DNA of 64,000 bases, taken from Microvirga zambiensis WSM3693 (GTDB taxonomy: Bacteria > Pseudomonadota > Alphaproteobacteria > Rhizobiales > Beijerinckiaceae). Below are positions 1-64,000 of this stretch, in pieces. The position numbers and the translations under genes were made by a program. Every line of letters begins with the position of its first letter. Position 1 is the stretch's first letter. Location of the stretch: positions 124,001-188,000 of the forward strand of contig NZ_JAERQD010000007.1 of assembly GCF_016735695.1 (NCBI RefSeq), in the 5' to 3' direction. The notes under the pieces are model-generated. The model was not told the DNA's origin, made no database searches, and saw only the letters and a list, made by a program, of their open reading frames with translations.

Positions 1-115
1 CCTCCGAGGACGGCTGAACCTTTCAGCCTTCGCGGCATTGACCGGTGGCTACTTAACGGTCGCGCCGCGCATGAGCCCCACTCCCAAAGGCGTGACCTTG
101 CTGGAGAGGAAGCTC

Positions 116-1486
116 ATGAAAATCGCAGAGATCATGACCCGCAACGTGCGCGTGGTCGCTCCGGACCGGTCGATCCAGGATGCGGCGCGTCTCATGGACG
201 AGATGAATGTCGGCTCCCTTCCCGTCTGCGACGGGCGGCGTCTGCGCGGTGTGGTGACCGACCGCGACATCACCGTCCGGGCGACGGCAGCGGGCCTTGC
301 TCCCGATACCACACGCGTGCGCGACATCATGTCGGACAATGTCTGGTGGTGCTTCGACGACGACGACGTCGATCACATCGTCGAGCTGATGAGCGAGCAT
401 CAGATCCGCCGCCTGCCCGTGGTCGATCACGACAAGCATCTCGTCGGCATCGTCGCCCTCGGCGATCTTGCGACCGACAGCGAAGGCGATGCGTCCCGTG
501 CCCTGCACCGCATCTCCACTCCCTCGGAACCGGACCGGAGCGGCACGCCGTCGACGGCGCGCGCCGATCGGAGCCGCGGCGGACAATCCCGGCTGAGCGA
601 CGACGAGCGCCGCGAACTCGACCGTCGATCGAGGAGCGAGGATGACGACTGGCGCCATCGGCCATACGATTATCATGAGCATCGGCGGGGCCGTGAGGAA
701 GGCTCGCGCAACCGCGGCCGCGGACAGTTCCGCTTCCGCGACGAGGACGACGTGCGCGCGGCTTTCGGAAGCTTCGGCCATCCGGGTGAGGAAGGCGCCC
801 GCAATGCGCGCATGCGCGGCGGTTATGGCGGCGAGGGCTACCGGAACTACGGCGACGAATATGCGGGAAGCGGCTCGGCCGGGAGGGGCTACCGCCCGAA
901 GCGCTACGGCGCCTCGACCATCACGGGCGAACGCGCCCGTCCCGGCGACGACAGCAGCGAGAACGATCGCGTGATGCAGGATCGGGAGCGCACCTGGAGC
1001 CTCGTGAACGAGCGGCGCGATCACAGCAATTACGGCGCCGGTCCCGGCAATACGCGTTTCGGCAACGACGCCACCGCGAGCCGGGGCGAGGTGCGCCGAG
1101 GCGAGCATCAGGGTCGTGGGCCAAAGGGCTACCAGCGTTCCGACGAGCGCATCCGCGAGGACATCAACGAGCGCCTTACCGACGATGCGATGATCGATGC
1201 GTCCGAGATCGAAGTGCAGGTCCAGAACCGGGAGGTCACGCTCACCGGCACCGTGCGCAACCGCAACGAGAAGCGCCGGACCGAAGACCTTGCCGAGTCG
1301 GTCTCCGGAGTGAGCAACGTGCAGAACAACCTGCGCATCGGTGAGCGTCAGGGCCCGCGCGCGGCGGGGGCGGAAGCAGGCGATGCCACGGCAGCTGCGG
1401 GCAACTCAGGCAGCGGGACGGCCGGCAACGCCTCGGGTACGACACCCGGCGGCCGAACGACGGGTCGTCAGCGGCAGACGAGTTGA
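116..1486 (+). CDS. CBS-pair and BON domain protein
   Basis: A 456-residue soluble-looking protein with two tandem CBS domains at the N-terminus (about residues 5-125, motifs GVVTDRDI and GIVALGDL), a linker of about 220 residues rich in Arg, Gly, Glu and Asp, a BON domain (about 344-408, VTLTGTVRN) and an Ala/Gly/Thr-rich tail. CBS pairs usually bind adenosyl ligands; BON domains are linked to membrane or phospholipid binding. What the two do together here is not known, though stress sensing at the envelope is plausible. No signal peptide is seen. The ATG at 116 is chosen because GGAGAGG lies just upstream; an in-frame start at 38 has no such site. The gene runs convergently towards thrS across a strong terminator. 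Confidence 0.8.
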   Translation: MKIAEIMTRNVRVVAPDRSIQDAARLMDEMNVGSLPVCDGRRLRGVVTDRDITVRATAAGLAPDTTRVRDIMSDNVWWCFDDDDVDHIVELMSEHQIRRLPVVDHDKHLVGIVALGDLATDSEGDASRALHRISTPSEPDRSGTPSTARADRSRGGQSRLSDDERRELDRRSRSEDDDWRHRPYDYHEHRRGREEGSRNRGRGQFRFRDEDDVRAAFGSFGHPGEEGARNARMRGGYGGEGYRNYGDEYAGSGSAGRGYRPKRYGASTITGERARPGDDSSENDRVMQDRERTWSLVNERRDHSNYGAGPGNTRFGNDATASRGEVRRGEHQGRGPKGYQRSDERIREDINERLTDDAMIDASEIEVQVQNREVTLTGTVRNRNEKRRTEDLAESVSGVSNVQNNLRIGERQGPRAAGAEAGDATAAAGNSGSGTAGNASGTTPGGRTTGRQRQTS

Positions 1487-1507
1487 TTTGGTCAATTACA
1501 CCCTGAA

Positions 1508-1610
1508 CCCTCATCCTGAGGAGGTCACGCAGTGACCGTCTCGAAGGAGGATCCAGAGTACACTGAAGGCTCCTTCGAGACGCAGCTTTCAGCTGCTCCT
1601 CAGGATGAGG
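1508..1610. repeat. Palindromic repeat family D, copy 1
   Basis: About 103 bp with outer arms CCTCATCCTGAGGAG and CTCCTCAGGATGAGG, inner arms GTCTCGAAGGA and TCCTTCGAGAC, and two small side hairpins (GTCACgcaGTGAC and CAGCTttCAGCTG). A second copy at 5866-5972 has the same plan with different side-hairpin sequence. Repeats with this core are common between genes in Hyphomicrobiales. Confidence 0.85.
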
Positions 1611-1621
1611 TCCAGTGGATA

Positions 1622-1659
1622 AAATAAGCCGGCGTCTCTCTGGAGACGCCGGCTTATTT
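1622..1659. terminator. Bidirectional intrinsic terminator
   Basis: Perfect 17-bp stem (1622-1638 with 1643-1659) and a 4-base loop. The arms begin with AAATAA and end with TTATTT, so it can end transcription in both directions, between the convergent CBS/BON gene and thrS. Confidence 0.9.
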
Positions 1660-1672
1660 GATTAGATGAAAA

Positions 1673-3700
1673 CTACGCAATCGTCCGCTCGACCACGTGA
1701 TGCCCGTCGAGGGTCACGTGGCCTTCCGGCTCCGACACGGCCTTCGCAGCGCGGCGGCGGTCTGGCGTGACGGCTTCGGCCGCGAGAGCCTTCAGCGCTT
1801 CCTCGAGCGTCATGGTCTGCTGGTTCGGGCTTCCCAGACGGCGAATGGACACCGTCCGTTCCGCAGCCTCCTTGCGGCCGACGACGAGAAGCACCGGCAC
1901 CTTCACGAGCGAATGCTCGCGGACCTTGTAGTTGATCTTCTCGTTGCGCAGATCGGCCTCCACGCGAAGACCGGCGGCCTCTGCCGCGCGCACCACCTCC
2001 ATGGCGTATTCGTCACCCTCCGAGGTGATGGTGGCCACGACGACCTGGGTCGGCGCGAGCCAGAGCGGGAAGTGGCCGGCGAAATGCTCGATCAGGATGC
2101 CGGTGAAGCGCTCCATGGAACCGCAGATCGCACGGTGCACCATGACCGGCGTCTTCTTCTGCCCGTCCGCATCGACATAGAATGCGCCGAACCGCTCAGG
2201 CAGGTTGAAGTCCACCTGCGTGGTGCCGCATTGCCAGTCGCGGCCGATGGCGTCGCGCAGCACGTACTCGAATTTCGGTCCGTAGAACGCGCCCTCGCCC
2301 GGATTGATCGAGGTCTTGATGCGTCCGCCTGACTGTTCCTCGATCTGCTTCAGGACGCGGGTCATCACGTCTTCCGCATGATCCCACATCTCGTCCGTGC
2401 CGACGCGCTTGTCGGGCCTTGTCGAGAGCTTCACGATGATCTCGTCGAAGCCGAAATCGGCATAGGTCGACAGAATCAGGTCGTTGATCTTCAGGCACTC
2501 CTCGGCCATCTGATCTTCCGTGCAGAAGATATGCGCGTCGTCCTGCGTGAAGCCGCGCACGCGCATCAGTCCATGCATCGCGCCCGACGGCTCGTAGCGA
2601 TGCACGGCGCCGAACTCCGCGAGGCGCAGCGGCAGATCGCGATAGGACTTCAGCCCGTGCTTGAAGATCTGCACGTGGCCGGGGCAGTTCATCGGCTTGA
2701 GTGCGAAGACGCGCTTGTCCTCCGCCTCGTCGCCCGCCGACTGCACCGCGAACATGTTCTCGCGATACCAGCCCCAGTGGCCCGAGGTCTCCCACAGCGA
2801 TGCGTCGAGCACCTGAGGCGCGTTGACCTCCTTGTAGTCCGCCTTCAGACGGCGGCGCATATAGGCGATCAGCTCCTGGAAGATCGTCCAGCCCTTGGAA
2901 TGCCAGAAGACGACGCCCGGCCCCTCCTCCTGGAAATGGAACAGGTCCATCTCGCGGCCCAGGCGACGGTGGTCGCGCTTCTCGGCCTCCTCGAGCTGCT
3001 TGAGGTAGTTGTCGAGGTCTTCCTGGGACGCCCATGCGGTCGCATAGATGCGGGTGAGCATCGCGTTGTTGGAATCGCCGCGCCAATAGGCGCCCGCCAC
3101 CTTCATGAGCTTGAAGGCATTGCCGATCTTGCCCGTGGAGGTCATGTGCGGACCGCGGCAGAGATCGAACCAGTCGCCCTGGGAATAGATCTTGAGATCC
3201 TGGCCTTCGGGAATCGCATCGACCAGCTCGACCTTGTAGGTCTCGCCCTTGTCCTTGAAGACCTGCCTGGCCTTGTCGCGGCTCCACACGTCCTTCGTGA
3301 AGGGTTTGTCGCGCGCGATGATCTCGCGCATCTTCGCCTCGATGGCCGGGAAGTCCTCCGGGGTGAAGGGCTCGTTGCGGGCGAAGTCGTAATAGAAGCC
3401 GTTCTCGATCACCGGACCGATGGTCACCTGCGTTCCCGGAAAGAGCTCCTGCACCGCCTCTGCCAGAACGTGTGCGGCGTCGTGCCGGATCAACTCCAGC
3501 GCGCGCGGGTCCTCGCGGTTGAGGAACTCGATCTTGGCATCCTGGGCGATCGGATCGGCGAGGTCCGTCACGGTGCCGTCGAGCGCCATGGCGACCGTGC
3601 GCTTGGCAAGCGACTTGGCGATGCCGTCCACGATCTCCCGGCCGGTGATGCCGGAATCGTACTGGCGCTGGGCGCCATCGGGGAATGTCAGGGTAATCAT
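1673..3700 (-). CDS. thrS: Threonine--tRNA ligase
   Basis: Class II aminoacyl-tRNA synthetase of 675 residues that charges tRNA-Thr in the cytoplasm. Domains in order: TGS (about 1-62), the editing domain with HDAAH, the catalytic core with MNCPGH (zinc Cys), [11 protein letters not shown] (motif 2) and GSMERFTG (motif 3), then the anticodon-binding domain. A tail of roughly 35 residues after the anticodon domain (Arg/Ala-rich) extends beyond the usual end. The start at 3700 gives the standard [10 protein letters not shown]-terminus and has AGGAG nine bases upstream; an earlier in-frame start at 3730 adds ten unconserved residues. Monocistronic, with its own terminator at 1622-1659. Confidence 0.97.
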
Positions 3701-3778
3701 CGAATATTTCTCCTGGCTCACTCCTGCCAACGGAGCAGGTAAGCGGGGGCCGACGGTCTGTTGGATCGGAGGGCGAGT

Positions 3779-4120
3779 TCAGTCGCCGTCAGGTTCGACT
3801 GAATCGCAGGTGATCGCGGAGGCATTTTGAGGCGCGTTCACGCCCCGCCAGCGACCATAGGCCCAGGGCTTATACCAGGCGGCGCTCCCGGGCAACGCTT
3901 CCGGCACCAGGTCGATGCCGTGGGTGCCGAAGGGGCCGCAGCGGCAGATGCGGGCGACGCCCATCCAGCCCCCCGGCCAGAACCCGTGCCGCTGGATCGC
4001 CTCGTCCGTATATTCCGAGCAGGAGGGCAGATGCCGGCACTGGCGGCCGATAAGACCAGACAGGCTCAACTGGTATCCTCTGATTGCCCAATGGGCGGCC
4101 TGCTGGACGGGACTAGGCAT
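3779..4120 (-). CDS. yidD: Membrane protein insertion efficiency factor YidD
   Basis: 113 residues with the YidD core: an amphipathic N-terminal helix (YQLSLSGLIGRQCRHLPSC), then PSCSEYTDEAIQRHG and GGWMGVARICRCGPFG with the conserved cysteines. YidD assists YidC in inserting inner-membrane proteins. The C-terminal 30 residues (after YGRWRG) are variable in the family. The ATG overlaps the last 8 bases of the upstream iscU-like gene, so the two are translationally coupled; this gene order is frequent in Hyphomicrobiales. Confidence 0.93.
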   Translation of the reverse strand: MPSPVQQAAHWAIRGYQLSLSGLIGRQCRHLPSCSEYTDEAIQRHGFWPGGWMGVARICRCGPFGTHGIDLVPEALPGSAAWYKPWAYGRWRGVNAPQNASAITCDSVEPDGD

Positions 4121-4565
4121 TTATCCCACGCGCGGCTCGCCGGGCCTCGACCTGATCGAGCGCGTCCACGACGGCGTCGAAGGTGAGGAGGATGGAGGCA
4201 TGGCGCGCCTTATAATCTTTAAGGGGCTCCAACACCTTAAGGTCCTCCCATTTGCCCTGGGGCGGATCTCCGTCGGCTTTCAGCAGACGACTTGCCGCAT
4301 CGCGAACCTCACGAAGCTCCTCTATGGTCGCGCCGATTATATTCCGTGCCATGATGGATGAAGAGGCCTGACCGAGAGCGCAGGCCCTGACGTCATGGGC
4401 GAACGCCGTCACGATATTGCCGTCAAGCTTCACATCGACCGTCACGGTCGAGCCGCAGAGCTTGGAGCGGGCCGTGGCGGACGCATCGGGCGCGGCCAGC
4501 CGTCCAAGACATGGGATTTCGGCCGCGAGTTCGAGTATGCGTCTGCTGTAAATGTCGTTTAGCAT
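4113..4565 (-). CDS. IscU/SufU-like iron-sulfur cluster scaffold
   Basis: 150-residue protein of the NifU-N/IscU fold. The three ligand cysteines are visible in IPCLGRL, SKLCGST and VRACALGQASSS, the last being the typical family motif. Such proteins hold nascent Fe-S clusters, but this subgroup lacks some residues of true IscU and its client is unknown. It is divergent from folE across a 158-bp AT-rich region and coupled to yidD by an 8-base overlap. Confidence 0.85.
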   Translation of the reverse strand: MLNDIYSRRILELAAEIPCLGRLAAPDASATARSKLCGSTVTVDVKLDGNIVTAFAHDVRACALGQASSSIMARNIIGATIEELREVRDAASRLLKADGDPPQGKWEDLKVLEPLKDYKARHASILLTFDAVVDALDQVEARRAARGINA

Positions 4566-4723
4566 AACGGTCTATGACATAACGTTTGGGAATGTGCTCA
4601 CATACCTATATAAGCACTGTGTCCGCGCTTCGCGACGGCCTTCGTCGGCGTTGCTCGGAAAGAAAATAGAAACTGCCGGGCGGCAAAGCTTCCTCGGTTT
4701 ACAAGTTGAGAAAGAGGCTCCAC

Positions 4724-5353
4724 GTGAGTGATGTGGTTAAGTCCCTGCCTACGCGTCTGACGGCAGCCGTCGATATGTCCGCGGCACCGTCCCGAGAAGA
4801 AGCCGAAGCCGCCGTTCGCACCCTGATCCGCTGGGCCGGAGATGATCCGACCCGCGAGGGCCTGCACGACACGCCCAAGCGCGTGGCCAAGGCGTTCAAG
4901 GAATTTTATTCCGGCTATGACGAAGATCCGTCGGACATCCTCGACAAGATCTTCAGCGAAGTGGAAGGCTACGACAACATCGTGCTGGTGCGCGATATCC
5001 CCTTCTACTCGCATTGCGAACACCACCTGGTGCCGTTCTACGGCGTGGCGCATGTGGCCTATTACCCCACCAAAGGCGTGGTCGGGCTCTCGAAGCTTGC
5101 GCGCCTCGTCGATGCCTATGCCCGCCGGCTCCAGACTCAGGAGACCATGACCTCCCAGATCGCGAATGCGATGGTCGATGCGCTCGATCCCCGCGGCGTG
5201 GCCGTGATGATCGAGGCCGAGCACATGTGCATGTCCATGCGCGGCATCCAGAAGGCAGGCGCCCTCACCCTGACCACTCAGTTCACCGGCGTGTTCAAGG
5301 ACGATCCGGCCGAGCAGGTGCGCTTCCTCACCCTGGTGCGGAACAGGGGCTGA
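4724..5353 (+). CDS. folE: GTP cyclohydrolase I
   Basis: Converts GTP to dihydroneopterin triphosphate, the first step of folate/tetrahydrobiopterin synthesis. 209 residues; zinc ligands lie in [10 protein letters not shown] and HMCMSMRG, with the family signature [17 protein letters not shown] between. The N-terminus (about 30 residues) is variable. I chose GTG at 4724 because AAGAGG sits seven bases upstream; a TTG at 4706 is the next in-frame option. Stop is only 8 bases before the hisI ATG, so the two probably share a transcript. Confidence 0.96.
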
Positions 5354-5361
5354 GGCCTTCC

Positions 5362-5778
5362 ATGAGCCTCCCTGCCTCCAACTCCTTTCCCGCTCCGGGC
5401 TCGAAGACCGAGCTTGAGGAGGGAAGCGTGCTCACGCCCCGGTTCGGCCCCGACGGGCTGATCACCTGCGTCACCACGGATGCGGCGAGCGGCGAGATCC
5501 TCATGGTCGCCCATATGAATGCCGAGGCCCTCGCCCGTACGATCGAGACGGGCGAAGCCTGGTACTGGTCGCGCTCCCGCAGCGAACTCTGGCACAAGGG
5601 CGCGACGAGCGGCCAGATCCAGACGGTGAGGGAGATCCGGACCGATTGCGACCAGGACGCCCTTCTCCTGAAAGTGCAGGTCGCCGGCGACGGCGGCTGC
5701 TGCCATACGGGGCGGCGCTCGTGCTTCTACCGCAAGGTGGAGAGCGCGAACGGCGAAATCCGCCTCATTGCGGACTGA
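5362..5778 (+). CDS. hisI: Phosphoribosyl-AMP cyclohydrolase
   Basis: 138 residues; opens the adenine ring of PR-AMP in histidine synthesis. Metal-binding cysteines are in RTDCDQDA and [25 protein letters not shown] is the substrate-binding signature. A single-function HisI without the HisE domain, as usual in alphaproteobacteria. It follows folE after an 8-base gap. Start fixed by the short spacing and by the conserved core beginning about residue 25. Confidence 0.96.
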
Positions 5779-5834
5779 TCCTCCGGCAGCCCTCCTGAAA
5801 ATCTGAATCATAGAGGGATTCCACCCCCGAGCCC

Positions 5835-6043
5835 TCATCCTGAGAGGCTGGCTCATAAATCTCTTCCCTCATCCTGAGGAGCCACGAAGTGGCGTCTCGA
5901 AGGAGCATCCAGCATGCGCTGGAGACGCCCTCGTCCTTCGAGACGGTGCTGCGCACCTCCTCAGGATGAGGGCTAGGGGGCGCAAAGCTTTTTATGAGCC
6001 AGCCTCTCAGGATGAAGTTGAGATTTATGAGCCAGCTTCTGAG
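5835..6043. repeat. Nested palindromic repeats (outer element plus family D copy 2)
   Basis: This fills most of the 330-bp gap between hisI and the MFS gene. Outer arms 5835-5859 and 5991-6015 are perfect 25-base inverted repeats (core GAGAGGCTGGCTCATAAA). Inside them sits a full family D element at 5866-5972. A third, imperfect outer arm follows at 6021-6043 (TTTATGAGCCAGCTTCTGAG). No coding potential seen. Confidence 0.85.
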
Positions 6044-6108
6044 ATGCAGGGCTGCCATCGTCTCCTAAACGGGTGCACATCCCCGGCTTTCCGCGCTAGG
6101 AAGGCCGT

Positions 6109-7263
6109 ATGACACGACGCGATCTTTTCCTGGCGCGGGTGGCGGCAAGCGCCGTCTTCTTCGGCAACGGCTTCGGCATCGGCACCTGGGCCGCTCAGCT
6201 TCCCCGCTTCAAGGTCTCTCTCGGGCTCTCGGACGGCCAGCTCAGCCTCGGGCTCCTGGCATTCTCTCTCGGCGCGGTCGCCCTCATGCCGGTCATCGGC
6301 TGGGCAGTCGCCGTGGTCGGCAGCCGGACCATGACGCTTGCTTCCGCTTTCGCCTTCGCAGGTGCCCTGCTGCTTCCGGGCCTGGCCCCGAACCTGAGCC
6401 TGTTCGTCGCCGCCTCCCTCATTGCCGGCGCCTGCAACGGCACCATGGATGTTGCCATGAACACCAATGCCACCGTGGTCGAGCGGAGCTGGGGGGCTGC
6501 CATCATGTCGTCTTTCCATGCCTTCTACAGCCTCGGCGGCCTCGCCGGCGCGGGCACTTCGGGCCTGCTGATCGCCCTCGATGTCGGGATCGTGCCGACC
6601 CTGGTGATCTCCTGCCTCGCCATGGGCCTTCTGTTCGTGGTCGCGGCCTTCTGGACCTTGGGTGAGCGGGAGAAGATGGGCGAAGGCCACGGCTTCGCCT
6701 GGCCGCGCGGCGCCGTCATTCTGCTGGCGGTGCTCGCCATGTTCTGCTTCATGGTCGAGGGCGCCATGGTGGACTGGTCGGCGATCTATCTCCAGACCGT
6801 CGCGGGAGCGAGCCTTGAGACTGCGGTTACCGGCTTTGCCGCCTTCTCGCTCGCCATGACCGTGTGCCGTTTCATGGGAGATTTCGTCGTACGCCATCTT
6901 GGCCGCGCCCGGACGCTCCAGTTCGGCGGGCTCCTCGCGGCCTTCGGCCTGGCCCTGGCCATGCTGATTCCGCACCCCCTGATCGCCTCTCTCGGCTTCG
7001 CCCTCGTCGGCATCGGCCTCGCCAATGTGGTGCCGGTTCTGTTCAGCACCGCCGGGCAGATGAAGGAAATCCCGCCCAGCATGGGCGTCGCCATGGTGGC
7101 GACGCTCGGCTATGGCGGCCTGCTGCTCGGCCCGCCGCTGATCGGGTTCGGGAGCGCGCTCTTCGGCCTGAGGGCGATGCTCGGCGTGCTGATCGCCTTC
7201 TCCTTCATCATCATCATTTTGTCGCAGAGGGCATTGCAGCGCTCCACTGTTCAGTTTTCCTGA
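6109..7263 (+). CDS. MFS transporter, YbjJ-like
   Basis: 384-residue integral membrane protein with about 12 hydrophobic segments, in two halves separated near residue 190 by a charged loop (LGEREKMGEG). The N-terminal FGNGFGIGTWAAQLPRF resembles the YbjJ/fucose-permease-like branch of the major facilitator superfamily. Substrate cannot be told from sequence. Monocistronic; the next gene starts 90 bases downstream. Confidence 0.85.
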   Translation: MTRRDLFLARVAASAVFFGNGFGIGTWAAQLPRFKVSLGLSDGQLSLGLLAFSLGAVALMPVIGWAVAVVGSRTMTLASAFAFAGALLLPGLAPNLSLFVAASLIAGACNGTMDVAMNTNATVVERSWGAAIMSSFHAFYSLGGLAGAGTSGLLIALDVGIVPTLVISCLAMGLLFVVAAFWTLGEREKMGEGHGFAWPRGAVILLAVLAMFCFMVEGAMVDWSAIYLQTVAGASLETAVTGFAAFSLAMTVCRFMGDFVVRHLGRARTLQFGGLLAAFGLALAMLIPHPLIASLGFALVGIGLANVVPVLFSTAGQMKEIPPSMGVAMVATLGYGGLLLGPPLIGFGSALFGLRAMLGVLIAFSFIIIILSQRALQRSTVQFS

Positions 7264-7352
7264 ACCAGTCCTACTTGAATCTTGAGGGCACCAGTTCATG
7301 CACCTTTCACGAGAGATGGGCATGAATGAGCAAGGATGCCTTGGAGTAACCA

Positions 7353-8363
7353 ATGTTGTGGGACGGGATTGCCCGGCGCAGCGCCGGGTCAGGGGGCGGC
7401 GGGGGCGTGACGGAGACCAGGGCACCGGTTGAACGCAGTCCCCGGGCGAAGGCACGGATCGGCCTGGCTCTGGGGGGCGGCGCAGCGCGCGGCTGGTCCC
7501 ATATCGGGGTGATCAGGGTTCTGGAGGAAGCCGGGATCGTTCCCGACGTCATCGCCGGAAGCTCCATCGGAGCCGTGGTCGGCGGCTGCTACGCGGCCGG
7601 CAAGCTCGACGAATTGGAGGCCTTTTCCCTCTCCCTGACCAAACGCCGCGTCATGGGGCTGCTCGATTTCCATTTCAGCGGAGCGGGCCTGATCGCCGGC
7701 GGACGCCTCCAGCGCCTGCTCGATCAGGATCTGACGGACAGGCGGGTCGAGACCCTGCCGATCAAGTTCTGCACCATCGCCACGGAGCTGGTGAGCGGCC
7801 ACGAGATCTGGCTGACGCGCGGTCCGCTCGTCCAGGCCATGCGGGCCTCCTACGCCCTCCCCGGCGTCTTCGACCCGGTGATGATCGGCGGGCGCTGGCT
7901 CATGGACGGCGCCCTCGTCAATCCGATTCCGATCACGGCGGCCAGGGCGCTCGGGGCCGACATCGTGATCTGCGTCAACCTCAACGGTGAAGTGCGCGTG
8001 CGCGGAACGGTCATCCAGTCCTACGACGCGGAGACCAGCGACCAGCAGGAGATCGAAGAGGTCATCGAGGAAGCGCCTCGGCGCTGGGGCTTCTTCCCCG
8101 GCGCGAAAGCGGAGAAATCGCGCAAGCCGAACGCCCCCGGCCTCGCGACCGTCATGGTCGATGCCTTCAACATCACCCAGGACCGCATCGCCCGCTCGCG
8201 TCTCGCGGGCGATCCGCCCGACATCATGGTTGCGCCCAAGCTCGCCAAGATGGGGCTGTTCGAGTTCCACAGGGCGCAGGAATGCATCGCGCTCGGCCGG
8301 CAGGCCACGGAGCGTGCCCTGCCGGACATTCTCGAATTGCTGCAGGAGACGCAGCTCGAATGA
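7353..8363 (+). CDS. Patatin-like phospholipase (RssA type)
   Basis: 336 residues. Patatin hydrolase features are all present: oxyanion loop LGGGAARGWSHIG, nucleophile elbow GSSIG, and the Asp of the Ser-Asp dyad in MDGALVNP (DGA in place of the commoner DGG). Expected to cleave lipid acyl esters; no signal peptide. The ATG at 7353 has TTGGAG six bases upstream, but the first 30 residues are Gly/Arg-rich and unconserved, so a GTG at 7407 is possible. Confidence 0.88.
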   Translation: MLWDGIARRSAGSGGGGGVTETRAPVERSPRAKARIGLALGGGAARGWSHIGVIRVLEEAGIVPDVIAGSSIGAVVGGCYAAGKLDELEAFSLSLTKRRVMGLLDFHFSGAGLIAGGRLQRLLDQDLTDRRVETLPIKFCTIATELVSGHEIWLTRGPLVQAMRASYALPGVFDPVMIGGRWLMDGALVNPIPITAARALGADIVICVNLNGEVRVRGTVIQSYDAETSDQQEIEEVIEEAPRRWGFFPGAKAEKSRKPNAPGLATVMVDAFNITQDRIARSRLAGDPPDIMVAPKLAKMGLFEFHRAQECIALGRQATERALPDILELLQETQLE

Positions 8364-8367
8364 GCAA

Positions 8368-8643
8368 AGCATCGGACCGATGCTCCACTCTTTGAAGAGC
8401 CCATCGTTGGACGCGTAAAACCGGGTCGTGACTTAAGTTTGCCCCCTGTCATTCCGGGGCGGCCAAAGGCCGAACCCGGAACCTATAACCGCTGAGGATG
8501 CAACAAAGAGGCGGCAAGCGTTTCGCGCTCTTCTGAACCGTCGGCGGTTATGGGTTCCGGGCTCGCCTGCGGCGCCCCGGAATGACCAAGGGCACACTTA
8601 AGTCACGACTAAAAACCGGGTCCGCCTTTCGCACGATGCGCTA
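8368..8643. repeat. Family B repeat interrupted by a family E palindrome
   Basis: A family B element (AGCATCGGAC... to ...CACGATGCGCT) is split by a second palindrome of about 184 bp whose arms are GTGACTTAAG/CTTAAGTCAC and GTCATTCCGGGG/CCCCGGAATGAC. An 11-base direct repeat, AAAACCGGGTC, flanks the insert at 8417-8427 and 8612-8622; removing the insert and one copy restores a normal family B sequence. The right edge runs into the TAG stop of the CBS gene on the other strand. Confidence 0.8.
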
Positions 8644-9072
8644 GGCGGTCGCGATATATTCCTTGATGGCCTGCGTCTCCGCCTCGACCTCCTCGAGGCG
8701 CAGTTTCACCACGTCGCCGATCGAGATGATGCCGGAGAGCCGACCGCTCTCGACGACGGGAACATGCCGGAATTTCTGCTGCGTCATGAGCTCCATCACA
8801 TGATTGATGGTGGTTTCGCTCGTGCAGGTCAGCACCTTCTCGGTCATGTAACGGGAGACGGGTTCCTCCAGGGCCTTGGCACCGTGCAAAGCGATCGCCC
8901 GCACGATATCGCGCTCAGTAATGATGCCGGCGACGGGACGGTGACCATCCACAATGAGAAGGGCACCTATTCTGCGCTCTGCGAGAACCCTGGCTGCCTC
9001 ACTCAAGGTCTGACCCGGGTCGATGGTGGCGACGTCACGGCCTTTGAGCGAAAGGATTCGATTGACGATCAT
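8641..9072 (-). CDS. CBS domain-pair protein
   Basis: 143 residues made of two CBS domains and little else (about 1-60 and 75-130; GIITERDIVRAI and GIISIGDVVKLR). Stand-alone CBS pairs bind AMP/ATP-like ligands and modulate partners; the partner is unknown. GGGAGGAATAA directly precedes the ATG, a strong ribosome site. The stop codon overlaps the end of a family B repeat. Confidence 0.9.
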   Translation of the reverse strand: MIVNRILSLKGRDVATIDPGQTLSEAARVLAERRIGALLIVDGHRPVAGIITERDIVRAIALHGAKALEEPVSRYMTEKVLTCTSETTINHVMELMTQQKFRHVPVVESGRLSGIISIGDVVKLRLEEVEAETQAIKEYIATA

Positions 9073-9208
9073 TTATTCCTCCCGTTGTGCGAACGGCGAG
9101 GACCGTCAGGCCCCGCATCCGCAAGGCTGAACCAAGAGTCCCGGACCCATGACCGAGGGTAAGGACCCTACGTCAGTCTAAGGATGATTGGGGCAAACGG
9201 CGTCGGTT

Positions 9209-10024
9209 TCAAGCCGAGATGCGTTTCGGCCGGGCCGGAAGCGGATCCAGAAACGGAAAAATGGCGAGGCCGACCAGGAAGCCGCCGATATGCGCCTCCC
9301 AGGCGATGCTGGCATCCGCGAGCCCCAGGGGTTCCACGAAAGCGAAGACGTAGTTCGTGGCGAACCAGATCCCGAGAAAGATCAGGACCTGCCTGTTGCG
9401 CACCATGTGCCACAGGGTCTCCCGCGGCTTCTCGTGCGGCTGGGTCAGGCGCCCCTCCCAATGCCAGGCCGCCGGGGCGAACATGAACCACGAGGCGGCG
9501 GCCATCATTCCGGATACGGCGCCCGACGCACCGATCATCGGCAGGACCTGCAGGGGATTCATGACGGCATAGAAAACCGCCCCGCCGATGGCGGAGGCCG
9601 CGGACAGGGTGAAGAACCGCCCGGCTCCGCAGCGTCGGACGAGAGGCGTGCCGAAGGCCGCGAGCCAGACGCTGTTGATGAGCACATGAGCCCAGGAGCC
9701 GTGAAGGAAAGCATAAGTCAGCGCCGTCCAGGGGCGCCCTTCGTCGTTCGCAAGCACATACTGCGCCAGCCCCATGAGCGGCGTCACGCTGTCATCGGGC
9801 ACCCCTTCGCGAAGCGCGCTCATCACCTCGCTCGCCTGAACTCCGCCGAAGGCCACGGACCAGCGTACGGGGATGACCGACCAGTCGATGATCAGCGAGA
9901 AATCCGATTCGTCGGACAGAAGCATCCGGACGGCGTGAATGCCGATCAGGACGGCCAGGCAAAGGGTGATCGTGGCCGGAAGGTTGAGGATCGGCTCGCG
10001 GATGCGGGGCGTCTGTGGGGGCAT
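9209..10024 (-). CDS. Rhomboid family intramembrane serine protease
   Basis: 271 residues with six or so membrane segments. Catalytic Ser is in GASGAVSG and the catalytic His in AHIGGFLVG; the L1-loop region and HGSWAHVLINSVW (TM2 histidines) also fit active rhomboids. Cleaves transmembrane substrates inside the inner membrane; substrate unknown. Transcribed alone; its 5' side faces the BTLCP gene. Confidence 0.92.
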   Translation of the reverse strand: MPPQTPRIREPILNLPATITLCLAVLIGIHAVRMLLSDESDFSLIIDWSVIPVRWSVAFGGVQASEVMSALREGVPDDSVTPLMGLAQYVLANDEGRPWTALTYAFLHGSWAHVLINSVWLAAFGTPLVRRCGAGRFFTLSAASAIGGAVFYAVMNPLQVLPMIGASGAVSGMMAAASWFMFAPAAWHWEGRLTQPHEKPRETLWHMVRNRQVLIFLGIWFATNYVFAFVEPLGLADASIAWEAHIGGFLVGLAIFPFLDPLPARPKRISA

Positions 10025-10094
10025 GAAACGCTTTTGTTCTGGGGCAGCGGGTTAGGAATTCCGATGCAGGCGACATTCGACGGGTTGCGGCGAC

Positions 10095-10307
10095 TTAACC
10101 CTTAACCGGGCTTCCAGTCGAGCAAAACCAACGGGTTAGCAATGGCCAAGCTTCTTTTAGAGGAAAGGACTTCCCTCCTCGGGTCCAGGCGTTGAATTTT
10201 TTGTTAACCATAACGGAACCCAATTCAGCGCGACGCGTTAACTCACCTTTTACTTTCCGCTTGAGCGGATAATTCAACCATGTCAGTTTGGTTAAAAGAA
10301 CGTTAAC
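10095..10307. promoter_or_regulatory. Cluster of TTAAC boxes with one full CtrA-type site
   Basis: In the 296-bp gap before the BTLCP gene there are TTAAC half-sites at 10095, 10102, 10204 and 10238. At 10292-10307 is TTAA-N7-TTAAC, an exact match to the CtrA consensus, ending 13 bases before the ATG at 10321. CtrA controls cell-cycle genes in alphaproteobacteria. Match is by eye; binding is inferred. Confidence 0.45.
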
Positions 10308-10320
10308 CGGCTGGTGGGGC

Positions 10321-11004
10321 ATGCGGAAGGTTTCTTTCAAGAACAGCCTTTTCTGTGGCGTAAATGAGAAGTTGGCCATTTCAGGCCGGTTCGTCAAAAC
10401 AGCCGTCCTCGGGTTGTCCCTCATGTTCGTCGGTGCAGCTGCGCAGGCTCAGACCATGGCCTCCCTGCCCGTTTCCAGCGCTCCCATTTCGGCGGTCGGA
10501 ACGGCCAAGCCCCTGCAGGGCTGGTCCCAGTTCTGCGAGACATTCCGGTCCGAATGCGCCGTCGACGTGACCGAGGATACGACCATCGATCTGACGCCGC
10601 AGGTCTGGAAGACCATCGTGTCCGTGAACCAGCGCGTGAACTCCAGCGTCAAGGCCGTGACGGATGCGGATCACTGGGGCGTCGTCGACGTCTGGGGCTT
10701 TCCCGATGACGGCCGCGGCGACTGCGAGGATTTCCAGCTCCTGAAGCGCCGCCTTCTCGCCGAGGCCGGCCTGCCCCGCCGCGCCATGCGCATGACCGTC
10801 GTGATCGACGAACTGGGCGAAGGTCATGCGGTGCTGATGGTTCGCACCAACCGCGGCGACTTCGTCCTCGACAACAAGACGTCGTCGATCCTGCCGTGGC
10901 ACCGCACGGGCTACGTCTACATCAAGCGCGAGAGCCAGGACACGATCGGCTGGGTGTCGCTGGGCGGCATCATGTCGTCGCCGACCACCACCGCGAACCG
11001 CTAG
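10321..11004 (+). CDS. Transglutaminase-like cysteine proteinase (BTLCP, peptidase C93)
   Basis: About 227 residues with a signal peptide ending near AAAQAQ (residues about 25-45). The catalytic triad is readable: Cys in GRGDCEDFQ, His in GEGHAVLMV, Asp in FVLDNK. The BTLCP family is secreted to the periplasm in alphaproteobacteria; some members process surface adhesins, but no LapA/LapG-type partner is visible here. ATG at 10321 gives a normal signal peptide; a TTG at 10288 lies inside the CtrA-type region. The TAG stop is the first part of a family A repeat. Confidence 0.88.
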   Translation: MRKVSFKNSLFCGVNEKLAISGRFVKTAVLGLSLMFVGAAAQAQTMASLPVSSAPISAVGTAKPLQGWSQFCETFRSECAVDVTEDTTIDLTPQVWKTIVSVNQRVNSSVKAVTDADHWGVVDVWGFPDDGRGDCEDFQLLKRRLLAEAGLPRRAMRMTVVIDELGEGHAVLMVRTNRGDFVLDNKTSSILPWHRTGYVYIKRESQDTIGWVSLGGIMSSPTTTANR

Positions 11005-11096
11005 AGCCGTTTCCACTTGCGTGGAAACATCTCCCTTCTTTGGTTCGCCGCATTTTTTGACGGCTAACCGGATCCACTTCGCCGAAAAATGCTCCA
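11002..11096. repeat. Palindromic repeat family A, copy 1
   Basis: About 95 bp from CTAGAGCCGTTTCCAC to CGCCGAAAAATGCTC. Contains a small hairpin TTTCCACttgcGTGGAAA. Other copies at 16711-16806 (same orientation) and 36504-36598 (reversed). Confidence 0.88.
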
Positions 11097-11153
11097 AAAC
11101 GAAACCGGCCCTCACGGGCCGGATCTCTCATCGGGTCGAATATGTCGGGCGGA

Positions 11154-11684
11154 TCAGTCGATCCGCCTTAATTTTTTGGAAAAGAGCTTCCAGTTTTCCA
11201 CGTAGCTGATCGCGGACAGGCGAAGCTGTTCGGCGGCGTGTTCGTCGAGCACCCGGATCGCCTTGGCGGGCGCGCCGACGATGAGCGAATTGTCGGGAAA
11301 AACCTTGCCCTCGGTGACGAGCGCGTTGGCGCCTACGAGGCAGTTCGCACCGATCCGTGCGTGGTTCAGGATCGTAGCGCCCATGCCGACGAGGGAATTC
11401 TCGCCGATCGTGCAGCCGTGCAGGATGGCCTTGTGGCCGATGGTGCAGCCGGCCCCGATGCTCAACGGCGCTCCCATATCCGTGTGGAGCAGAGCCCCCT
11501 CCTGGATATTGGTGCCTTCGCCGACATCGATCAGCTCGTTGTCGCCGCGCAGAACGGCGCCGAACCAGATCCCCACGTCCCGGCCGAGCCGGACCCGGCC
11601 GATCACATGCGCGTCCGGAGCGATCCAGAAGCGGTCCTGTTCGGGCAGGATCGGGGAAATGTCGTCGAGGCTATAGATCGGCAT
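11154..11684 (-). CDS. Gamma-class carbonic anhydrase family protein
   Basis: 176 residues forming a left-handed beta-helix of hexapeptide repeats (IGAGCTIGHKAILHGCTIGE). The metal-binding histidines of gamma-carbonic anhydrases (HTDMG, GHKAI, LHGCT) are all present, as in YrdA/PaaY relatives. Activity cannot be assumed from sequence because many YrdA-type proteins show little. Start at 11684 gives the standard MPIYSLDD; the reading frame continues upstream without a better start. Lies 61 bases downstream of the DUF3126 gene, probably same transcript. Confidence 0.9.
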   Translation of the reverse strand: MPIYSLDDISPILPEQDRFWIAPDAHVIGRVRLGRDVGIWFGAVLRGDNELIDVGEGTNIQEGALLHTDMGAPLSIGAGCTIGHKAILHGCTIGENSLVGMGATILNHARIGANCLVGANALVTEGKVFPDNSLIVGAPAKAIRVLDEHAAEQLRLSAISYVENWKLFSKKLRRID

Positions 11685-11745
11685 CGCGAGCCCGGAATGA
11701 AAAGGCAGCAGAGCCTTGGAAATAAGCTCTGCTGCGGAACGCGGC

Positions 11746-11958
11746 CTAATCCTCGAGATCCGTATCGAGAATCGCCATGGTGAAGTTGTAGGAGCGGTCC
11801 CCGTCCTCGTCATCGACGAACAGCACGCCGACGAATTCCTCACCGATGTAAACTTCGGCCGAGTCGGTCTTCTTGGGCCGACCGACCACGCGGATCGAGT
11901 GGTTCGCAAAGGTCTGGCGCAGGTAGCGCTCGACTTTAGCCATCTCGGGTTTGTCCAC
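11746..11958 (-). CDS. DUF3126 family protein
   Basis: Small conserved protein of 70 residues (core KKTDSAEVYIGEEFVGVLF and YNFTMAILDTDLED). DUF3126 is a family of unknown function found in alphaproteobacteria, often beside cysE, as here. GTG at 11958 is preceded by AAAGGA; the open frame upstream is not conserved. Sits between cysE and the carbonic anhydrase in one same-strand run. Confidence 0.85.
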   Translation of the reverse strand: MDKPEMAKVERYLRQTFANHSIRVVGRPKKTDSAEVYIGEEFVGVLFVDDEDGDRSYNFTMAILDTDLED

Positions 11959-12050
11959 TACAGGTCCTTTCTTGAAATCACGGAAGCAGCACTTGCCACG
12001 CCCGGCAAACGCGAGCAAGCGGCGTTGGGTCCCGGATGGGAACTCGCCCC

Positions 12051-12887
12051 CTAGATTCCGTCGGTATCCGAGAAGCAGTGATCCATGGAGCGGGCCGGTT
12101 CCTCGCATCCGGCCGTGCCGATGACCTTGGCGGGAACGCCGGCCACCGTGGCATTATGGGGCACGGGCTTGAGAACGACGGAGCCGGCGGCGATTCTGGC
12201 GCAATGGCCGACTTCGATGTTGCCGAGGATCTTGGCGCCGGCGCCGATCAGGACGCCGTGGCGGATCTTCGGATGCCGGTCGCCGCGCTCCTTGCCGGTG
12301 CCGCCGAGCGTCACGTCCTGGAGCATGGACACATTGTCCTCGACGACGGCGGTGGCGCCGACGACGAGGCCGGTGGCGTGATCGAGGAAGATGCCGCGTC
12401 CGATCCGGGCTGCCGGGTGGATGTCGGTCTGGAACGTGTCGGAGGAGCGGCTCTGCAGATAGAGGGCGACATCCTGACGCCCCCTCGTCCAGAGCCAATG
12501 CGCGAGACGATGGGTCTGGATCGCGTGGAAGCCCTTGAAGTAGAGCACCGGCTCGATGGCGCGGGTCACGGCGGGGTCGCGGTCGATGACCGCGCTGATG
12601 TCGGCCCGGAACGCCGCGCCGATGGTCCTGTCGTTCTCGACCGCCTCGAGGAAGATCTGCTCGATGATGTCGGCCGGGACGGCCGCGTGGCCGAGGCGCG
12701 AGGCGACCCGGTGGATGACCGCAGCCTCGAGGCTCGGCTGATGCAGGATCGCACTGAGCACGAAGCCCGCGATGGCCGGCTCTGCCTGGACGATGGCCTC
12801 GGCCTCCGCGCGCAGGCGATCCCAGATCGGATCGACCTTCCCGGCGACGGGGTTCAAGACCCCCGGCTTCAGGCGCGTCTGTGTCAT
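12051..12887 (-). CDS. cysE: Serine O-acetyltransferase
   Basis: 278 residues. Makes O-acetylserine from serine and acetyl-CoA for cysteine synthesis. N-terminal helical SAT domain, then the hexapeptide repeat catalytic domain with the active-site His region DIHPAARIGRGIFLDHATG and ERGDRHPKIRHGVLIGAGA. ATG at 12887 with GGGAG eight bases upstream. First gene of a likely cysE-DUF3126-carbonic anhydrase run; divergent from the crotonase across 207 bp. Confidence 0.96.
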   Translation of the reverse strand: MTQTRLKPGVLNPVAGKVDPIWDRLRAEAEAIVQAEPAIAGFVLSAILHQPSLEAAVIHRVASRLGHAAVPADIIEQIFLEAVENDRTIGAAFRADISAVIDRDPAVTRAIEPVLYFKGFHAIQTHRLAHWLWTRGRQDVALYLQSRSSDTFQTDIHPAARIGRGIFLDHATGLVVGATAVVEDNVSMLQDVTLGGTGKERGDRHPKIRHGVLIGAGAKILGNIEVGHCARIAAGSVVLKPVPHNATVAGVPAKVIGTAGCEEPARSMDHCFSDTDGI

Positions 12888-13094
12888 AATAGTCTCCCTG
12901 CCCGCCTCACTGGAGGTCAAATCCGAAAAGACGGCCAATTGCGGGCTCCATCGATGCTTGGTGTAATGGCGCATTGTGATGCGCAAAATCGGTTCAACTT
13001 TTTCACGCCATCCGCAGCGCGTAGAAATTTTTCCGCGTGACGCGCTCTCACATAGATAAGAACTCTCTAAACGCTAACACAGATCCGGCGCGCC

Positions 13095-13895
13095 ATGACT
13101 TACTCCTTTTCGCCCTCGACGTCCAAGCTTGTCGTTTCGGTATCCGACGGTCTTGCGACGATCGCCGTCGATAACCCCGCCAAGCACAACGCCGTCCATC
13201 TTGAGATGTGGAAGGCGATCCCCGAGATCGTGGCCGCCCTCGACCGGGACCCGGCGGTGCGCGTGGTGATCCTGAGGGGCGCAGGCTCGGAATCCTTCGC
13301 CTCCGGCGCCGATATCGGCGAATTCGCAACCGTGCGCGCCGATGCGGAAGGCGGACGGCTCTATGAAGCCATAAACGAGGCGGCGTTCTGGGCGGTCGCT
13401 CATTGCTCCAAGCCCGTCATCGCGATGATCCGCCGTTTCTGCCTCGGCGGCGGCTTCGGCCTCGCCCTCTCCTGCGACCTGCGCGTGGCATCGCAGAACG
13501 CGATCTTCGGCATCCCGGCCGCCCGGCTCGGAATCGGATATCCGCCTGGCGCCATGAAGCTCGTGACCGCGGCCGTCGGCGCCCCGGCCGCCAAGGACCT
13601 GTTCTTCACCGCAAGGCGGATCGATGCCCATGAGGCCGCACGCCTCGGGGTCGTGCAGCGGGTGGTGGCCGACGAGATCCTGGAAGCGTCCGTTCTCGAA
13701 TTGGCCCGGTCGATCGCGGCCAATGCGCCGCTCACGATAAAGGCCGCCAAGGCGGCCATCGACGAATCCGTAGGCAATGCCCATCCAGCCGTCGATCCGG
13801 TCGCCCTCGCCGACCGGTGCTTCGACAGCGCCGATGCGGTCGAGGGGCGCAAGGCCTTCCTGGAGAAGCGCCAGCCGGTCTTCACCGGCCGATAG
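13095..13895 (+). CDS. Enoyl-CoA hydratase/isomerase family protein
   Basis: 266-residue crotonase-fold protein. The oxyanion-hole segments are GADIGEF and CLGGGFGLALS. The place of the usual catalytic Glu pair reads LGIGYPPGA, so it may not be a standard hydratase. CoA-thioester substrate unknown. Convergent with the next gene, stops one base apart. Confidence 0.86.
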   Translation: MTYSFSPSTSKLVVSVSDGLATIAVDNPAKHNAVHLEMWKAIPEIVAALDRDPAVRVVILRGAGSESFASGADIGEFATVRADAEGGRLYEAINEAAFWAVAHCSKPVIAMIRRFCLGGGFGLALSCDLRVASQNAIFGIPAARLGIGYPPGAMKLVTAAVGAPAAKDLFFTARRIDAHEAARLGVVQRVVADEILEASVLELARSIAANAPLTIKAAKAAIDESVGNAHPAVDPVALADRCFDSADAVEGRKAFLEKRQPVFTGR

Positions 13896-13896
13896 C

Positions 13897-14388
13897 TCAG
13901 GCCGCCTTCCGATAGACGAAATAGCGCCCCTCCGGCACATCCGTTTCGGCCGAGACGTCCCGGCACGACGGCATGTCGAAGGCGCGGTCTCCCAGGAGGA
14001 GTCCGCCCGGCTGGAGCAGGGTTTCGAGAAAGGGTGACAGGCGCCGGGCGAGATTGCGGTTCGCCTCCTCGTCGCCCGAGCCGATATCGATATGGATCAG
14101 GGCAGCCGATCCGGTTCCGTGCCGCTCGATGAAGGGCTCCAGGGTATCGAAGAGATCGCCGACGATCAGATAGCCTTCCGGCGGATAGCAGTCGGGATGG
14201 GCGGCCGGAGAGCGCTCGAAGGCGTAGATCTCGCGGCCCGGCAGCCGATCCCTCAGATGATCGTAGGTGCGCCCGTTACCGAGGCCGATCTCCAGAACCA
14301 GCCCTTCGGGACTGGCCTCCCGCGAACCCCAATCGAGCAGGGCGCGCTGAGCGGACAAGCGTCGGATGGCACTGTCGAGCCTGGTCAT
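13897..14388 (-). CDS. Class I SAM-dependent methyltransferase-like protein
   Basis: 163 residues with the SAM-binding motif I, VLEIGLGNGRTYDHL, followed by an acidic loop (YAFERS) and the HIDIGSG strand typical of Rossmann methyltransferases. It is shorter than most, with no clear substrate domain. The stop is one base from the crotonase stop. Target not predictable. Confidence 0.75.
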   Translation of the reverse strand: MTRLDSAIRRLSAQRALLDWGSREASPEGLVLEIGLGNGRTYDHLRDRLPGREIYAFERSPAAHPDCYPPEGYLIVGDLFDTLEPFIERHGTGSAALIHIDIGSGDEEANRNLARRLSPFLETLLQPGGLLLGDRAFDMPSCRDVSAETDVPEGRYFVYRKAA

Positions 14389-14444
14389 TTACATCTCCTC
14401 CCAGACAGATTGGGAGGGGTGACGTTAAGTCAAGCAGCCAAGCT

Positions 14445-15209
14445 TCAGGGGCGGCTGGCGAGGAAGTCGAGAACCCCCTGCTTGTGAACCTTGTCGCCCA
14501 CGGCGAGATTGTGGTCGCGGCCGGGAATGTCGAGCGCCTTCGCGTTCGGGATCAGCTTCGCGAGTTCCGGGCCTGAGCCCGAGACGTCGTCGTTGGTGCC
14601 GACGGAGACCAGGGTCGGCAGCGTGATGGAGGCGACCTCCTGCTTCGTCAGCACCTGCCGCGAACCGCGGATGCAGGCGGCGAGCGCCTTGAGATCGCTT
14701 CCATTCTGTTCGGCGAAGGCGCGAAACATGCGCTGCATGGGATCGGTGAGATCATCGAGGGAGCGCGCTTCCATCGCATCGGCGATGCCGAGCGGCAGCC
14801 CGACGCCTTCGACGAGATGGATTCCGAGGCCGCCGAGAAGCATGGAGCGCATGCGCTCAGGCGAGGCGATCGCCATATGGGCGGTGATGCGCGCACCCAT
14901 GGAATAGCCCATCACATCGGCCTTCTCGATTCCGAGATGATCGAGAAGCCGGCGCCCGTCCTCCGCCATCTTGTAGGAATCGTAGGCCACCGGATCGTAG
15001 AGCTTCTCGCTCTGGCCATGGCCGCGATTGTCGAAGGCAACGACCCGGTATCCCGCCCGCGTGAGGGTCTTCACCCAGAGCGTGTTCACCCAGTTGACCG
15101 CGTGGGTCGAGGCGAAGCCGTGGATCAGGAGGATGGGATCGCCCTCACCCTCGTGCGGCGGGACATCGATATAGGCGATGTTCACGCCCTCGGAATTGAA
15201 ATAGCGCAT
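14445..15209 (-). CDS. Alpha/beta hydrolase
   Basis: 254 residues with the full alpha/beta-hydrolase set: HGFAST oxyanion region, nucleophile elbow GYSMGA, acid in the GTNDDVSG area and His in GRDHNLAVG. Looks like a small esterase/lactonase-type enzyme; the substrate is unknown. Same strand as the methyltransferase 56 bases downstream. Confidence 0.88.
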   Translation of the reverse strand: MRYFNSEGVNIAYIDVPPHEGEGDPILLIHGFASTHAVNWVNTLWVKTLTRAGYRVVAFDNRGHGQSEKLYDPVAYDSYKMAEDGRRLLDHLGIEKADVMGYSMGARITAHMAIASPERMRSMLLGGLGIHLVEGVGLPLGIADAMEARSLDDLTDPMQRMFRAFAEQNGSDLKALAACIRGSRQVLTKQEVASITLPTLVSVGTNDDVSGSGPELAKLIPNAKALDIPGRDHNLAVGDKVHKQGVLDFLASRP

Positions 15210-15313
15210 GGACCCGGATGTGATCGAAATCGGAGGACGGGCGCAAACCTACGCACCCGCCCTGCCGATTGCAACGCCGTCGGATGCATGTCCGACAAGC
15301 GTCGCACTATGCG

Positions 15314-16153
15314 CTAGGCGGCGAAGACACCTGCGTAGTCGCGCGCATAGGTCTCGACGGAACGCGGCGCCTTGCCGGTCAGAGTCTGCACCGCATTGGA
15401 GACGGACGCCGTCCATCCTTCGCGGACGGGATGGAAGATCGCGGCGAGAAACTCAGCATAGGCCTTCGGAACGCCGGCGCTCACGAGCGTCGAGACGAAT
15501 TCGCCGTCTGTCGCGGGCTTGTAGGCGATGGCGCGTCCCGATGCCTGCGAGAGGATTTCTGCCGCGTCTCCATAGCTCAGCGCCTCCGGCCCCGTGAGAT
15601 TGAAGGCCTGCCCGTCGAACTTGTCCGTCGTGAGGGCGGCGGCGGCGGAGGCCGCAATGTCGCGCACATCGATGAAGGCGGACTTGCCCTCGCCTGCCGG
15701 AACCGAGATCACGCCATGCTTGATTCCCTGAAGCCAGAAGATCTCGAAATTGTCCGTGAACCAGTTCGGCCGCAGGATCACGTAAGGCGTGCCGGACCGC
15801 TCGATGAAGATCTCGATCTGGCGGTAAGGGATATCGTCATTGGCATCGGCGCCCGACACGGACTGGAAGACGATCTTCACCTTGCGCTCGGCAGCGAGCC
15901 TGACGAAGGGAAGCACGGTGCCGAGAACGTCGAGCGTGCCGGTCGGTGCCAGGACATAGGCGCGGTCGACGCCATCGAGCGCCGGCGCGAAGGTCGTCTC
16001 GTCCGTAAAGTCGAACCTCACTCCCTCGGCACGGCCGGCCGCCTTGCCCGAGCGGGACGCCGCCTTGACCTGCTCACCTTTCGCCAGCAGCTCGCCCACC
16101 AGCGGCTTGCCCACATTCCCCGTCGCGCCCAGAACCAGGATCTTTCCAGCCAT
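15314..16153 (-). CDS. NmrA/QorB-like NAD(P)-binding oxidoreductase
   Basis: 279 residues, atypical short-chain dehydrogenase fold. NAD(P)-binding motif LGATGNVGKPL at the N-terminus, then SVSGADAN and RPNWFTDN as in NmrA/QorB relatives. Often senses or reduces quinone-type compounds. ATG at 16153 has GGAG seven bases upstream. Divergent from an HxlR regulator, a very common pairing that suggests control by it. Confidence 0.88.
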   Translation of the reverse strand: MAGKILVLGATGNVGKPLVGELLAKGEQVKAASRSGKAAGRAEGVRFDFTDETTFAPALDGVDRAYVLAPTGTLDVLGTVLPFVRLAAERKVKIVFQSVSGADANDDIPYRQIEIFIERSGTPYVILRPNWFTDNFEIFWLQGIKHGVISVPAGEGKSAFIDVRDIAASAAAALTTDKFDGQAFNLTGPEALSYGDAAEILSQASGRAIAYKPATDGEFVSTLVSAGVPKAYAEFLAAIFHPVREGWTASVSNAVQTLTGKAPRSVETYARDYAGVFAA

Positions 16154-16177
16154 TGCAATCTCCAGATATAGTTTCCA

Positions 16178-16223
16178 ATAGATACCAAGCATCTATATTG
16201 ATTATTGAACCCATATCGATATG
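16178..16223. promoter_or_regulatory. Candidate HxlR operator region
   Basis: The 160-bp divergent gap holds two inverted repeats: ATAGAT-N7-ATCTAT (16178-16196) and the perfect 12-bp palindrome CATATCGATATG (16212-16223). Either could bind the dimeric HxlR protein. This rests on position and symmetry only. Confidence 0.35.
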
Positions 16224-16313
16224 CTGCTGTAAAGAACGCACCTTTAAGTGCGATGGTCACCTGAAGGTAACCGTGGACCCGATGGGGCACCGGAACGAGG
16301 AGCATCGGCAGGG

Positions 16314-16691
16314 ATGTCCAGCTACGACGTTTACGCGAAGAACTGCCCGACCCGGCTGGTCCTCGACCGGCTCGCGGACAAATGGGCCCTGCTCGTCCTC
16401 AACCGCCTGACCGATGAGCCGGTGCGCTTCAACCGGCTGCGCCGGGACATCGAAGGCGTGTCGCAGAAGGTGCTGACCCAGACCCTCCGGAACCTCGAAC
16501 GGGACGGGCTGGTCGCCCGCGAGGTCTTTCCGACCGTTCCGGTGACGGTGGAATATTCGCTGACTCCTTTGGGCCGCACGCTGACCCAGACCGTGGCAGC
16601 CCTCACCCATTGGGCGGAAGAGAATTTCGATTCCGTGCGCCTCGCCCAGCAGTCTTTCGACGCCTCGAAGGCCGGTCACGCCCGGCTGTGA
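16314..16691 (+). CDS. HxlR-family winged-helix transcriptional regulator
   Basis: 125 residues. Starts MSSYDVYAKNCPTR with the single conserved N-terminal Cys of many redox-responsive HxlR proteins, then the wHTH (RFNRLRRDIEGVSQKVLTQ, TLRNLERDGLV). Probably controls the divergent NmrA-like oxidoreductase and itself. ATG at 16314 has GGCAGGG upstream; an earlier in-frame start at 16248 would add unconserved residues. Confidence 0.9.
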   Translation: MSSYDVYAKNCPTRLVLDRLADKWALLVLNRLTDEPVRFNRLRRDIEGVSQKVLTQTLRNLERDGLVAREVFPTVPVTVEYSLTPLGRTLTQTVAALTHWAEENFDSVRLAQQSFDASKAGHARL

Positions 16692-16710
16692 CGGGCGCAT
16701 ATTTTTGCTC

Positions 16711-16806
16711 GAGAACTGTTTCCACTCGCGTGGAATCACCTCTCTGCTTTGGTTTGCCGCATTTTTTGACGGCGGACCGGATCCACTTCGCCGAAAAATG
16801 CTCTAG
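16711..16806. repeat. Palindromic repeat family A, copy 2
   Basis: Same plan as 11002-11096: GTTTCCACtcgcGTGGAA at one end, GCCGCATTTTTTGACGGC in the middle and CGCCGAAAAATGCTCTAG at the other end, finishing with CTAG. Confidence 0.88.
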
Positions 16807-16865
16807 GCGCATGCCCCTTCGGCCATTATGGTGCGCGCAAATTTCATCGCTTCAGAGCATTGATC

Positions 16866-17129
16866 ATGGCTGACAAAGGCACTCCGCATTTTCACAACGA
16901 TCCTGGCGTCCCCGTCATTCACGTGGGCGCGAAGGAGTTCATGTGCATCGGCGCGACGCCCCCCTTCGATCACCCTCACATCTTCATCGACATGGGTTCC
17001 GACACCGAGACCGTCTGCTCCTATTGCTCGACCCTGTTCAAGTACGACCCGTCCCTGAAGGCCTATGAGGCCCGCCCGGCCGAGTGCGTCTGGGAGCCCG
17101 ACTACGCCGCGGCGGCCGACGCGCGCTAG
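16866..17129 (+). CDS. zf-CHCC zinc-finger protein (NDUFS6-like)
   Basis: 87 residues. The core CIGATPPFDHPHIFIDMG...VCSYCSTLF carries the Cys-His-Cys-Cys zinc ligands of the zf-CHCC family, homologous to the NDUFS6 accessory subunit of respiratory complex I. In alphaproteobacteria these small proteins are complex I accessory candidates. ATG at 16866; an in-frame TTG is six bases earlier. Its TAG stop is the edge of a family B repeat. Confidence 0.88.
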   Translation: MADKGTPHFHNDPGVPVIHVGAKEFMCIGATPPFDHPHIFIDMGSDTETVCSYCSTLFKYDPSLKAYEARPAECVWEPDYAAAADAR

Positions 17130-17240
17130 AGCATCGGACGGAAAAGTGGATCCGGTTTTCTGTCTCGACCGATGCTCTCATTCAAGGAGAAAGCATCGGA
17201 TTGATCCCAAAAGTGCAAGTCCACTTTTGGGTCCGATGCT
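17127..17240. repeat. Palindromic repeat family B, copy 2
   Basis: From CTAGAGCATCGGAC to GTCCGATGCTTTAA, including CCCAAAAGTGCAAGTCCACTTTTGGG-type inverted arms. It fills the whole gap between the zinc-finger gene and the monooxygenase, whose GTG lies a few bases past it. Confidence 0.88.
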
Positions 17241-17244
17241 TTAA

Positions 17245-18432
17245 GTGTCCCGCCTGTCGATTGCCATCGTCGGCGCCGGCATCGGCGGCCTGACGACAGC
17301 CCTGGCCCTCGCACGAGGGGGCCACGAGATCATCCTCGTCGAGCGCCGCACCGGCTTCAGCGAAGTCGGAGCCGGTCTGCAGCTCTCTCCCAATGCCAGC
17401 CGCATCCTGACGTGGCTCGGGCTCGCGCCCGCCCTGCGGCGCGTCGCGACGGAGCCCCAGCGCGTCGTCGTGCGATCGATCCGCTCCGGCAAGGCCATCG
17501 GGCAGGTCGCGCTCGGTCCCTTCATGCGCCAGCGCTTCGAGGCGCCCTATTGGGTCGTGCACCGGGCGGACCTTCAGACGATCCTCCTCGATGCCGTGCG
17601 CTCCGAGCCGTCGATCCGCCTCGTCATGGGCCGAACGGTGGAAACGGTCGAAGACGGGCCGGCGGAGGCCAGCCTCACCTGGGTATCGGCCGGCGGTGCG
17701 CGCGAGACGATCAAGGCGGACCTGGTCGTCGGCGCCGACGGCGTCTGGTCCCAGGTCAGGCAGGCTCTCGGCGACGCGCCGCCTCCCACCTATCGTGGTT
17801 ACATCGCCTGGCGCGCGACCTTCGATCGGAATGCGGCCCCCGCCGAATTGGCGGGCGACGAGACAGGCCTGTGGCTCGGCCCGCACGGGCACGTGGTGCA
17901 CTATCCCATAGCCGGCGGAAGACTGGTCAACGTCGTTGCCATCGAGAGAAGCCCGACACCTGTCGAGGGCTGGGCCGCGCCTGGCCATCGCGACGAGCTG
18001 CTGGCCCGCTATGGATCGGCCGCCCCCGCCCTGCGCCAGTTGCTCGCTCAGCCGCAGGAATGGCTGCGCTGGTCGCTGTTCGACCATCCCACCCAGCGTT
18101 TCGCCAAGGGACGCATCGCCCTGCTCGGCGACGCCGCCCACCCCGTCCTGCCGTTTCTCGCCCAGGGGGCCGCGCTCGCCATCGAGGACGCCGCCACCCT
18201 CGCCTTCCTGTTGACGGAAAACCGGTCCGACGTCCCGCAAACCCTCGTAGCTTACGAGAAACAGCGCCTCGACCGGGCGCGCAGGGTCCAGGACGAGGCG
18301 CGCAGGAACGGGCGCATCTACCATGCCGGCGCACTGATCGGCTTCGGGCGCGATCGGGTCATGCGCCATCTCGGGCCCGAGGGCATGACGAAGCGATACG
18401 ACTGGCTCTACGGCTTCCGCACGCCCGAATGA
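17245..18432 (+). CDS. FAD-dependent monooxygenase (salicylate hydroxylase-like)
   Basis: 395 residues, group A flavoprotein monooxygenase. FAD-binding GAGIGGLTTALAL at the N-terminus, the DG motif GADGVWSQVR, and the GD motif LGDAAHPVLPFLAQGA. Such enzymes hydroxylate aromatic acids using NAD(P)H, but no aromatic-pathway genes are nearby, so the substrate is open. The GTG at 17245 lies right after a family B repeat with no good ribosome site, so the promoter/leader has probably been shaped by the repeat. Confidence 0.88.
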   Translation: MSRLSIAIVGAGIGGLTTALALARGGHEIILVERRTGFSEVGAGLQLSPNASRILTWLGLAPALRRVATEPQRVVVRSIRSGKAIGQVALGPFMRQRFEAPYWVVHRADLQTILLDAVRSEPSIRLVMGRTVETVEDGPAEASLTWVSAGGARETIKADLVVGADGVWSQVRQALGDAPPPTYRGYIAWRATFDRNAAPAELAGDETGLWLGPHGHVVHYPIAGGRLVNVVAIERSPTPVEGWAAPGHRDELLARYGSAAPALRQLLAQPQEWLRWSLFDHPTQRFAKGRIALLGDAAHPVLPFLAQGAALAIEDAATLAFLLTENRSDVPQTLVAYEKQRLDRARRVQDEARRNGRIYHAGALIGFGRDRVMRHLGPEGMTKRYDWLYGFRTPE

Positions 18433-18499
18433 CCGCGGAGCCGGTCCGGACTCTTTGACTTGCACTCTGCCTCGGGGCCCGATAACCCTTCAAACTGAC

Positions 18500-18585
18500 G
18501 CGGACGTGGCGAAACTGGTAGACGCAAGGGACTTAAAATCCCTCGGGCTATGCCCGTGCGGGTTCGATCCCCGCCGTCCGCACCA
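18500..18585 (+). tRNA. tRNA-Leu (anticodon UAA)
   Basis: 86 bases including an encoded CCA. Acceptor arms GCGGACG/CGTCCGC, anticodon stem AGGGA/TCCCT with loop CTTAAAA (anticodon TAA), a long variable arm (CGGGCtatGCCCG) as in class II tRNAs, and T-arm GGTTCGATCC. Confidence 0.97.
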
Positions 18586-18652
18586 CGACTAACGGCCATT
18601 CCCATCCCCAAAACGACATCGTGAGCCCGGAACCCGGCCGATTAAAAGCCGA

Positions 18653-18670
18653 CTGTGACGCATGTCACAG
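18653..18670. promoter_or_regulatory. CRP-like palindrome, site 1
   Basis: CTGTGACGCATGTCACAG, with the exact TGTGA-N6-TCACA spacing of CRP/FNR-family sites. It ends 54 bases before the ATG of the small secreted protein at 18725. Near-identical sites precede two further small genes. Confidence 0.6.
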
Positions 18671-18724
18671 AAGACATCGTCAGATCGTGTCACCATGGAC
18701 CCTGTATGATCCGTGGAGATGTTT

Positions 18725-19018
18725 ATGAAACACGTCAAACGGGTGTGCGCTGCCATCGGCTTCATCGGCATCAGTTCTGCCGCATTGGCGCAAAGCCGCC
18801 CAGTGACCACGACGATGTCTTGCAATCAGGCGCGAGGCCTTGTCGCCAGTCAGGGCTCTGTCGTTCTCAGCACAAGTGCCACAGCCTACGAACGATTTGT
18901 GGCAAACAGCACCCAATGCGGGATGGGTGAAGTGCCGGCGCCCGGATGGGCTCCCACCAAGGATGTTCCTCGATGCCAGGTCGGCTCTCGCTGCGTCGGC
19001 GTCAGCCGCGGCGGGTGA
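18725..19018 (+). CDS. Small secreted four-cysteine protein, paralogue 1
   Basis: 97 residues. Signal peptide to about ISSAALAQ, then a short mature chain with four cysteines spaced as in three other proteins of this window (22219, and the minus-strand genes at 19336 and 27524). Shared pattern: SRPxTxxMSCxQARxxVAxxG, then VLxT, YxRxV, a Cys, and a final CxVGxxC. I do not recognise a function; two disulfides in the periplasm or outside are likely. ATG at 18725 has GGAG at good spacing. Preceded by CRP-like site 1. This is the most divergent of the four (YERFV for YDRYV). Confidence 0.8.
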   Translation: MKHVKRVCAAIGFIGISSAALAQSRPVTTTMSCNQARGLVASQGSVVLSTSATAYERFVANSTQCGMGEVPAPGWAPTKDVPRCQVGSRCVGVSRGG

Positions 19019-19082
19019 GTTGACCTGAGCGATACCCTCATATCTTGGGGGGCCCTATAGGCGCCGCGGATTATGGCTGGTG

Positions 19083-19100
19083 CTGTGACGCAATTCACAG
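19083..19100. promoter_or_regulatory. CRP-like palindrome, site 2
   Basis: CTGTGACGCAATTCACAG, TGTGA-N6-TCACA type, ending 55 bases before the ATG of the mini membrane protein at 19156. Confidence 0.6.
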
Positions 19101-19155
19101 AATCCCGTGCCAGCCTACGCCATCTTGCAGCCCTCTCGGACGCAAGGAGGATGTC

Positions 19156-19290
19156 ATGAGGGCACCGGACCATCACTTTCAGAAAGACCACGGACGTGAG
19201 GCGCCGCCCATTTCTCTGCCGTTCGCCCTCTTTCTGGTCGTCGGATCCATCAATGTCGCAGCCACGGTCTTCTCGCTGCTGGCGGCTTGA
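19156..19290 (+). CDS. Mini membrane protein 1 (44 residues)
   Basis: A charged/His-rich N-terminus of about 18 residues, then one hydrophobic helix ending INVAATVFSLLAA. AAGGAGG sits seven bases before the ATG, a very strong ribosome site, and CRP-like site 2 lies upstream. The helix closely matches the gene at 19990 (INVTATILSLLAA). Function unknown; likely a single-pass inner-membrane peptide. Confidence 0.75.
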   Translation: MRAPDHHFQKDHGREAPPISLPFALFLVVGSINVAATVFSLLAA

Positions 19291-19335
19291 GGATTATCCA
19301 TTCCTCTCAATATGCCATCCCGAATGCCCTGGGCC

Positions 19336-19638
19336 TCAATCATCATCGAAGAAGAACCAAGGCGGATCGGTTTTGCACGTATATCCGACAGGGCATTGTG
19401 GAGTGTCGGCAGACGGCACCCAGGCTGGCCAAACCCATTCACCGACCAGGCAGAATTCTTGGCCGCTGACATATCGGTCGTAGGTGTAGCGCCCAGTCCC
19501 CAGAACGATGGATCCTCGGGTGGCAACCAGATGCCTCGCCTGTCCGCAACTCATCGTCGGTGTTTGAGGTCTCGGCTGCCCCAGCGCTCCTGTAGCGATC
19601 ACGGTTGAGGCGACGAAGATCAGGACCAACCTGTTCAT
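19336..19638 (-). CDS. Small secreted four-cysteine protein, paralogue 2
   Basis: 100 residues. Signal peptide to about ATGALGQ, then the family pattern PRPQTPTMSCGQARHLV, TYDRYV and CPVGYTC with four cysteines. It has an extra C-terminal tail WFFFDDD. Encoded opposite to its neighbours. A GTG at 19650 (four codons earlier) is nearer to an AGGA and is an alternative start. No CRP-like palindrome found upstream. Function unknown. Confidence 0.75.
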   Translation of the reverse strand: MNRLVLIFVASTVIATGALGQPRPQTPTMSCGQARHLVATRGSIVLGTGRYTYDRYVSGQEFCLVGEWVWPAWVPSADTPQCPVGYTCKTDPPWFFFDDD

Positions 19639-19656
19639 ACTGATCACCACATCCTA

Positions 19657-19746
19657 GAGCTCCTTGAAGAGCGCATCGTTGAGCGCGGAAAACCGGATCA
19701 ACTTTTCGCTGACGCGGCCCTCTGGGTCCGCACGGTGCGCTAGAGC
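19657..19746. repeat. Palindromic repeat family B, copy 3 (partial)
   Basis: GAGCGCATCGTTGAGCGCGG... with TTCGCTGACGCGGCCCTCTG and ending GGTGCGCTAG. Corresponds to the second half of the 63159-63317 copy. Confidence 0.8.
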
Positions 19747-19911
19747 GGCGGAAGAGGAGGCTGCGCCTAGGTTGAATTGGCTTCGGCGGGCGGACAGTCA
19801 AGAACCCGCGATCATGAGGGTTCATGAGGCATCGTCAGTTCCAACCTTCAAATTCCTGACAGCTTAGCTGTGCAAGCTTGGGCATTTGATCACCACCGAC
19901 CGACGAGACGC

Positions 19912-19929
19912 CTGTGACGCATTTCACAG
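19912..19929. promoter_or_regulatory. CRP-like palindrome, site 3
   Basis: CTGTGACGCATTTCACAG, TGTGA-N6-TCACA type, ending 60 bases before the ATG of the mini membrane protein at 19990. Confidence 0.6.
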
Positions 19930-19989
19930 CGCTCGCGGCGCGATTGCACCATCCTGTGCCCTATCCAATGCGGTCACCGAGAGGGTGCA

Positions 19990-20127
19990 ATGAAGAAGAT
20001 GGATTACTTCTCCGAACGCGAACCGAAGGTACGCTCCTTTCCCACGTCAGTTGCCCTGCTGCTCGTCATTGTGGGGATCAACGTCACGGCGACCATCCTG
20101 TCGTTGCTTGCGGCGATCCAGGGATGA
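19990..20127 (+). CDS. Mini membrane protein 2 (45 residues)
   Basis: Charged N-terminus (MKKMDYFSEREPKVR) then one hydrophobic helix with INVTATILSLLAA, near-identical to the helix of the 44-residue protein at 19156. GAGGG precedes the ATG and CRP-like site 3 lies upstream. Function unknown. The repeated helix, similar size and shared operator argue it is a real gene. Confidence 0.7.
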   Translation: MKKMDYFSEREPKVRSFPTSVALLLVIVGINVTATILSLLAAIQG

Positions 20128-20146
20128 CGATGTCCCGCAGGCGATC

Positions 20147-20401
20147 TTAGGCCCGCTCGCCTCCCTCATCGTCGAGCATTGCCTCGACAAACGGAAACTC
20201 GAGGACGATGTCGCCGGCGTCGTCCGACACCTCGATATGGGACGCCGTCCAGTCGACGGGCTTCTCGAAGCGGGTCGACATGAGGCTTCGAGCCATGGCG
20301 CGGGCGGTTTCCCAGGCGCGATCGGGGTCTCGCAGGTCCTGACCGTCAGGATCGCGGACGACGTCGCCTCCGATATGGACGTTGAAGAAGTAGCGCGGCA
20401 T
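20147..20401 (-). CDS. DUF6894-like small protein
   Basis: 84 residues beginning MPRYFFNVHIGGD, the hallmark of a family abundant in Hyphomicrobiales (DUF6894 type), whose role is unknown. Contains RDPDGQDLRDPDRAW and an acidic C-terminus. Start at 20401 is fixed by the conserved MPRYFF; the open frame extends 11 codons further upstream without conservation. Confidence 0.8.
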   Translation of the reverse strand: MPRYFFNVHIGGDVVRDPDGQDLRDPDRAWETARAMARSLMSTRFEKPVDWTASHIEVSDDAGDIVLEFPFVEAMLDDEGGERA

Positions 20402-20490
20402 GAGACGCCCTCGAATCCAGGTTTGGTCGATCACAGCTGCTTGGAATTCTCGGCAGCATCGAAGGCCGATTCAAGCCTTCGCGCCGGTCC

Positions 20491-20727
20491 TCAGTGAATT
20501 CCGATCGCCGCAACCGCTTTCTCCCAGTGCTCGCGTTGCGACGAGACCGTCGGCGCGGCTACGGCCGACGAACGGCATTGGGCCATCTGCTCCCCAAGCA
20601 GCGCGATCGCCAGGCGTGCCAAATTCCTGAACCGGGCTCGGAGCGGCTCCGGAGCGTCCTTCCAGAAGCCTGAATACTCCGCGGCGTAAAAGGCCTCGGC
20701 GACAAGTTCAACCTGATCCGGCGTCAT
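20491..20727 (-). CDS. Hypothetical protein (78 residues)
   Basis: No family recognised. Soluble, mostly helical, one Cys, no signal peptide. AGGGAGAC six bases before the ATG supports a real gene. It lies 89 bases upstream of the DUF6894-like gene on the same strand and may share its transcript. Confidence 0.6.
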   Translation of the reverse strand: MTPDQVELVAEAFYAAEYSGFWKDAPEPLRARFRNLARLAIALLGEQMAQCRSSAVAAPTVSSQREHWEKAVAAIGIH

Positions 20728-20928
20728 GCAAGTCTCCCTGCATCCTCGTGCCGGATACGTGCCGGGACAGGTATTGGTTCCCTTCTCTTTGGAGGTACTG
20801 CATTGGGTGCCCTATCAAGTCATTGATTTTGCTGAGCCAAATACCTCTTTTGGATGAAAGGCCAGCATAGGATCATTTTTCCAATACCTGGCACGGGGAC
20901 GCATAGTCCCGATCTTTCGACATCCCGT

Positions 20929-20954
20929 GGAACAGCAAAGCCGGCAGCGCAGTT
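20929..20954 (+). promoter_or_regulatory. Possible EcfG-type promoter before the RTX gene
   Basis: GGAAC at 20929-20933 and AGTT at 20951-20954, spacing 17, resembling the GGAAC-N16/17-CGTT pattern of the alphaproteobacterial general stress sigma factor. It ends 55 bases before the ATG at 21010. A short match that could be chance. Confidence 0.3.
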
Positions 20955-21009
20955 GACGGACACCACAACGACGCCGTCGGGTCTGCCCGACCTGCGCGAG
21001 GAGATGTCC

Positions 21010-22026
21010 ATGCCGACCGTGATTGCCATTGAGGCCAAGCCTCTGGAATTTGAAGATATCAACAGCGGCTTCTTTCATCTCTATCTCGTCAAGACGCAGA
21101 CCGATGACAACGGAAAGGTGATCTCGGAAAAGGTGATCCGGGGATCGTTGGAGGGCGGTGGCGACCTCGGCACGCTTGCCGGCGGAAGTCTGGCATCCTC
21201 TCCCGACAGGCGCGGCTCGGACACGCCGGAGGAACGGCACCGTACCGTTCTCGACCTCGGCGCGAGAAGTGCCGACGACGTCTGGAAGGTGATGGTTCAG
21301 CACGCCGTCAACATCGATAGAGCAGATCTTCAATACAGCATCGACATCTTCCGGCAGGCCCCGGGCGACGATCTGAACAGCAATTCCGTCATCGCGTCGG
21401 TGCTTCACACCGCAGGCCTCAGCCTTGCCACGAGCCTTCCGGTCGGCGTCAGCCGCTCCGAGGCGCCGCTCTACGGCCAGCTTCAGTTCATGGATGTGGA
21501 CGACAAGCTGTCGGGAACGGCAAATGCCGATCGCATTCTCGGCGGCGTCGGCAACGATACGATCAGGAGTGGGCTACAGAATGACTCGATCTACGGCGAA
21601 GACGGCAACGACATTCTCTGGGGCAGCTCCGGCGACGACAACTTGTCCGGAGGGAACGGGAACGACCGGCTCTATAGCGGCTGGGGCAATGACATTCTGC
21701 GCGGAGGCTCAGGCAAGGACGCTTTCGTGTTCTATTCGAACCCGAGCAGCACCAACATCGACACGATCCGCGATTTCTCCGTTCGCGACGACACGATCTG
21801 GATGGAGAACAAGGTCTTCACGGCGCTGGGGTCGGCGGGCCTGCTGAAATCGTCGGCCTTCTGGACGGGAACCACGGCGCATGACGCGACGGACCGCATC
21901 GTCTACGATCGCGCCGACGGCATTCTCTATTACGATCAGGACGGTACCGGTGCGATAGAACAGGTTGCCTTCACGAAGATCGCAGCCGGTTTGCGCATGA
22001 CGCACGCCGATTTCCAGATCGTCTAG
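21010..22026 (+). CDS. RTX calcium-binding protein
   Basis: 338 residues, secreted type expected for type I export. Residues about 1-165 have no recognised fold. Between about 170 and 245 are hemolysin-type nonapeptide repeats (GGVGNDTI, GEDGNDIL, GGNGNDRL, GWGNDILRGG), some degenerate. The C-terminal ~90 residues (KDAFVFYS, DTIRDFSVRDD, YDQDGTGA) match the domain that usually follows RTX blocks and holds the uncleaved export signal. No enzymatic domain and no ABC exporter gene nearby. ATG at 21010 has AGGAG at good spacing. Its TAG stop is the edge of a family B repeat. Confidence 0.85.
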   Translation: MPTVIAIEAKPLEFEDINSGFFHLYLVKTQTDDNGKVISEKVIRGSLEGGGDLGTLAGGSLASSPDRRGSDTPEERHRTVLDLGARSADDVWKVMVQHAVNIDRADLQYSIDIFRQAPGDDLNSNSVIASVLHTAGLSLATSLPVGVSRSEAPLYGQLQFMDVDDKLSGTANADRILGGVGNDTIRSGLQNDSIYGEDGNDILWGSSGDDNLSGGNGNDRLYSGWGNDILRGGSGKDAFVFYSNPSSTNIDTIRDFSVRDDTIWMENKVFTALGSAGLLKSSAFWTGTTAHDATDRIVYDRADGILYYDQDGTGAIEQVAFTKIAAGLRMTHADFQIV

Positions 22027-22095
22027 CGCATCGTACGAAGAGTGGATCGGGTTATTCGCTGACGCGGCCCTTCGGGTCGCTCCGAACGATGCGCT
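22024..22095. repeat. Palindromic repeat family B, copy 4 (partial)
   Basis: CTAGCGCATCGTACG ... TTCGCTGACGCGGCCCTT ... CGATGCGCT; begins in the TAG stop of the RTX gene. Confidence 0.8.
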
Positions 22096-22218
22096 CTTTA
22101 GAGATCGGAGCATTGTTCGGGACCGCGACGGCTGAAGTCGATGTGCAGCGACGCACCTCGTTCGACAGGATTTGTGCATAGTCTCGATGACGTCCATTGC
22201 ACGATCGAGGAGAGGCTA

Positions 22219-22536
22219 ATGACGTCCGGTTCGTTCGTCTTATACTGGATCAGCCTGTTCACGGCGGTCGCCTTCGTCACCCTGAGTGCGGAAGCTTTCG
22301 CTCAAAGCCGTCCCCTGACCACGAGGATGTCCTGTTCACAGGCCAAAGGGTTGGTGGCCGCGCAAGGAGCGATCGTGCTCAGCACCGGCCCCCTCACCTA
22401 TGACCGCTATGTGAGAACGAGCAGCGCCTGTGCACTCGGCGAAGTGATAGAGCCGGCCTGGGTCCCGACCGCGGATTCGGCCCAGTGCCCGATCGGCTAT
22501 CGCTGCGCCTCCCGCAACTTCCCGTCACGGAACTGA
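22219..22536 (+). CDS. Small secreted four-cysteine protein, paralogue 3
   Basis: 105 residues. Signal peptide to about SAEAFAQ, then SRPLTTRMSCSQAKGLVAAQG, TYDRYV, a Cys, PAWVPTAD and CPIGYRC. Four cysteines in the mature part, as in its paralogues. ATG at 22219 follows GAGGAGAGG. No CRP-like palindrome upstream. Function unknown. Confidence 0.78.
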   Translation: MTSGSFVLYWISLFTAVAFVTLSAEAFAQSRPLTTRMSCSQAKGLVAAQGAIVLSTGPLTYDRYVRTSSACALGEVIEPAWVPTADSAQCPIGYRCASRNFPSRN

Positions 22537-22557
22537 AGGCTTGCCGCAAAACCGGCC

Positions 22558-22935
22558 TCAGCGAGCTGCCGTCTCCGGACGCTGGATCCTGTTTTCATGG
22601 AACCGGCGTACCGCTTCCGACCCGAGGCCGGCTTTCAGCGCGTTCGTATTCTGATCGCGGCCGACGACGTAGCAATCCTGCATGGCGAAGCTATCGTTGG
22701 CCTTCGGATTGTAGAACACCTTCTCGGTCCGGTTGAAGGACCAGGGCTCATCGCTGCAATTGCGGCCGAACGCTCCGACCGTGTTCTCGAACGCGGTCCA
22801 CTTCAGACTCGAATTCGGGCATTGCCCCTCATATTGGCCGCTGAACGCGCCGATGCGGGGGTAGCAGGTTGTCTGAGCCTGGGCTGCGCCGAGACCTGCG
22901 AGGAGAATGGCAGCGGTTAGGATCGATCGGGCCAT
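22558..22935 (-). CDS. Hypothetical exported protein
   Basis: 125 residues with a clear signal peptide (cleavage about AAQAQ). The mature part has four cysteines (TTCYPRIG, GQCPNSS, GRNCSDE, MQDCYVVG) and ends in a basic, Arg-rich tail. No recognised family. Distinct from the four-cysteine paralogues nearby, though of similar size and destination. Confidence 0.7.
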   Translation of the reverse strand: MARSILTAAILLAGLGAAQAQTTCYPRIGAFSGQYEGQCPNSSLKWTAFENTVGAFGRNCSDEPWSFNRTEKVFYNPKANDSFAMQDCYVVGRDQNTNALKAGLGSEAVRRFHENRIQRPETAAR

Positions 22936-23013
22936 GGAGTCATCCGGCGAATTTTGTCCTTCACGTTAGCAATGAAGGCCGCGACAGGGAATGCCCGAAG
23001 GACCGCCGGCGGT

Positions 23014-23181
23014 TCAGCGGCTGTTCCAGGCCCGCAGGGCGAGGATCGGGGTCAGGATCGGCCAGCCGAAACCGGCGATCAGGATGTGGTCCAGGCCGAC
23101 GTCCTCCTCCCCATCGATCATGGTCGAGACCGCCAGCAGCAGGATGACACCACACAGATAGACCATCAAAACTTCACGCAT
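23014..23181 (-). CDS. Hypothetical small membrane protein
   Basis: 55 residues from the ATG at 23181 with one or two hydrophobic stretches (VLMVYLCGVILLLAVSTM and LIAGFGWPILTPILAL). A GTG at 23259 would add 26 residues; the true start is unclear because neither has a good ribosome site. No family recognised. Confidence 0.45.
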   Translation of the reverse strand: MREVLMVYLCGVILLLAVSTMIDGEEDVGLDHILIAGFGWPILTPILALRAWNSR

Positions 23182-23407
23182 CACCCGGCCCAGCCTCCAC
23201 CAACGTCGAGCTTTGGACCAAGCCCCAGACAAATCCAATGCGACCGGCGGTCGCCTCACAGGGCGATGGGACGTGCAGCGGTGGTGGGAAAAACGACCGA
23301 TAGCGGAGTTCGGCGATGGATGAGGCCAGGTTCTTTTCTACAAACTTGACCGCAACTCATCGCCGCCTCGCCCGTTCTTCGGCTCAGGGGGAAGCAATGG
23401 AGGGACC

Positions 23408-23641
23408 GTGAGGATGCCAAAGCGGCACCACCATCCGCACGCCGCAGGCAGCCATGGAAATTGGAGCATCGGCTCCAACAATCTGACAGCGGCGGGACGC
23501 TCCGAACTGCTCAAGGATCTCGGGCGGCAATTGCAGCAAAGCTACGGCGACGTTCTGAAGGAACCCGCGACGGACCGCATCAAGCAGTTGCTGGAAAAGC
23601 TGGAAAGGAGCCAACGTCCCGAAGACGAAGGCTCCTTGTGA
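23408..23641 (+). CDS. NepR-like anti-sigma factor
   Basis: 77 residues. The C-terminal half, LGRQLQQSYGDVLKEPATDR followed by IKQLLEKLE, matches the helical NepR pattern (GxxLRxxYxxVxxEPxPDRxxxLLxxLD). NepR holds the general stress sigma factor EcfG inactive until PhyR is phosphorylated. The His-rich N-terminus is unusual. No phyR or ecfG is adjacent, so it may be a secondary paralogue. GTG at 23408 is preferred for the GGAGGG just upstream; ATG at 23414 is possible. Confidence 0.65.
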   Translation: MRMPKRHHHPHAAGSHGNWSIGSNNLTAAGRSELLKDLGRQLQQSYGDVLKEPATDRIKQLLEKLERSQRPEDEGSL

Positions 23642-23665
23642 TCGCCAGATATCTACGGCTGGTTA

Positions 23666-24028
23666 TCAGCGTCCGCGGGTCCGATGATGCGAGGAGCGAA
23701 CGTCTTCCCGCGGGAGCAGATTGTAGATCAGGAACCCTGCCAGAATGCCGGCACCGAGCAGGACGAGCGGATACGACTTCGCCGTTTCAAATGCGCCCGA
23801 GGCAGTCTGCTTCACCACATAGAGCGGTTCGCCCGCATGGATCAGCCGTTCCGCGCGCCGCAGATTCTCCCGGCGGGTATGGATTTCGACCGCGTACCCG
23901 TCGCCATCCTCATCTCTGTGCAGCTCGATGCTGTTACGGGCGAAGCCGTTGGCGAGCAGGCGCTGAACGGCGAGGTTGGCCTCCTTGCGAGACGGAAACG
24001 ATCCTGTGGCGATAGAGCTGTTTGGCAT
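23666..24028 (-). CDS. Hypothetical protein with one C-terminal membrane segment
   Basis: 120 residues. An N-terminal ~65 residues with a compact alpha/beta look (FPSRKEANLAVQRLLANGF and YAVEIHT, like the regulators-of-flavin or GsiB/17M-type folds), then one hydrophobic helix LVLLGAGILAGFLIYNLL and a basic tail. GAGGA lies eight bases before the ATG. Function unknown. Confidence 0.6.
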   Translation of the reverse strand: MPNSSIATGSFPSRKEANLAVQRLLANGFARNSIELHRDEDGDGYAVEIHTRRENLRRAERLIHAGEPLYVVKQTASGAFETAKSYPLVLLGAGILAGFLIYNLLPREDVRSSHHRTRGR

Positions 24029-24127
24029 CAGTCAATCCTCGTGAAACTGCTGAGGCCAATTCCCGGCAAGCGCCAAGGTTCCAATGAACCGCGCGCAGCA
24101 TTGGCGGACGAAGCGAGATCGCCCCGC

Positions 24128-24523
24128 TCAATTGCGCCGATAGGCTTGAGCCGCCTTCTCCGCCTCCATCAGGACGTCGAGAGCCCGCCACGGCTTCGGC
24201 ATGAAACGGACCTCGCGAGGGACGTCGACAAATTGCTGCTCGAGCGGCCGGCCGGATGTGAGCACCGTGCGCACCCAGGGCCATTTCAGGCGCACCGTCC
24301 TGACGAGATCGAGACCGTCCATCAGGCAGGGCAAGCGGACATCGGCGAACAGGAAGGCAACCTCCTCCGAATGGTGCCGCAGATAATCCAAGGCTTCTTC
24401 CGCGCTGGAGGTCTCTACGACCTTGAGATCGGTCTCCTCGAGGAGAGCGGCCGCTAAGCCTCTGACTTCGAAATCATCCTCGACGATCAGGGCTACACGA
24501 TAAGGCTCCATCTTCTGTCCCAT
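24128..24523 (-). CDS. Single-domain response regulator
   Basis: 131 residues, receiver domain only. Acidic pair in IVEDDFE, phosphoacceptor Asp in FADVRLP, Thr/Ser in LTSGRP and Lys in PKPW. No output domain, so it would act as a phosphate sink or by protein contact. Lone receivers paired with HWE kinases are common in Hyphomicrobiales; the HWE kinase at 36608 is a candidate partner. AAGGGAG precedes the start; a second Met at residue 5 is possible. Confidence 0.9.
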   Translation of the reverse strand: MGQKMEPYRVALIVEDDFEVRGLAAALLEETDLKVVETSSAEEALDYLRHHSEEVAFLFADVRLPCLMDGLDLVRTVRLKWPWVRTVLTSGRPLEQQFVDVPREVRFMPKPWRALDVLMEAEKAAQAYRRN

Positions 24524-24852
24524 TCGGTCGTCTCCCTTTACCTTTACGGCTTTTGAGCCCCTGCAGTAGCGCGGTGGCGATCAAGGCTCGGCTGAGTTGA
24601 AAGCCGGCTCGAAGACGCAAAACGAGCCAGCGCGACGAAACAGAAAAACACCGCCGTCTCTCGGGATCCTTCGCTCGGCGGCGGTGCAAAACTCACGGAC
24701 CCGCGACAAAATGTGCGGAGGCCCTCATCACAGAACGGTGAACACGGGTCTGTGTTTCAGCTTGGCCATTCAGAAATTTTTCCAAGCTCCATTTTTTACC
24801 TTGGTGGAACCCCTTCGGAGGCTGTAGCTTAGGCAAGAACCGCTGTTCTGAA
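24524..24852. other. Intergenic region with a minus-strand terminator-like hairpin
   Basis: 329 bp without a convincing gene. On the minus strand CACCGCCG (complement of 24679-24686) pairs with CGGCGGTG (complement of 24649-24656) and is followed by TTTTT, like an intrinsic terminator. No annotated minus-strand gene lies upstream of it, so a short transcript from roughly 24700-24840 is possible. Nothing else recognised. Confidence 0.35.
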
Positions 24853-25107
24853 GTGAGATCCCCTCCCGTGTTCAAGGAGACCCAGCTTCACCAGGAATTC
24901 TTGGATCTGGAGCAGCATATGAGGCTCCTCGACAGGCGGCTGTCGGACGCTCTCCACCGGATCCGTCATGGTTCCTCCGAAGATCTGGTCGAACAAGCCC
25001 GGCAGGATGAACGGCAGCTTCTGACGGAACTCGACCGTCTGATGACGCGAATGCGCGCGATCGAGGGACAGTTGCTGCAGATCCAGAAGACTGCGACGCG
25101 ACACTGA
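24853..25107 (+). CDS. Hypothetical small coiled-coil protein
   Basis: 84 residues, nearly all helical with heptad-like Leu spacing (FLDLEQHMRLLDRRLSDAL; LLTELDRLMTRMRAIEGQL). No cysteine, no signal peptide. Start uncertain between GTG at 24853 and GTG at 24868. No family recognised. Confidence 0.45.
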   Translation: MRSPPVFKETQLHQEFLDLEQHMRLLDRRLSDALHRIRHGSSEDLVEQARQDERQLLTELDRLMTRMRAIEGQLLQIQKTATRH

Positions 25108-25243
25108 CTCAGGGCGATCACCAAGCGGATTCACATGGAAATTGCCGCGTGTGCCGGTCCGTGTGTGAAAGCGCACCTCATAAAACGCATATCAGGTTCA
25201 TGGTGCGTGCATGACGTAAGGTCATCTGAAAAGAGGATGCGCT

Positions 25244-25393
25244 ATGGCGATGAATGCTTCTCAGTCGAGAACGCGCGCCGAAGCCGAGCTGGGGGCGGCG
25301 CGTCGGTTCTGTATTCCGTTCTTTCCGACGCTGCTCGGCGCTTTGGCCGCGCTGAATGTCGCGTCGGTCGTGCTCGCTCTGATAGAGTTCTGA
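25244..25393 (+). CDS. Mini membrane protein 3 (49 residues)
   Basis: Polar, Arg/Glu-rich first 20 residues, then a hydrophobic helix LLGALAALNVASVVLALIEF. The NVxxxVLxLL-like end recalls the helices of the 44- and 45-residue proteins at 19156 and 19990, though similarity is weaker. AAGAGG precedes the ATG. Upstream, ATGAC-N5-GTCAT (about 25210-25225) is a palindrome of unknown meaning, not the CRP-like type. Function unknown. Confidence 0.6.
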   Translation: MAMNASQSRTRAEAELGAARRFCIPFFPTLLGALAALNVASVVLALIEF

Positions 25394-25474
25394 CCCACGT
25401 CCCGACCTGCCGGGACGGTGAACTGCAGGGCAGCGCATCTCAAGCGCAAAGCCCTGCAGGTTCTCCGACAGTCC

Positions 25475-25549
25475 TTACCTCAAGCCGAGGAAGGACAGGA
25501 TCGCGAGGACGACGACGATCGCTCCGATCAGCCAGATGATGTTATTCAT
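25475..25549 (-). CDS. 24-residue hydrophobic peptide
   Basis: Reads MNNIIWLIGAIVVVLAILSF then LGLR, a single membrane helix. AGGAG is well placed before the ATG. Peptides with a very similar sequence occur as tiny genes in other Hyphomicrobiales as far as I recall, which with the ribosome site supports expression. Role unknown. Confidence 0.65.
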   Translation of the reverse strand: MNNIIWLIGAIVVVLAILSFLGLR

Positions 25550-25630
25550 GATGTTGCTCTCCTGACGTGGATTTGACCTCATGCCAACGGTCAAGGTGAG
25601 CCTTCGTTCCTCCCGTCAAGCTGCGAGCGG

Positions 25631-25891
25631 CTAATTGGGCCCGCAGGATGTCGTCTCCTGACTTGAAACGCTGCCGCGTGCTTCGACCTGTCGTCTGACG
25701 ACGCTTGTGCACGCTTCGCTGCTGAGCCCCTGCTCGGTATCGGCTTGGACGCTGCCCCCGGAGACGCGCTCGGTTTCGTAGCCAGGGCCGGACTGGTACT
25801 GCCAGGTGGAAACGCCGGCCGTGCCGACGCAACCGCCAAGCCACGGAGCCAGCAGCGCGAGGGCCACCATCCTTCTGCATTTTCTCTGCAT
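25631..25891 (-). CDS. Hypothetical lipoprotein
   Basis: 86 residues. Lipoprotein signal ending in the lipobox LGGC (about residue 21), then a short mature chain with Gly/Ser/Gln-rich sequence and two further cysteines. GAGAGG precedes the ATG at 25891. Likely anchored in the outer membrane. No family recognised. Confidence 0.65.
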   Translation of the reverse strand: MQRKCRRMVALALLAPWLGGCVGTAGVSTWQYQSGPGYETERVSGGSVQADTEQGLSSEACTSVVRRQVEARGSVSSQETTSCGPN

Positions 25892-25980
25892 CGCTACCTC
25901 TCGATCACCCAGGTTGATATGCGCCTCGCAAGCCAATCAGGCCAAGGTATGACGCGAACGATAAGGTATGGCGCAAAAGA

Positions 25981-26008
25981 AAAACCCCGGTGTCGCCACC
26001 GGGGTTTT
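25981..26008 (-). terminator. Porin gene terminator
   Basis: AAAACCCCGGTG pairs with CACCGGGGTTTT around a 4-base loop, 22 bases past the porin stop. T-run on the minus strand fits. Confidence 0.88.
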
Positions 26009-26029
26009 CCGTTTCGATCGGTCGACCGA

Positions 26030-27256
26030 TTAGAAGTCGCGCTGAACGCGCAGACGGCCTTCGATCGTGTCGTTGTCGAGGCCGAGATTGGGGCCGCGCG
26101 GATCGAGGTTCGAGTAGAGAACCTCGACACCGATGTCGAGACCGGACACCGGCGACCAGATCAGGTTCGAACCGGCGCGCCATTCGGTGAAGTCGAAGAG
26201 GGACGGGATGCCGGAGCCGTATTCGACGCGGGCATACGAACCGAACACGCTCTGGCGGATCGTCGGGGTCCAGTAGTGGTTCAGACCACCGGCGATGGAC
26301 CAACCGCGGCCGGTCTCGATGTCGCCATCGGGACCGATGAAGGCATCGACGACGTCACGGCTGGTCGCGCCGCCCGTGACATTCGGATCGAAGCCGAGAT
26401 AGCCAAGAGCGCCGTCGGCATAGGTCGCGGCAAGCCAGAGGGCATCACCCTCGGCCAGCATCGGCAGGGAGAAGGTGCCCTGAGCCGTCGCAGCCCAGCC
26501 GAGCTCGGTGTCCGGATACTCGAAGACGCCAGGGGCGACCTGGAAGAGGTTCGCGCTGCGCAGCTGGTGCAGGGCACCGCCGAGCTGCACCGAACCCCAG
26601 GTGCCTGCGTACTTCACGTTGCCGACAATGTCAGGCATCGTCTGGCCGGCGTTTACGAAAGCCGATGCGCCGTCGAATTCCGTGCCGAGGAAGACGCCCT
26701 CTTCGAGCGACAGGGTGGCCGAGAAGCCGTTGCCGAACGAGAAGGTGTAGGCGAACAGGTTGACGTCGGGAGCGTCGTAGAAGCGGAGCGTGCCCCAGTT
26801 CTCATTCGGGAGATCGCTGTTCATGAAGAACGAGGTGACGCGGCCGGCGGTGAGGCCGCCGAACTGGATGAAGGCCTGGGCAACGTCCGGGCTCGTCGAG
26901 CTGAAGCCGTAGACGCCGGTGTTGCGGGTCAACTCGAAGCGCACGAAGGTGCGGAGCAGACCGTAAGCAGTCGCCGTACGAGCGTCGAGCTGGATGCGGC
27001 CGCGAGCGCGAAAGCCGATCGCGTCGTCCAAGCGGGTGTTCGGCTCGAGGTACTGGAACTCGGCGCGAACACGGCCGCCGATGCGGAGGCAGGTTTCAGT
27101 GCCGGGGACGTAGAAGAAGCCTGAACCGTAGGTGGAGCAGACGCGAACGTATTCGACGGCAGCGGCCTTCTTCGCGGGAAGGTCGGCGGCCTGTGCCCCT
27201 GCGGCAGCCGCGAGACCCGCGACCGATCCGAGGAAGAGGCTCTTAACGAGCTTCAT
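26030..27256 (-). CDS. Porin (Omp2/rhizobial porin family)
   Basis: 408 residues; outer-membrane diffusion channel. Signal peptide to about AGAQAADLP, then the Hyphomicrobiales porin hallmark (YVRVCSTYGSGFFYVPGTETC, shown in part; and LRIGGRVRAE), alternating beta strands, and a C-terminal aromatic residue (RVQRDF) needed for assembly. ATG at 27256 with GGAGACAACC upstream. Monocistronic with its own terminator. A long 5' region of 267 bp before the next gene probably holds its promoter. Confidence 0.95.
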   Translation of the reverse strand: MKLVKSLFLGSVAGLAAAAGAQAADLPAKKAAAVEYVRVCSTYGSGFFYVPGTETCLRIGGRVRAEFQYLEPNTRLDDAIGFRARGRIQLDARTATAYGLLRTFVRFELTRNTGVYGFSSTSPDVAQAFIQFGGLTAGRVTSFFMNSDLPNENWGTLRFYDAPDVNLFAYTFSFGNGFSATLSLEEGVFLGTEFDGASAFVNAGQTMPDIVGNVKYAGTWGSVQLGGALHQLRSANLFQVAPGVFEYPDTELGWAATAQGTFSLPMLAEGDALWLAATYADGALGYLGFDPNVTGGATSRDVVDAFIGPDGDIETGRGWSIAGGLNHYWTPTIRQSVFGSYARVEYGSGIPSLFDFTEWRAGSNLIWSPVSGLDIGVEVLYSNLDPRGPNLGLDNDTIEGRLRVQRDF

Positions 27257-27523
27257 GGTTGTCTCCAAAAATGCCTGAGTCCGACGAGGACCCGTGTACA
27301 AACGTGACCATAGTCAGGCCGAAGTTTCACGCAACCGCAGCAAACGCACAGCACGCTCAACCGGTGCGCAATCTGCTGAAAAGATAAGCATTTTCAGGAG
27401 CAGCATCGGATAATTTGGGACAGTGTGACAAAATTCCAACAGCGCTGATGGCCCCTCTCCATACGGCAGTGCACGCGTTACGAAACGTCATGTTTTCAAG
27501 CCGCTCGACTCGGCTCGTACGGC

Positions 27524-27814
27524 TCAATCGCCGAACAAGAAGTCGGCGTCGCGGCAGAGATATCCGACCGGGCATTGCGACGTATCCCGCGTTGGCACGA
27601 CACCGACCTGTATGGTCTCGTTGATCTCGCAATATGCGCGGTCCCGGACATAGCGGTCATAGGTATAGGTGCCCGTTCCGAGCACGACCGCGCCGCGCGA
27701 GGCGACGATCTGCCGAGCCTGATTGCAGGTCATGCTGGGCGTCGAGGGCCGGGACTGAGCCTGTACACTTGTCGTGAAGGCGCACGCGAACAGAACAAGA
27801 GCAGCCTTCTTCAC
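27524..27814 (-). CDS. Small secreted four-cysteine protein, paralogue 4
   Basis: 96 residues from a GTG start with GGAGGA upstream. Signal peptide to about SVQAQ, then SRPSTPSMTCNQARQIVASRG, TYDRYV, a Cys, VPTRDTSQCPVGYLC. Same four-cysteine plan as paralogues at 18725, 19336 and 22219, with a short FLFGD tail. Function unknown. Confidence 0.78.
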   Translation of the reverse strand: MKKAALVLFACAFTTSVQAQSRPSTPSMTCNQARQIVASRGAVVLGTGTYTYDRYVRDRAYCEINETIQVGVVPTRDTSQCPVGYLCRDADFLFGD

Positions 27815-27929
27815 CTTCCGATTCCTCCGTCAGGCACCTGGAGACAACGTGGAAAGCCGAGCTTGGTTACGGGCGCTGGCTGGATACGTCCTTCAAAGAA
27901 TTGAGAGAACCGGGGCCTCGTCTCGAAGT

Positions 27930-29486
27930 CTAAAGCATCGGCTGCAGGCGACGGGCCATTTCGACGGCGCCGGCATAATCGGTCTTGCCGGAGCCCAGCA
28001 CGGGGATGCCCGAAACCAGGATGGAACGCGGCACCCAGAGCTCAGGAAAGCCCTGATTCTGGGCATGCGCCAGCAGCACCTCCCGGTCTGCCTCCGCACG
28101 ATCGGTGATGAGCACGATCTGCTCGCCCTTGCGCGAATCCGGAATCGCGACGACCACATGGCTGTTGTCCGGCCAGAGCGCCTGCACCGTCGCCTCGATG
28201 GCGGCGAGCGACACCATCTCGCCGCCGATCTTGGCGAAGCGCTTGGCCCGCCCGCGGATGGTGACGATCCCGTCCTCGACGGTCACGATGTCGCCCGTGT
28301 CGTGCCAGCCGTCCGGCGGCGGGCTGATGTGGCCCGGCGCCGAGGGATCGAGATAGCCCTTCATGACGTTCGGGCCGCGCACATGAAGGCGCCCGCCCTC
28401 AGGAATGCCCTCGACCGGTTCGAGCCGCCACTCGATTCCCGGCAGGAGCGGCCCGACGGAACCGGGCCTGTTGCGGTCCGGCAGGCTGACGGCGATCACC
28501 GGCGAGCATTCGGTGGCGCCATAGCCTTCCAGGATCACCGTACCGTATTTCGCCCAGAGCTTGCGGGTTTCGTCCTTCACCCGCTCCGCCCCGGCGATCA
28601 CGTAGCGGACGCTCGCGAGATCGTTCTCGCCGGCGGCGCGGGCATAGCCCTGCAGGAAGGTGTCCGTCGCGAGCATGATCGTGGCGCGCGTGCCGGCAAC
28701 GAGCTTCGGGATCTGCCGGTAATGCAGCGGGCTCGGATAGAGCACCGACTTCATGCCGTTGAGAACGGCCGTCAGGAGCCCTGCCGTCAGGCCGAAGGAA
28801 TGGAAGATCGGCAGCGGATCGAAGAACACGTCGTCGTCGCGCAGCACATCGCCGGCGAGGGCTTTGACCTGATAGGCGTTGGCGACGAGATTGGCATTCG
28901 ACAGGGCGACGCCTTTCGGCACGCCCTCGGACCCCGAGGTGAAGAGCAGAACGGCCGGATCGTCGGGCTGGACCTTCGCCCCGGCATGGACGCGCCGCGC
29001 GAACCAGGAATCCAACAGCCCGCGCAGCTTGTCGAAGCTCGTCAGGTCGCCGCGCACATCCTCGAGCCACAGGATCCGCCGCCCCTCGCCTAAGGCCTCG
29101 ACGATCTCGTCGAGCTTGCCCTGCTCGACGAAGCGGCGGGAAGTGACGATCGTCCGCATCTCGGCGAGATCGCAGGCGGCCTTCAGGTTCTTGAGGCCGG
29201 CGGTGAAGTTCAGGAAGGCCGGCACGCGGCCGAAGGCGTTGAGCCCGAACAGCGTCACCGCGATGGCCTGCACGTTCGGGAGCAGCACGCCGACATATTC
29301 GCGCTCCTGCGTCAGGCTCGCCAGCTTGCGGCCCAGCACCAGGGAGCCGAGGACGAGGCGCCCGAAGGTGATCGGCTGGCGCTCCAGATCCTCGAGCGCC
29401 TCCTTGTTGCGGCCGAACCTGTCCCTTGCGTCGAGAAGCGCCCCGAAGAGCGTCTTGCGCGTCCGCGCGATATCGAACTCCGCCAC
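27930..29486 (-). CDS. Fatty-acid--CoA/ACP ligase (AMP-binding, Aas-like)
   Basis: 518 residues, ANL-superfamily adenylating enzyme. AMP-binding P-loop LLFTSGSEGVPKG, then GYGATECSP, HDTGD, and the C-terminal hinge GRAKRFAKIGGEMVS with the catalytic Lys near GSGKTDYAG. Most like the acyl-ACP synthetase half of Aas, without the acyltransferase half. Probably activates exogenous or released fatty acids. Upstream neighbour gpt is only 17 bases away on the same strand. Confidence 0.88.
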   Translation of the reverse strand: MAEFDIARTRKTLFGALLDARDRFGRNKEALEDLERQPITFGRLVLGSLVLGRKLASLTQEREYVGVLLPNVQAIAVTLFGLNAFGRVPAFLNFTAGLKNLKAACDLAEMRTIVTSRRFVEQGKLDEIVEALGEGRRILWLEDVRGDLTSFDKLRGLLDSWFARRVHAGAKVQPDDPAVLLFTSGSEGVPKGVALSNANLVANAYQVKALAGDVLRDDDVFFDPLPIFHSFGLTAGLLTAVLNGMKSVLYPSPLHYRQIPKLVAGTRATIMLATDTFLQGYARAAGENDLASVRYVIAGAERVKDETRKLWAKYGTVILEGYGATECSPVIAVSLPDRNRPGSVGPLLPGIEWRLEPVEGIPEGGRLHVRGPNVMKGYLDPSAPGHISPPPDGWHDTGDIVTVEDGIVTIRGRAKRFAKIGGEMVSLAAIEATVQALWPDNSHVVVAIPDSRKGEQIVLITDRAEADREVLLAHAQNQGFPELWVPRSILVSGIPVLGSGKTDYAGAVEMARRLQPML

Positions 29487-29503
29487 GGGCGCCCCCTGTT
29501 TCG

Positions 29504-30010
29504 TTAGCCGGCCGATCCCTCGCGGATCGGCGCCTGATAGGCCAAGCCCATATCCCAGGGGAAATAGATCCAGGTGTCCTGGCTGACTTCCGTCACGAAG
29601 GTATCGATCAGGGGCCGGCCCGCGGGCTTGGCGTAGACGGCCGCGAAATGCGCGTTCGGCAGCATGTCGCGCACGATCTTCGCGGTCTTGCCTGTATCGG
29701 TCAGGTCGTCGATTACCAGCACGCCCTTGCCCTGGCCGTCGCCGATGGCCTTGATCGACGGAGCGATGTCCTTGAGGACCTGGAGATCGCCCTGGTTCTT
29801 GTAGTCATGATAGCTCGCGATGCAGACGCTCTCGATGAGGCGCAGATCAAGCTCGCGGGCCACGATGGCGGCCGGTACGAGACCGCCGCGGGTGATGCAG
29901 ACGATCGCCTCGAAGGGACCGGCGGAGGCAAGCCGCCAGGCGAGCGCACGGCAATCGCGATGGAACTGATCCCAGGAGACGGGGAAGGCTTTGGGAGAGG
30001 TCGGAGACAT
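29504..30010 (-). CDS. gpt: Xanthine phosphoribosyltransferase
   Basis: 168 residues; salvages xanthine/guanine to nucleotides. PRPP-binding motif [14 protein letters not shown] and ITRGGLVPA are clear, as is the C-terminal IYFPWDMG of Gpt proteins. Start at 30010 is the conserved N-terminus. Downstream of the CinA-like gene by 40 bases and upstream of the acyl ligase by 17, so these three may be co-transcribed. Confidence 0.93.
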
Positions 30011-30050
30011 GGGCTTGCTCTTCTTGAGGCTCGAGGTGCGAGGATAACAC

Positions 30051-30797
30051 TTACAAGGGTGCCCGGTCGCCCTTGAGGCGGCCGAGAAGATCGCGGACGG
30101 CGGCGGAGGCGCTGGCGACGGCCTCCGGGTCCTTGCCGCGCACGACGATCTGGTTGCGGAAGCCGCTTGTCGAGAAGGACGGGTAGGAGCCGATGGAAAC
30201 GTTTGGGAAAGACGACGCGATCTGGCCCAGACCCTCGGCATAGATACCCTCGGCCAGCCCTTCCGCCTCGATGGTCTCGATGATCATGCGCGCGCCGGTC
30301 TGCAGGCCCGACGCGATGTTGTCGAGCATGGCCTGCATGATCGAGGGCACGCCGGCCATGACGAAGACATTGCCGATGCGGAAGCCGGGCGCCTTGGAGA
30401 TCTGGTTCTCGATCAGGTCCGCCCCTTCGGGAATGCGCGCCATGCGCAGGCGCGCCTCGTTCAGCTCGTGCGGCTGATAGCGCTCCCGCAGCAGGGCGAC
30501 GGCCCTCGGATCGACGCCGATGGGAACCCCGAGCGCCTTGGCGACGGAATCCGCCGTGATGTCGTCATGGGTCGGGCCGATGCCGCCGGTGGTGAAAAGA
30601 TAGGTGTAGCGGCTGCGCAGGGCATTGACCGCCGCCACGATCTCCTCCTCGACATCCGGCACGACGCGGACCTCGCGCAGGTCGATGCCGATCCCGGTCA
30701 GGTATTCGGCGATGTAGCCGATGTTCTTGTCCTTGGTGCGGCCCGTGAGGATCTCATCGCCGATGATGAGAAGAGCGGCTGTGACGGAAATGGCCAT
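30051..30797 (-). CDS. CinA-like molybdopterin-binding domain protein
   Basis: 249 residues, the MoCF/CinA N-terminal domain only ([43 protein letters not shown]). Lacks the C-terminal nicotinamide-nucleotide amidohydrolase domain of full CinA. COG1058-type stand-alone proteins are common in alphaproteobacteria; biochemical role is uncertain. AAGGA before the ATG at 30797; the open frame extends upstream into repeat sequence. Confidence 0.88.
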
Positions 30798-30867
30798 GCA
30801 GCGATCCTTTTCACGGCCTTTAGCCTCTGGGACGGCAATTCTCAAGCGCAAGCAAGGGGGTCCGTTT

Positions 30868-30966
30868 GTCATTCCCGGCCGGAGCGCAGCGGAGGGGAAG
30901 GGAATCCAATAACCGCGGAGCCTCACTGCTGGATCCCCTTTCCGGCCTGCGGCCGCCGGGGATGAC
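30868..30966. repeat. Palindromic repeat family E, copy 2
   Basis: GTCATTCCCGGCCGGAGCGC ... GCCGCCGGGGATGAC, with the internal ATAACCGCGGAG shared with the 8449-8586 element (ATAACCGCTGAG). Confidence 0.8.
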
Positions 30967-30975
30967 ACCCTCCCA

Positions 30976-31083
30976 CGTCATGGCCGGGCTCGTCCGGCCA
31001 TCCCGGTCCTGTGAAGCGCGGCGCTTCTCTTCATCGAGATCACCGGCACCGATCCCCGGACCAAGTCCGGGGAGGTGATGACG
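30976..31083. repeat. Palindromic repeat family C, copy 1
   Basis: CGTCATGGCCGGG... to ...GGTGATGACG, including GATCACCGGCACCGATCCCC and an inner hairpin CCCCGGACcaaGTCCGGGG. The second copy is at 45413-45540. Confidence 0.82.
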
Positions 31084-31156
31084 CGGAATTTGCATCGGGT
31101 TGAACCCCAGCCTCCTCGCCTGCTACCAGGGATTTTTGCAATCTTTCGGGATGTGA

Positions 31157-31876
31157 ATGCGTTTTCAGGAAACCCTGCTCGAGGGCCGTCTCATCGAGCG
31201 CTACAAGCGATTTCTGGCCGATATCGAGCTCGATACGGGAGAGGTGGTCACCGCCCATTGCGCCAATCCCGGAGCCATGCTCGGATTGAAGGACCCCGGC
31301 AGCCGGGTCTTTCTCTCCCGGGCCACGAACCCCAACCGCAAGCTCAAGTACAATTGGGAATTCGTGGAGGTGCCTGCGGGCGGAGGTCCGCTCCAGCTCA
31401 TCGGGATCAACACCTCCCGCCCCAATCTCCTAGTCGCCGAGGCCCTGCGCGAGGGGCGGCTCGCCCCTTTCGCCGGTTTTGACCGGGTGCGGCCGGAGGT
31501 GAAATACGGCCGGAACAGCCGGGTCGACTTCCTGCTCGAAACGGATGGGGAAAGGCCCTGCTATCTCGAGGTGAAGAACTGCCACCTCATGCGCGAGGCA
31601 GGCTTCGCCGAGTTTCCGGACTGCGTCGCGGCGAGAAGCGCCAAGCATCTCTATGAGCTCGCGGACATGGTGGCGGCGGGTGCGAGAGCAGCCCTCGTCT
31701 ACGTGATCCAGATGGACGCTGAACGGTTCGACGTGGCCCGCGACATCGATCCGGCCTACGACAAGGCCTTCCGGCATGCCCTCGCCGCCGGGGTCGAGTC
31801 CTACGCTTACGTCTGCCGCATCACGCCCGAAGAGGTCGTCATCGATCGGCCGGTGGAGATCGTGACCCCGCGATGA
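31157..31876 (+). CDS. sfsA: SfsA family DNA-binding/sugar fermentation stimulation protein
   Basis: 239 residues of the SfsA family. Conserved blocks: AHCANPGAMLGL, SRATNPNRKLKYNW, GRNSRVDFLL, YLEVKNCHLM and YVIQMDA. The fold is nuclease-like (PD-(D/E)XK-type residues in DFLL...EVKN); function in alphaproteobacteria is unproven. Convergent with the FkbM gene, stops seven bases apart. Confidence 0.93.
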   Translation: MRFQETLLEGRLIERYKRFLADIELDTGEVVTAHCANPGAMLGLKDPGSRVFLSRATNPNRKLKYNWEFVEVPAGGGPLQLIGINTSRPNLLVAEALREGRLAPFAGFDRVRPEVKYGRNSRVDFLLETDGERPCYLEVKNCHLMREAGFAEFPDCVAARSAKHLYELADMVAAGARAALVYVIQMDAERFDVARDIDPAYDKAFRHALAAGVESYAYVCRITPEEVVIDRPVEIVTPR

Positions 31877-31883
31877 CCGCCTG

Positions 31884-32714
31884 TCAGGGCCGCTCGAACA
31901 CAAGGTTCATCTTGGTCTCGAGCACCTGCCGGTAGCCCTTGCCGGTGAGCAGGGCGATGACGTCGATCTGCCAGCGCTCGGGCACGTTGGCGACGATGAA
32001 GAGAGTGGGATAAAGCGTGGCCGGAGCATCTCGGAAAAAGGGATCGAGCACCAGATCCTCCGCCCCTTCCACGTCGAGCTTGATGGCATCCACATGGGTG
32101 AGCCCCTCCCGATTCAGGAGCTCGATCAGGGTCACGGCCGGCACGCGGATCGCGTCGGTCTGGCTCGAATTGACGATCTTCAGGCTCGCCTCGCCGCGGT
32201 TGCGCGGATCGAGGAACAGGGTGAGCTCGCCGGTCTTGTCGGCGATAGCGCAGTCAACCGCCTTGATCGTGCTCGAGGGGTTCTGGCGGATATTGTAGAT
32301 CAGGCGGTCGAAGATCTCCGGCTGCGGTTCCACGGCCAGAATTTGGGTGGCGACCGTGGGGCCTGCCTCCTTCGCCAGGAACAGGGCATACCAGCCTACA
32401 TTCGAGCCCACATCGATGAAGGTGAAGCCCGGGCGGACCCGGTCGGTCAGAACCTTGAGCTCGTCGGCGTCGAAATATTGCGGCGTGAACAGGATGCGCC
32501 GCTCGCATACGTTCTTGTACGGATAGAGCCGCATGCGCACGCCGAAGGTTTCCAGGTCGAGCGGCAGGCCGTTGAGCATCTTCATCGCCAGGTGACGCAG
32601 CATCAGGGCTACCCGGCGGCCCGCCCACCCCTCGGGCAACCCGCGCGTGCGGTCGATCACCCAGCGGGTGAGGCCTGAAGGCGCAAAGTCCCCGAAGGGG
32701 CGAGAATCATTCAT
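31884..32714 (-). CDS. FkbM family methyltransferase
   Basis: 276 residues. SAM-binding FIDVGSNVGWYALFLA, acidic VEPQPEIFD, and the FkbM-type HVDAIKLDVEGAEDLVL. Members O-methylate sugars or polyketides; the substrate here is unknown. No glycosyltransferase cluster adjacent. N-terminal 60 residues are variable. Confidence 0.87.
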   Translation of the reverse strand: MNDSRPFGDFAPSGLTRWVIDRTRGLPEGWAGRRVALMLRHLAMKMLNGLPLDLETFGVRMRLYPYKNVCERRILFTPQYFDADELKVLTDRVRPGFTFIDVGSNVGWYALFLAKEAGPTVATQILAVEPQPEIFDRLIYNIRQNPSSTIKAVDCAIADKTGELTLFLDPRNRGEASLKIVNSSQTDAIRVPAVTLIELLNREGLTHVDAIKLDVEGAEDLVLDPFFRDAPATLYPTLFIVANVPERWQIDVIALLTGKGYRQVLETKMNLVFERP

Positions 32715-32857
32715 TACCGAGGAATCCGAACCCGCGAATTGGATGAACAGGGTTGCTCATGACACCCTCGGGCGCCAATCGCAAGCGGGGCATGAGGTCT
32801 TTGCTTGCGTCAGGCGCGGCGATCCTTACATTCCGGGCATCAGATCAAGGACGGACA

Positions 32858-33679
32858 ATGACCGAAACCGACATCGTCGAGCGCAAGCGCGCAGCGGAGA
32901 TCCCGCTTCACGGGCCGGAGGCCTTCGAGGCCATGCGCCGTGTGTGCCGCATGACCGCCGAATGCCTCGACATGCTGACCGACTACGTGAAGCCCGGGGT
33001 CACGACGGAATTTCTGGACAAGCTCGCCTTCGATTTCATCCGCGACCATGGCGCCTATCCGGCGTGCCTGAATTATCGCGGCTACACCAAGACGATCTGC
33101 ACCTCGATCAACCACGTGGTCTGTCACGGCATCCCGAACGACAAGCCCCTGCGCGACGGGGACATCATGAACATCGACGTCACCCTGATCCTCGACGGGT
33201 GGCACGGGGATTCGAGCCGCATGTACTATGTGGGCGAAGTGCCCCGTCGGGCCCAGCGCCTGTGCGAAATCACCTATGAATGCCTGATGCGCGGCATCGC
33301 CGCGGTGAAGCCCGGCGCCACCACCAACGACATCGGCGCGGCGATCCAGTCCTATGCCGAGGCGGAGCGCTGCTCGGTGGTGCGGGACTTCTGCGGCCAC
33401 GGCCTCGGGCGCGTGTTCCACGATTCGCCGACGATCCTCCATTACGTGGAGCCCGCCTACAACGTCGAGCTGAAGCCCGGCATGCTCTTCACCATCGAGC
33501 CCATGATCAATCTCGGCCGCCCGCAGGTAAAGGTGCTCGCCGACGGCTGGACCGCCGTGACCCGCGACCGCTCCCTCTCGGCACAGTTCGAGCATACGGT
33601 CGGCGTGACCGAGACCGGCGTCGAGGTCTTCACCTTCTCGCCGATGGGCCTGGACAAGCCGCCCTACGCGGCGGCTTGA
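32858..33679 (+). CDS. map: Type I methionine aminopeptidase
   Basis: 273 residues. Removes the N-terminal Met from new proteins. Metal ligands are visible: NIDVT (Asp), HGDSSRM (Asp), FCGHGLGRVFH (His), TIEPM (Glu), and the final Glu in QFEHT. ATG at 32858 has AAGGA upstream; the frame is open upstream without conservation. Confidence 0.96.
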   Translation: MTETDIVERKRAAEIPLHGPEAFEAMRRVCRMTAECLDMLTDYVKPGVTTEFLDKLAFDFIRDHGAYPACLNYRGYTKTICTSINHVVCHGIPNDKPLRDGDIMNIDVTLILDGWHGDSSRMYYVGEVPRRAQRLCEITYECLMRGIAAVKPGATTNDIGAAIQSYAEAERCSVVRDFCGHGLGRVFHDSPTILHYVEPAYNVELKPGMLFTIEPMINLGRPQVKVLADGWTAVTRDRSLSAQFEHTVGVTETGVEVFTFSPMGLDKPPYAAA

Positions 33680-33774
33680 CACTAGCCTAACGCGCCGCTT
33701 CAAGCCTACAACGTAACAATGATGCTTCGGGATCGATCCGAAGCTTTGTCACGGGCGACGGGCGGCGGGCCGGC

Positions 33775-34458
33775 ATGAGCGACGACAATCCCCATTATCA
33801 CGGCCATCGCGACAGGCTGCGCGCCCGCTTCATGGAGGTGGGCGGCGAGGCGCTGCCCGATTACGAGCTTCTCGAACTCGCCCTCTTCCGCTCGATCCCG
33901 CGTCGGGACGTGAAGCCCATCGCCAAGGAGCTTTTGAAGCGCTTCGGAACCTTCGCCGAAGTTCTGGCAGCCTCCCCGGCCCGGCTGGCGGAAGTGGACG
34001 GCATCGGCGAGAGCGTGATCACGGACCTCAAGATCCTGGAAGCCTCGGCCCGGCGCCTGGCCAAGGGCGAGGTGGCCAAGCGGCCGGTCCTGTCCTCCTG
34101 GACCTCGGTGATCGATTATTGCCGGACCGCCATGGCGTTCATGGACAAGGAGCAGTTCCGGCTGCTCTTCCTCGACAAGCGCAACGCCCTCATCGCCGAC
34201 GAGGTGCAGCAATCCGGAACGATCGACCATACGCCGGTCTACCCGCGCGAGGTGGTCAAGCGGGCCCTCGAACTCTCGGCCTCGGCGCTCATTCTGGTGC
34301 ACAATCACCCGTCCGGCGACCCGACGCCGTCTTCCGCCGACGTGAAGATGACCCGCGAGATCATCGAGGTGGCCAAGCCCTTGGGGATCGCCGTCCACGA
34401 CCACATCATCGTCGGCCGCGAGGGCCATGCGAGCCTGAAAGGCCTACGGCTGATCTAG
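33775..34458 (+). CDS. radC: RadC family JAB/MPN domain protein
   Basis: 227 residues. N-terminal helix-hairpin-helix-like part ([23 protein letters not shown]) and the C-terminal metalloprotease-like JAMM motif [14 protein letters not shown]. Called DNA repair protein RadC by tradition, but that role is doubted. The TAG stop overlaps the TAG stop of the exoD-like gene on the other strand by 4 bases. Confidence 0.95.
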
Positions 34459-35051
34459 ATCAGCGACTCAAGCCCGGCAAATATCGCGTAGACGAAGCCG
34501 AGGCTGAGTGTCATGCCCATCGCACCGATGACCATGCCGCCGATGATCACGAGACCATCGCGCTCGACCAGCCCCAGGCCGACGAGGCATACGGCGAGCC
34601 CCAGCGGGATCTGCCCGACGAAGGGCGGCGCGAAGAGCAGCCCGAGGGAAAGAACGAGGATCACCACGCCCATGAGCCGCATGGAGAGCGGGGTGTCGAG
34701 AAAGGTCATCCGCGGGCGGGAAATGCGCTCCAGGCGGCGGAAGGCCGGGATCGCCCGTCCCACGGCCCGCTCCACATCCGTGCGCGCCACCGAGCGGTTC
34801 AGGAGCTGGCGCGGCAGCCAGGGCGCGTCCCGGCCGGAGGCGATCTGGATGGCGACAAGGGCCAGAAGCAGACCGCAGACGAGCGGGATCGGCGGCGGCA
34901 TGGGCAGGCAGTTCGGCAGCCCGAGCAGGACGATGAGCAGCGCGAAGGCCCGGTCCTGGAGCACCGCCATGATCTGGCGCACGGTCAGGCGCTCGCCGGG
35001 CTGGGAGGCAAGGGCGAGCAGGATCTGGGAGGTGCGCGCGTTGGAAAACAA
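34455..35051 (-). CDS. ExoD family exopolysaccharide synthesis protein
   Basis: 198 residues, membrane protein with four or so hydrophobic segments ([19 protein letters not shown] is the family hallmark). ExoD affects exopolysaccharide production and alkali tolerance in rhizobia. Stop overlaps the radC stop (4 bases, convergent). Confidence 0.87.
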
Positions 35052-35135
35052 GGAGCCCTGGTGGGTTCGGGGATGCTCAGGGCGCCCTCTCTACCCGAGT
35101 TAGGGGCTCGGGCCAAGGCTTTGCGGCGCCGCGCT

Positions 35136-35405
35136 TCAATGAATGTTGATCTCACCCTGAACGGCGCGGAATTCCGCCGGCTTGATCAGCCGTGCGTGGG
35201 TCACCGTGACCGAGTGCAGCGGCCCGGCGAGCTCGCGCTTCCAGAAATCGAGGAAGTCGATCAGCACGGGAAATCGGGGCGCGAGATCGTATTCCTGCCA
35301 GATATAGGTCTGCAGGAAGGCTGGATAGTCCGGCATCCGGTAGAGAATCTTGGCGGTCGTCAGCCCGTAGCCTTCCATCTGCCGGATGAAATCCCTGGAT
35401 GCCAT
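35136..35405 (-). CDS. Usg family protein
   Basis: 89 residues: GYGLTTAKILYRMPDYP and LQTYIWQEYDLAPRFP are diagnostic of Usg, a small alphaproteobacterial family of unknown function once linked to the trp region. ATG at 35405 with AGAAGGAG upstream. Monocistronic here. Confidence 0.9.
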   Translation of the reverse strand: MASRDFIRQMEGYGLTTAKILYRMPDYPAFLQTYIWQEYDLAPRFPVLIDFLDFWKRELAGPLHSVTVTHARLIKPAEFRAVQGEINIH

Positions 35406-35657
35406 GCGAACTCCTTCTCTCAAGCTCGGACGAGTTTGAAGGCAGGTGTTCGCCCCAATGGCACAGGCGGTTTCCTGCCCTATGCTCGAAGCTAAATCTT
35501 GCGGGTATCCGCCGGTTCCGGCAAGCGCGCCGGGCGAGGCATCAGGTCACTTTTCCGGATGAAAGACGAAAGCGCGGGGTTGCGCATCCGGGCGATCTTG
35601 CGTTGATTGCTCGCAGGAAAGCTTTCAGCGGAACATCGAGCAAGGGGATCGCCGGGA

Positions 35658-36506
35658 ATGCGCTTTGCCTTCGCCGGAATCGACTTTCTCGGAGATGTCT
35701 TCGAGACGCTTCTCGCCAGGGGCTGGGAGCCGGTCAAGCTCTTCAGCCGGCCCTGCGACGGGATCTACGATTTCAACGAAGCGACGATCGCACGCGCCCG
35801 CTCCCTGCGCCTGCCGGTGCAGATGGCGCGCATCCTCCCCGCCGATCTTGCGGGCCTGAAGGCGCAAGGTTGCGAGGCCTTGATCGTGGCCGGTTATCCC
35901 TGGCTGATCACGGGCTGGGAACGGCACCTGCCCTACGCCGTCAACTTCCATCCCTCCCCCCTGCCCCTCGGACGCGGTCCCTACCCGCTCTTCCAGGCGG
36001 TCCTGGACGACGTTTCGCAATGGGGCATGACCGCCCACATCCTCGAACCATCCTTCGATACCGGCGCCATCGTGGCGCAGGAACTCTTCCCGCTCAGCGG
36101 CGCGGAAACGCACGACACCCTGCTCGCCAAGTGTCAGATGGCGGCGAAGGCGGTCGCCGCTAACCTCGCTGCCGACCTGCCCTGCCTCTATGCCGATGCA
36201 CGGCCACAGGGAAACGGCACCTACTGGCCGCGGGTGACGCAGGCGCAGCGAACGGTCGACTGGACCGGAAGCGTCCGCGACGCGCTGCGCACCATCCGCG
36301 CCTTCGGCTCCATCGAGGCCTTCGCCCAGGTGGAATCGCGCTATCTCTATGTCTGGGAGGCCAGCGGCTGGGAAGAGCCGCACGGCTTCCATCCCGGCGC
36401 TCTCGTCCACAGACATCGCAAGCACATGGTGGTCGCGGCCCGCGACGGCTTCGTCCAGATCACCGGATGGAGCCCCTATGCACCGGGACCGGCGCGGGGA
36501 CGCTAG
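35658..36506 (+). CDS. Formyltransferase-like protein
   Basis: 282 residues with the formyl-THF transferase fold (as in Fmt and ArnA): NFHPSPLPLGRGPYPL holds the active-site His/Asn, TAHILEPSFDTGAIVAQ the next block, and a C-terminal OB-like part (YWPRVTQAQRTVDW). Likely moves a formyl or related one-carbon group to an amino sugar or other amine. The real fmt is not seen in this window. ATG at 35658. The stop TAG begins a family A repeat. Confidence 0.82.
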   Translation: MRFAFAGIDFLGDVFETLLARGWEPVKLFSRPCDGIYDFNEATIARARSLRLPVQMARILPADLAGLKAQGCEALIVAGYPWLITGWERHLPYAVNFHPSPLPLGRGPYPLFQAVLDDVSQWGMTAHILEPSFDTGAIVAQELFPLSGAETHDTLLAKCQMAAKAVAANLAADLPCLYADARPQGNGTYWPRVTQAQRTVDWTGSVRDALRTIRAFGSIEAFAQVESRYLYVWEASGWEEPHGFHPGALVHRHRKHMVVAARDGFVQITGWSPYAPGPARGR

Positions 36507-36598
36507 AGCATTTTTCGGCGAAGTGGATCCGGTTCGCCGTCAAAAAATGCGGCAAAGCAAAGAAGAGAGGTGATTCCACGCCAGTGGAAACAGCTCTA
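36504..36598. repeat. Palindromic repeat family A, copy 3 (reverse)
   Basis: CTAGAGCATTTTTCGGCG ... GTGGAAACAGCTCTAA, reverse complement of the copies at 11002 and 16711. It separates the formyltransferase stop from the HWE kinase stop. Confidence 0.88.
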
Positions 36599-36607
36599 AA
36601 CAATCGC

Positions 36608-38488
36608 TCAGGCGAGCGGCGCTTCAAGGCTGCACACGACGCCGGACGGCCCGAATTCGATATGCGCCGAACCGTTCAGTTCACGGGCGAGGCTGCGCTC
36701 GATCAGCCGCGAGCCGAAACCGCGACGTGCCGGCGGATGCACGACCGGTCCGTCGCGCTCCTCCCAGCGCAGAAGCAGCATGTCCGAAGGCTCCGCCGCT
36801 TTGACGTCCCAAACGATGTCGACGGTTCCTGTCGCATTCGACAGGGCACCATATTTCACGGCATTTGTTGCAAGCTCCTGAAGCGCCATCGACAGGGCAA
36901 GCGCCATGCGCGGCGACAGCCGGACCTCGGGCCCGTGCATCCGTAGTCGGTCCTCTCCCCGCACCGAATACGGAGCGAGGGTCTGCGTGACGATCTCTCT
37001 CAGTTCCGCCCCTTCCCAGCTTTCCCTCGTCAGCACGTCATGGGCGCGCGCAAGCGCAATCAACCGGCCCTCCAGCGCGTCCTTCGCGTCGCGCATGGTC
37101 GGCGCCGTGCGCAGGGTCTGCGTCGCGAGGGACTGGACCGTGGCGAGGGTGTTCTTCACCCGATGATTCAGCTCGTGAATGAGCAGCGTGCGCTGCTCTT
37201 CCGCCTGCTTGCGCTCGGTGACGTCGCGCTGAATGCCCCATAGACGGCGCAGCACGCCGCCTTCGACGAGACCGGTCATGCTGTTGTCGAAGTATTTGCG
37301 GTTTCCGGCAAAATCCTGTTCGGCCGATTCCACGCCTGCCTGGTTGTATCCGCTGCGGACGACCTCGGCGAGATAGGCGCGCGCCTCGGGATCGGACGAC
37401 GGCAGCGGAAATTCGAGAGTCTTGCCGATCAGGTCTTCCGCGCGGGCAAGCCCGTACATTTCGGCCATGGCGTCGTTGCATTCGACGAAGCGGCCGTTTC
37501 GGTAGGCCTGCTCGACCTGCTCGTCCACCGGCAGCGAGGTGTCGAGCGGCGGATCGAATTCCAGGAGCCAGATACCCTCGGTGCTGTGCGCGATGAAGGA
37601 GCGGTAACGCTCCTCGCTTTTCCGCAGCGCCGCCTCCGCATGCTTTTCCGCGGTGACGTCCCACTGCGCGCCGAGGGAGCGGAGGAAGCGGCCCTTGTCG
37701 CTGCGGATCAGCTTGGTGCGCGCCGTTATCCACCGAATCTCGCCGTTGTCGGCACGAACGATCCGGAACTCGTAATCGAGCTGCGCGCGGTCCGGGTTCG
37801 CGACGGCGGCCCGCGTCTCGGCCTCGATCCTGTGCCGATCCTCCGGGTGCACCAGGGCGACCCAGTCGTCGTAGGAGAAGAAGCCGGACATGTCTTCCGG
37901 CAATCCGTAGAGCTCCAGGTATTCCGGCGATGTGATCGCCGTATTGCTGGCGCGGTCGAATTCGAAGCTGCCGATCCTCGCCGCCTCCTGCACCTGCCGG
38001 AGCCGTTCCTCGCTTTCGCGGCTCGCCGCCTCGGCGCGCTTGCTGGCGGTGATGTCGCTGAAAAGGATCGCCACCCGGCGGTGTTCAGGCGCACCGACGC
38101 GGCAGGCGAAGACGTTGTACCAGCGCCCGAGCGCCGCGGCCTCATGCTCGAACCGCATCGACTCGCCGGTCAATGCGACGTGACCATAGGCATCGAACCA
38201 ATGATTTTCGTGCTCGGGATGGAGGGAGCGCATGCTCCTGCCGACCGGCTCATGCAGGCCGGTCTGGGCCTCGAAGGCCGGATTGACCTCAACGAAAACG
38301 TAGTCGATCGCCCTGCCGTCATCATCGAGAACGACATCGACGACGCAGAAACCCTGGTCGATCACCTCGAGGATCGCGCGACAGGGAGCATCAGGATGGC
38401 ATTTCACCGTCTCGGGCGCGGCTTCGGAGGCTCCCCTTGGAAATCCCTGATGCCGGTCCGGCGCGTCCTTCAAGGCGATCTCGTTCAT
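36608..38488 (-). CDS. PAS-containing HWE-family histidine kinase
   Basis: About 626 residues, cytoplasmic (no membrane segment). Three PAS modules in a row (centres near residues 95, 230 and 370; EERLRQVQEAARIGSFEF and EERYRSFIAHSTEGIWLLEF begin the later two), then the HWE catalytic part: phospho-His in HELNHRVKNTLA, N-box ELATNAVKYGALS, and the WEERDGP motif that gives the family its name. HWE kinases often feed the PhyR-NepR-EcfG general stress pathway. The start is uncertain; ATG at 38488 is used, and the frame stays open to 38653. Confidence 0.88.
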   Translation of the reverse strand: MNEIALKDAPDRHQGFPRGASEAAPETVKCHPDAPCRAILEVIDQGFCVVDVVLDDDGRAIDYVFVEVNPAFEAQTGLHEPVGRSMRSLHPEHENHWFDAYGHVALTGESMRFEHEAAALGRWYNVFACRVGAPEHRRVAILFSDITASKRAEAASRESEERLRQVQEAARIGSFEFDRASNTAITSPEYLELYGLPEDMSGFFSYDDWVALVHPEDRHRIEAETRAAVANPDRAQLDYEFRIVRADNGEIRWITARTKLIRSDKGRFLRSLGAQWDVTAEKHAEAALRKSEERYRSFIAHSTEGIWLLEFDPPLDTSLPVDEQVEQAYRNGRFVECNDAMAEMYGLARAEDLIGKTLEFPLPSSDPEARAYLAEVVRSGYNQAGVESAEQDFAGNRKYFDNSMTGLVEGGVLRRLWGIQRDVTERKQAEEQRTLLIHELNHRVKNTLATVQSLATQTLRTAPTMRDAKDALEGRLIALARAHDVLTRESWEGAELREIVTQTLAPYSVRGEDRLRMHGPEVRLSPRMALALSMALQELATNAVKYGALSNATGTVDIVWDVKAAEPSDMLLLRWEERDGPVVHPPARRGFGSRLIERSLARELNGSAHIEFGPSGVVCSLEAPLA

Positions 38489-38710
38489 CGCACGGGCATC
38501 CGCGGACGAGTTCCCGCCGCGTCGCCAATGTTCAGGAATAAAGCCAAGATAGCCATGGATCTGTTCGGTCTGCCAGACATTCCGTGCCTCTTGGATCGGC
38601 TGATCGCGTTTCGATGTGGCACAAGAGCATAAGGCGCGAGGGAGCGCGATCAAGGGAACGAGGCCAAGGCTCCTGTTCGCAAGTGACCCTGATGTCCGGG
38701 GCGATTATGC

Positions 38711-38820
38711 AAACTCGTCGGGAACCAAGCTCTCGCAACGGCATTGGAGTATCACGAAGGCCAATGCCCCCAGGTCTTCGAGACCCTCAAAGCCCTTCAC
38801 CCTCGGTGGAGGGCTTTTTC
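38711..38820 (+). ncRNA. Candidate small RNA with three hairpins
   Basis: Three hairpins in a row on the plus strand: GGCATTGG/CCAATGCC (38740-38747 with 38761-38768), GGTCT-TCG-AGACC (38773-38785), and AGCCCTTCACC/GGTGGAGGGCT (38791-38801 with 38805-38815) followed by a T-run, an intrinsic terminator. No plus-strand gene ends here: both flanking genes are on the minus strand. The 5' end is a guess. The last hairpin could also serve the flavin reductase on the minus strand, though its T-run there is short. Confidence 0.5.
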
Positions 38821-38872
38821 TTGCCCGATGGCGTTCCCGCCAAGCTGCAATTGGCGAGGGGCGTCTCCCGAC

Positions 38873-39400
38873 TCAGAGTTCCTGGTAATGCCGTCCCTGG
38901 TAGATCAGGGCCGGCTGCGCTTCACCGAGGCGGATCCTGACGATCTCGCCGATGATCACATGATGGGTCGCCACCACCCTGGCATCGCTGATCCGGCAAT
39001 CGAAGGAAACAAGGCTTGTGGTCAGGGCCGGAGAGCCGGTTTCGAGCCGCTCCCATGCGCCTGCGAGAAAGCGCTCCTGCCCCTGAACTCCCGTGCGCCC
39101 CGAGAAGATGTCCGCGAGGGCGCGGTCCGCGGCGCTCAGGGCGTTTACGCAAAAGACGCGGTTCGCCAGCAGCGCCTGTGCCGACCGGGAGGCCGTATTC
39201 ACGCAGACGAGAAGCGAGGCCGGGCTGTCCGTCACCGGGGTCACCGCCGTCGCCGTGAACCCGGCCCGGCCTGCCGTACCGTCAGTCGTGACCACGTGCA
39301 CGGCCGCCGCGACCCGGCTCATGCCCTCCCGGAAGAGAAGGGCATCGGGACCACTGGCGCCTGTGATGGCTGAATCGGGAGAGGCCTGAGACTTCAACAT
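38873..39400 (-). CDS. Flavin reductase domain protein
   Basis: 175 residues. FMN-binding split-barrel of the HpaC/RutF type (GRAGFTATAVTPVTDSPASL, VCVNTASRSA, FCVNALS). Supplies reduced FMN to a two-component monooxygenase, but no partner oxygenase gene is adjacent; the FAD monooxygenase at 17245 is not of that class. ATG at 39400 is used; AGAGG is 14 bases away, so the start is not certain. Confidence 0.85.
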   Translation of the reverse strand: MLKSQASPDSAITGASGPDALLFREGMSRVAAAVHVVTTDGTAGRAGFTATAVTPVTDSPASLLVCVNTASRSAQALLANRVFCVNALSAADRALADIFSGRTGVQGQERFLAGAWERLETGSPALTTSLVSFDCRISDARVVATHHVIIGEIVRIRLGEAQPALIYQGRHYQEL

Positions 39401-39701
39401 GATATTTCGGATTAGCCTCTTCCATGCTTTTGCTGCCGAGGACAAGGCTCTTCACGGTCATATGGTTTCTCGGCGCCCCTCATGGAAGGCGTTCGGGGGC
39501 TTGGCCGCTGCTTCCTATTCGGTCAAAGGCTGCCGTTTCTTCCATCAATCGCGCAAATAGGAATCTTAACGGGAAGTTGTCGAACGAAAATTGGTTTGCT
39601 AGAGACCGCGCACCTTACGTCAGGCTTGGCGATGTTCCCGCATCGTGCTTTCCTGCATCGTTTCCCAAGAATGACCCCATCCAGAGGGGCAAGGGTAGGA
39701 C

Positions 39702-40622
39702 ATGGAAATCTTCGTGCAGCAGCTCATCAATGGGCTGACTCTCGGGTCGATCTACGGCCTCATCGCCATCGGCTATACGATGGTCTTCGGCATCATCGGC
39801 ATGGTGAACTTCGCCCACGGCGACGTCTTCATGCTCTCAGCCTTCATCTCGCTGATCTTCTTCCTTCTGCTGACCACGTGGCTCGGGATCTCCTCCGTCG
39901 CGCTGGCGCTGCTGATCGTGCTGGTCGTCGCGATGGCCCTCACCTCCCTGTGGGGCTGGGCCATCGAGCGGATCGCCTACAGGCCCCTGCGCGGCTCGTT
40001 CCGCCTGGCGCCCCTGATCTCGGCCATCGGCGTCTCGATCTTCCTGTCGAACTTCGTGCAGGTCGCGCAGGGAGCTCGCAACAAGCCGACCCCCCCGATG
40101 GTGCAGGACGTGATCGTGCTGTTCCAGGGCGAGAGCGGCTACAACGTGGCCCTCTCCTACAAGCAGATCATCATCATGGTCGTGACCGCGGTGCTGCTGA
40201 CGATCTTCTGGTATCTCGTCCAGAAGACGTCGCTCGGGCGCGCCCAGCGCGCCTGCGAGCAGGACCGCAAGATGGCAGCCCTCCTCGGCATCAACGTCGA
40301 CCGGACGATCTCGCTGACCTTCGTCATCGGCGCCGCCCTCGCCTCGGTCGCGGGCACCATGTACTTGCTGTATTATGGCGTGGTGAGCTTCAACGACGGC
40401 TTCGTTCCCGGTGTGAAAGCCTTTACGGCCGCGGTTCTCGGCGGCATCGGATCGCTGCCGGGCGCGGTGCTGGGCGGGCTGATCATCGGCCTGATCGAAG
40501 TGTTCTGGTCGGCCTATTTCTCCATCGAGTACAAGGACGTGGCAGCGTTCTCGATCCTCGCCATCGTCCTGATCTTCATGCCTTCCGGTATTCTCGGACG
40601 GCCTGAGGTCGAGAAGGTCTAA
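39702..40622 (+). CDS. livH: Branched-chain amino acid ABC transporter permease LivH
   Basis: 306 residues, about eight membrane segments. [21 protein letters not shown] and FAHGDVFML near the start are typical of LivH; EAA-like loop around [17 protein letters not shown]. One of two inner-membrane permeases for Leu/Ile/Val or related amide uptake. First gene of a run livH-livM-livG-livF-small membrane protein; the next starts 13 bases later. The 300-bp region upstream has no recognised gene. Confidence 0.95.
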
Positions 40623-40635
40623 GGAGCCTGACACC

Positions 40636-42047
<1,412 letters not shown>

Positions 42048-42048
<1 letters not shown>

Positions 42049-42886
42049 TGCGCTGGCTGCAGGATCCCATCCTCGACGTACAGCATCTCACGATGCGCTT
42101 CGGCGGCCTGGTTGCCGTCAACGATCTCTCCTTCCAGGCCGGACGCGGTGACATCACCGCGCTCATCGGGCCGAACGGAGCGGGCAAGACCACGGTCTTC
42201 AACTGCATCACCGGCTTCTACAAGCCGACCGAAGGCATGATCGCGCTTCGCAAGCCCGACGGCTCGCACCTGCTGCTGGAGCGGCTGCCGGGCTTCGACA
42301 TCAACTGGAAGGGCAAGGTGGCCCGCACCTTCCAGAACATCCGCCTGTTCTCCGGCATGACGGTTCTGGAGAACCTGCTGGTGGCCCAGCACAACCCGCT
42401 GATGATCGCCTCGGGCTTCACCTTCCTCGGCATTCTCGGCATCGGCGGCTACCGCAAGGCCGAGAAGGAAGCCATCGAGAAGGCCAAGTTCTGGCTCGAG
42501 AGGGCCCGGCTCATCCACCGGGCCGACGATCCGGCCGGCGACCTCCCCTACGGCGACCAGCGTCGCCTCGAGATCGCCCGCGCCATGTGCACCGATCCGC
42601 TCCTGCTCTGCCTCGACGAGCCGGCGGCCGGCCTCAACCCGCGTGAATCCCACGAGCTCAACGACCTGCTGCTTTCGATCCGCAAGGACCAGGGCACCTC
42701 GATCCTGCTGATCGAGCACGACATGTCGGTGGTGATGCAGATCTCGGACCACGTGGTGGTGCTCGATTACGGCACCAAGATCTCGGACGGCGCCCCCGCC
42801 GAGGTCAGGAACGATCCCAAGGTCATCGCCGCCTATCTCGGCGTGGCCGATGACGAAGTCGAAAAGGTCGAGGCGGAGGTCGGCGC

Positions 42887-42890
<4 letters not shown>
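42048..42890 (+). CDS. livG: Branched-chain amino acid ABC transporter ATPase LivG
   Basis: 280 residues. Walker A GPNGAGKTT, Q-loop ARTFQNIRLF, signature LPYGDQRRLEIARAM (C-loop with YG in place of SG, usual for LivG), Walker B LLCLDEPAAGL and switch His in IEHDM. Overlaps livM by one base and livF by four. Confidence 0.96.
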
Positions 42891-43662
<772 letters not shown>

Positions 43663-43663
<1 letters not shown>

Positions 43664-44025
43664 TGCAGGGCATCCTCTATGAAGAGCCGTCGATCTGGCT
43701 CTTTCTTCTCATCACCGTGGTCATGGGCGGCTGGGCGGCCTGGATGACGGGCCGGGCCATCGCCGTCACCTGGCGGCCGTTCTGGACCCTGGTCGTTTAC
43801 CTGTTCATCCTCGGTGCGGCGGTACGCTTCATCCACTTCGCGCTGTTCCACGGGACGCTGCTGTCGATCCATTATTATGCGGTCGATACCATCGTGCTTC
43901 TGATCATCGGCGCCCTTGGATTCCAGTACCGCCGGGCCCGGATGATGACCACCCAGTACCGCTGGCTCTACGAGCGGACCGGGCCGTTTTCCTGGCGGGA
44001 AAAGGCGTCTGCTACCAAGGGCTAA
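43663..44025 (+). CDS. Small membrane protein in the liv operon (DUF6867-like)
   Basis: 120 residues with three hydrophobic stretches (SIWLFLLITVVMGGWAAW, LVVYLFILGAAVRFIHFALF, VDTIVLLIIGALGF) and a basic C-terminal tail. ATG overlaps the livF stop by one base, so it is translationally coupled. A conserved protein at this place in Hyphomicrobiales liv operons, as I recall; not part of the classical transporter. Role unknown; may assist the permease complex. Confidence 0.8.
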
Positions 44026-44081
44026 GGCCTAAAAATTCCGGCGTGACATCCGCTTAAAAACAAGCATGATGTGACGCGGAA

Positions 44082-44098
44082 GGCGGGGTCCCCCCGCC
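44082..44098 (+). promoter_or_regulatory. GC-rich hairpin between transporter genes and binding protein
   Basis: GGCGGGG-N3-CCCCGCC, seven-base stem, 57 bases downstream of the small membrane protein and 55 before the binding-protein ATG. No T-run. May stabilise or partly end the upstream transcript so that the binding protein is made in excess. Confidence 0.4.
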
Positions 44099-44152
44099 AA
44101 ACCGCCCCCCCGAGGAAGAGGGGCCTATAAAACCACCCAGAGGAGTGACCTC

Positions 44153-45280
44153 ATGAAAAAAATGCTGTTGACCGGCGTGGCGCTTGGTCTTGGCCTCGCC
44201 TTCTCCAGCGCTGCCAGCGCCCAGATCAAGATCGGCGTCGCTGGCCCCATCACCGGCCCTAACGCGGCTTTCGGCGCCCAGCTGAAGAACGGCGTCGAGC
44301 AGGCCGTGGAAGACATCAACGCAGCTGGCGGCATCAATGGCCAGAAGCTGCAGATCGTCGTCGGCGACGACGTGTCCGACCCCAAGCAGGGCGTGTCGGT
44401 GGCGAACAAGTTCGCTGCTGAAGGCGTGAAGTTCGTCGTCGGCCACTTCAACTCCGGCGTGTCCATCCCGTCCTCGCAGGTCTACGAGGAAGCTGGCATC
44501 GTCCAGATCACCCCGGCCTCGACGAACCCGCAGTTCACCGAGCGCGGCATGTGGAACACGTTCCGCACCTGCGGTCGCGACGACCAGCAGGGCGCGGTTG
44601 CCGGCGGCTATCTCGCCGACAAGTTCAAGGGCAAGAAGGTCGCCGTCGTCCACGACAAGACTCCCTACGGAAAGGGCCTTGCCGACGAGACCCAGAAGGC
44701 CATGAACGCGAAGGGCCTGAAGGAAGTCGTCTATGAAGGCGTGAACCCGGGCGAGAAGGACTACTCGGCTCTCGTGTCCAAGCTGAAGCAGGCCGGCGTC
44801 GATGTCGTCTATTTCGGCGGCCTCCACACCGAAGCCGGCCTCATCATCCGCCAGATGCGCGATCAGGGCCTGAACGCCCCGCTCATGTCGGGTGACGGCA
44901 TCGTGTCGGCCGAGTTCGTCTCGATCGCCGGCCCGGGCGCCGACGGCACCCTGATGACCTTCTCGCCGGATCCGCGCAAGAACCCGAACGCGAAGGACGT
45001 CGTGGCCAAGTTCAAGGCCAAGAACTTCGAGCCGGAAGCCTATACGCTCTACAGCTACGCCGCCGCCCAGATCCTGGCCGAGGCTGCGAAGCAGGCCGGC
45101 GGAACCGATGGCAAGAAGATGTCCGACATCATGAAGTCGGGCAAACCCTTCAAGACCGTCATCGGCGACATCTCCTACGACAAGAAGGGCGATATCACCC
45201 GTCCGGACTACATCATGTACGTCTGGAAGAAGGGCGCCGACGGCAAGATCGACTACTCCGGCAACGAACTCGCCATGTAA
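44153..45280 (+). CDS. Branched-chain amino acid ABC transporter substrate-binding protein
   Basis: 375 residues, periplasmic LivJ/LivK-type protein. Signal peptide MKKMLLTGVALGLGLAFSSA cleaved about SAASAQ, then the family core IKIGVAGPITGPNAAFGAQ. Binds the ligand and delivers it to the LivHM permease. GGAGTGACCTC precedes the ATG. Separated from the transporter genes by a 127-bp gap, and followed by its own strong terminator, so likely expressed both with and apart from them. Confidence 0.95.
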   Translation: MKKMLLTGVALGLGLAFSSAASAQIKIGVAGPITGPNAAFGAQLKNGVEQAVEDINAAGGINGQKLQIVVGDDVSDPKQGVSVANKFAAEGVKFVVGHFNSGVSIPSSQVYEEAGIVQITPASTNPQFTERGMWNTFRTCGRDDQQGAVAGGYLADKFKGKKVAVVHDKTPYGKGLADETQKAMNAKGLKEVVYEGVNPGEKDYSALVSKLKQAGVDVVYFGGLHTEAGLIIRQMRDQGLNAPLMSGDGIVSAEFVSIAGPGADGTLMTFSPDPRKNPNAKDVVAKFKAKNFEPEAYTLYSYAAAQILAEAAKQAGGTDGKKMSDIMKSGKPFKTVIGDISYDKKGDITRPDYIMYVWKKGADGKIDYSGNELAM

Positions 45281-45309
45281 TCGATTGGCCTGAAAGCCAA
45301 CCTGATCGG

Positions 45310-45338
45310 AACCCGCCCTGGCAACAGGGCGGGTTTTC
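45310..45338 (+). terminator. Terminator of the liv operon
   Basis: AACCCGCCCTG-GCAA-CAGGGCGGGTT, an 11-base perfect stem followed by TTTTC, 30 bases past the binding-protein stop. Confidence 0.92.
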
Positions 45339-45412
45339 TCTTGGAAGCCGCTGCTCGGAATCTGATCCGAATAGGAAGTTGAAGCTTTTCAGCCTTCCAC
45401 GGATAACCAAGA

Positions 45413-45540
45413 CGTCATGGCCGTCCCCGGACTTGATCCGGGGATCAGTCCCGGCCATCTCGATAGACAGAAGCGCCGCGCCTCATTCAATCCGGATCAC
45501 CGGCACTGATCCCCGGATCACGTCCGGGGAGGTGATGACG
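45413..45540. repeat. Palindromic repeat family C, copy 2
   Basis: CGTCATGGCCGTCCCCGG ... GATCACCGGCACTGATCCCC ... GGGGAGGTGATGACG; matches 30976-31083 at both ends, with a longer middle. Confidence 0.82.
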
Positions 45541-45579
45541 TGAGAAGTGATTTCCAGTCAACGTCGGAACGGTTTGACC

Positions 45580-45960
45580 ATGCCCGCCCTCACCCTGTCC
45601 CTGCTCACCGAAACATACGCGGTCTGCCGCTTCCCGACCGGCACGCCGGTCGCGATGCCCCAGCCCGGCGGATTCTCGCTGCTGGTCCATGCGATGGAGG
45701 AGACGACCCTCGTCTGCCCGCAGGATGAGGTTCCACCCGATGCCGAAGCGGATGCGGGCTGGCGCTGCTTCCGGATCGTCCAGAGCTTCGACTTCAGCGT
45801 GCCCGGCATCCTTGCCTCCGTCCTCGCTCCTCTGGCGCAGGCCGGCATCGGCATCTTCGCCACTTCCACCTTCAGCACCGATTACGTGCTGGTGAAGGCG
45901 GGCGATGCCGATAGGGCAGCGGAGGCATTACGGGCGGCAGGTCATCGCGTCGACGGTTGA
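45580..45960 (+). CDS. ACT domain protein
   Basis: 126 residues of the CASTOR/ACT_7-type small proteins: the second half, GWRCFRIVQSFDFSVPGILA then IFATSTFSTDYVLVKAGD, is an ACT-fold ligand-binding unit. Such proteins may sense amino acids. ATG at 45580 is chosen because the upstream 11 codons run into a family C repeat. Convergent with ccdA. Confidence 0.8.
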   Translation: MPALTLSLLTETYAVCRFPTGTPVAMPQPGGFSLLVHAMEETTLVCPQDEVPPDAEADAGWRCFRIVQSFDFSVPGILASVLAPLAQAGIGIFATSTFSTDYVLVKAGDADRAAEALRAAGHRVDG

Positions 45961-45981
45961 GGGCGCGATCCGCGCCACATA

Positions 45982-46710
45982 TCACCCCAGCCGCCCGAGC
46001 ACCGGAAACGTCTCCAGCAGCCAGAACGACATGGTGGTGATCCAGCCGGTGAGGAACGCGATGCCGGTCAGCACGAGAAGGACGCCCATCACCTTCTCGA
46101 CCATGGCGAAGCGGGAGCGCATGCGCTTCAGAAGCGCCACGAAAGGCTTCATGGCAAAGGCAGCGAGCAGGAAGGGAATCCCTAAACCCGCCGAATAGGC
46201 GGCAAGCAGAAGAGCGCCGTAGGACACACTCGCCTCGGAGCCCGCGACCGTCAGGATCGCCGCCAGGACTGGGCCGATGCAGGGCGTCCAACCGAAGGCA
46301 AAGGCGAGCCCCATCACGTATGCGCCCCAGAGGCCGACGGGCTTTTCCACGCTGAACCGGGCCTCGCGGTAGAACAGCCCGATGCGGAACAGCCCTAGGA
46401 AATGCAGGCCCATGACGATGATGGCGATGCCGGCGATCGTGCTCAGGACATCGAGATATTGCCGGATGGCCTGGCCGAGCGCCGAAGCGGTGGCGCCGAG
46501 CAGCACGAAGACGGTGGAGAATCCAGCCACGAAGAGGAGCGCCGCCAGCATCGCGCGCTTGCGGACGGCGCGGTCGTCGCCCGCGCTGAGACGGTCGAAG
46601 GTCGTGCCCGCGAGGAAGGACAGGTAAGGCGGCACCAGCGGCAGGACGCAGGGGCTCAAGAAGCTGATGAGACCGCCGAGCGCCGCGGCGGGAAAGGAAA
46701 CACTGAGCAT
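45982..46710 (-). CDS. ccdA: Cytochrome c biogenesis/thiol transporter CcdA
   Basis: 242 residues, six membrane helices. The two redox cysteines lie in FLSPCVLPLVPPY and WTPCIGPVLA, as in the membrane domain of DsbD. Carries electrons from cytoplasmic thioredoxin to periplasmic thiol proteins, e.g. for haem attachment. ATG at 46710. Divergent from the P1 peptidase across 96 bp. No other ccm genes near. Confidence 0.93.
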   Translation of the reverse strand: MLSVSFPAAALGGLISFLSPCVLPLVPPYLSFLAGTTFDRLSAGDDRAVRKRAMLAALLFVAGFSTVFVLLGATASALGQAIRQYLDVLSTIAGIAIIVMGLHFLGLFRIGLFYREARFSVEKPVGLWGAYVMGLAFAFGWTPCIGPVLAAILTVAGSEASVSYGALLLAAYSAGLGIPFLLAAFAMKPFVALLKRMRSRFAMVEKVMGVLLVLTGIAFLTGWITTMSFWLLETFPVLGRLG

Positions 46711-46806
46711 GGCAAGCCTTCTAGCTCTTTGCCCCACCTAGCGAAAGGCGGTGAAAGGCTCCTTCTCCAGCTTGTGAAGAAGGCCGATTTTCGGTTTGCT
46801 GGCGCC

Positions 46807-47808
46807 ATGAACCAGCACCGCAATCTCATCACGGACGTGGCAGGCCTTCGCGTCGGCAATGCCGATGACGCCGTCCTCGGCTCCGGCGTGACCGTTGCGC
46901 TCTTCGACCAGCCTGCCGTGGTCTCCTATTCCGCCATGGGCGGAGCGCCGGCCACCCGGGAGACCGATCTGCTCGAACCCGACAAGATGGTGCCGGGCAT
47001 CCATGGCGTTGTGCTCTCCGGCGGCTCCGCCTTCGGCCTCGATGCGGCGGGCGGGGTGCAGGCCTTCCTGCGCGAGCAGGGCATCGGCTTTGCCGTCCGG
47101 GACGCGATCGTGCCCCTGGTCTCCCAGGCCTCCTGCTTCGATCTCGTCAATGGCGGCGACAAGAACTGGGGGCGTTACCCGCCCTACCGCGAGCTCGGCT
47201 ACGAGGCGGCCCGAAATGCCGGCCTGGATTTCGCGCTCGGCACGGCCGGTGGCGGCTACGGCGCCACCACGGCGAACCTGAAGGGAGGCCTCGGCTCGAC
47301 GAGCGCCCTGACCTCGGCCGGCCACACGGTCAGCGCCCTCGTGGTCGTGAACAGCGTCGCCTCGGCGGTGATCGGCAACGGACCGCATTTCTGGGCCGGT
47401 GCTCTGGAGGAGAATGAGGAGTTCGGCGGACACGGGCATCCGCACCGCGTCGATCCGGAAAAGCGCAGGCTGATCTGGAAGGGCGGCCCGCAGCCGGCTA
47501 CCACCATTGCCCTCGTCGCGACCGATGCCGTGCTCACCAAGGCCCAGGCCAAGCGCCTCGCCATCGCCAGCCATGCCGGCCTCGCGCGGGCCCTTCGCTT
47601 CTCCCACGCCCTGTTCGACGGCGACACGATCTTCGCCGCGGCCACCGGCCAGCGGCCTCTGCAGGACGAGGCGGCCGAGTTTACCGAACTGACCGCCATG
47701 GCCGCGGATTGCCTGACCCGCGCCATTGCCCGCGGCGTCTACGAGGCGACGGCCCTGCCCTATCCCGGGGCGCAACCGGCGTGGAAGGACCTGTTCGGGG
47801 CAGCCTGA
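46807..47808 (+). CDS. P1 family peptidase (DmpA/S58)
   Basis: 333 residues of the self-cleaving DmpA/endotype 6-aminohexanoate hydrolase fold. N-terminal DVAGLRVGNA, the GVVLSGGSAFGLDAAGG block and the C-terminal ALFDGDTIFAAATG. Hydrolyses N-terminal D- or beta-aminoacyl peptides in some members. The start is uncertain: ATG 46807 has no clear ribosome site, and a GTG at 46774 is an alternative. Confidence 0.85.
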   Translation: MNQHRNLITDVAGLRVGNADDAVLGSGVTVALFDQPAVVSYSAMGGAPATRETDLLEPDKMVPGIHGVVLSGGSAFGLDAAGGVQAFLREQGIGFAVRDAIVPLVSQASCFDLVNGGDKNWGRYPPYRELGYEAARNAGLDFALGTAGGGYGATTANLKGGLGSTSALTSAGHTVSALVVVNSVASAVIGNGPHFWAGALEENEEFGGHGHPHRVDPEKRRLIWKGGPQPATTIALVATDAVLTKAQAKRLAIASHAGLARALRFSHALFDGDTIFAAATGQRPLQDEAAEFTELTAMAADCLTRAIARGVYEATALPYPGAQPAWKDLFGAA

Positions 47809-47845
47809 GAGACTGGCTCGAAATTCGTTGAAAGGCGCGGTGCCG

Positions 47846-48165
47846 TCTCCCTCCCCCTTGTGGGGAGGATTAAGGGCGGGGGTGTGAGCGATAGTCTATC
47901 AGGGTGTGGCATGGGTTCACCTCTCCTCGAGGGAGAGGTCGCGCCGGAGGCGCGGGTGAGGGGTTGCACCCTTTCCGGATGAAGCTGTACCCCCTCACCC
48001 TCGCTGCGCTCGACCTCTCCCCCTCCCAAGTCGGGTGTTCCCGACTTTGGCTTGCCAAGACGGATCTCGGGAACACCCGAGATCCGGGGAGAGGTGATGC
48101 CTGCGGCAGCCTCGGTGTTAGGTGGTGCGCGACCCACCTCCAACTCCTCCCCACAAGGGGGAGGA
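47846..48165. repeat. Three-level nested palindromic region
   Basis: The 391-bp gap between the peptidase and dadA is filled by palindromes within palindromes: outer 18-base arms TCCCCCTTGTGGGGAGGA at 47852-47869 and complement at 48145-48162; middle TCACCTCTCC/GGAGAGGTGA (47917-47926, 48088-48097); inner TCGGGTGTTCCCGA/TCGGGAACACCCGA (48031-48044, 48067-48080). No gene seen. Confidence 0.85.
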
Positions 48166-48199
48166 GGGCTAAGGTCACGCCTCGAAAGTCCGGAGCGCC

Positions 48200-49441
48200 T
48201 TAAAACCGCTCCGCCCGATAGGGCTTCGGATCGATCACCGGGGTCTCGCCAGTGATCATTTCCGCGAGAAGCCGCCCGGTCACCGGGCCGAGGGTCAGGC
48301 CGTGATGGGCGTGGCCGAAGCCGAACCAGAGGTTCTTGTGCTTGGGGGCCGGGCCGATGATCGGCATCATGTCCGGCGTGCAGGGACGCATGCCCATCCA
48401 CGGATGCGGATCGAGCCGCTCGCCGAGGGGGAAGAATTCCCGGGCGATCGGCTCCGCCCGGCCGAGCTGGACCGGCGTCTTGGGCGCATCGCGGTTCGCG
48501 AACTCGGCGCCCGTCGTCAGGCGGATGCCCTTCGACATGGGCGCAAGGAAGTAGCCGCGGTCGAAGTCGAGGGTCGGCCGGTTGAGCACCGCGTTGCCTT
48601 CCGGCTTGTAGTGCATGTGATAGCCGCGCTTGACCGCGAGCGGCAGATTGTAGCCGAGCTTCGTCGTCACGATGTCCGCCCAGGCGCCGAGCGCGATGAC
48701 GACCGTACCGGCGTCCACAGGCCCCTTCTCGGTCTGGACGCGCCATCCCGTCGAGGTCTGCTCCAGCGTCGTGGCATCGCCCGAGGCAAGCTCGCCGCCG
48801 AGGCGCTCGAACAGACCGACATAACCCATTGTCAGCATGTGCGGATCGGAGACAGAGGCCGGATCGGTCCAGTGGATGCCGCCCTTCGTCTCGACCTTCA
48901 GATGCGGCTCGCGCTCGGCTACCGCCTTGGTGTCGAGGGCGTCGAAGTTGACGCCGAAATCGCGCTTCACCTCCTCCGCGTCGGCGAACTGCTCGTCCCG
49001 GCTCTTCTCGTCGCGAAAAACCTTCATCCAGCCGGTCGGACGGATCAGGTTAGTCGATCCGGATTCCTCGGCGAGCGCCATGTGCTCGGTAACGCTGCGC
49101 TCGATGAGCGGCGCATACATCCGCGCGATCGCCTTGTGCTGGGCGGGACGCGAATGCATCCAGTACTGCCACAGGAAGGGCGCGAGCTTCGGAATGGCGG
49201 CCCAATGGTAATGGGCATCGACGGTGTTGTTGAGGGCATAGCGCAAGAGCGCGCCGAAATCATGCGGGAAGCCGTAGGGATAGACGCCCTCGCGCTGGAT
49301 CAGGCCCGCGTTGCCGAAGGAGGTTTCCTCGCCGGGCTTGCGCTTGTCGATCAGCAGGACCGAGCGACCGCGCTTCTGCAGATGCACCGCAATCGACACG
49401 CCGACGATGCCGGCTCCAAGAACAATCACATCCTTACGCAT
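48200..49441 (-). CDS. dadA: D-amino acid dehydrogenase-like FAD oxidoreductase
   Basis: 413 residues. FAD-binding [17 protein letters not shown] at the N-terminus and the DadA-type C-terminal block [19 protein letters not shown]...[11 protein letters not shown]. Oxidises D-amino acids to 2-oxo acids, passing electrons to the respiratory chain. No alanine racemase gene alongside. Divergent from rpe. Confidence 0.88.
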
Positions 49442-49648
49442 GAAGGCCCTGCCCCATTTCCAGTCGCATCCCCGAAGGAAAGCGTTCGTCTCCTTGAGAA
49501 GGGGCCATCTTTACTCCTCTTGGCTCGACGCCGTCCATGGCTTTCCCGCCGCAAACCCGCCTCTCCCCAGGCGAGTGGTCTTGAATTGGTCCGGACGGTG
49601 GCCCATTGCCCGGTTGCGGCGAAAGGAGGCTCGTGCTACCGCGCGGCC

Positions 49649-50320
49649 ATGACACGCCCCCTGCTCATCGCCCCGTCCATCCTCGCCTCCGATTTTGCGA
49701 AGCTCGGAGAGGAAATCCGTGCCATCGACGCCGCCGGCGCGGACTGGATCCATATCGACGTGATGGACGGGCACTTCGTGCCGAACATCACCATCGGTCC
49801 CGATGTGGTGAAGGCGCTGCGGCCCCACACCGCAAAGCCCTTCGACGTGCATCTGATGATCGCGCCGGTCGACCCCTATCTGGAAGCCTTCGCCAAGGCA
49901 GGCGCGGACATCATCAGCATCCATGCGGAAGCGGGCCCGCATCTGCATCGCTCGCTCCAGACCATCCGCAAGCTCGGCAGGAAGGCCGGCATCGTCCTCA
50001 ATCCCGGCACGCATGAAGGCTCCATCGAGCCGGTCATCGACGACATCGACCTGATCCTCCTGATGACGGTCAATCCGGGCTTCGGCGGCCAGGCCTTCAT
50101 CCCCTCCGTGTGCAACAAGCTGCGCCGGATCAAGGAGATGGTCGGCAACCGCGACATCGATATCGAGATCGACGGCGGCGTGACGCCCGAGACCGCTCCG
50201 CTCGTGGCGGAAGCCGGCGCCAACGTGCTGGTCGCCGGCTCCGCCACCTTCAAGGGCGGGCCCTCGGCCTATGCCGCCAACATGGCTGCCATTCGGGACG
50301 CGGCGGCAAAGGCGCGTTGA
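49649..50320 (+). CDS. rpe: Ribulose-phosphate 3-epimerase
   Basis: 223 residues, TIM barrel. Interconverts ribulose 5-P and xylulose 5-P. Active-site Asp in [14 protein letters not shown], the second in EIDGGV; metal His in FDVHLMI. A 16-base sequence (TCGTGCTACCGCGCGG) sits just before the ATG and recurs before purB. The frame is open far upstream on this strand but that part is antisense to dadA. Confidence 0.96.
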
Positions 50321-50378
50321 GATCACGGGGTGATCGTGCTACCGCGCGGACATATCATCCGCGTGGAAGTGGAAAGCC

Positions 50379-51692
50379 ATGATCCCCCGTTACAGCCGTC
50401 CCGAGATGGTGGCCATCTGGTCGCCGGAAACCAAGTTCCGCATCTGGTTCGAGATCGAGGCCCATGCCACAACGGCGCTCGCCAATCTCGGCGTCGTGCC
50501 GAAAGAGGCGGCTGAGAAGGTCTGGGAAGAAGGCTCCAAGGCCACCTTCGACGTGGAGCGGATCGATTCCATCGAGCGTGAGGTGAAGCACGACGTCATC
50601 GCCTTCCTCACGCATCTCGCCGAGATCGTGGGTCCCGAGGCGCGCTTCGTCCATCAGGGCATGACCTCCTCGGACGTGCTCGACACCACCTTCAACGTGC
50701 AGCTCGCCCGCGCCTCCGACCTGCTGCTGCGGGACCTCGACGAGCTTCTCGCCGCCATCAGGCGCCGCGCCTTCGAGCACAAGATGACGCCGACCATCGG
50801 CCGCTCGCACGGCATCCATGCCGAGCCGACCACCTTCGGCCTCAAGCTCGCCCAGGCCTATGCCGAGTTCGAGCGCTGCAAGGTCCGCCTGATCGAGGCC
50901 CGGCGCGAGATCTCGACCTGCGCCATCTCGGGTGCGGTCGGCACCTTCGCCAATATCGACCCGAGCGTCGAAGAATACGTGGCCGAGCAGATGGGCCTCG
51001 AGGTCGAGCCGGTCTCGACCCAGGTCATCCCCCGCGACCGCCACGCCATGTATTTCGCCACCCTCGGCGTCATCGCCTCCTCCATCGAGCGGCTGGCGAC
51101 GGAAGTGCGCCACCTGCAGCGGAGCGAGGTTCTGGAGGCGGAAGAGTTCTTCTCGGCCGGCCAGAAGGGCTCCTCCGCCATGCCGCACAAGCGCAACCCG
51201 GTGCTGACCGAGAACCTTACCGGTCTCGCCCGCATGGTGCGCGCCTATGCCATGCCGGCCATGGAGAACGTGGCGCTCTGGCACGAGCGCGACATCTCCC
51301 ACTCCTCCGTCGAGCGCATGATCGGCCCCGACGCCACGGTGACCCTGGATTTCGCCCTCGCCCGGCTCACCAACGTCATCGACAAGCTCGTGGTCTATCC
51401 GGAGAACATGCAGAAGAACCTGGACCGGCTCGGCGGCCTCGTCCATTCGCAGCGGGTCCTGTTGGCCCTGACGCAGAAGGGCGCCTCCCGCGAGGACGCC
51501 TATCGGCTGGTCCAGCGCAACGCCATGCCGGTCTGGCGCGGCGAAGGCGACTTCCTGACCCTTCTGAAGGGCGATGCCGACGTGACCAAGTACCTGTCGC
51601 CTGAGGAAATCGAGGCCTGCTTCGACCTCGGCTACCATTACAAGCATGTGGATACGATCTTCAGGCGGGTCTTCGGCGCAGCCAGCGCATAG
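50379..51692 (+). CDS. purB: Adenylosuccinate lyase
   Basis: 437 residues, fumarase/aspartase superfamily. Signature GSSAMPHKRNPV, TSSDVLDTTF, and the His-bearing GRSHGIHAEPTTFG. Two steps of purine synthesis. GTGGAAAG precedes the ATG. A family B repeat follows the stop. Downstream of rpe by 58 bases with its own upstream copy of the shared 16-base sequence. Confidence 0.96.
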   Translation: MIPRYSRPEMVAIWSPETKFRIWFEIEAHATTALANLGVVPKEAAEKVWEEGSKATFDVERIDSIEREVKHDVIAFLTHLAEIVGPEARFVHQGMTSSDVLDTTFNVQLARASDLLLRDLDELLAAIRRRAFEHKMTPTIGRSHGIHAEPTTFGLKLAQAYAEFERCKVRLIEARREISTCAISGAVGTFANIDPSVEEYVAEQMGLEVEPVSTQVIPRDRHAMYFATLGVIASSIERLATEVRHLQRSEVLEAEEFFSAGQKGSSAMPHKRNPVLTENLTGLARMVRAYAMPAMENVALWHERDISHSSVERMIGPDATVTLDFALARLTNVIDKLVVYPENMQKNLDRLGGLVHSQRVLLALTQKGASREDAYRLVQRNAMPVWRGEGDFLTLLKGDADVTKYLSPEEIEACFDLGYHYKHVDTIFRRVFGAASA

Positions 51693-51738
51693 CTGGGGGG
51701 CTGGAAATATTTCCACGATGAGCAAGAATCCCAAGTAG

Positions 51739-51851
51739 GCATCGGACCCAAAAGTGGAACCCACTTTTGGGGTCGACTCCGATGCCTCTTTCTTGAAGAG
51801 CGCATCGTCCGGGGCGGAAAACCGGAACCACTTTTCCGCCCGATGCGCTGA
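51739..51851. repeat. Palindromic repeat family B, copy 5
   Basis: GCATCGGACCCAAAAGTGGA ... CCACTTTTGGGGTCGACTCC ... GAGCGCATCGTCCGGGGCGG ... CGATGCGCT. Confidence 0.88.
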
Positions 51852-51878
51852 GAGATCAACGGCGCGGGGATTCTTGCC

Positions 51879-53132
51879 ATGCTGTCGGAGAAACTTCTCG
51901 ATCTTGCGTTCACGCGGGCCGTGAAACACGGCTCCCTTGAGGTGACGACCGCCGGGGGGCGGCGCTTCACCTTCGGCGACGGGTCCGAGCCTCAGGTCTC
52001 GCTCCGGTTCGCGGACGCCCCCGCCCAGATGGCCCTCTGCCTTCATCCGGAGCTGAAGCTCGGCGAATTGTACGTGGACGGCCGCCTCGTCATCGAGCAG
52101 GGCACCATCCTCGACCTCCTCCAGCTCCTCCTCCAGGACACACATGGGGAACTGAGCGAGCTGCCGCTGAAGCGTCTGCGCAGGATCCGCACCTGGCTGA
52201 TGCGCCGGGCCGAGAACGATGCCAGCCGGTCCAAGCGGAACGTGGCGCACCATTACGACCTCGACGGGCGCCTCTATTCCCTCTTCCTCGACAGCGACCG
52301 GCAATATTCCTGCGCCTATTTCGACCATCCGGACGCCAGTCTCGAGGAGGCCCAATCCGCCAAGAAGCGGCACATCGTGGCGAAGCTGCTGGTGGACCAG
52401 GGCCATAGGGTTCTCGATATCGGCTCCGGCTGGGGCGGAATGGGCCTCTATCTGGCCCAGATCGCCGGTGCGGGCTCGGTCAAGGGCGTGACCCTGTCGG
52501 AAGAGCAGCTCGACGTTTCGCGCAAGCGCTCCGCCACCGCCTGCCTGCAGGAAAGGGTGCAGTTCGAGCTTCAGGACTATCGCGCCACGACCGGCACCTT
52601 CGACCGCATCGTCTCGGTCGGCATGTTCGAGCATGTGGGCGTGCCCTCCTACGACGCCTATTTCCAGGCCTGCCGGCGCCTCCTGAAGGAGGACGGGGTG
52701 ATGCTCCTGCACACCATCGGACGCTCCGGCACGCCGTATCCGACCAATCCCTGGATCACCAAATACATCTTCCCCGGCGGGCACCTGCCCGTGCTCTCGG
52801 AGATGATGCCCGCCATCGAGCGGGCCGGCCTGATCGTGTCGGATCTCGAAGTGCTGCGTCTGCACTACGCCTACACGCTGAAAGCCTGGCGCGAGCGCTT
52901 CCTGGCCCATCGCGAGGAGGTGCTGCGTCTTTACGACGAGCGCTTCTGCCGGATGTGGGAATGCTACCTCGCCATGTCGGAATCCGCCTTCCGGTGGCAG
53001 GACGCCGTGGTGTTCCAGCTCCAGCTCACCCGCCGCAACGACGTGGTGCCGGTGACCCGCGACTACATCGCCGAGCGCGAGGCCGTGCTGAAGGAGGCGG
53101 AGCAGAACAGGGAGTTGAAGCGCACCGCTTGA
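51879..53132 (+). CDS. cfa: Cyclopropane-fatty-acyl-phospholipid synthase
   Basis: 417 residues. SAM motif VLDIGSGWGGMGLYLA, VTLSEEQL, the DYR segment and SVGMFEHVG holding the bicarbonate-linked Glu/His, all typical of Cfa. Methylenates unsaturated acyl chains of membrane lipids. N-terminal ~100 residues form the lipid-binding part. Next gene 31 bases downstream, same strand. Confidence 0.92.
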   Translation: MLSEKLLDLAFTRAVKHGSLEVTTAGGRRFTFGDGSEPQVSLRFADAPAQMALCLHPELKLGELYVDGRLVIEQGTILDLLQLLLQDTHGELSELPLKRLRRIRTWLMRRAENDASRSKRNVAHHYDLDGRLYSLFLDSDRQYSCAYFDHPDASLEEAQSAKKRHIVAKLLVDQGHRVLDIGSGWGGMGLYLAQIAGAGSVKGVTLSEEQLDVSRKRSATACLQERVQFELQDYRATTGTFDRIVSVGMFEHVGVPSYDAYFQACRRLLKEDGVMLLHTIGRSGTPYPTNPWITKYIFPGGHLPVLSEMMPAIERAGLIVSDLEVLRLHYAYTLKAWRERFLAHREEVLRLYDERFCRMWECYLAMSESAFRWQDAVVFQLQLTRRNDVVPVTRDYIAEREAVLKEAEQNRELKRTA

Positions 53133-53163
53133 ACCCGCCCCTGCGGGACTTTATCTCGGAGAC

Positions 53164-53715
53164 ATGAAAACCTCCGATTGCGACATCCTCATCGTTCCCG
53201 GCCATGAAAATTCAGGCATCGACCACTGGCAGAGCCGGTGGGAGCGCCAGCTCTCGACCGCGTGGCGGGTCGAGCAGGAGAACTGGGATGCTCCCAACAA
53301 GGATGCCTGGGTCGGACGCATCGTCGACGACGTGAAGCGGGCCGAGAAGCCGGTCGTTCTTGTCGGACACAGCCTCGGCGTCCTGGCCATCGCCCATGCC
53401 GCTCCCCTTCTGCCGGCGGGCAAGGTCCAGGGCGCATTCCTCGTCAGCGTGCCGGATGTGGAGCGGCCGGACTTCGTCCCCGCCATCGACCGCGCTTTCG
53501 CCCCGATCCCGCGCGACCCGTTCCCCTTCCCCTCCGTCCTCGTCGCCAGCCGCACCGATCCCCTCTGCGACTACGAGAAGGCCGAGGACATCGCCTATTC
53601 CTGGGGCTCCGTCATCGTTGATGCGGGCGATGCCGGCCATCTCAACACGGACAGCGGCCACGGCCCATGGCCCGAAGGGCTGATGCGGTTTGCCGGCTTC
53701 CTGAAGCAGCTTTGA
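53164..53715 (+). CDS. RBBP9/YdeN-like alpha/beta hydrolase
   Basis: 183 residues, compact. VPGHENSGIDHWQSRWE at the N-terminus, nucleophile VGHSLGVLA, Asp in ASRTDPLC, and final His in DAGHLNTDSGHGPWPEG: the whole catalytic set of RBBP9 family serine hydrolases. Substrate unknown. Stop five bases from the DUF2235 gene stop (convergent). Confidence 0.9.
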   Translation: MKTSDCDILIVPGHENSGIDHWQSRWERQLSTAWRVEQENWDAPNKDAWVGRIVDDVKRAEKPVVLVGHSLGVLAIAHAAPLLPAGKVQGAFLVSVPDVERPDFVPAIDRAFAPIPRDPFPFPSVLVASRTDPLCDYEKAEDIAYSWGSVIVDAGDAGHLNTDSGHGPWPEGLMRFAGFLKQL

Positions 53716-53719
53716 CTCT

Positions 53720-56014
53720 TCAGTTCCGCCGCAGTTCCATCGGCTCCACGGTCACGTCCGCAAGTCCGCTGTTGTTGCCGTAATAGGCGTCCGTCAGCCC
53801 GTCCCATCGGACGACGGCGTCGTTGGCGAAGAGGTGGAGCACTCCCTCTGCCTTGGCTACCAGTTCGGCCGAGCACCACGTCCCCTGCGGATCGCAGACC
53901 ATATCCAGCGCCTCGATGGGACCGCCCCTGCCGTTCGCCGGGACGATCTTCGCCATGGTCTGAAGCCAGTCGGAGGCCGGGAACCGGCGCGCGGGAATGC
54001 CGGTGTAATGCAGATACCAGGGCATGCGCCCTGCCCCGAAGCCGGCCGGGCTCGTGGCGATGTCCTCGTCGAACCAGGGTTCGATCACGCGCAGGAGAAT
54101 CTTATAGCGGGTGCCGGGCTCGACCGTCTGTCCGGTGGACCAGCACAGCAGGTGCGGGGAGAACTGTTCCGTGGCAATGGTCGGGCCGACGCAGAAGCGG
54201 TTGCTGTACTCGGCGATCTGGAGCTGCGTGCGGTAGACGACGCTCATGGTCAGCATGAGCGCCAGGGCGAACCCGCCGACGATGCCGGCCGCCAGGATGG
54301 CGATGCCGAAGACGTTCGGCACGGCCTGCCATTTGAGAAACTGCAGAATGCCCTGATAGGCGGCGTTCGTCCGCAGCCGATAGATCCAGCTGGCGGGAAC
54401 GCCCTCGGTCGGCGGCTTCGGGCTGTGGCTCGGCCCGCTCATGCCGAGCGATCCGGCCCAGAGGTCGCGCATCCGGTCGTGGATCGCCACCTGCAGGGAT
54501 GTGCTCTTGCGCAGCAGCATGGCGATCGCGATCACGCCGATCAGGAACCATCCCGGGCGGTTGGCGAAGGCGTCGAGCCACGGGGAGAGGAAGCCCGGCA
54601 GGTATTCTCCGATCTTCGAAAGAACCGGAGACGCCACGCAGAAGACGCCGGTGCAGGCTGATGGCGGCCAGATGCCTTCCAGCAACGGCATGGCAGCGAT
54701 CAGGAGCGAGATGACGACCGTGCTGAAATAGGTGACGCGCCGTTTCCAGACGATGTTCCAGACCTCTTCCTGCTGTTGCGCGCGAAGATTGGGATGCGCC
54801 TCGCCTGAAGGCTCGACGGTTTCGTCGGATCGCACGATCTCGTAGGCGGCCGGCAGGACGATGGGGGCATAATCGTCGTCTCCCTGCCGGATGCGTTCGA
54901 GGACGCTCTCGTGGATTCTGACCCCCGTCAGCAGGCCCGCCCCTTTCAGGTCCGTGTCCTGCATGATCCGGGTGGTTGGGTCCGGCGGGTTGAGGCGGGC
55001 CGAGATCTTTCGCGGCTGGTACCGGTAATAGGCGGCAAGGCCGCGCCGCGAATTGTAGATCGGGCCGTAGGGATTGGCGATGCGCCCGATCTCGGCGACC
55101 GCCTTTTCGTCGAAGCGCAGCCCGGCTTTCGTCGCCTCACCGAGCATCCATGCCAGAGACACGTAGGACAGGCTGTCGTCCGGATAGCCGCCGCCGAGAT
55201 TGGAGTGAACGCCGGCGAACCAGACCTGCCGCAGGCGGTCGCGCCGCACCCTTCCGAAGTCAATCATCTCGGCTTCGGCGACTTCGTCCCAGAGGAGCGG
55301 ATGGAAGGTGTCGCGCTCGTCGTCGAGGGCGAGGGCATGGCGTGCGTGCTGGACCTTCTCCGACAGCTTGTAGTTCGGCATCGAGAGCGGCCAGACCCAA
55401 TCGTCGATGGCCCGCGTCAGCTCTGCGAGGGGCAATCCATAGGCCGCCACCGTGTCCCACACGCCGACGAAGGCTATCTCGTCGATCTGCAGACGAGGCA
55501 CCGCCTCGTACGGAGTTTGCCCGCGCCACTTCCGCCAGGTCCGGACGGCAAGATCCCGGACGAAGCGAAGCGGCCCGACCAGCCCGCCCGTCTGGTTGTA
55601 GCGCTTGCGATACTCGCGATAGGCATCAGCTGCATGCCTGCGGAAGGCGGCGTCCTGCTCGCACTGGATCAGCCCCTCCTTGACGACGAGGCCGACCAGT
55701 ACTCGGACCGTGAAGGCACCGCGGCTGAAGCCGAAGGCGTAGATCCGATCTCCGGGCTCGTAGTTGCGGCAGAGGAAGGTGTAGATGTCGAGGACGTTGC
55801 GCTTGAGCCCGAGCCCGAAGATGCCGCCGAGCACCGCGAGGAGCTTGAAGGTCGATGTGCCGACGCCGTCGTCGTAATAGGCGATCTGCCGGGCTTCCCC
55901 TGGCTCGGGCGGGGACAGATCGAGTGCCTGATAGAGGCGCCAGACATTGGTCTTGAACAGCGCCGCGGCGCTGTTTCCGGTACCGTCAGAGAACAGGACA
56001 ATCGCTTTCGGCAT
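53720..56014 (-). CDS. DUF2235 (Tle1-like) domain membrane protein
   Basis: 764 residues. The first ~400 match DUF2235 alpha/beta hydrolases: FSDGTGNS, YDDGVGTS, GFSRGAFTVRVL with the Ser elbow, GVWDTVAAYG and GVHSNLGGGY. This fold includes type VI phospholipase effectors. From about 415 there are three or so membrane segments (TVVISLLIAAMPLL; FLIGVIAIAMLL; IAILAAGIVGGFALALML) and a C-terminal ~180-residue soluble part of unknown fold. No VgrG, PAAR or immunity-like gene lies beside it, so a chromosomal membrane lipase or house-keeping role is as likely as an effector. Confidence 0.82.
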   Translation of the reverse strand: MPKAIVLFSDGTGNSAAALFKTNVWRLYQALDLSPPEPGEARQIAYYDDGVGTSTFKLLAVLGGIFGLGLKRNVLDIYTFLCRNYEPGDRIYAFGFSRGAFTVRVLVGLVVKEGLIQCEQDAAFRRHAADAYREYRKRYNQTGGLVGPLRFVRDLAVRTWRKWRGQTPYEAVPRLQIDEIAFVGVWDTVAAYGLPLAELTRAIDDWVWPLSMPNYKLSEKVQHARHALALDDERDTFHPLLWDEVAEAEMIDFGRVRRDRLRQVWFAGVHSNLGGGYPDDSLSYVSLAWMLGEATKAGLRFDEKAVAEIGRIANPYGPIYNSRRGLAAYYRYQPRKISARLNPPDPTTRIMQDTDLKGAGLLTGVRIHESVLERIRQGDDDYAPIVLPAAYEIVRSDETVEPSGEAHPNLRAQQQEEVWNIVWKRRVTYFSTVVISLLIAAMPLLEGIWPPSACTGVFCVASPVLSKIGEYLPGFLSPWLDAFANRPGWFLIGVIAIAMLLRKSTSLQVAIHDRMRDLWAGSLGMSGPSHSPKPPTEGVPASWIYRLRTNAAYQGILQFLKWQAVPNVFGIAILAAGIVGGFALALMLTMSVVYRTQLQIAEYSNRFCVGPTIATEQFSPHLLCWSTGQTVEPGTRYKILLRVIEPWFDEDIATSPAGFGAGRMPWYLHYTGIPARRFPASDWLQTMAKIVPANGRGGPIEALDMVCDPQGTWCSAELVAKAEGVLHLFANDAVVRWDGLTDAYYGNNSGLADVTVEPMELRRN

Positions 56015-56227
56015 GCCATTCTCCCCACAGCCACGATAGTTTAAGCTCGGCCGTTTTTCAACTTTAGATAGCCAATATTTCCGATGATTCTGCCCCTGCG
56101 CGAGTTCACATCCAACTCAAACGTCCACCCGCGAAGGCCCACATGACAAAAAGTTCATGCGGCAGTCACCTCCGAGAGAGCAGGATCGGAGCAATCTAAT
56201 CCTATCGTCACAACGGAGGATATCCGC

Positions 56228-56812
56228 ATGAAGACCATCGCCACCATCGCCCTCGTCGCCATGATGGCCGGCACCGGTACCTACGCGCTGGCCCAGCAGA
56301 ATCCCGCGCCGAATGCGCCCGCTGCCTCCCAGGACCAGGGCCAGCAGCAGAACCGCCGTCCCAGCATGAGCCAGGACGATTTCAACCGTCTCGTCGATGC
56401 CCGCATCGCCTCGATCAAGGCGGGCCTCAAGCTCACCCCGGACCAGGAACGCCTCTGGACTCCCGTGGAGACCGCGATCCGCACCTCGGCCGATCAGCGC
56501 TTCTCGCGCTTCGAGCAGCGCCCCACCCGCGAGCAACGCCAGTCCATGGATTTCATGCAGCGCCTCGAGCAGCGCAGCACCAGGATGAATGAGGGCGCTC
56601 AGCGCTCGGCGGCCGTCACGAATGCCCTGCGCCCGCTCTGGAACACCTTCAGCGAAGACCAGAAGCGGATCGCACCGCGCCTGATGCGCGAGGCCTTGAA
56701 CACCGATGGTCCGCGCTGGAACGCCCGCGACGGTCGCCGTGGGCAAGGCCGCGATCATCACCGCATGGGCATGCACCAGGGTGGTCCCCGCGGCCCGGTG
56801 CAGCAGCAGTAA
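56228..56812 (+). CDS. Spy/CpxP family periplasmic protein
   Basis: 194 residues. Signal peptide to about TYALAQQ, Gln/Pro-rich stretch, then helical core with the family motif (LKLTPDQERLW, an LTxxQ) and FSRFEQRPTREQRQSMDF. Members are periplasmic chaperones or stress-response tuners. C-terminus is Arg/His/Gly-rich, more basic than usual. Followed by a strong terminator. Confidence 0.83.
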   Translation: MKTIATIALVAMMAGTGTYALAQQNPAPNAPAASQDQGQQQNRRPSMSQDDFNRLVDARIASIKAGLKLTPDQERLWTPVETAIRTSADQRFSRFEQRPTREQRQSMDFMQRLEQRSTRMNEGAQRSAAVTNALRPLWNTFSEDQKRIAPRLMREALNTDGPRWNARDGRRGQGRDHHRMGMHQGGPRGPVQQQ

Positions 56813-56825
56813 ACCCAAACAGCAA

Positions 56826-56853
56826 AAAGGCCGCCCGATGGGCGGCCTTTTCG
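56826..56853. terminator. Terminator between Spy-like gene and rpsD
   Basis: AAAGGCCGCCC-GAT-GGGCGGCCTTT with A-run before and T-run after, so it serves both convergent genes. Confidence 0.93.
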
Positions 56854-56877
56854 TTTTCCGAGATCGCTATTCGCAGA

Positions 56878-57495
56878 TTAGCGCGAATAGAACTCGATCA
56901 CGAGGTTCGGTTCCATCTGGACCGGGTACGGCACTTCCGACAGGGTCGGGATGCGCGTCACGCGGGCGGTCATCTTGGAGTGATCGACCTCGATGTAGTC
57001 CGGGACGTCGCGCTCGGCGAGCTGGCTCGCCACGACGACGACTTCGAGCTGCTTCGACTTGTCCTTCACCTCGATCACATCGCCGGCCTTCACCTGATAG
57101 CTCGGGATGTTCACGCGGCGGCCGTTGACCTTCACGTGACCGTGGTTGACGAACTGACGGGCAGCGAACGGGGTCGCGACGAACTTCGAGCGGTACACGA
57201 CCGCGTCGAGACGGCGCTCGAGCAGGCCGACCAGGTTCTCACCGGAATCGCCCTTCAGGCGGATCGCCTCCGCGTAGTAGCGGCGGAACTGCTTCTCGGT
57301 GATGTTGGCGTAGTAGCCCTTGAGCTTCTGCTTGGCGCGCAGCTGCGTGCCGAAGTCGGACATCTTGCCCTTGCGTCGCTGGCCGTGCTGGCCGGGGCCG
57401 TATTCGCGGCGGTTCACAGGGCTCTTCGGGCGGCCCCAGATATTCTGACCCATGCGGCGGTCAAGCTTGTGCTTGGCCTGAATGCGCTTCGACAT
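56878..57495 (-). CDS. rpsD: 30S ribosomal protein S4
   Basis: 205 residues. N-terminal [21 protein letters not shown]4 RNA-binding domain ([37 protein letters not shown]) and C-terminal [10 protein letters not shown]. Initiates 30S assembly. A stand-alone rpsD outside the alpha operon is normal for alphaproteobacteria. Confidence 0.98.
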
Positions 57496-57669
57496 CGCTG
57501 TTCCTCTTTGTTGTCGAATTTGCGAGGAACGCGCCCTCCTCTTCCCCTAGGGGACGACAGGCCGACTTAGAGCCGGGCCACGGGAGCGTAAAAAGTTACG
57601 CGGCCCAGGAGGACCGCGCGAACGGGATTGCATTAATCGAGAAGGTTTGCCCTGTCAAGAAAGGCAGGG

Positions 57670-60600
57670 TCATTCGGCGGCCTGGGCGCTCCGATCGGGC
57701 TCGGCCCTGGCCTCCGGATGGCGGCCGGACCACCAGGAGCGGACGGCCAGGGAAAGATTGTCGAGATAGAGATAAACCACCGGTGTCGTAAAGAGGGTCA
57801 AAGCCTGGCTGACGATGAGACCGCCCACGATGGCATAGCCAAGGGGCTGGCGGATCTCGGAACCTGTGCCGTGACCCAGCATCAGAGGGGCGCCGCCCAG
57901 AAGGGCCGCCATGGTCGTCATCATGATCGGGCGGAACCGCAGGATCGCTGCCTTCCGGATGGCATCGTGGGGAGAGAGCTTCTCGTCCCGTTCGGCGCTG
58001 ATGGCGAAGTCCACCATCATGATGCCGTTCTTCTTCACGATGCCGATCAGCAGGATCACTCCGATGAAGGCGATCAGGCTGAAATCGAATCCGAACAGCA
58101 TGAGCGTCGCCATGGCGCCGAGACCGGCGGAGGGCAGCGTCGAGAGGATCGTGATGGGGTGAACATAGCTCTCGTAGAGGATCCCGAGGATCAGGTAGAC
58201 GACGACGAGCGCCGCCAGGATCAGGAGCGGCACCGTCGCGAGCGAGGCCTGAAACGCCTGGGCATTGCCCTGGAACGTGCCGGACAGGGATCCCGGAGGG
58301 TTGAGCGAAGCCACCGCCCGCTCGACGGCTTGCGTCGCCTCGCCCAGCGCGATGCCGGGCGCAAGGTTGAAGCTGACGGTGATCGCGGGGAACTGGCCCT
58401 GGTGGTTGATCGCAAGCGGCGCGATCTTCCGTGTCGTCCAGCTCGCGAAAGTCGAGAGCGGAACCTGCTGCCCCGTGATCGGAGACTTCAGATAGATCCG
58501 GCCCAGCGTTTCCGTATCGCCCTGCAGGTCAGGCAGGACCTCCATGATCACGTTGTAGCTGTTGAGCTGGGTGAAGTACTGGGTGACCTGCCGCTGGCCG
58601 AAAGCGTCGTAGAGCGTGTCGTCGATCTGCTGCGGCGTGAAGCCGAAGCGGGAGGCCTGATCGCGATTGATGGTCAGTGTGAGGGTCGTGCCGCTCACCT
58701 GCTGATCGGTCGCCACATCGCGCAGCTCGGGCAGCGTCCCGAGCTTTTCCAGGACCTTCGGAGCCCAGTCGTTCAGCTCGTCCAGATCGGCGTCCTGAAG
58801 GGTGTACTGGTATTGGGTGCGCGACTGGCGCCCGCCCACATTGATGTCCTGCGAGGCCTGCAGGAAGAGGCGGATGCCCTCGACCTTGTCGATCTGCGGC
58901 CGCAATCGCGCAATGATCTCGGTAGCTGACGAGGTTCGCTCAGAGCGGGCTTTAAGGCTGATATAGATGCGGCCCGTATTCAGCGTCGATGCACCATTCC
59001 CCGCCCCGATCGACATGGCATAGGTCGCGACATCGGGGTCCTTCTCGATGATTTCGCCGAGCAATTGCTGGCGCTGATACATGTCGTTGAACGAGATGTC
59101 CTGGGCCGCCTCCGAGGTGCCGACGAGAAACCCCGTATCCTGCTGCGGAAAGAACCCTTTCGGGATCGCTACGAAGAGGGCAACCGTCGCGGCGAGCGTA
59201 GCGAAAAACACGAGGAGCGTCACGAAGCGGTGGCGCAGGACCGCATCGAGGCCCCGCTCGTAGCCGCGCTCCAGCGACGTGAACGCTGCCTCGAGCCAGA
59301 GATAGAGCCGGCCATGGCGCTCGTTTTGCCCATGCTGCGAGAGCAGCCGCGACGCCATCATGGGCGTCAGCGTCAACGACACGATTGCGGAGACGGCAAT
59401 CGTCATGGCCATGACGATGGAGAATTCGCGGAACAGGCGGCCGACGATGCCGCCCATCAGCAGCAGCGGGATGAAAACGGCGACAAGGGACACGCTGATC
59501 GACAGAATGGTGAAGCCGATCTCGCCTGCGCCCCTGTAGGCGGCGCGCATGGGCGTGTCGCCGTTCTCGACGTGACGGACGATGTTTTCGAGCATGACGA
59601 TCGCATCGTCGACCACGAAGCCGACGGAGATCGTCAACGCCATGAGCGACAGGTTGTCGAGGCTGTAGCCGGCAAGATACATCAGGCCACAGGTACCGAG
59701 GAGCGCCAGCGGAACCGTGACGCTCGGAATGACCGTCGCCCAGAGCCGCCGCAGAAACACGAAGATCACGAACACCACGAGGGCGATGGTGATCAGAAGG
59801 GTGAACTGCACGTCGGCCACGGATGCGCGGATGGTCTGCGTCCTGTCGCTCAGGACGCCGATCTTGATGGCCGGCGGCATCGCCGCTTCGAGCCGGGGCA
59901 GCTGGGCCTTCACCCGGTCGACCGTTTCGATCACGTTGGCGCCGGGCTGCTTGAAGACGATGAGGAAGACCCCACGCTTGCCGTTGGCCCAGGCGGCGAG
60001 TTTCGTGTTCTCGGGGCCGGACACCGCCTGGCCGATATCCCGCACCCGGATGGGAGCGCCATCCGCATAGGCGACGACGACGTCGTTCCATTCCTCCGCC
60101 CGAACCAGCTGGTCGTTGGCATAGATCGTGAAGCTGCGGGTTTGGCCGTCGATCGAGCCCTTGGGTGCATCCACGGTCGAGATGGCGAGCTTGGCGCGCA
60201 CGTCTTCGAGGGACAGGTTCTTGTTCACCAGCTTCGTAGGATCGAGCTGCACCCTGATCGCGGGCTTCTGCTGTCCGCCGATCACCACCTGCGCAACGCC
60301 CGAGATCTGGCTGACCTGTTGCGCGAGCTTGGTATCCGCGTTGTCGCTGACCTCCGTGAGCGGCAAGGTGTCCGAGACCACGGAGATGATCAGGATCGGC
60401 GTGTCGGCGGGATTGACCTTCCTGTAAGTGGGCGGGCTCGGCAGATCCTTCGGCAATTGTCCGCCGGCCGCGTTGATCGCCGACTGGACGTCCTGGGCAG
60501 CCGCATCGATGTTCCGGTCGAGATCGAACTGGATCGTGATCGAGGTCGAGCCGAGCGCGCTCGTGGACGACATCTGGGTCACGCCCGGGATCTGGCCGAA

Positions 60601-60831
60601 CTGCCGTTCGAGCGGCTGCGCGACGGACGAGGCCATGGTCTGCGGGCTGGCGCCCGGCAGCGATGCGGAGACCTGGATCGTCGGAAAGTCGATCTGAGGC
60701 AGCGGCGCGACCGGGATGAACGGATACGCCGCGAGACCGGCAAACAGGATTCCGATCATCAGCAGCGTCGTCGCGACCGGATACCGGATGAACGGTGTCG
60801 AGACGCCGCCGCCTGAGAATGCAGCCCCCAT
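57670..60831 (-). CDS. RND multidrug efflux permease
   Basis: 1053 residues, HAE-1 type inner-membrane RND pump. Proton-relay Asp pair in GFVVDDAIVMLENIVRH (TM4); GIVKKNGIMMVDFA in the TM10 region; two large periplasmic loops follow TM1 and TM7. Closest in style to MdtB/MdtC-like permeases. Start ATG at 60831 lies one base after the adaptor stop, with GGGAGG upstream: coupled translation. No outer-membrane factor gene nearby. Confidence 0.93.
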   Translation of the reverse strand: MGAAFSGGGVSTPFIRYPVATTLLMIGILFAGLAAYPFIPVAPLPQIDFPTIQVSASLPGASPQTMASSVAQPLERQFGQIPGVTQMSSTSALGSTSITIQFDLDRNIDAAAQDVQSAINAAGGQLPKDLPSPPTYRKVNPADTPILIISVVSDTLPLTEVSDNADTKLAQQVSQISGVAQVVIGGQQKPAIRVQLDPTKLVNKNLSLEDVRAKLAISTVDAPKGSIDGQTRSFTIYANDQLVRAEEWNDVVVAYADGAPIRVRDIGQAVSGPENTKLAAWANGKRGVFLIVFKQPGANVIETVDRVKAQLPRLEAAMPPAIKIGVLSDRTQTIRASVADVQFTLLITIALVVFVIFVFLRRLWATVIPSVTVPLALLGTCGLMYLAGYSLDNLSLMALTISVGFVVDDAIVMLENIVRHVENGDTPMRAAYRGAGEIGFTILSISVSLVAVFIPLLLMGGIVGRLFREFSIVMAMTIAVSAIVSLTLTPMMASRLLSQHGQNERHGRLYLWLEAAFTSLERGYERGLDAVLRHRFVTLLVFFATLAATVALFVAIPKGFFPQQDTGFLVGTSEAAQDISFNDMYQRQQLLGEIIEKDPDVATYAMSIGAGNGASTLNTGRIYISLKARSERTSSATEIIARLRPQIDKVEGIRLFLQASQDINVGGRQSRTQYQYTLQDADLDELNDWAPKVLEKLGTLPELRDVATDQQVSGTTLTLTINRDQASRFGFTPQQIDDTLYDAFGQRQVTQYFTQLNSYNVIMEVLPDLQGDTETLGRIYLKSPITGQQVPLSTFASWTTRKIAPLAINHQGQFPAITVSFNLAPGIALGEATQAVERAVASLNPPGSLSGTFQGNAQAFQASLATVPLLILAALVVVYLILGILYESYVHPITILSTLPSAGLGAMATLMLFGFDFSLIAFIGVILLIGIVKKNGIMMVDFAISAERDEKLSPHDAIRKAAILRFRPIMMTTMAALLGGAPLMLGHGTGSEIRQPLGYAIVGGLIVSQALTLFTTPVVYLYLDNLSLAVRSWWSGRHPEARAEPDRSAQAAE

Positions 60832-60832
60832 T

Positions 60833-62023
60833 TCACTTCGCCTCCCTGGCGGCGATGTGTTCCTCGGAAGCGTTCGTGACCTGCACGGATGCACCGGGCT
60901 GGAGGCGGTAATGCCCCGCCGTGACGACCCTTTCACCGATGCTCAGACCGTTCTCGATCACCGCCTTGTCGGCGGTGATCACCCCGACTGTGACGGGACG
61001 CATCTCCACCGTGTTGTCGGGCTTCACGACATAGGCGTAGAGGCCCTGAGGCCCTCTCTGAACGGCCGTGCCCGGCACGGCGATGACATTTTTGAGCGTG
61101 CGCACGAGCAGGCGGGTTTCCACCGACATCCCAGGCCAGAGGCCGTGATCGTTGTTGGTGAATTGCGCCTTCAGGCGCACCGTTCCGGTACCGGTGTCGA
61201 CCTGGTTGTTCACCAGGGTGAGTTCACCCTCGGCCAGAACCTCCTTGCCGTTCGACGACAGCGACCAGACCTTGAGAGGACCCTGGCTCTGGGCCTTCAG
61301 AATGCCGGGAAGCTCCGCTTCGGGAGCCGTGAAGATGACGGCGATGGGCTCGATCTGGGCAATCTGCACGATGCCGTTCGTATCCGTGGCATGGACGATG
61401 TTGCCCTGATCGACCTGACGCAGGCCGGTGCGCCCCGAGAGCGGGGCCTCGATCGTCGTGTAGCTCAGTTGGGTGGTAGCGTTGTCGATTGCGGCCTGAT
61501 CCGCCTGAATTTGAGCTTTCAGGGAATTCACATTCGCCTGCTGGATGTCGAATTGCTGCTTGGACGCAAAATCCTTGGTCAGCAGCTGGCGCGTCCGCTC
61601 AAGATCCGCGTTGGCGCTCACGAGCTGCGCCTCGTCCTGCGCCTTCTTGGCAATGGCCTGATCGAGAGCGGCCTGGAACGGGCGCGGATCGATCTGCAGC
61701 AGCAGGTCGCCCTCCTTGACCATCTGTCCTTCCTGGAACGCGATCTTCTCGATCTGTCCGTCGACACGGGTTCGCACGGTCACGGTGTTCAGGGCCTGCA
61801 CTGAACCGAGCCCCGTCAGGTAGATCGGGATGTCGCTTGCCTCCACCGGCACAGCCTGGACAGGAACGGGTGATGCGACAGGGCGCTGGGCGGCAGCCGT
61901 TTGCGCCGTCTGCGCCTCGCGCCAATGCCAGACCCCCCAGCCTCCCACGGCAAGGGCGAGGAGAAGAAGAGCGGCAATGAGGCCTCGGGACCTGCGCCCT
62001 GAGGTCGGAGTCGGCTCAACCAT
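60833..62023 (-). CDS. RND efflux periplasmic adaptor (MdtA/AcrA-like)
   Basis: 396 residues. One N-terminal membrane helix (LIAALLLLALAVGGWGVW), then lipoyl-like (VDGQIEKIAFQEGQMVKEGD), hairpin and beta-barrel domains. Joins the permease to an outer-membrane channel. ATG at 62023 has GGGAGA upstream; translation from 62095 would use repeat sequence. Its promoter region holds a family B repeat (62042-62123), which may influence expression. Confidence 0.92.
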   Translation of the reverse strand: MVEPTPTSGRRSRGLIAALLLLALAVGGWGVWHWREAQTAQTAAAQRPVASPVPVQAVPVEASDIPIYLTGLGSVQALNTVTVRTRVDGQIEKIAFQEGQMVKEGDLLLQIDPRPFQAALDQAIAKKAQDEAQLVSANADLERTRQLLTKDFASKQQFDIQQANVNSLKAQIQADQAAIDNATTQLSYTTIEAPLSGRTGLRQVDQGNIVHATDTNGIVQIAQIEPIAVIFTAPEAELPGILKAQSQGPLKVWSLSSNGKEVLAEGELTLVNNQVDTGTGTVRLKAQFTNNDHGLWPGMSVETRLLVRTLKNVIAVPGTAVQRGPQGLYAYVVKPDNTVEMRPVTVGVITADKAVIENGLSIGERVVTAGHYRLQPGASVQVTNASEEHIAAREAK

Positions 62024-62041
62024 CGAGCTCTCCCGCGCCTG

Positions 62042-62123
62042 GAGCATGGGACCCGAAAGTGGAAACCACTTTTGGGATCCAATCCGATGCTCCACTCTCT
62101 AAAGAGCGCATCGTTGATGCGCT
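62042..62123. repeat. Palindromic repeat family B, copy 6
   Basis: GAGCATGGGACCCGAAAGTG ... CCACTTTTGGGATCCAATCC ... GAGCGCATCGTTGATGCGCT, just upstream of the RND adaptor gene. Confidence 0.85.
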
Positions 62124-62248
62124 GGACTTGCCCTTTATGTAGGGATCGCGGCCGGGAGAGACAGAGTTGCGCCCTACACGCTTTCGTGCGCGGCTGAATT
62201 CATCGATGTCGGCGGCTCGAACCCGAGCTACGGCGCCGAAGGCAGGAT

Positions 62249-63073
62249 CTAGCGCAACGGCCAGGATTCGACGACCACCTGCGACAGACCCCTCATATGA
62301 AGCGCCGTCCGCAAGGCCGCACTGATCCCCGCCCCATCGGTGAAGAGGGCAATCGCCTCGTCATCGTCGGCCTCGTGGCCGGGAACCGGGTGGCCGATCA
62401 GCTGTGTCACCCGGCGTGCGATGGCGGGAGCGGGATCGATCCAGGTCACGGGCCACGGCGCGATTGCCTGGAAGCGCGGCAGCAGGAGCGGGTAATGGGT
62501 GCAGCTCAGCGCCACCACGTCGGTCCGTCCGCCCGCATCCTCGACGAAACAGGGGCCGAGTTCTTCCAGGAGCTCCTCGTCCGAGACCGGGCTGCCCGCA
62601 AGCTCCGCCTCGGCGAAGCCGGCAAGACGCCGCGAGCCGACGAGGTTGACCTTGCAGCCGGCCGCATAGGTCTCGATCAGGTCGCGGGTATAGTCACGGG
62701 CGACGGTCGCGGGAGTGGCGAGCACCGTGACATATCCCGTCTGCGTCAATTGCGCCGCCGGCTTGATGGCCGGGACCGTCCCGACGAAGGGGATCATCGG
62801 GAAGCGTGCCCGCAGATGCGGCAGCACGAGAGTGGAGGCCGTGTTGCAGGCCACCACCACGATGTCGGGATCGTGGAGCGCGATCAGCCGCTCCATGACG
62901 GTGACGACCCGCTCGGCCAGCACCGTCTCGGCGAGGCGCCCGTAGGGAAAGCCCGCATCGTCCGCCGCGTAGACGTATCGTGCGTCGGGCCGAACCTTCA
63001 GCACCTCGGAAAAGACCGTGAGGCCGCCGAGACCGGAATCGAACACGAGGATTGTGGGGACGGGAGACGGCAT
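62249..63073 (-). CDS. murI: Glutamate racemase
   Basis: 274 residues from the ATG at 63073. Converts L- to D-glutamate for peptidoglycan. Catalytic Cys pair in VACNTASTL and ALSCTHYPLL; N-terminal VFDSGLGGLTV and DDAGFPYG. An ATG at 63118 (15 codons earlier) has a better ribosome site (AAGGG), while a TATAAT sequence lies between the two, so the start is uncertain. A family B repeat is upstream. Confidence 0.92.
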   Translation of the reverse strand: MPSPVPTILVFDSGLGGLTVFSEVLKVRPDARYVYAADDAGFPYGRLAETVLAERVVTVMERLIALHDPDIVVVACNTASTLVLPHLRARFPMIPFVGTVPAIKPAAQLTQTGYVTVLATPATVARDYTRDLIETYAAGCKVNLVGSRRLAGFAEAELAGSPVSDEELLEELGPCFVEDAGGRTDVVALSCTHYPLLLPRFQAIAPWPVTWIDPAPAIARRVTQLIGHPVPGHEADDDEAIALFTDGAGISAALRTALHMRGLSQVVVESWPLR

Positions 63074-63156
63074 GACGGCGGGATTATAGGTAGCCCCCGC
63101 CAGAAGATCGACACGCATGACCAACCCTTACGAACGCAACTTGTTGAGAAAGTCCG

Positions 63157-64000
63157 CTAGAGCATCGGACCCAAAACTGGACTTGCACTTTTGCGATCCA
63201 ATCCGATGCTCTCTTTATGGATGAGCGCATCGTTCGGAGCGGACCCAGAGGGCCGCGTCAGCGAAAACCGGGTCCACTTTTCGCTGACGCGGCCCTCTGG
63301 GTCCGCACGATGCGCTAATCCCTGCTTGGTTTCCGGAGGCGCCATGTTGAGCCTGCGGCGCGGCCCCGGCTCCTGCTTGTTCTCCTGCCCCTCGACCCTC
63401 GGCATCTGCGCCGAGAGGCGCTTGACCGGCCAGCCGTCGCTCCAGGTGCCCATGTCGACGAATTTCGGATCGCGCTGGAGCGCGGTCGCGTCCTTGCCGG
63501 CGAAGGCCGCCTCGGAGGCGATGTCGAAAGTCTTCCAGAAGCCTAGAAAATCGAGGGTATCGGTGCCGTTGTTGCCGAGCGCCTGGGTCAGCAGGATCTG
63601 CGGCCCGGTCAGCGCCATGTCGGCGCTCCAGCGCCATGTGTTGCGCTGCTTCGGATCCCGCGGCGGATCCGGCGGCAGCTTGATGGCGCCGGCGTCATAA
63701 TCAGCCTTCGGCGAGCCGGGAGATGCCAGCGCCGCCGTTAGGGCGGGAAATCCGTGATCGTCGGAGGAGGCCCGCATCAGAAGCTTGCGGCTGCTCGGAA
63801 CGGCGCTTGCCTGCTGCATGATCAGGCGGGCGGCGCGGTCGCTCGGCAGATGGTCGCGGTCGCCGCTCATGGTGATGAGCATGGTCGACGTCGGCACGTT
63901 CGAGAGGTCGCGCAGGAGGATGCCGCGCTCCTTCTCGTTGGAGGCGATGCCGCCCGGCATCAGGCCGAAGACGAGCTTCGGCGCCGGAACCTTGCCGCTC
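63157..64000 (-). CDS. Alpha/beta hydrolase-like protein, 5' part beyond window, C-terminus inside a repeat
   Basis: Reading continues past 64000, so the N-terminus (and the nucleophile) is missing here. The visible part has LVFGLMPGG, TSTMLITMSGDRDHLPS (acid loop) and SSDDHGFPAL (His), consistent with a serine hydrolase. The last ~55 residues (ADPEGRVSEKWTRFSLTRPS and on) are translated from a family B repeat, with the stop at 63157. The ancestral stop was probably earlier. Function unknown. Confidence 0.7.
   Translation of the reverse strand, partial: SGKVPAPKLVFGLMPGGIASNEKERGILLRDLSNVPTSTMLITMSGDRDHLPSDRAARLIMQQASAVPSSRKLLMRASSDDHGFPALTAALASPGSPKADYDAGAIKLPPDPPRDPKQRNTWRWSADMALTGPQILLTQALGNNGTDTLDFLGFWKTFDIASEAAFAGKDATALQRDPKFVDMGTWSDGWPVKRLSAQMPRVEGQENKQEPGPRRRLNMAPPETKQGLAHRADPEGRVSEKWTRFSLTRPSGSAPNDALIHKESIGLDRKSASPVLGPML
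63159..63317. repeat. Palindromic repeat family B, copy 7
   Basis: The fullest copy: CTAGAGCATCGGACCC ... CGATCCAATCCGATGCTC ... then a perfect 29-base stem (63239-63267 with 63278-63306) and CACGATGCGCTAA. The copy overlaps the 3' end of the hydrolase gene on the minus strand. Confidence 0.9.

Follow-up and report, generated by a model that had tools for sequence, protein, structure and literature searches.

Three near-identical 18-bp sites in Microvirga zambiensis WSM3693 probably act as activator sites of class II promoters, with the Crp-family protein here designated CRP2 (or its neighbor CRP1) as the likely regulator and cAMP as the likely signal. The sites lie within the window, the whole stretch of 64,000 nucleotides that was analyzed. 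Related species keep the site at the same place, and a true regulatory switch that turns on tiny membrane and secreted proteins is therefore very probable. Three similar sites lead to a testable regulon with candidate regulators, promoters of constant geometry, and a short list of targets, largely tiny uncharacterized proteins.

A check of the window sequence located the three 18-mers, and the distances of 54, 55, and 60 bases to the following ATGs were exactly those given by an earlier, sequence-only reading. Operator 1 (CTGTGACGCATGTCACAG, 18653 to 18670, plus strand) lies 54 bases before a gene for a secreted four-cysteine protein (18725 to 19018, plus strand), for which ATG 18725 was taken as the start and an in-frame alternative exists at 18719. 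Operator 2 (CTGTGACGCAATTCACAG, 19083 to 19100, plus strand) lies 55 bases before ATG 19156 of a 44-amino-acid mini membrane protein with a single, C-terminal hydrophobic stretch (19156 to 19290, plus strand), and operator 3 (CTGTGACGCATTTCACAG, 19912 to 19929, plus strand) lies 60 bases before ATG 19990 of a second mini membrane protein of 45 amino acids (19990 to 20127, plus strand). A four-cysteine paralogue (19336 to 19650, minus strand) is divergent from operator 3. TGTGA-N6-TCACA is exact in all three operators, and, as stated earlier, two central positions are all that distinguishes them from one another; the spacers of relatives vary at more positions. The two mini genes are paralogues with 43% identity, and neither product had a Pfam or NCBIfam match up to E = 1. 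No Pfam or NCBIfam family above cut-off was found for the secreted four-cysteine protein, and a Foldseek comparison of its model (pLDDT 76) with solved folds returned nothing better than E = 2.5.

Pattern counts were made in the window and in the strain's own genome (7,364,131 bases on 257 contigs). A chance origin of the three 18-mers was rejected, since the window count lies far beyond the shuffles: at up to three mismatches there were four matches (one of them operator 1 on the opposite strand) against an expectation of 0.33, and each of 100 shuffles gave fewer than four. The exact 18-mer pattern occurs at only these three places in the genome, and at up to two mismatches it gave 12 matches versus 1 with a reversed control. 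The sequence-only reading had named a motif both abundant and unrelated to gene starts as a result that would refute it; this was not what the genome showed, the core TGTGA-N6-TCACA being found at 16 places in 7.36 Mb and its reversed control at none. Nine of the 16 exact core sites are accompanied by a -10-like element, all nine with a start codon downstream; of the seven without it, at least three fall within long coding frames. Sites at C22:51573, C22:69917, and C166:74735 were set aside as probable chance matches, located within frames 248, 368, and 368 amino acids long. The composite of site plus -10 element has nine exact matches in the genome, namely the three in the window, four at a locus on contig C111, one on C122 before a repeat protein, and one on C11 before a 139-amino-acid frame. 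With one mismatch allowed, 30 composites were found versus 3 in the control, some of the 30 being the same site read on the other strand. Across 149 genomes of the family, the exact CGCA-containing motif was present in four, the strain's own included.

Conservation of the site was followed through relatives of the mini proteins. Such relatives are present in the Microvirga records VF16, Mcv34, and sesbaniae, each with a CRP-type site 55 to 60 bases upstream; in VF16, as in the window, a four-cysteine gene with its own site precedes the mini gene. Using a six-row model, we found 37 matches in 16 of 48 Microvirga genomes and divided them by eye into 19 of the window subtype (mini-1, the window's two included) and 18 others (mini-2). 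Five of the 19 mini-1 genes were part of the search model, and the remaining 14 were not. TGTGA-N6-TCACA is kept before all 19 (15 exact, three with one mismatch, and one with two), at 55 to 61 bases from the ATG. Among the 18 other relatives, a site within two mismatches was found in none when 130 bases upstream were searched. Comparison of 18 of the 19 mini-1 genes in four groups showed the most differences at third codon positions, which argues that these are real genes; in two of the four groups, nonsynonymous codon changes exceed synonymous ones. A two-row model run against 149 family genomes retrieved the mini proteins only from the strain's own genome, an outcome explained by a sample that held just five other Microvirga, none of them among the 12 genomes with mini-1 genes described below.

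With the 18-mer centered at -41.5, a -10-like element falls at -12 to -7, and each window operator is followed by one at a gap of 20 bases: CACCAT (18691 to 18696, plus strand) behind operator 1, CATCTT (19121 to 19126, plus strand) behind operator 2, and CATCCT (19950 to 19955, plus strand) behind operator 3. CA[CT]C[CTG]T stands exactly 20 bases behind the site in all 19 mini-1 promoters. When the looser pattern nAnnnT was scored over gaps of 10 to 33, it was present in 19/19 mini-1 promoters at gap 20 and in at most 8/19 at any other gap. The gap-20 element was defined without the regulator loci considered below, although those had been inspected before; of 132 sites at those loci, read in either direction, 95 have nAnnnT at gap 20, compared with at most 29 at other gaps. 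The 37 sites that do not have it count against the favored explanation. In an alignment of the 19 mini-1 promoters, the site and -10 columns form the chief conserved blocks; columns 36 and 50, outside both, are likewise invariant. As judged from these alignments, the arrangement of site and -10 element would correspond to class II CRP geometry at -41.5. The earlier reading of the half-sites as a CRP-type operator is supported.

The central bases tell a different story from the one first proposed, which took a constant CGCA in one half-site as the mark of one specific regulator. Within the spacers of the 19 mini-1 promoters, C7 is kept in 9, G8 in 17, C9 in all 19, and A10 in 16, so that it is the GC that is conserved and not CGCA as such. 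Sites at the C111 locus also differ in their spacer from the CGCA of the window. That signature does not hold, given that position 7 is C in only 9/19 promoters, and it is further opposed by the presence of three RE-helix Crp-family proteins in the genome.

Not all of the four-cysteine family shares the site. Among 23 distinct four-cysteine genes in mini loci, five (the window's gene at 18725 and four relatives) have both the exact core and a CA[CT]C[AT]T element, and therefore only part of the family belongs to the putative regulon. The window's three other four-cysteine copies showed no site of their own, the paralogue at 19336 to 19650 having none within 130 bases. The idea that one regulon joins two small-protein families is supported for members of both and does not extend to most of the four-cysteine genes examined. 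The family is also broader, occurring in 47 of the 149 genomes. A sequence expression recognized 20 of 29 four-cysteine relatives from other genomes, and no core site within one mismatch was found in the 300 bases before those recognized, the best having two mismatches at 283 bases; for this reason the four-cysteine family probably did not have the CRP-type site ancestrally.

Mini and four-cysteine genes frequently adjoin. A second mini subtype (VMNVCATVLSL-like) lies just upstream of a four-cysteine gene at loci L104, L115, L116, and L129, and no CRP-type core was found before it at these four loci. At a mini-2 gene of VF16 (L045:1712-1755), inspection by eye showed CATCCT with GTGC-N6-GCAC 20 bases before it, replacing TGTGA-N6-TCACA; this is perhaps a site for a different CRP.

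Candidate regulators were sought in the strain's own genome by a search for Crp-type helix-turn-helix domains, in which 150 of 167 first-look candidates were scored. Three of the 18 matches above the Pfam cut-off have an RE recognition helix: CRP2 (GRETVNR), CRP1 (SREGLNK), and CRP3 (REQITR). On C111, about 8 kb separates CRP1 from CRP2, and genes between or next to the two encode a HAMP sensor, a Ser/Thr kinase, and a class III nucleotide cyclase. The locus also encodes an ABC exporter, an HlyD protein, a patatin, and a protein of the Peptidase_C93 family, to which LapG belongs. Both CRP1 and CRP2 contain a cNMP-binding domain. In the cyclic-nucleotide pocket, inspected by eye, CRP2 retains GE and RS; the pocket serine is a threonine in CRP1, which counts against the favored explanation. 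All three proteins missed the 266-bit cut-off of the CRP equivalog model NF008732 (CRP2, 83.1 bits; CRP1, 78.7 bits; CRP3, 65.6 bits). CRP3 is encoded away from the C111 locus (C237:7039-7254, L093), and its RE helix counts against a firm assignment of the regulator to CRP2 or CRP1. Matches of 30 to 33%, in frames of 237 to 238 amino acids, occur in many genomes of the genus and are possible relatives of it.

The 12 regulator loci compared across the genus are themselves rich in sites, with 132 within one mismatch (5 to 15 per locus), where shuffles gave means below 0.4 and a maximum of 3. For the four of the 12 loci whose downstream genes were listed, sites precede the exporter, the HlyD protein, and the peptidase in 4/4 and the repeat protein in 3/4, along with several recurring small frames of about 33 to 90 amino acids and some doubtful ones. 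The roughly 2.3 kb upstream of CRP2 (L028:15713-18021) contain nine sites at up to one mismatch. Tiny frames, among them one for a DUF6894 protein, follow several of these sites, and a divergent gene pair may be served by one. Promoters at L028:8115 and L008:1501, on different contigs, have spacers that differ at one base, share CAAAGT, and precede related NVNASPIT repeat proteins.

Occurrence of CRP2 in the genus matches that of the mini-1 genes. Orthologues of at least 82% identity are present in 12 of the 48 genomes, exactly the 12 with mini-1 genes, while 10 further genomes without mini-1 have CRP2 relatives of 55 to 60% identity with an RESVNR helix; some CRP2 match at E ≤ 1e-10 exists in all 48. 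In an rpoB tree of 46 genomes (of the two omitted, one had no match and one was fragmented), the 12 form one clade with support of 0.985, and their co-occurrence of CRP2 and mini-1 may therefore represent a single event.

The sites with their spacing and conservation, and the matching promoters at the regulator locus, are read from the sequence; binding, activation, the role of cAMP, the acting CRP, and a surface role are inferred. A Crp-family dimer would bind TGTGA-N6-TCACA at about -41.5, replacing a -35 box, and would assist RNA polymerase at the weak -10 element, CAnCnT, which follows after 20 bases; a secreted four-cysteine protein and both one-helix membrane proteins would be switched on jointly. 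The regulator would most likely be CRP2 and possibly CRP1, the signal would likely be cAMP, perhaps from the C111-locus cyclase, and the small proteins may cooperate with the secretion locus at the cell surface. Another Crp-family member, for example CRP3, might read the same class II promoters, or they might be read without a cyclic nucleotide, a possible though rather doubtful alternative. CRP3 is a third RE-helix protein, the nearest solved relative of CRP2 is the Crp-family chain 4ev0, and there is a precedent in TTHA1359, which binds a near-identical consensus (AWTGTRA-N6-TYACAWT) and reportedly has no cofactor such as cAMP (PMC8465061). Against this, CRP2 keeps the pocket residues and shares its locus with a cyclase, that locus is itself full of the sites, and the CRP3 helix has a different residue order.

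A palindrome alone cannot separate activator from repressor, and the operators could be repressor sites or belong to an unrelated regulator with the same palindrome. We regard this as improbable, because in the 19 mini-1 promoters and at most regulator-locus sites a weak -10 element stands at a constant distance of 20 bases, as an activator at -41.5 requires. That the three sites are functionless copies left by a recent gene-cluster duplication is very improbable: the mini genes are paralogous, as are the four-cysteine genes, but the stretch from site to -10 varies among paralogues, site and -10 element are kept in 12 genomes, and the same site and spacing also precede four-cysteine genes, which have no visible resemblance to the mini genes. 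An FNR/FixK reading was considered unlikely, because the operators are TGTGA-N6-TCACA and not TTGAT-N4-ATCAA, the operator of FNR and FixK.

The best solved-structure matches of CRP1 and CRP2 were 3i54/3d0s and 4ev0, the former mycobacterial and the latter from Thermus, proteins from other phyla and with other targets. CRP2 aligned with RETVNK in 3i54 and RETVSR in 4ev0, and CRP1 with SRETVNK in 3d0s. Both are only distantly related to Escherichia coli CAP, whose best chain matched CRP2 at E = 2e-18. The E. coli CRP site is TGTGAN6TCACA (PMC4117774) and class II CRP sites are centered at -41.5 (PMC5957442); the site and, by prediction, the spacing are common to E. coli class II promoters and the Microvirga operators. 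E. coli CRP targets sugar catabolism, whereas the targets here are uncharacterized small proteins and a secretion locus. Within Rhizobiales, the literature on Clr of Sinorhizobium meliloti describes a cAMP-responsive Crp-type regulator and an uncharacterized target gene, smc02178, required for Clr control of infection (PMC5498481), a likeness in that a Crp-type regulator has a gene of uncharacterized role among its targets. Membership in the Clr regulon, compared by motif, was rejected: the Clr core motif, GTNNCNNNNGNNAC (PMC10127613), fits operator 1 and not operators 2 and 3. By eye it fits none of the 19 mini-1 sites, and the window has about as many matches to it as chance would give (11, with 12.4 expected).

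Limited literature searches on Microvirga and alphaproteobacterial TGTGA regulons found no paper describing this regulon and nothing on cyclic AMP or LapG in Microvirga; two Microvirga papers mention CRP and regulon once each. For two families that matched nothing in Pfam or NCBIfam, the putative co-control with a secretion and peptidase locus gives a hint of function. More speculatively, and on balance doubtfully, one Microvirga clade might possess a dedicated cAMP circuit, with a cyclase and two CRPs inside the locus that they control, driving an exporter, a LapG-like peptidase, and tiny secreted and membrane proteins; mini and four-cysteine proteins would then form a new two-part surface module, perhaps on plant roots.

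Other features adjoin the small-gene cluster in the window. The second mini gene is followed, after 0.7 kb, by a gene for an RTX calcium-binding repeat protein (20854 to 22026), a possible type I secretion substrate; upstream of that gene, no CRP-type core was found at up to one mismatch. A DUF6894 protein (20147 to 20434, minus strand) adjoins the cluster, and tRNA-Leu(taa) (18500 to 18585) lies directly upstream of operator 1.
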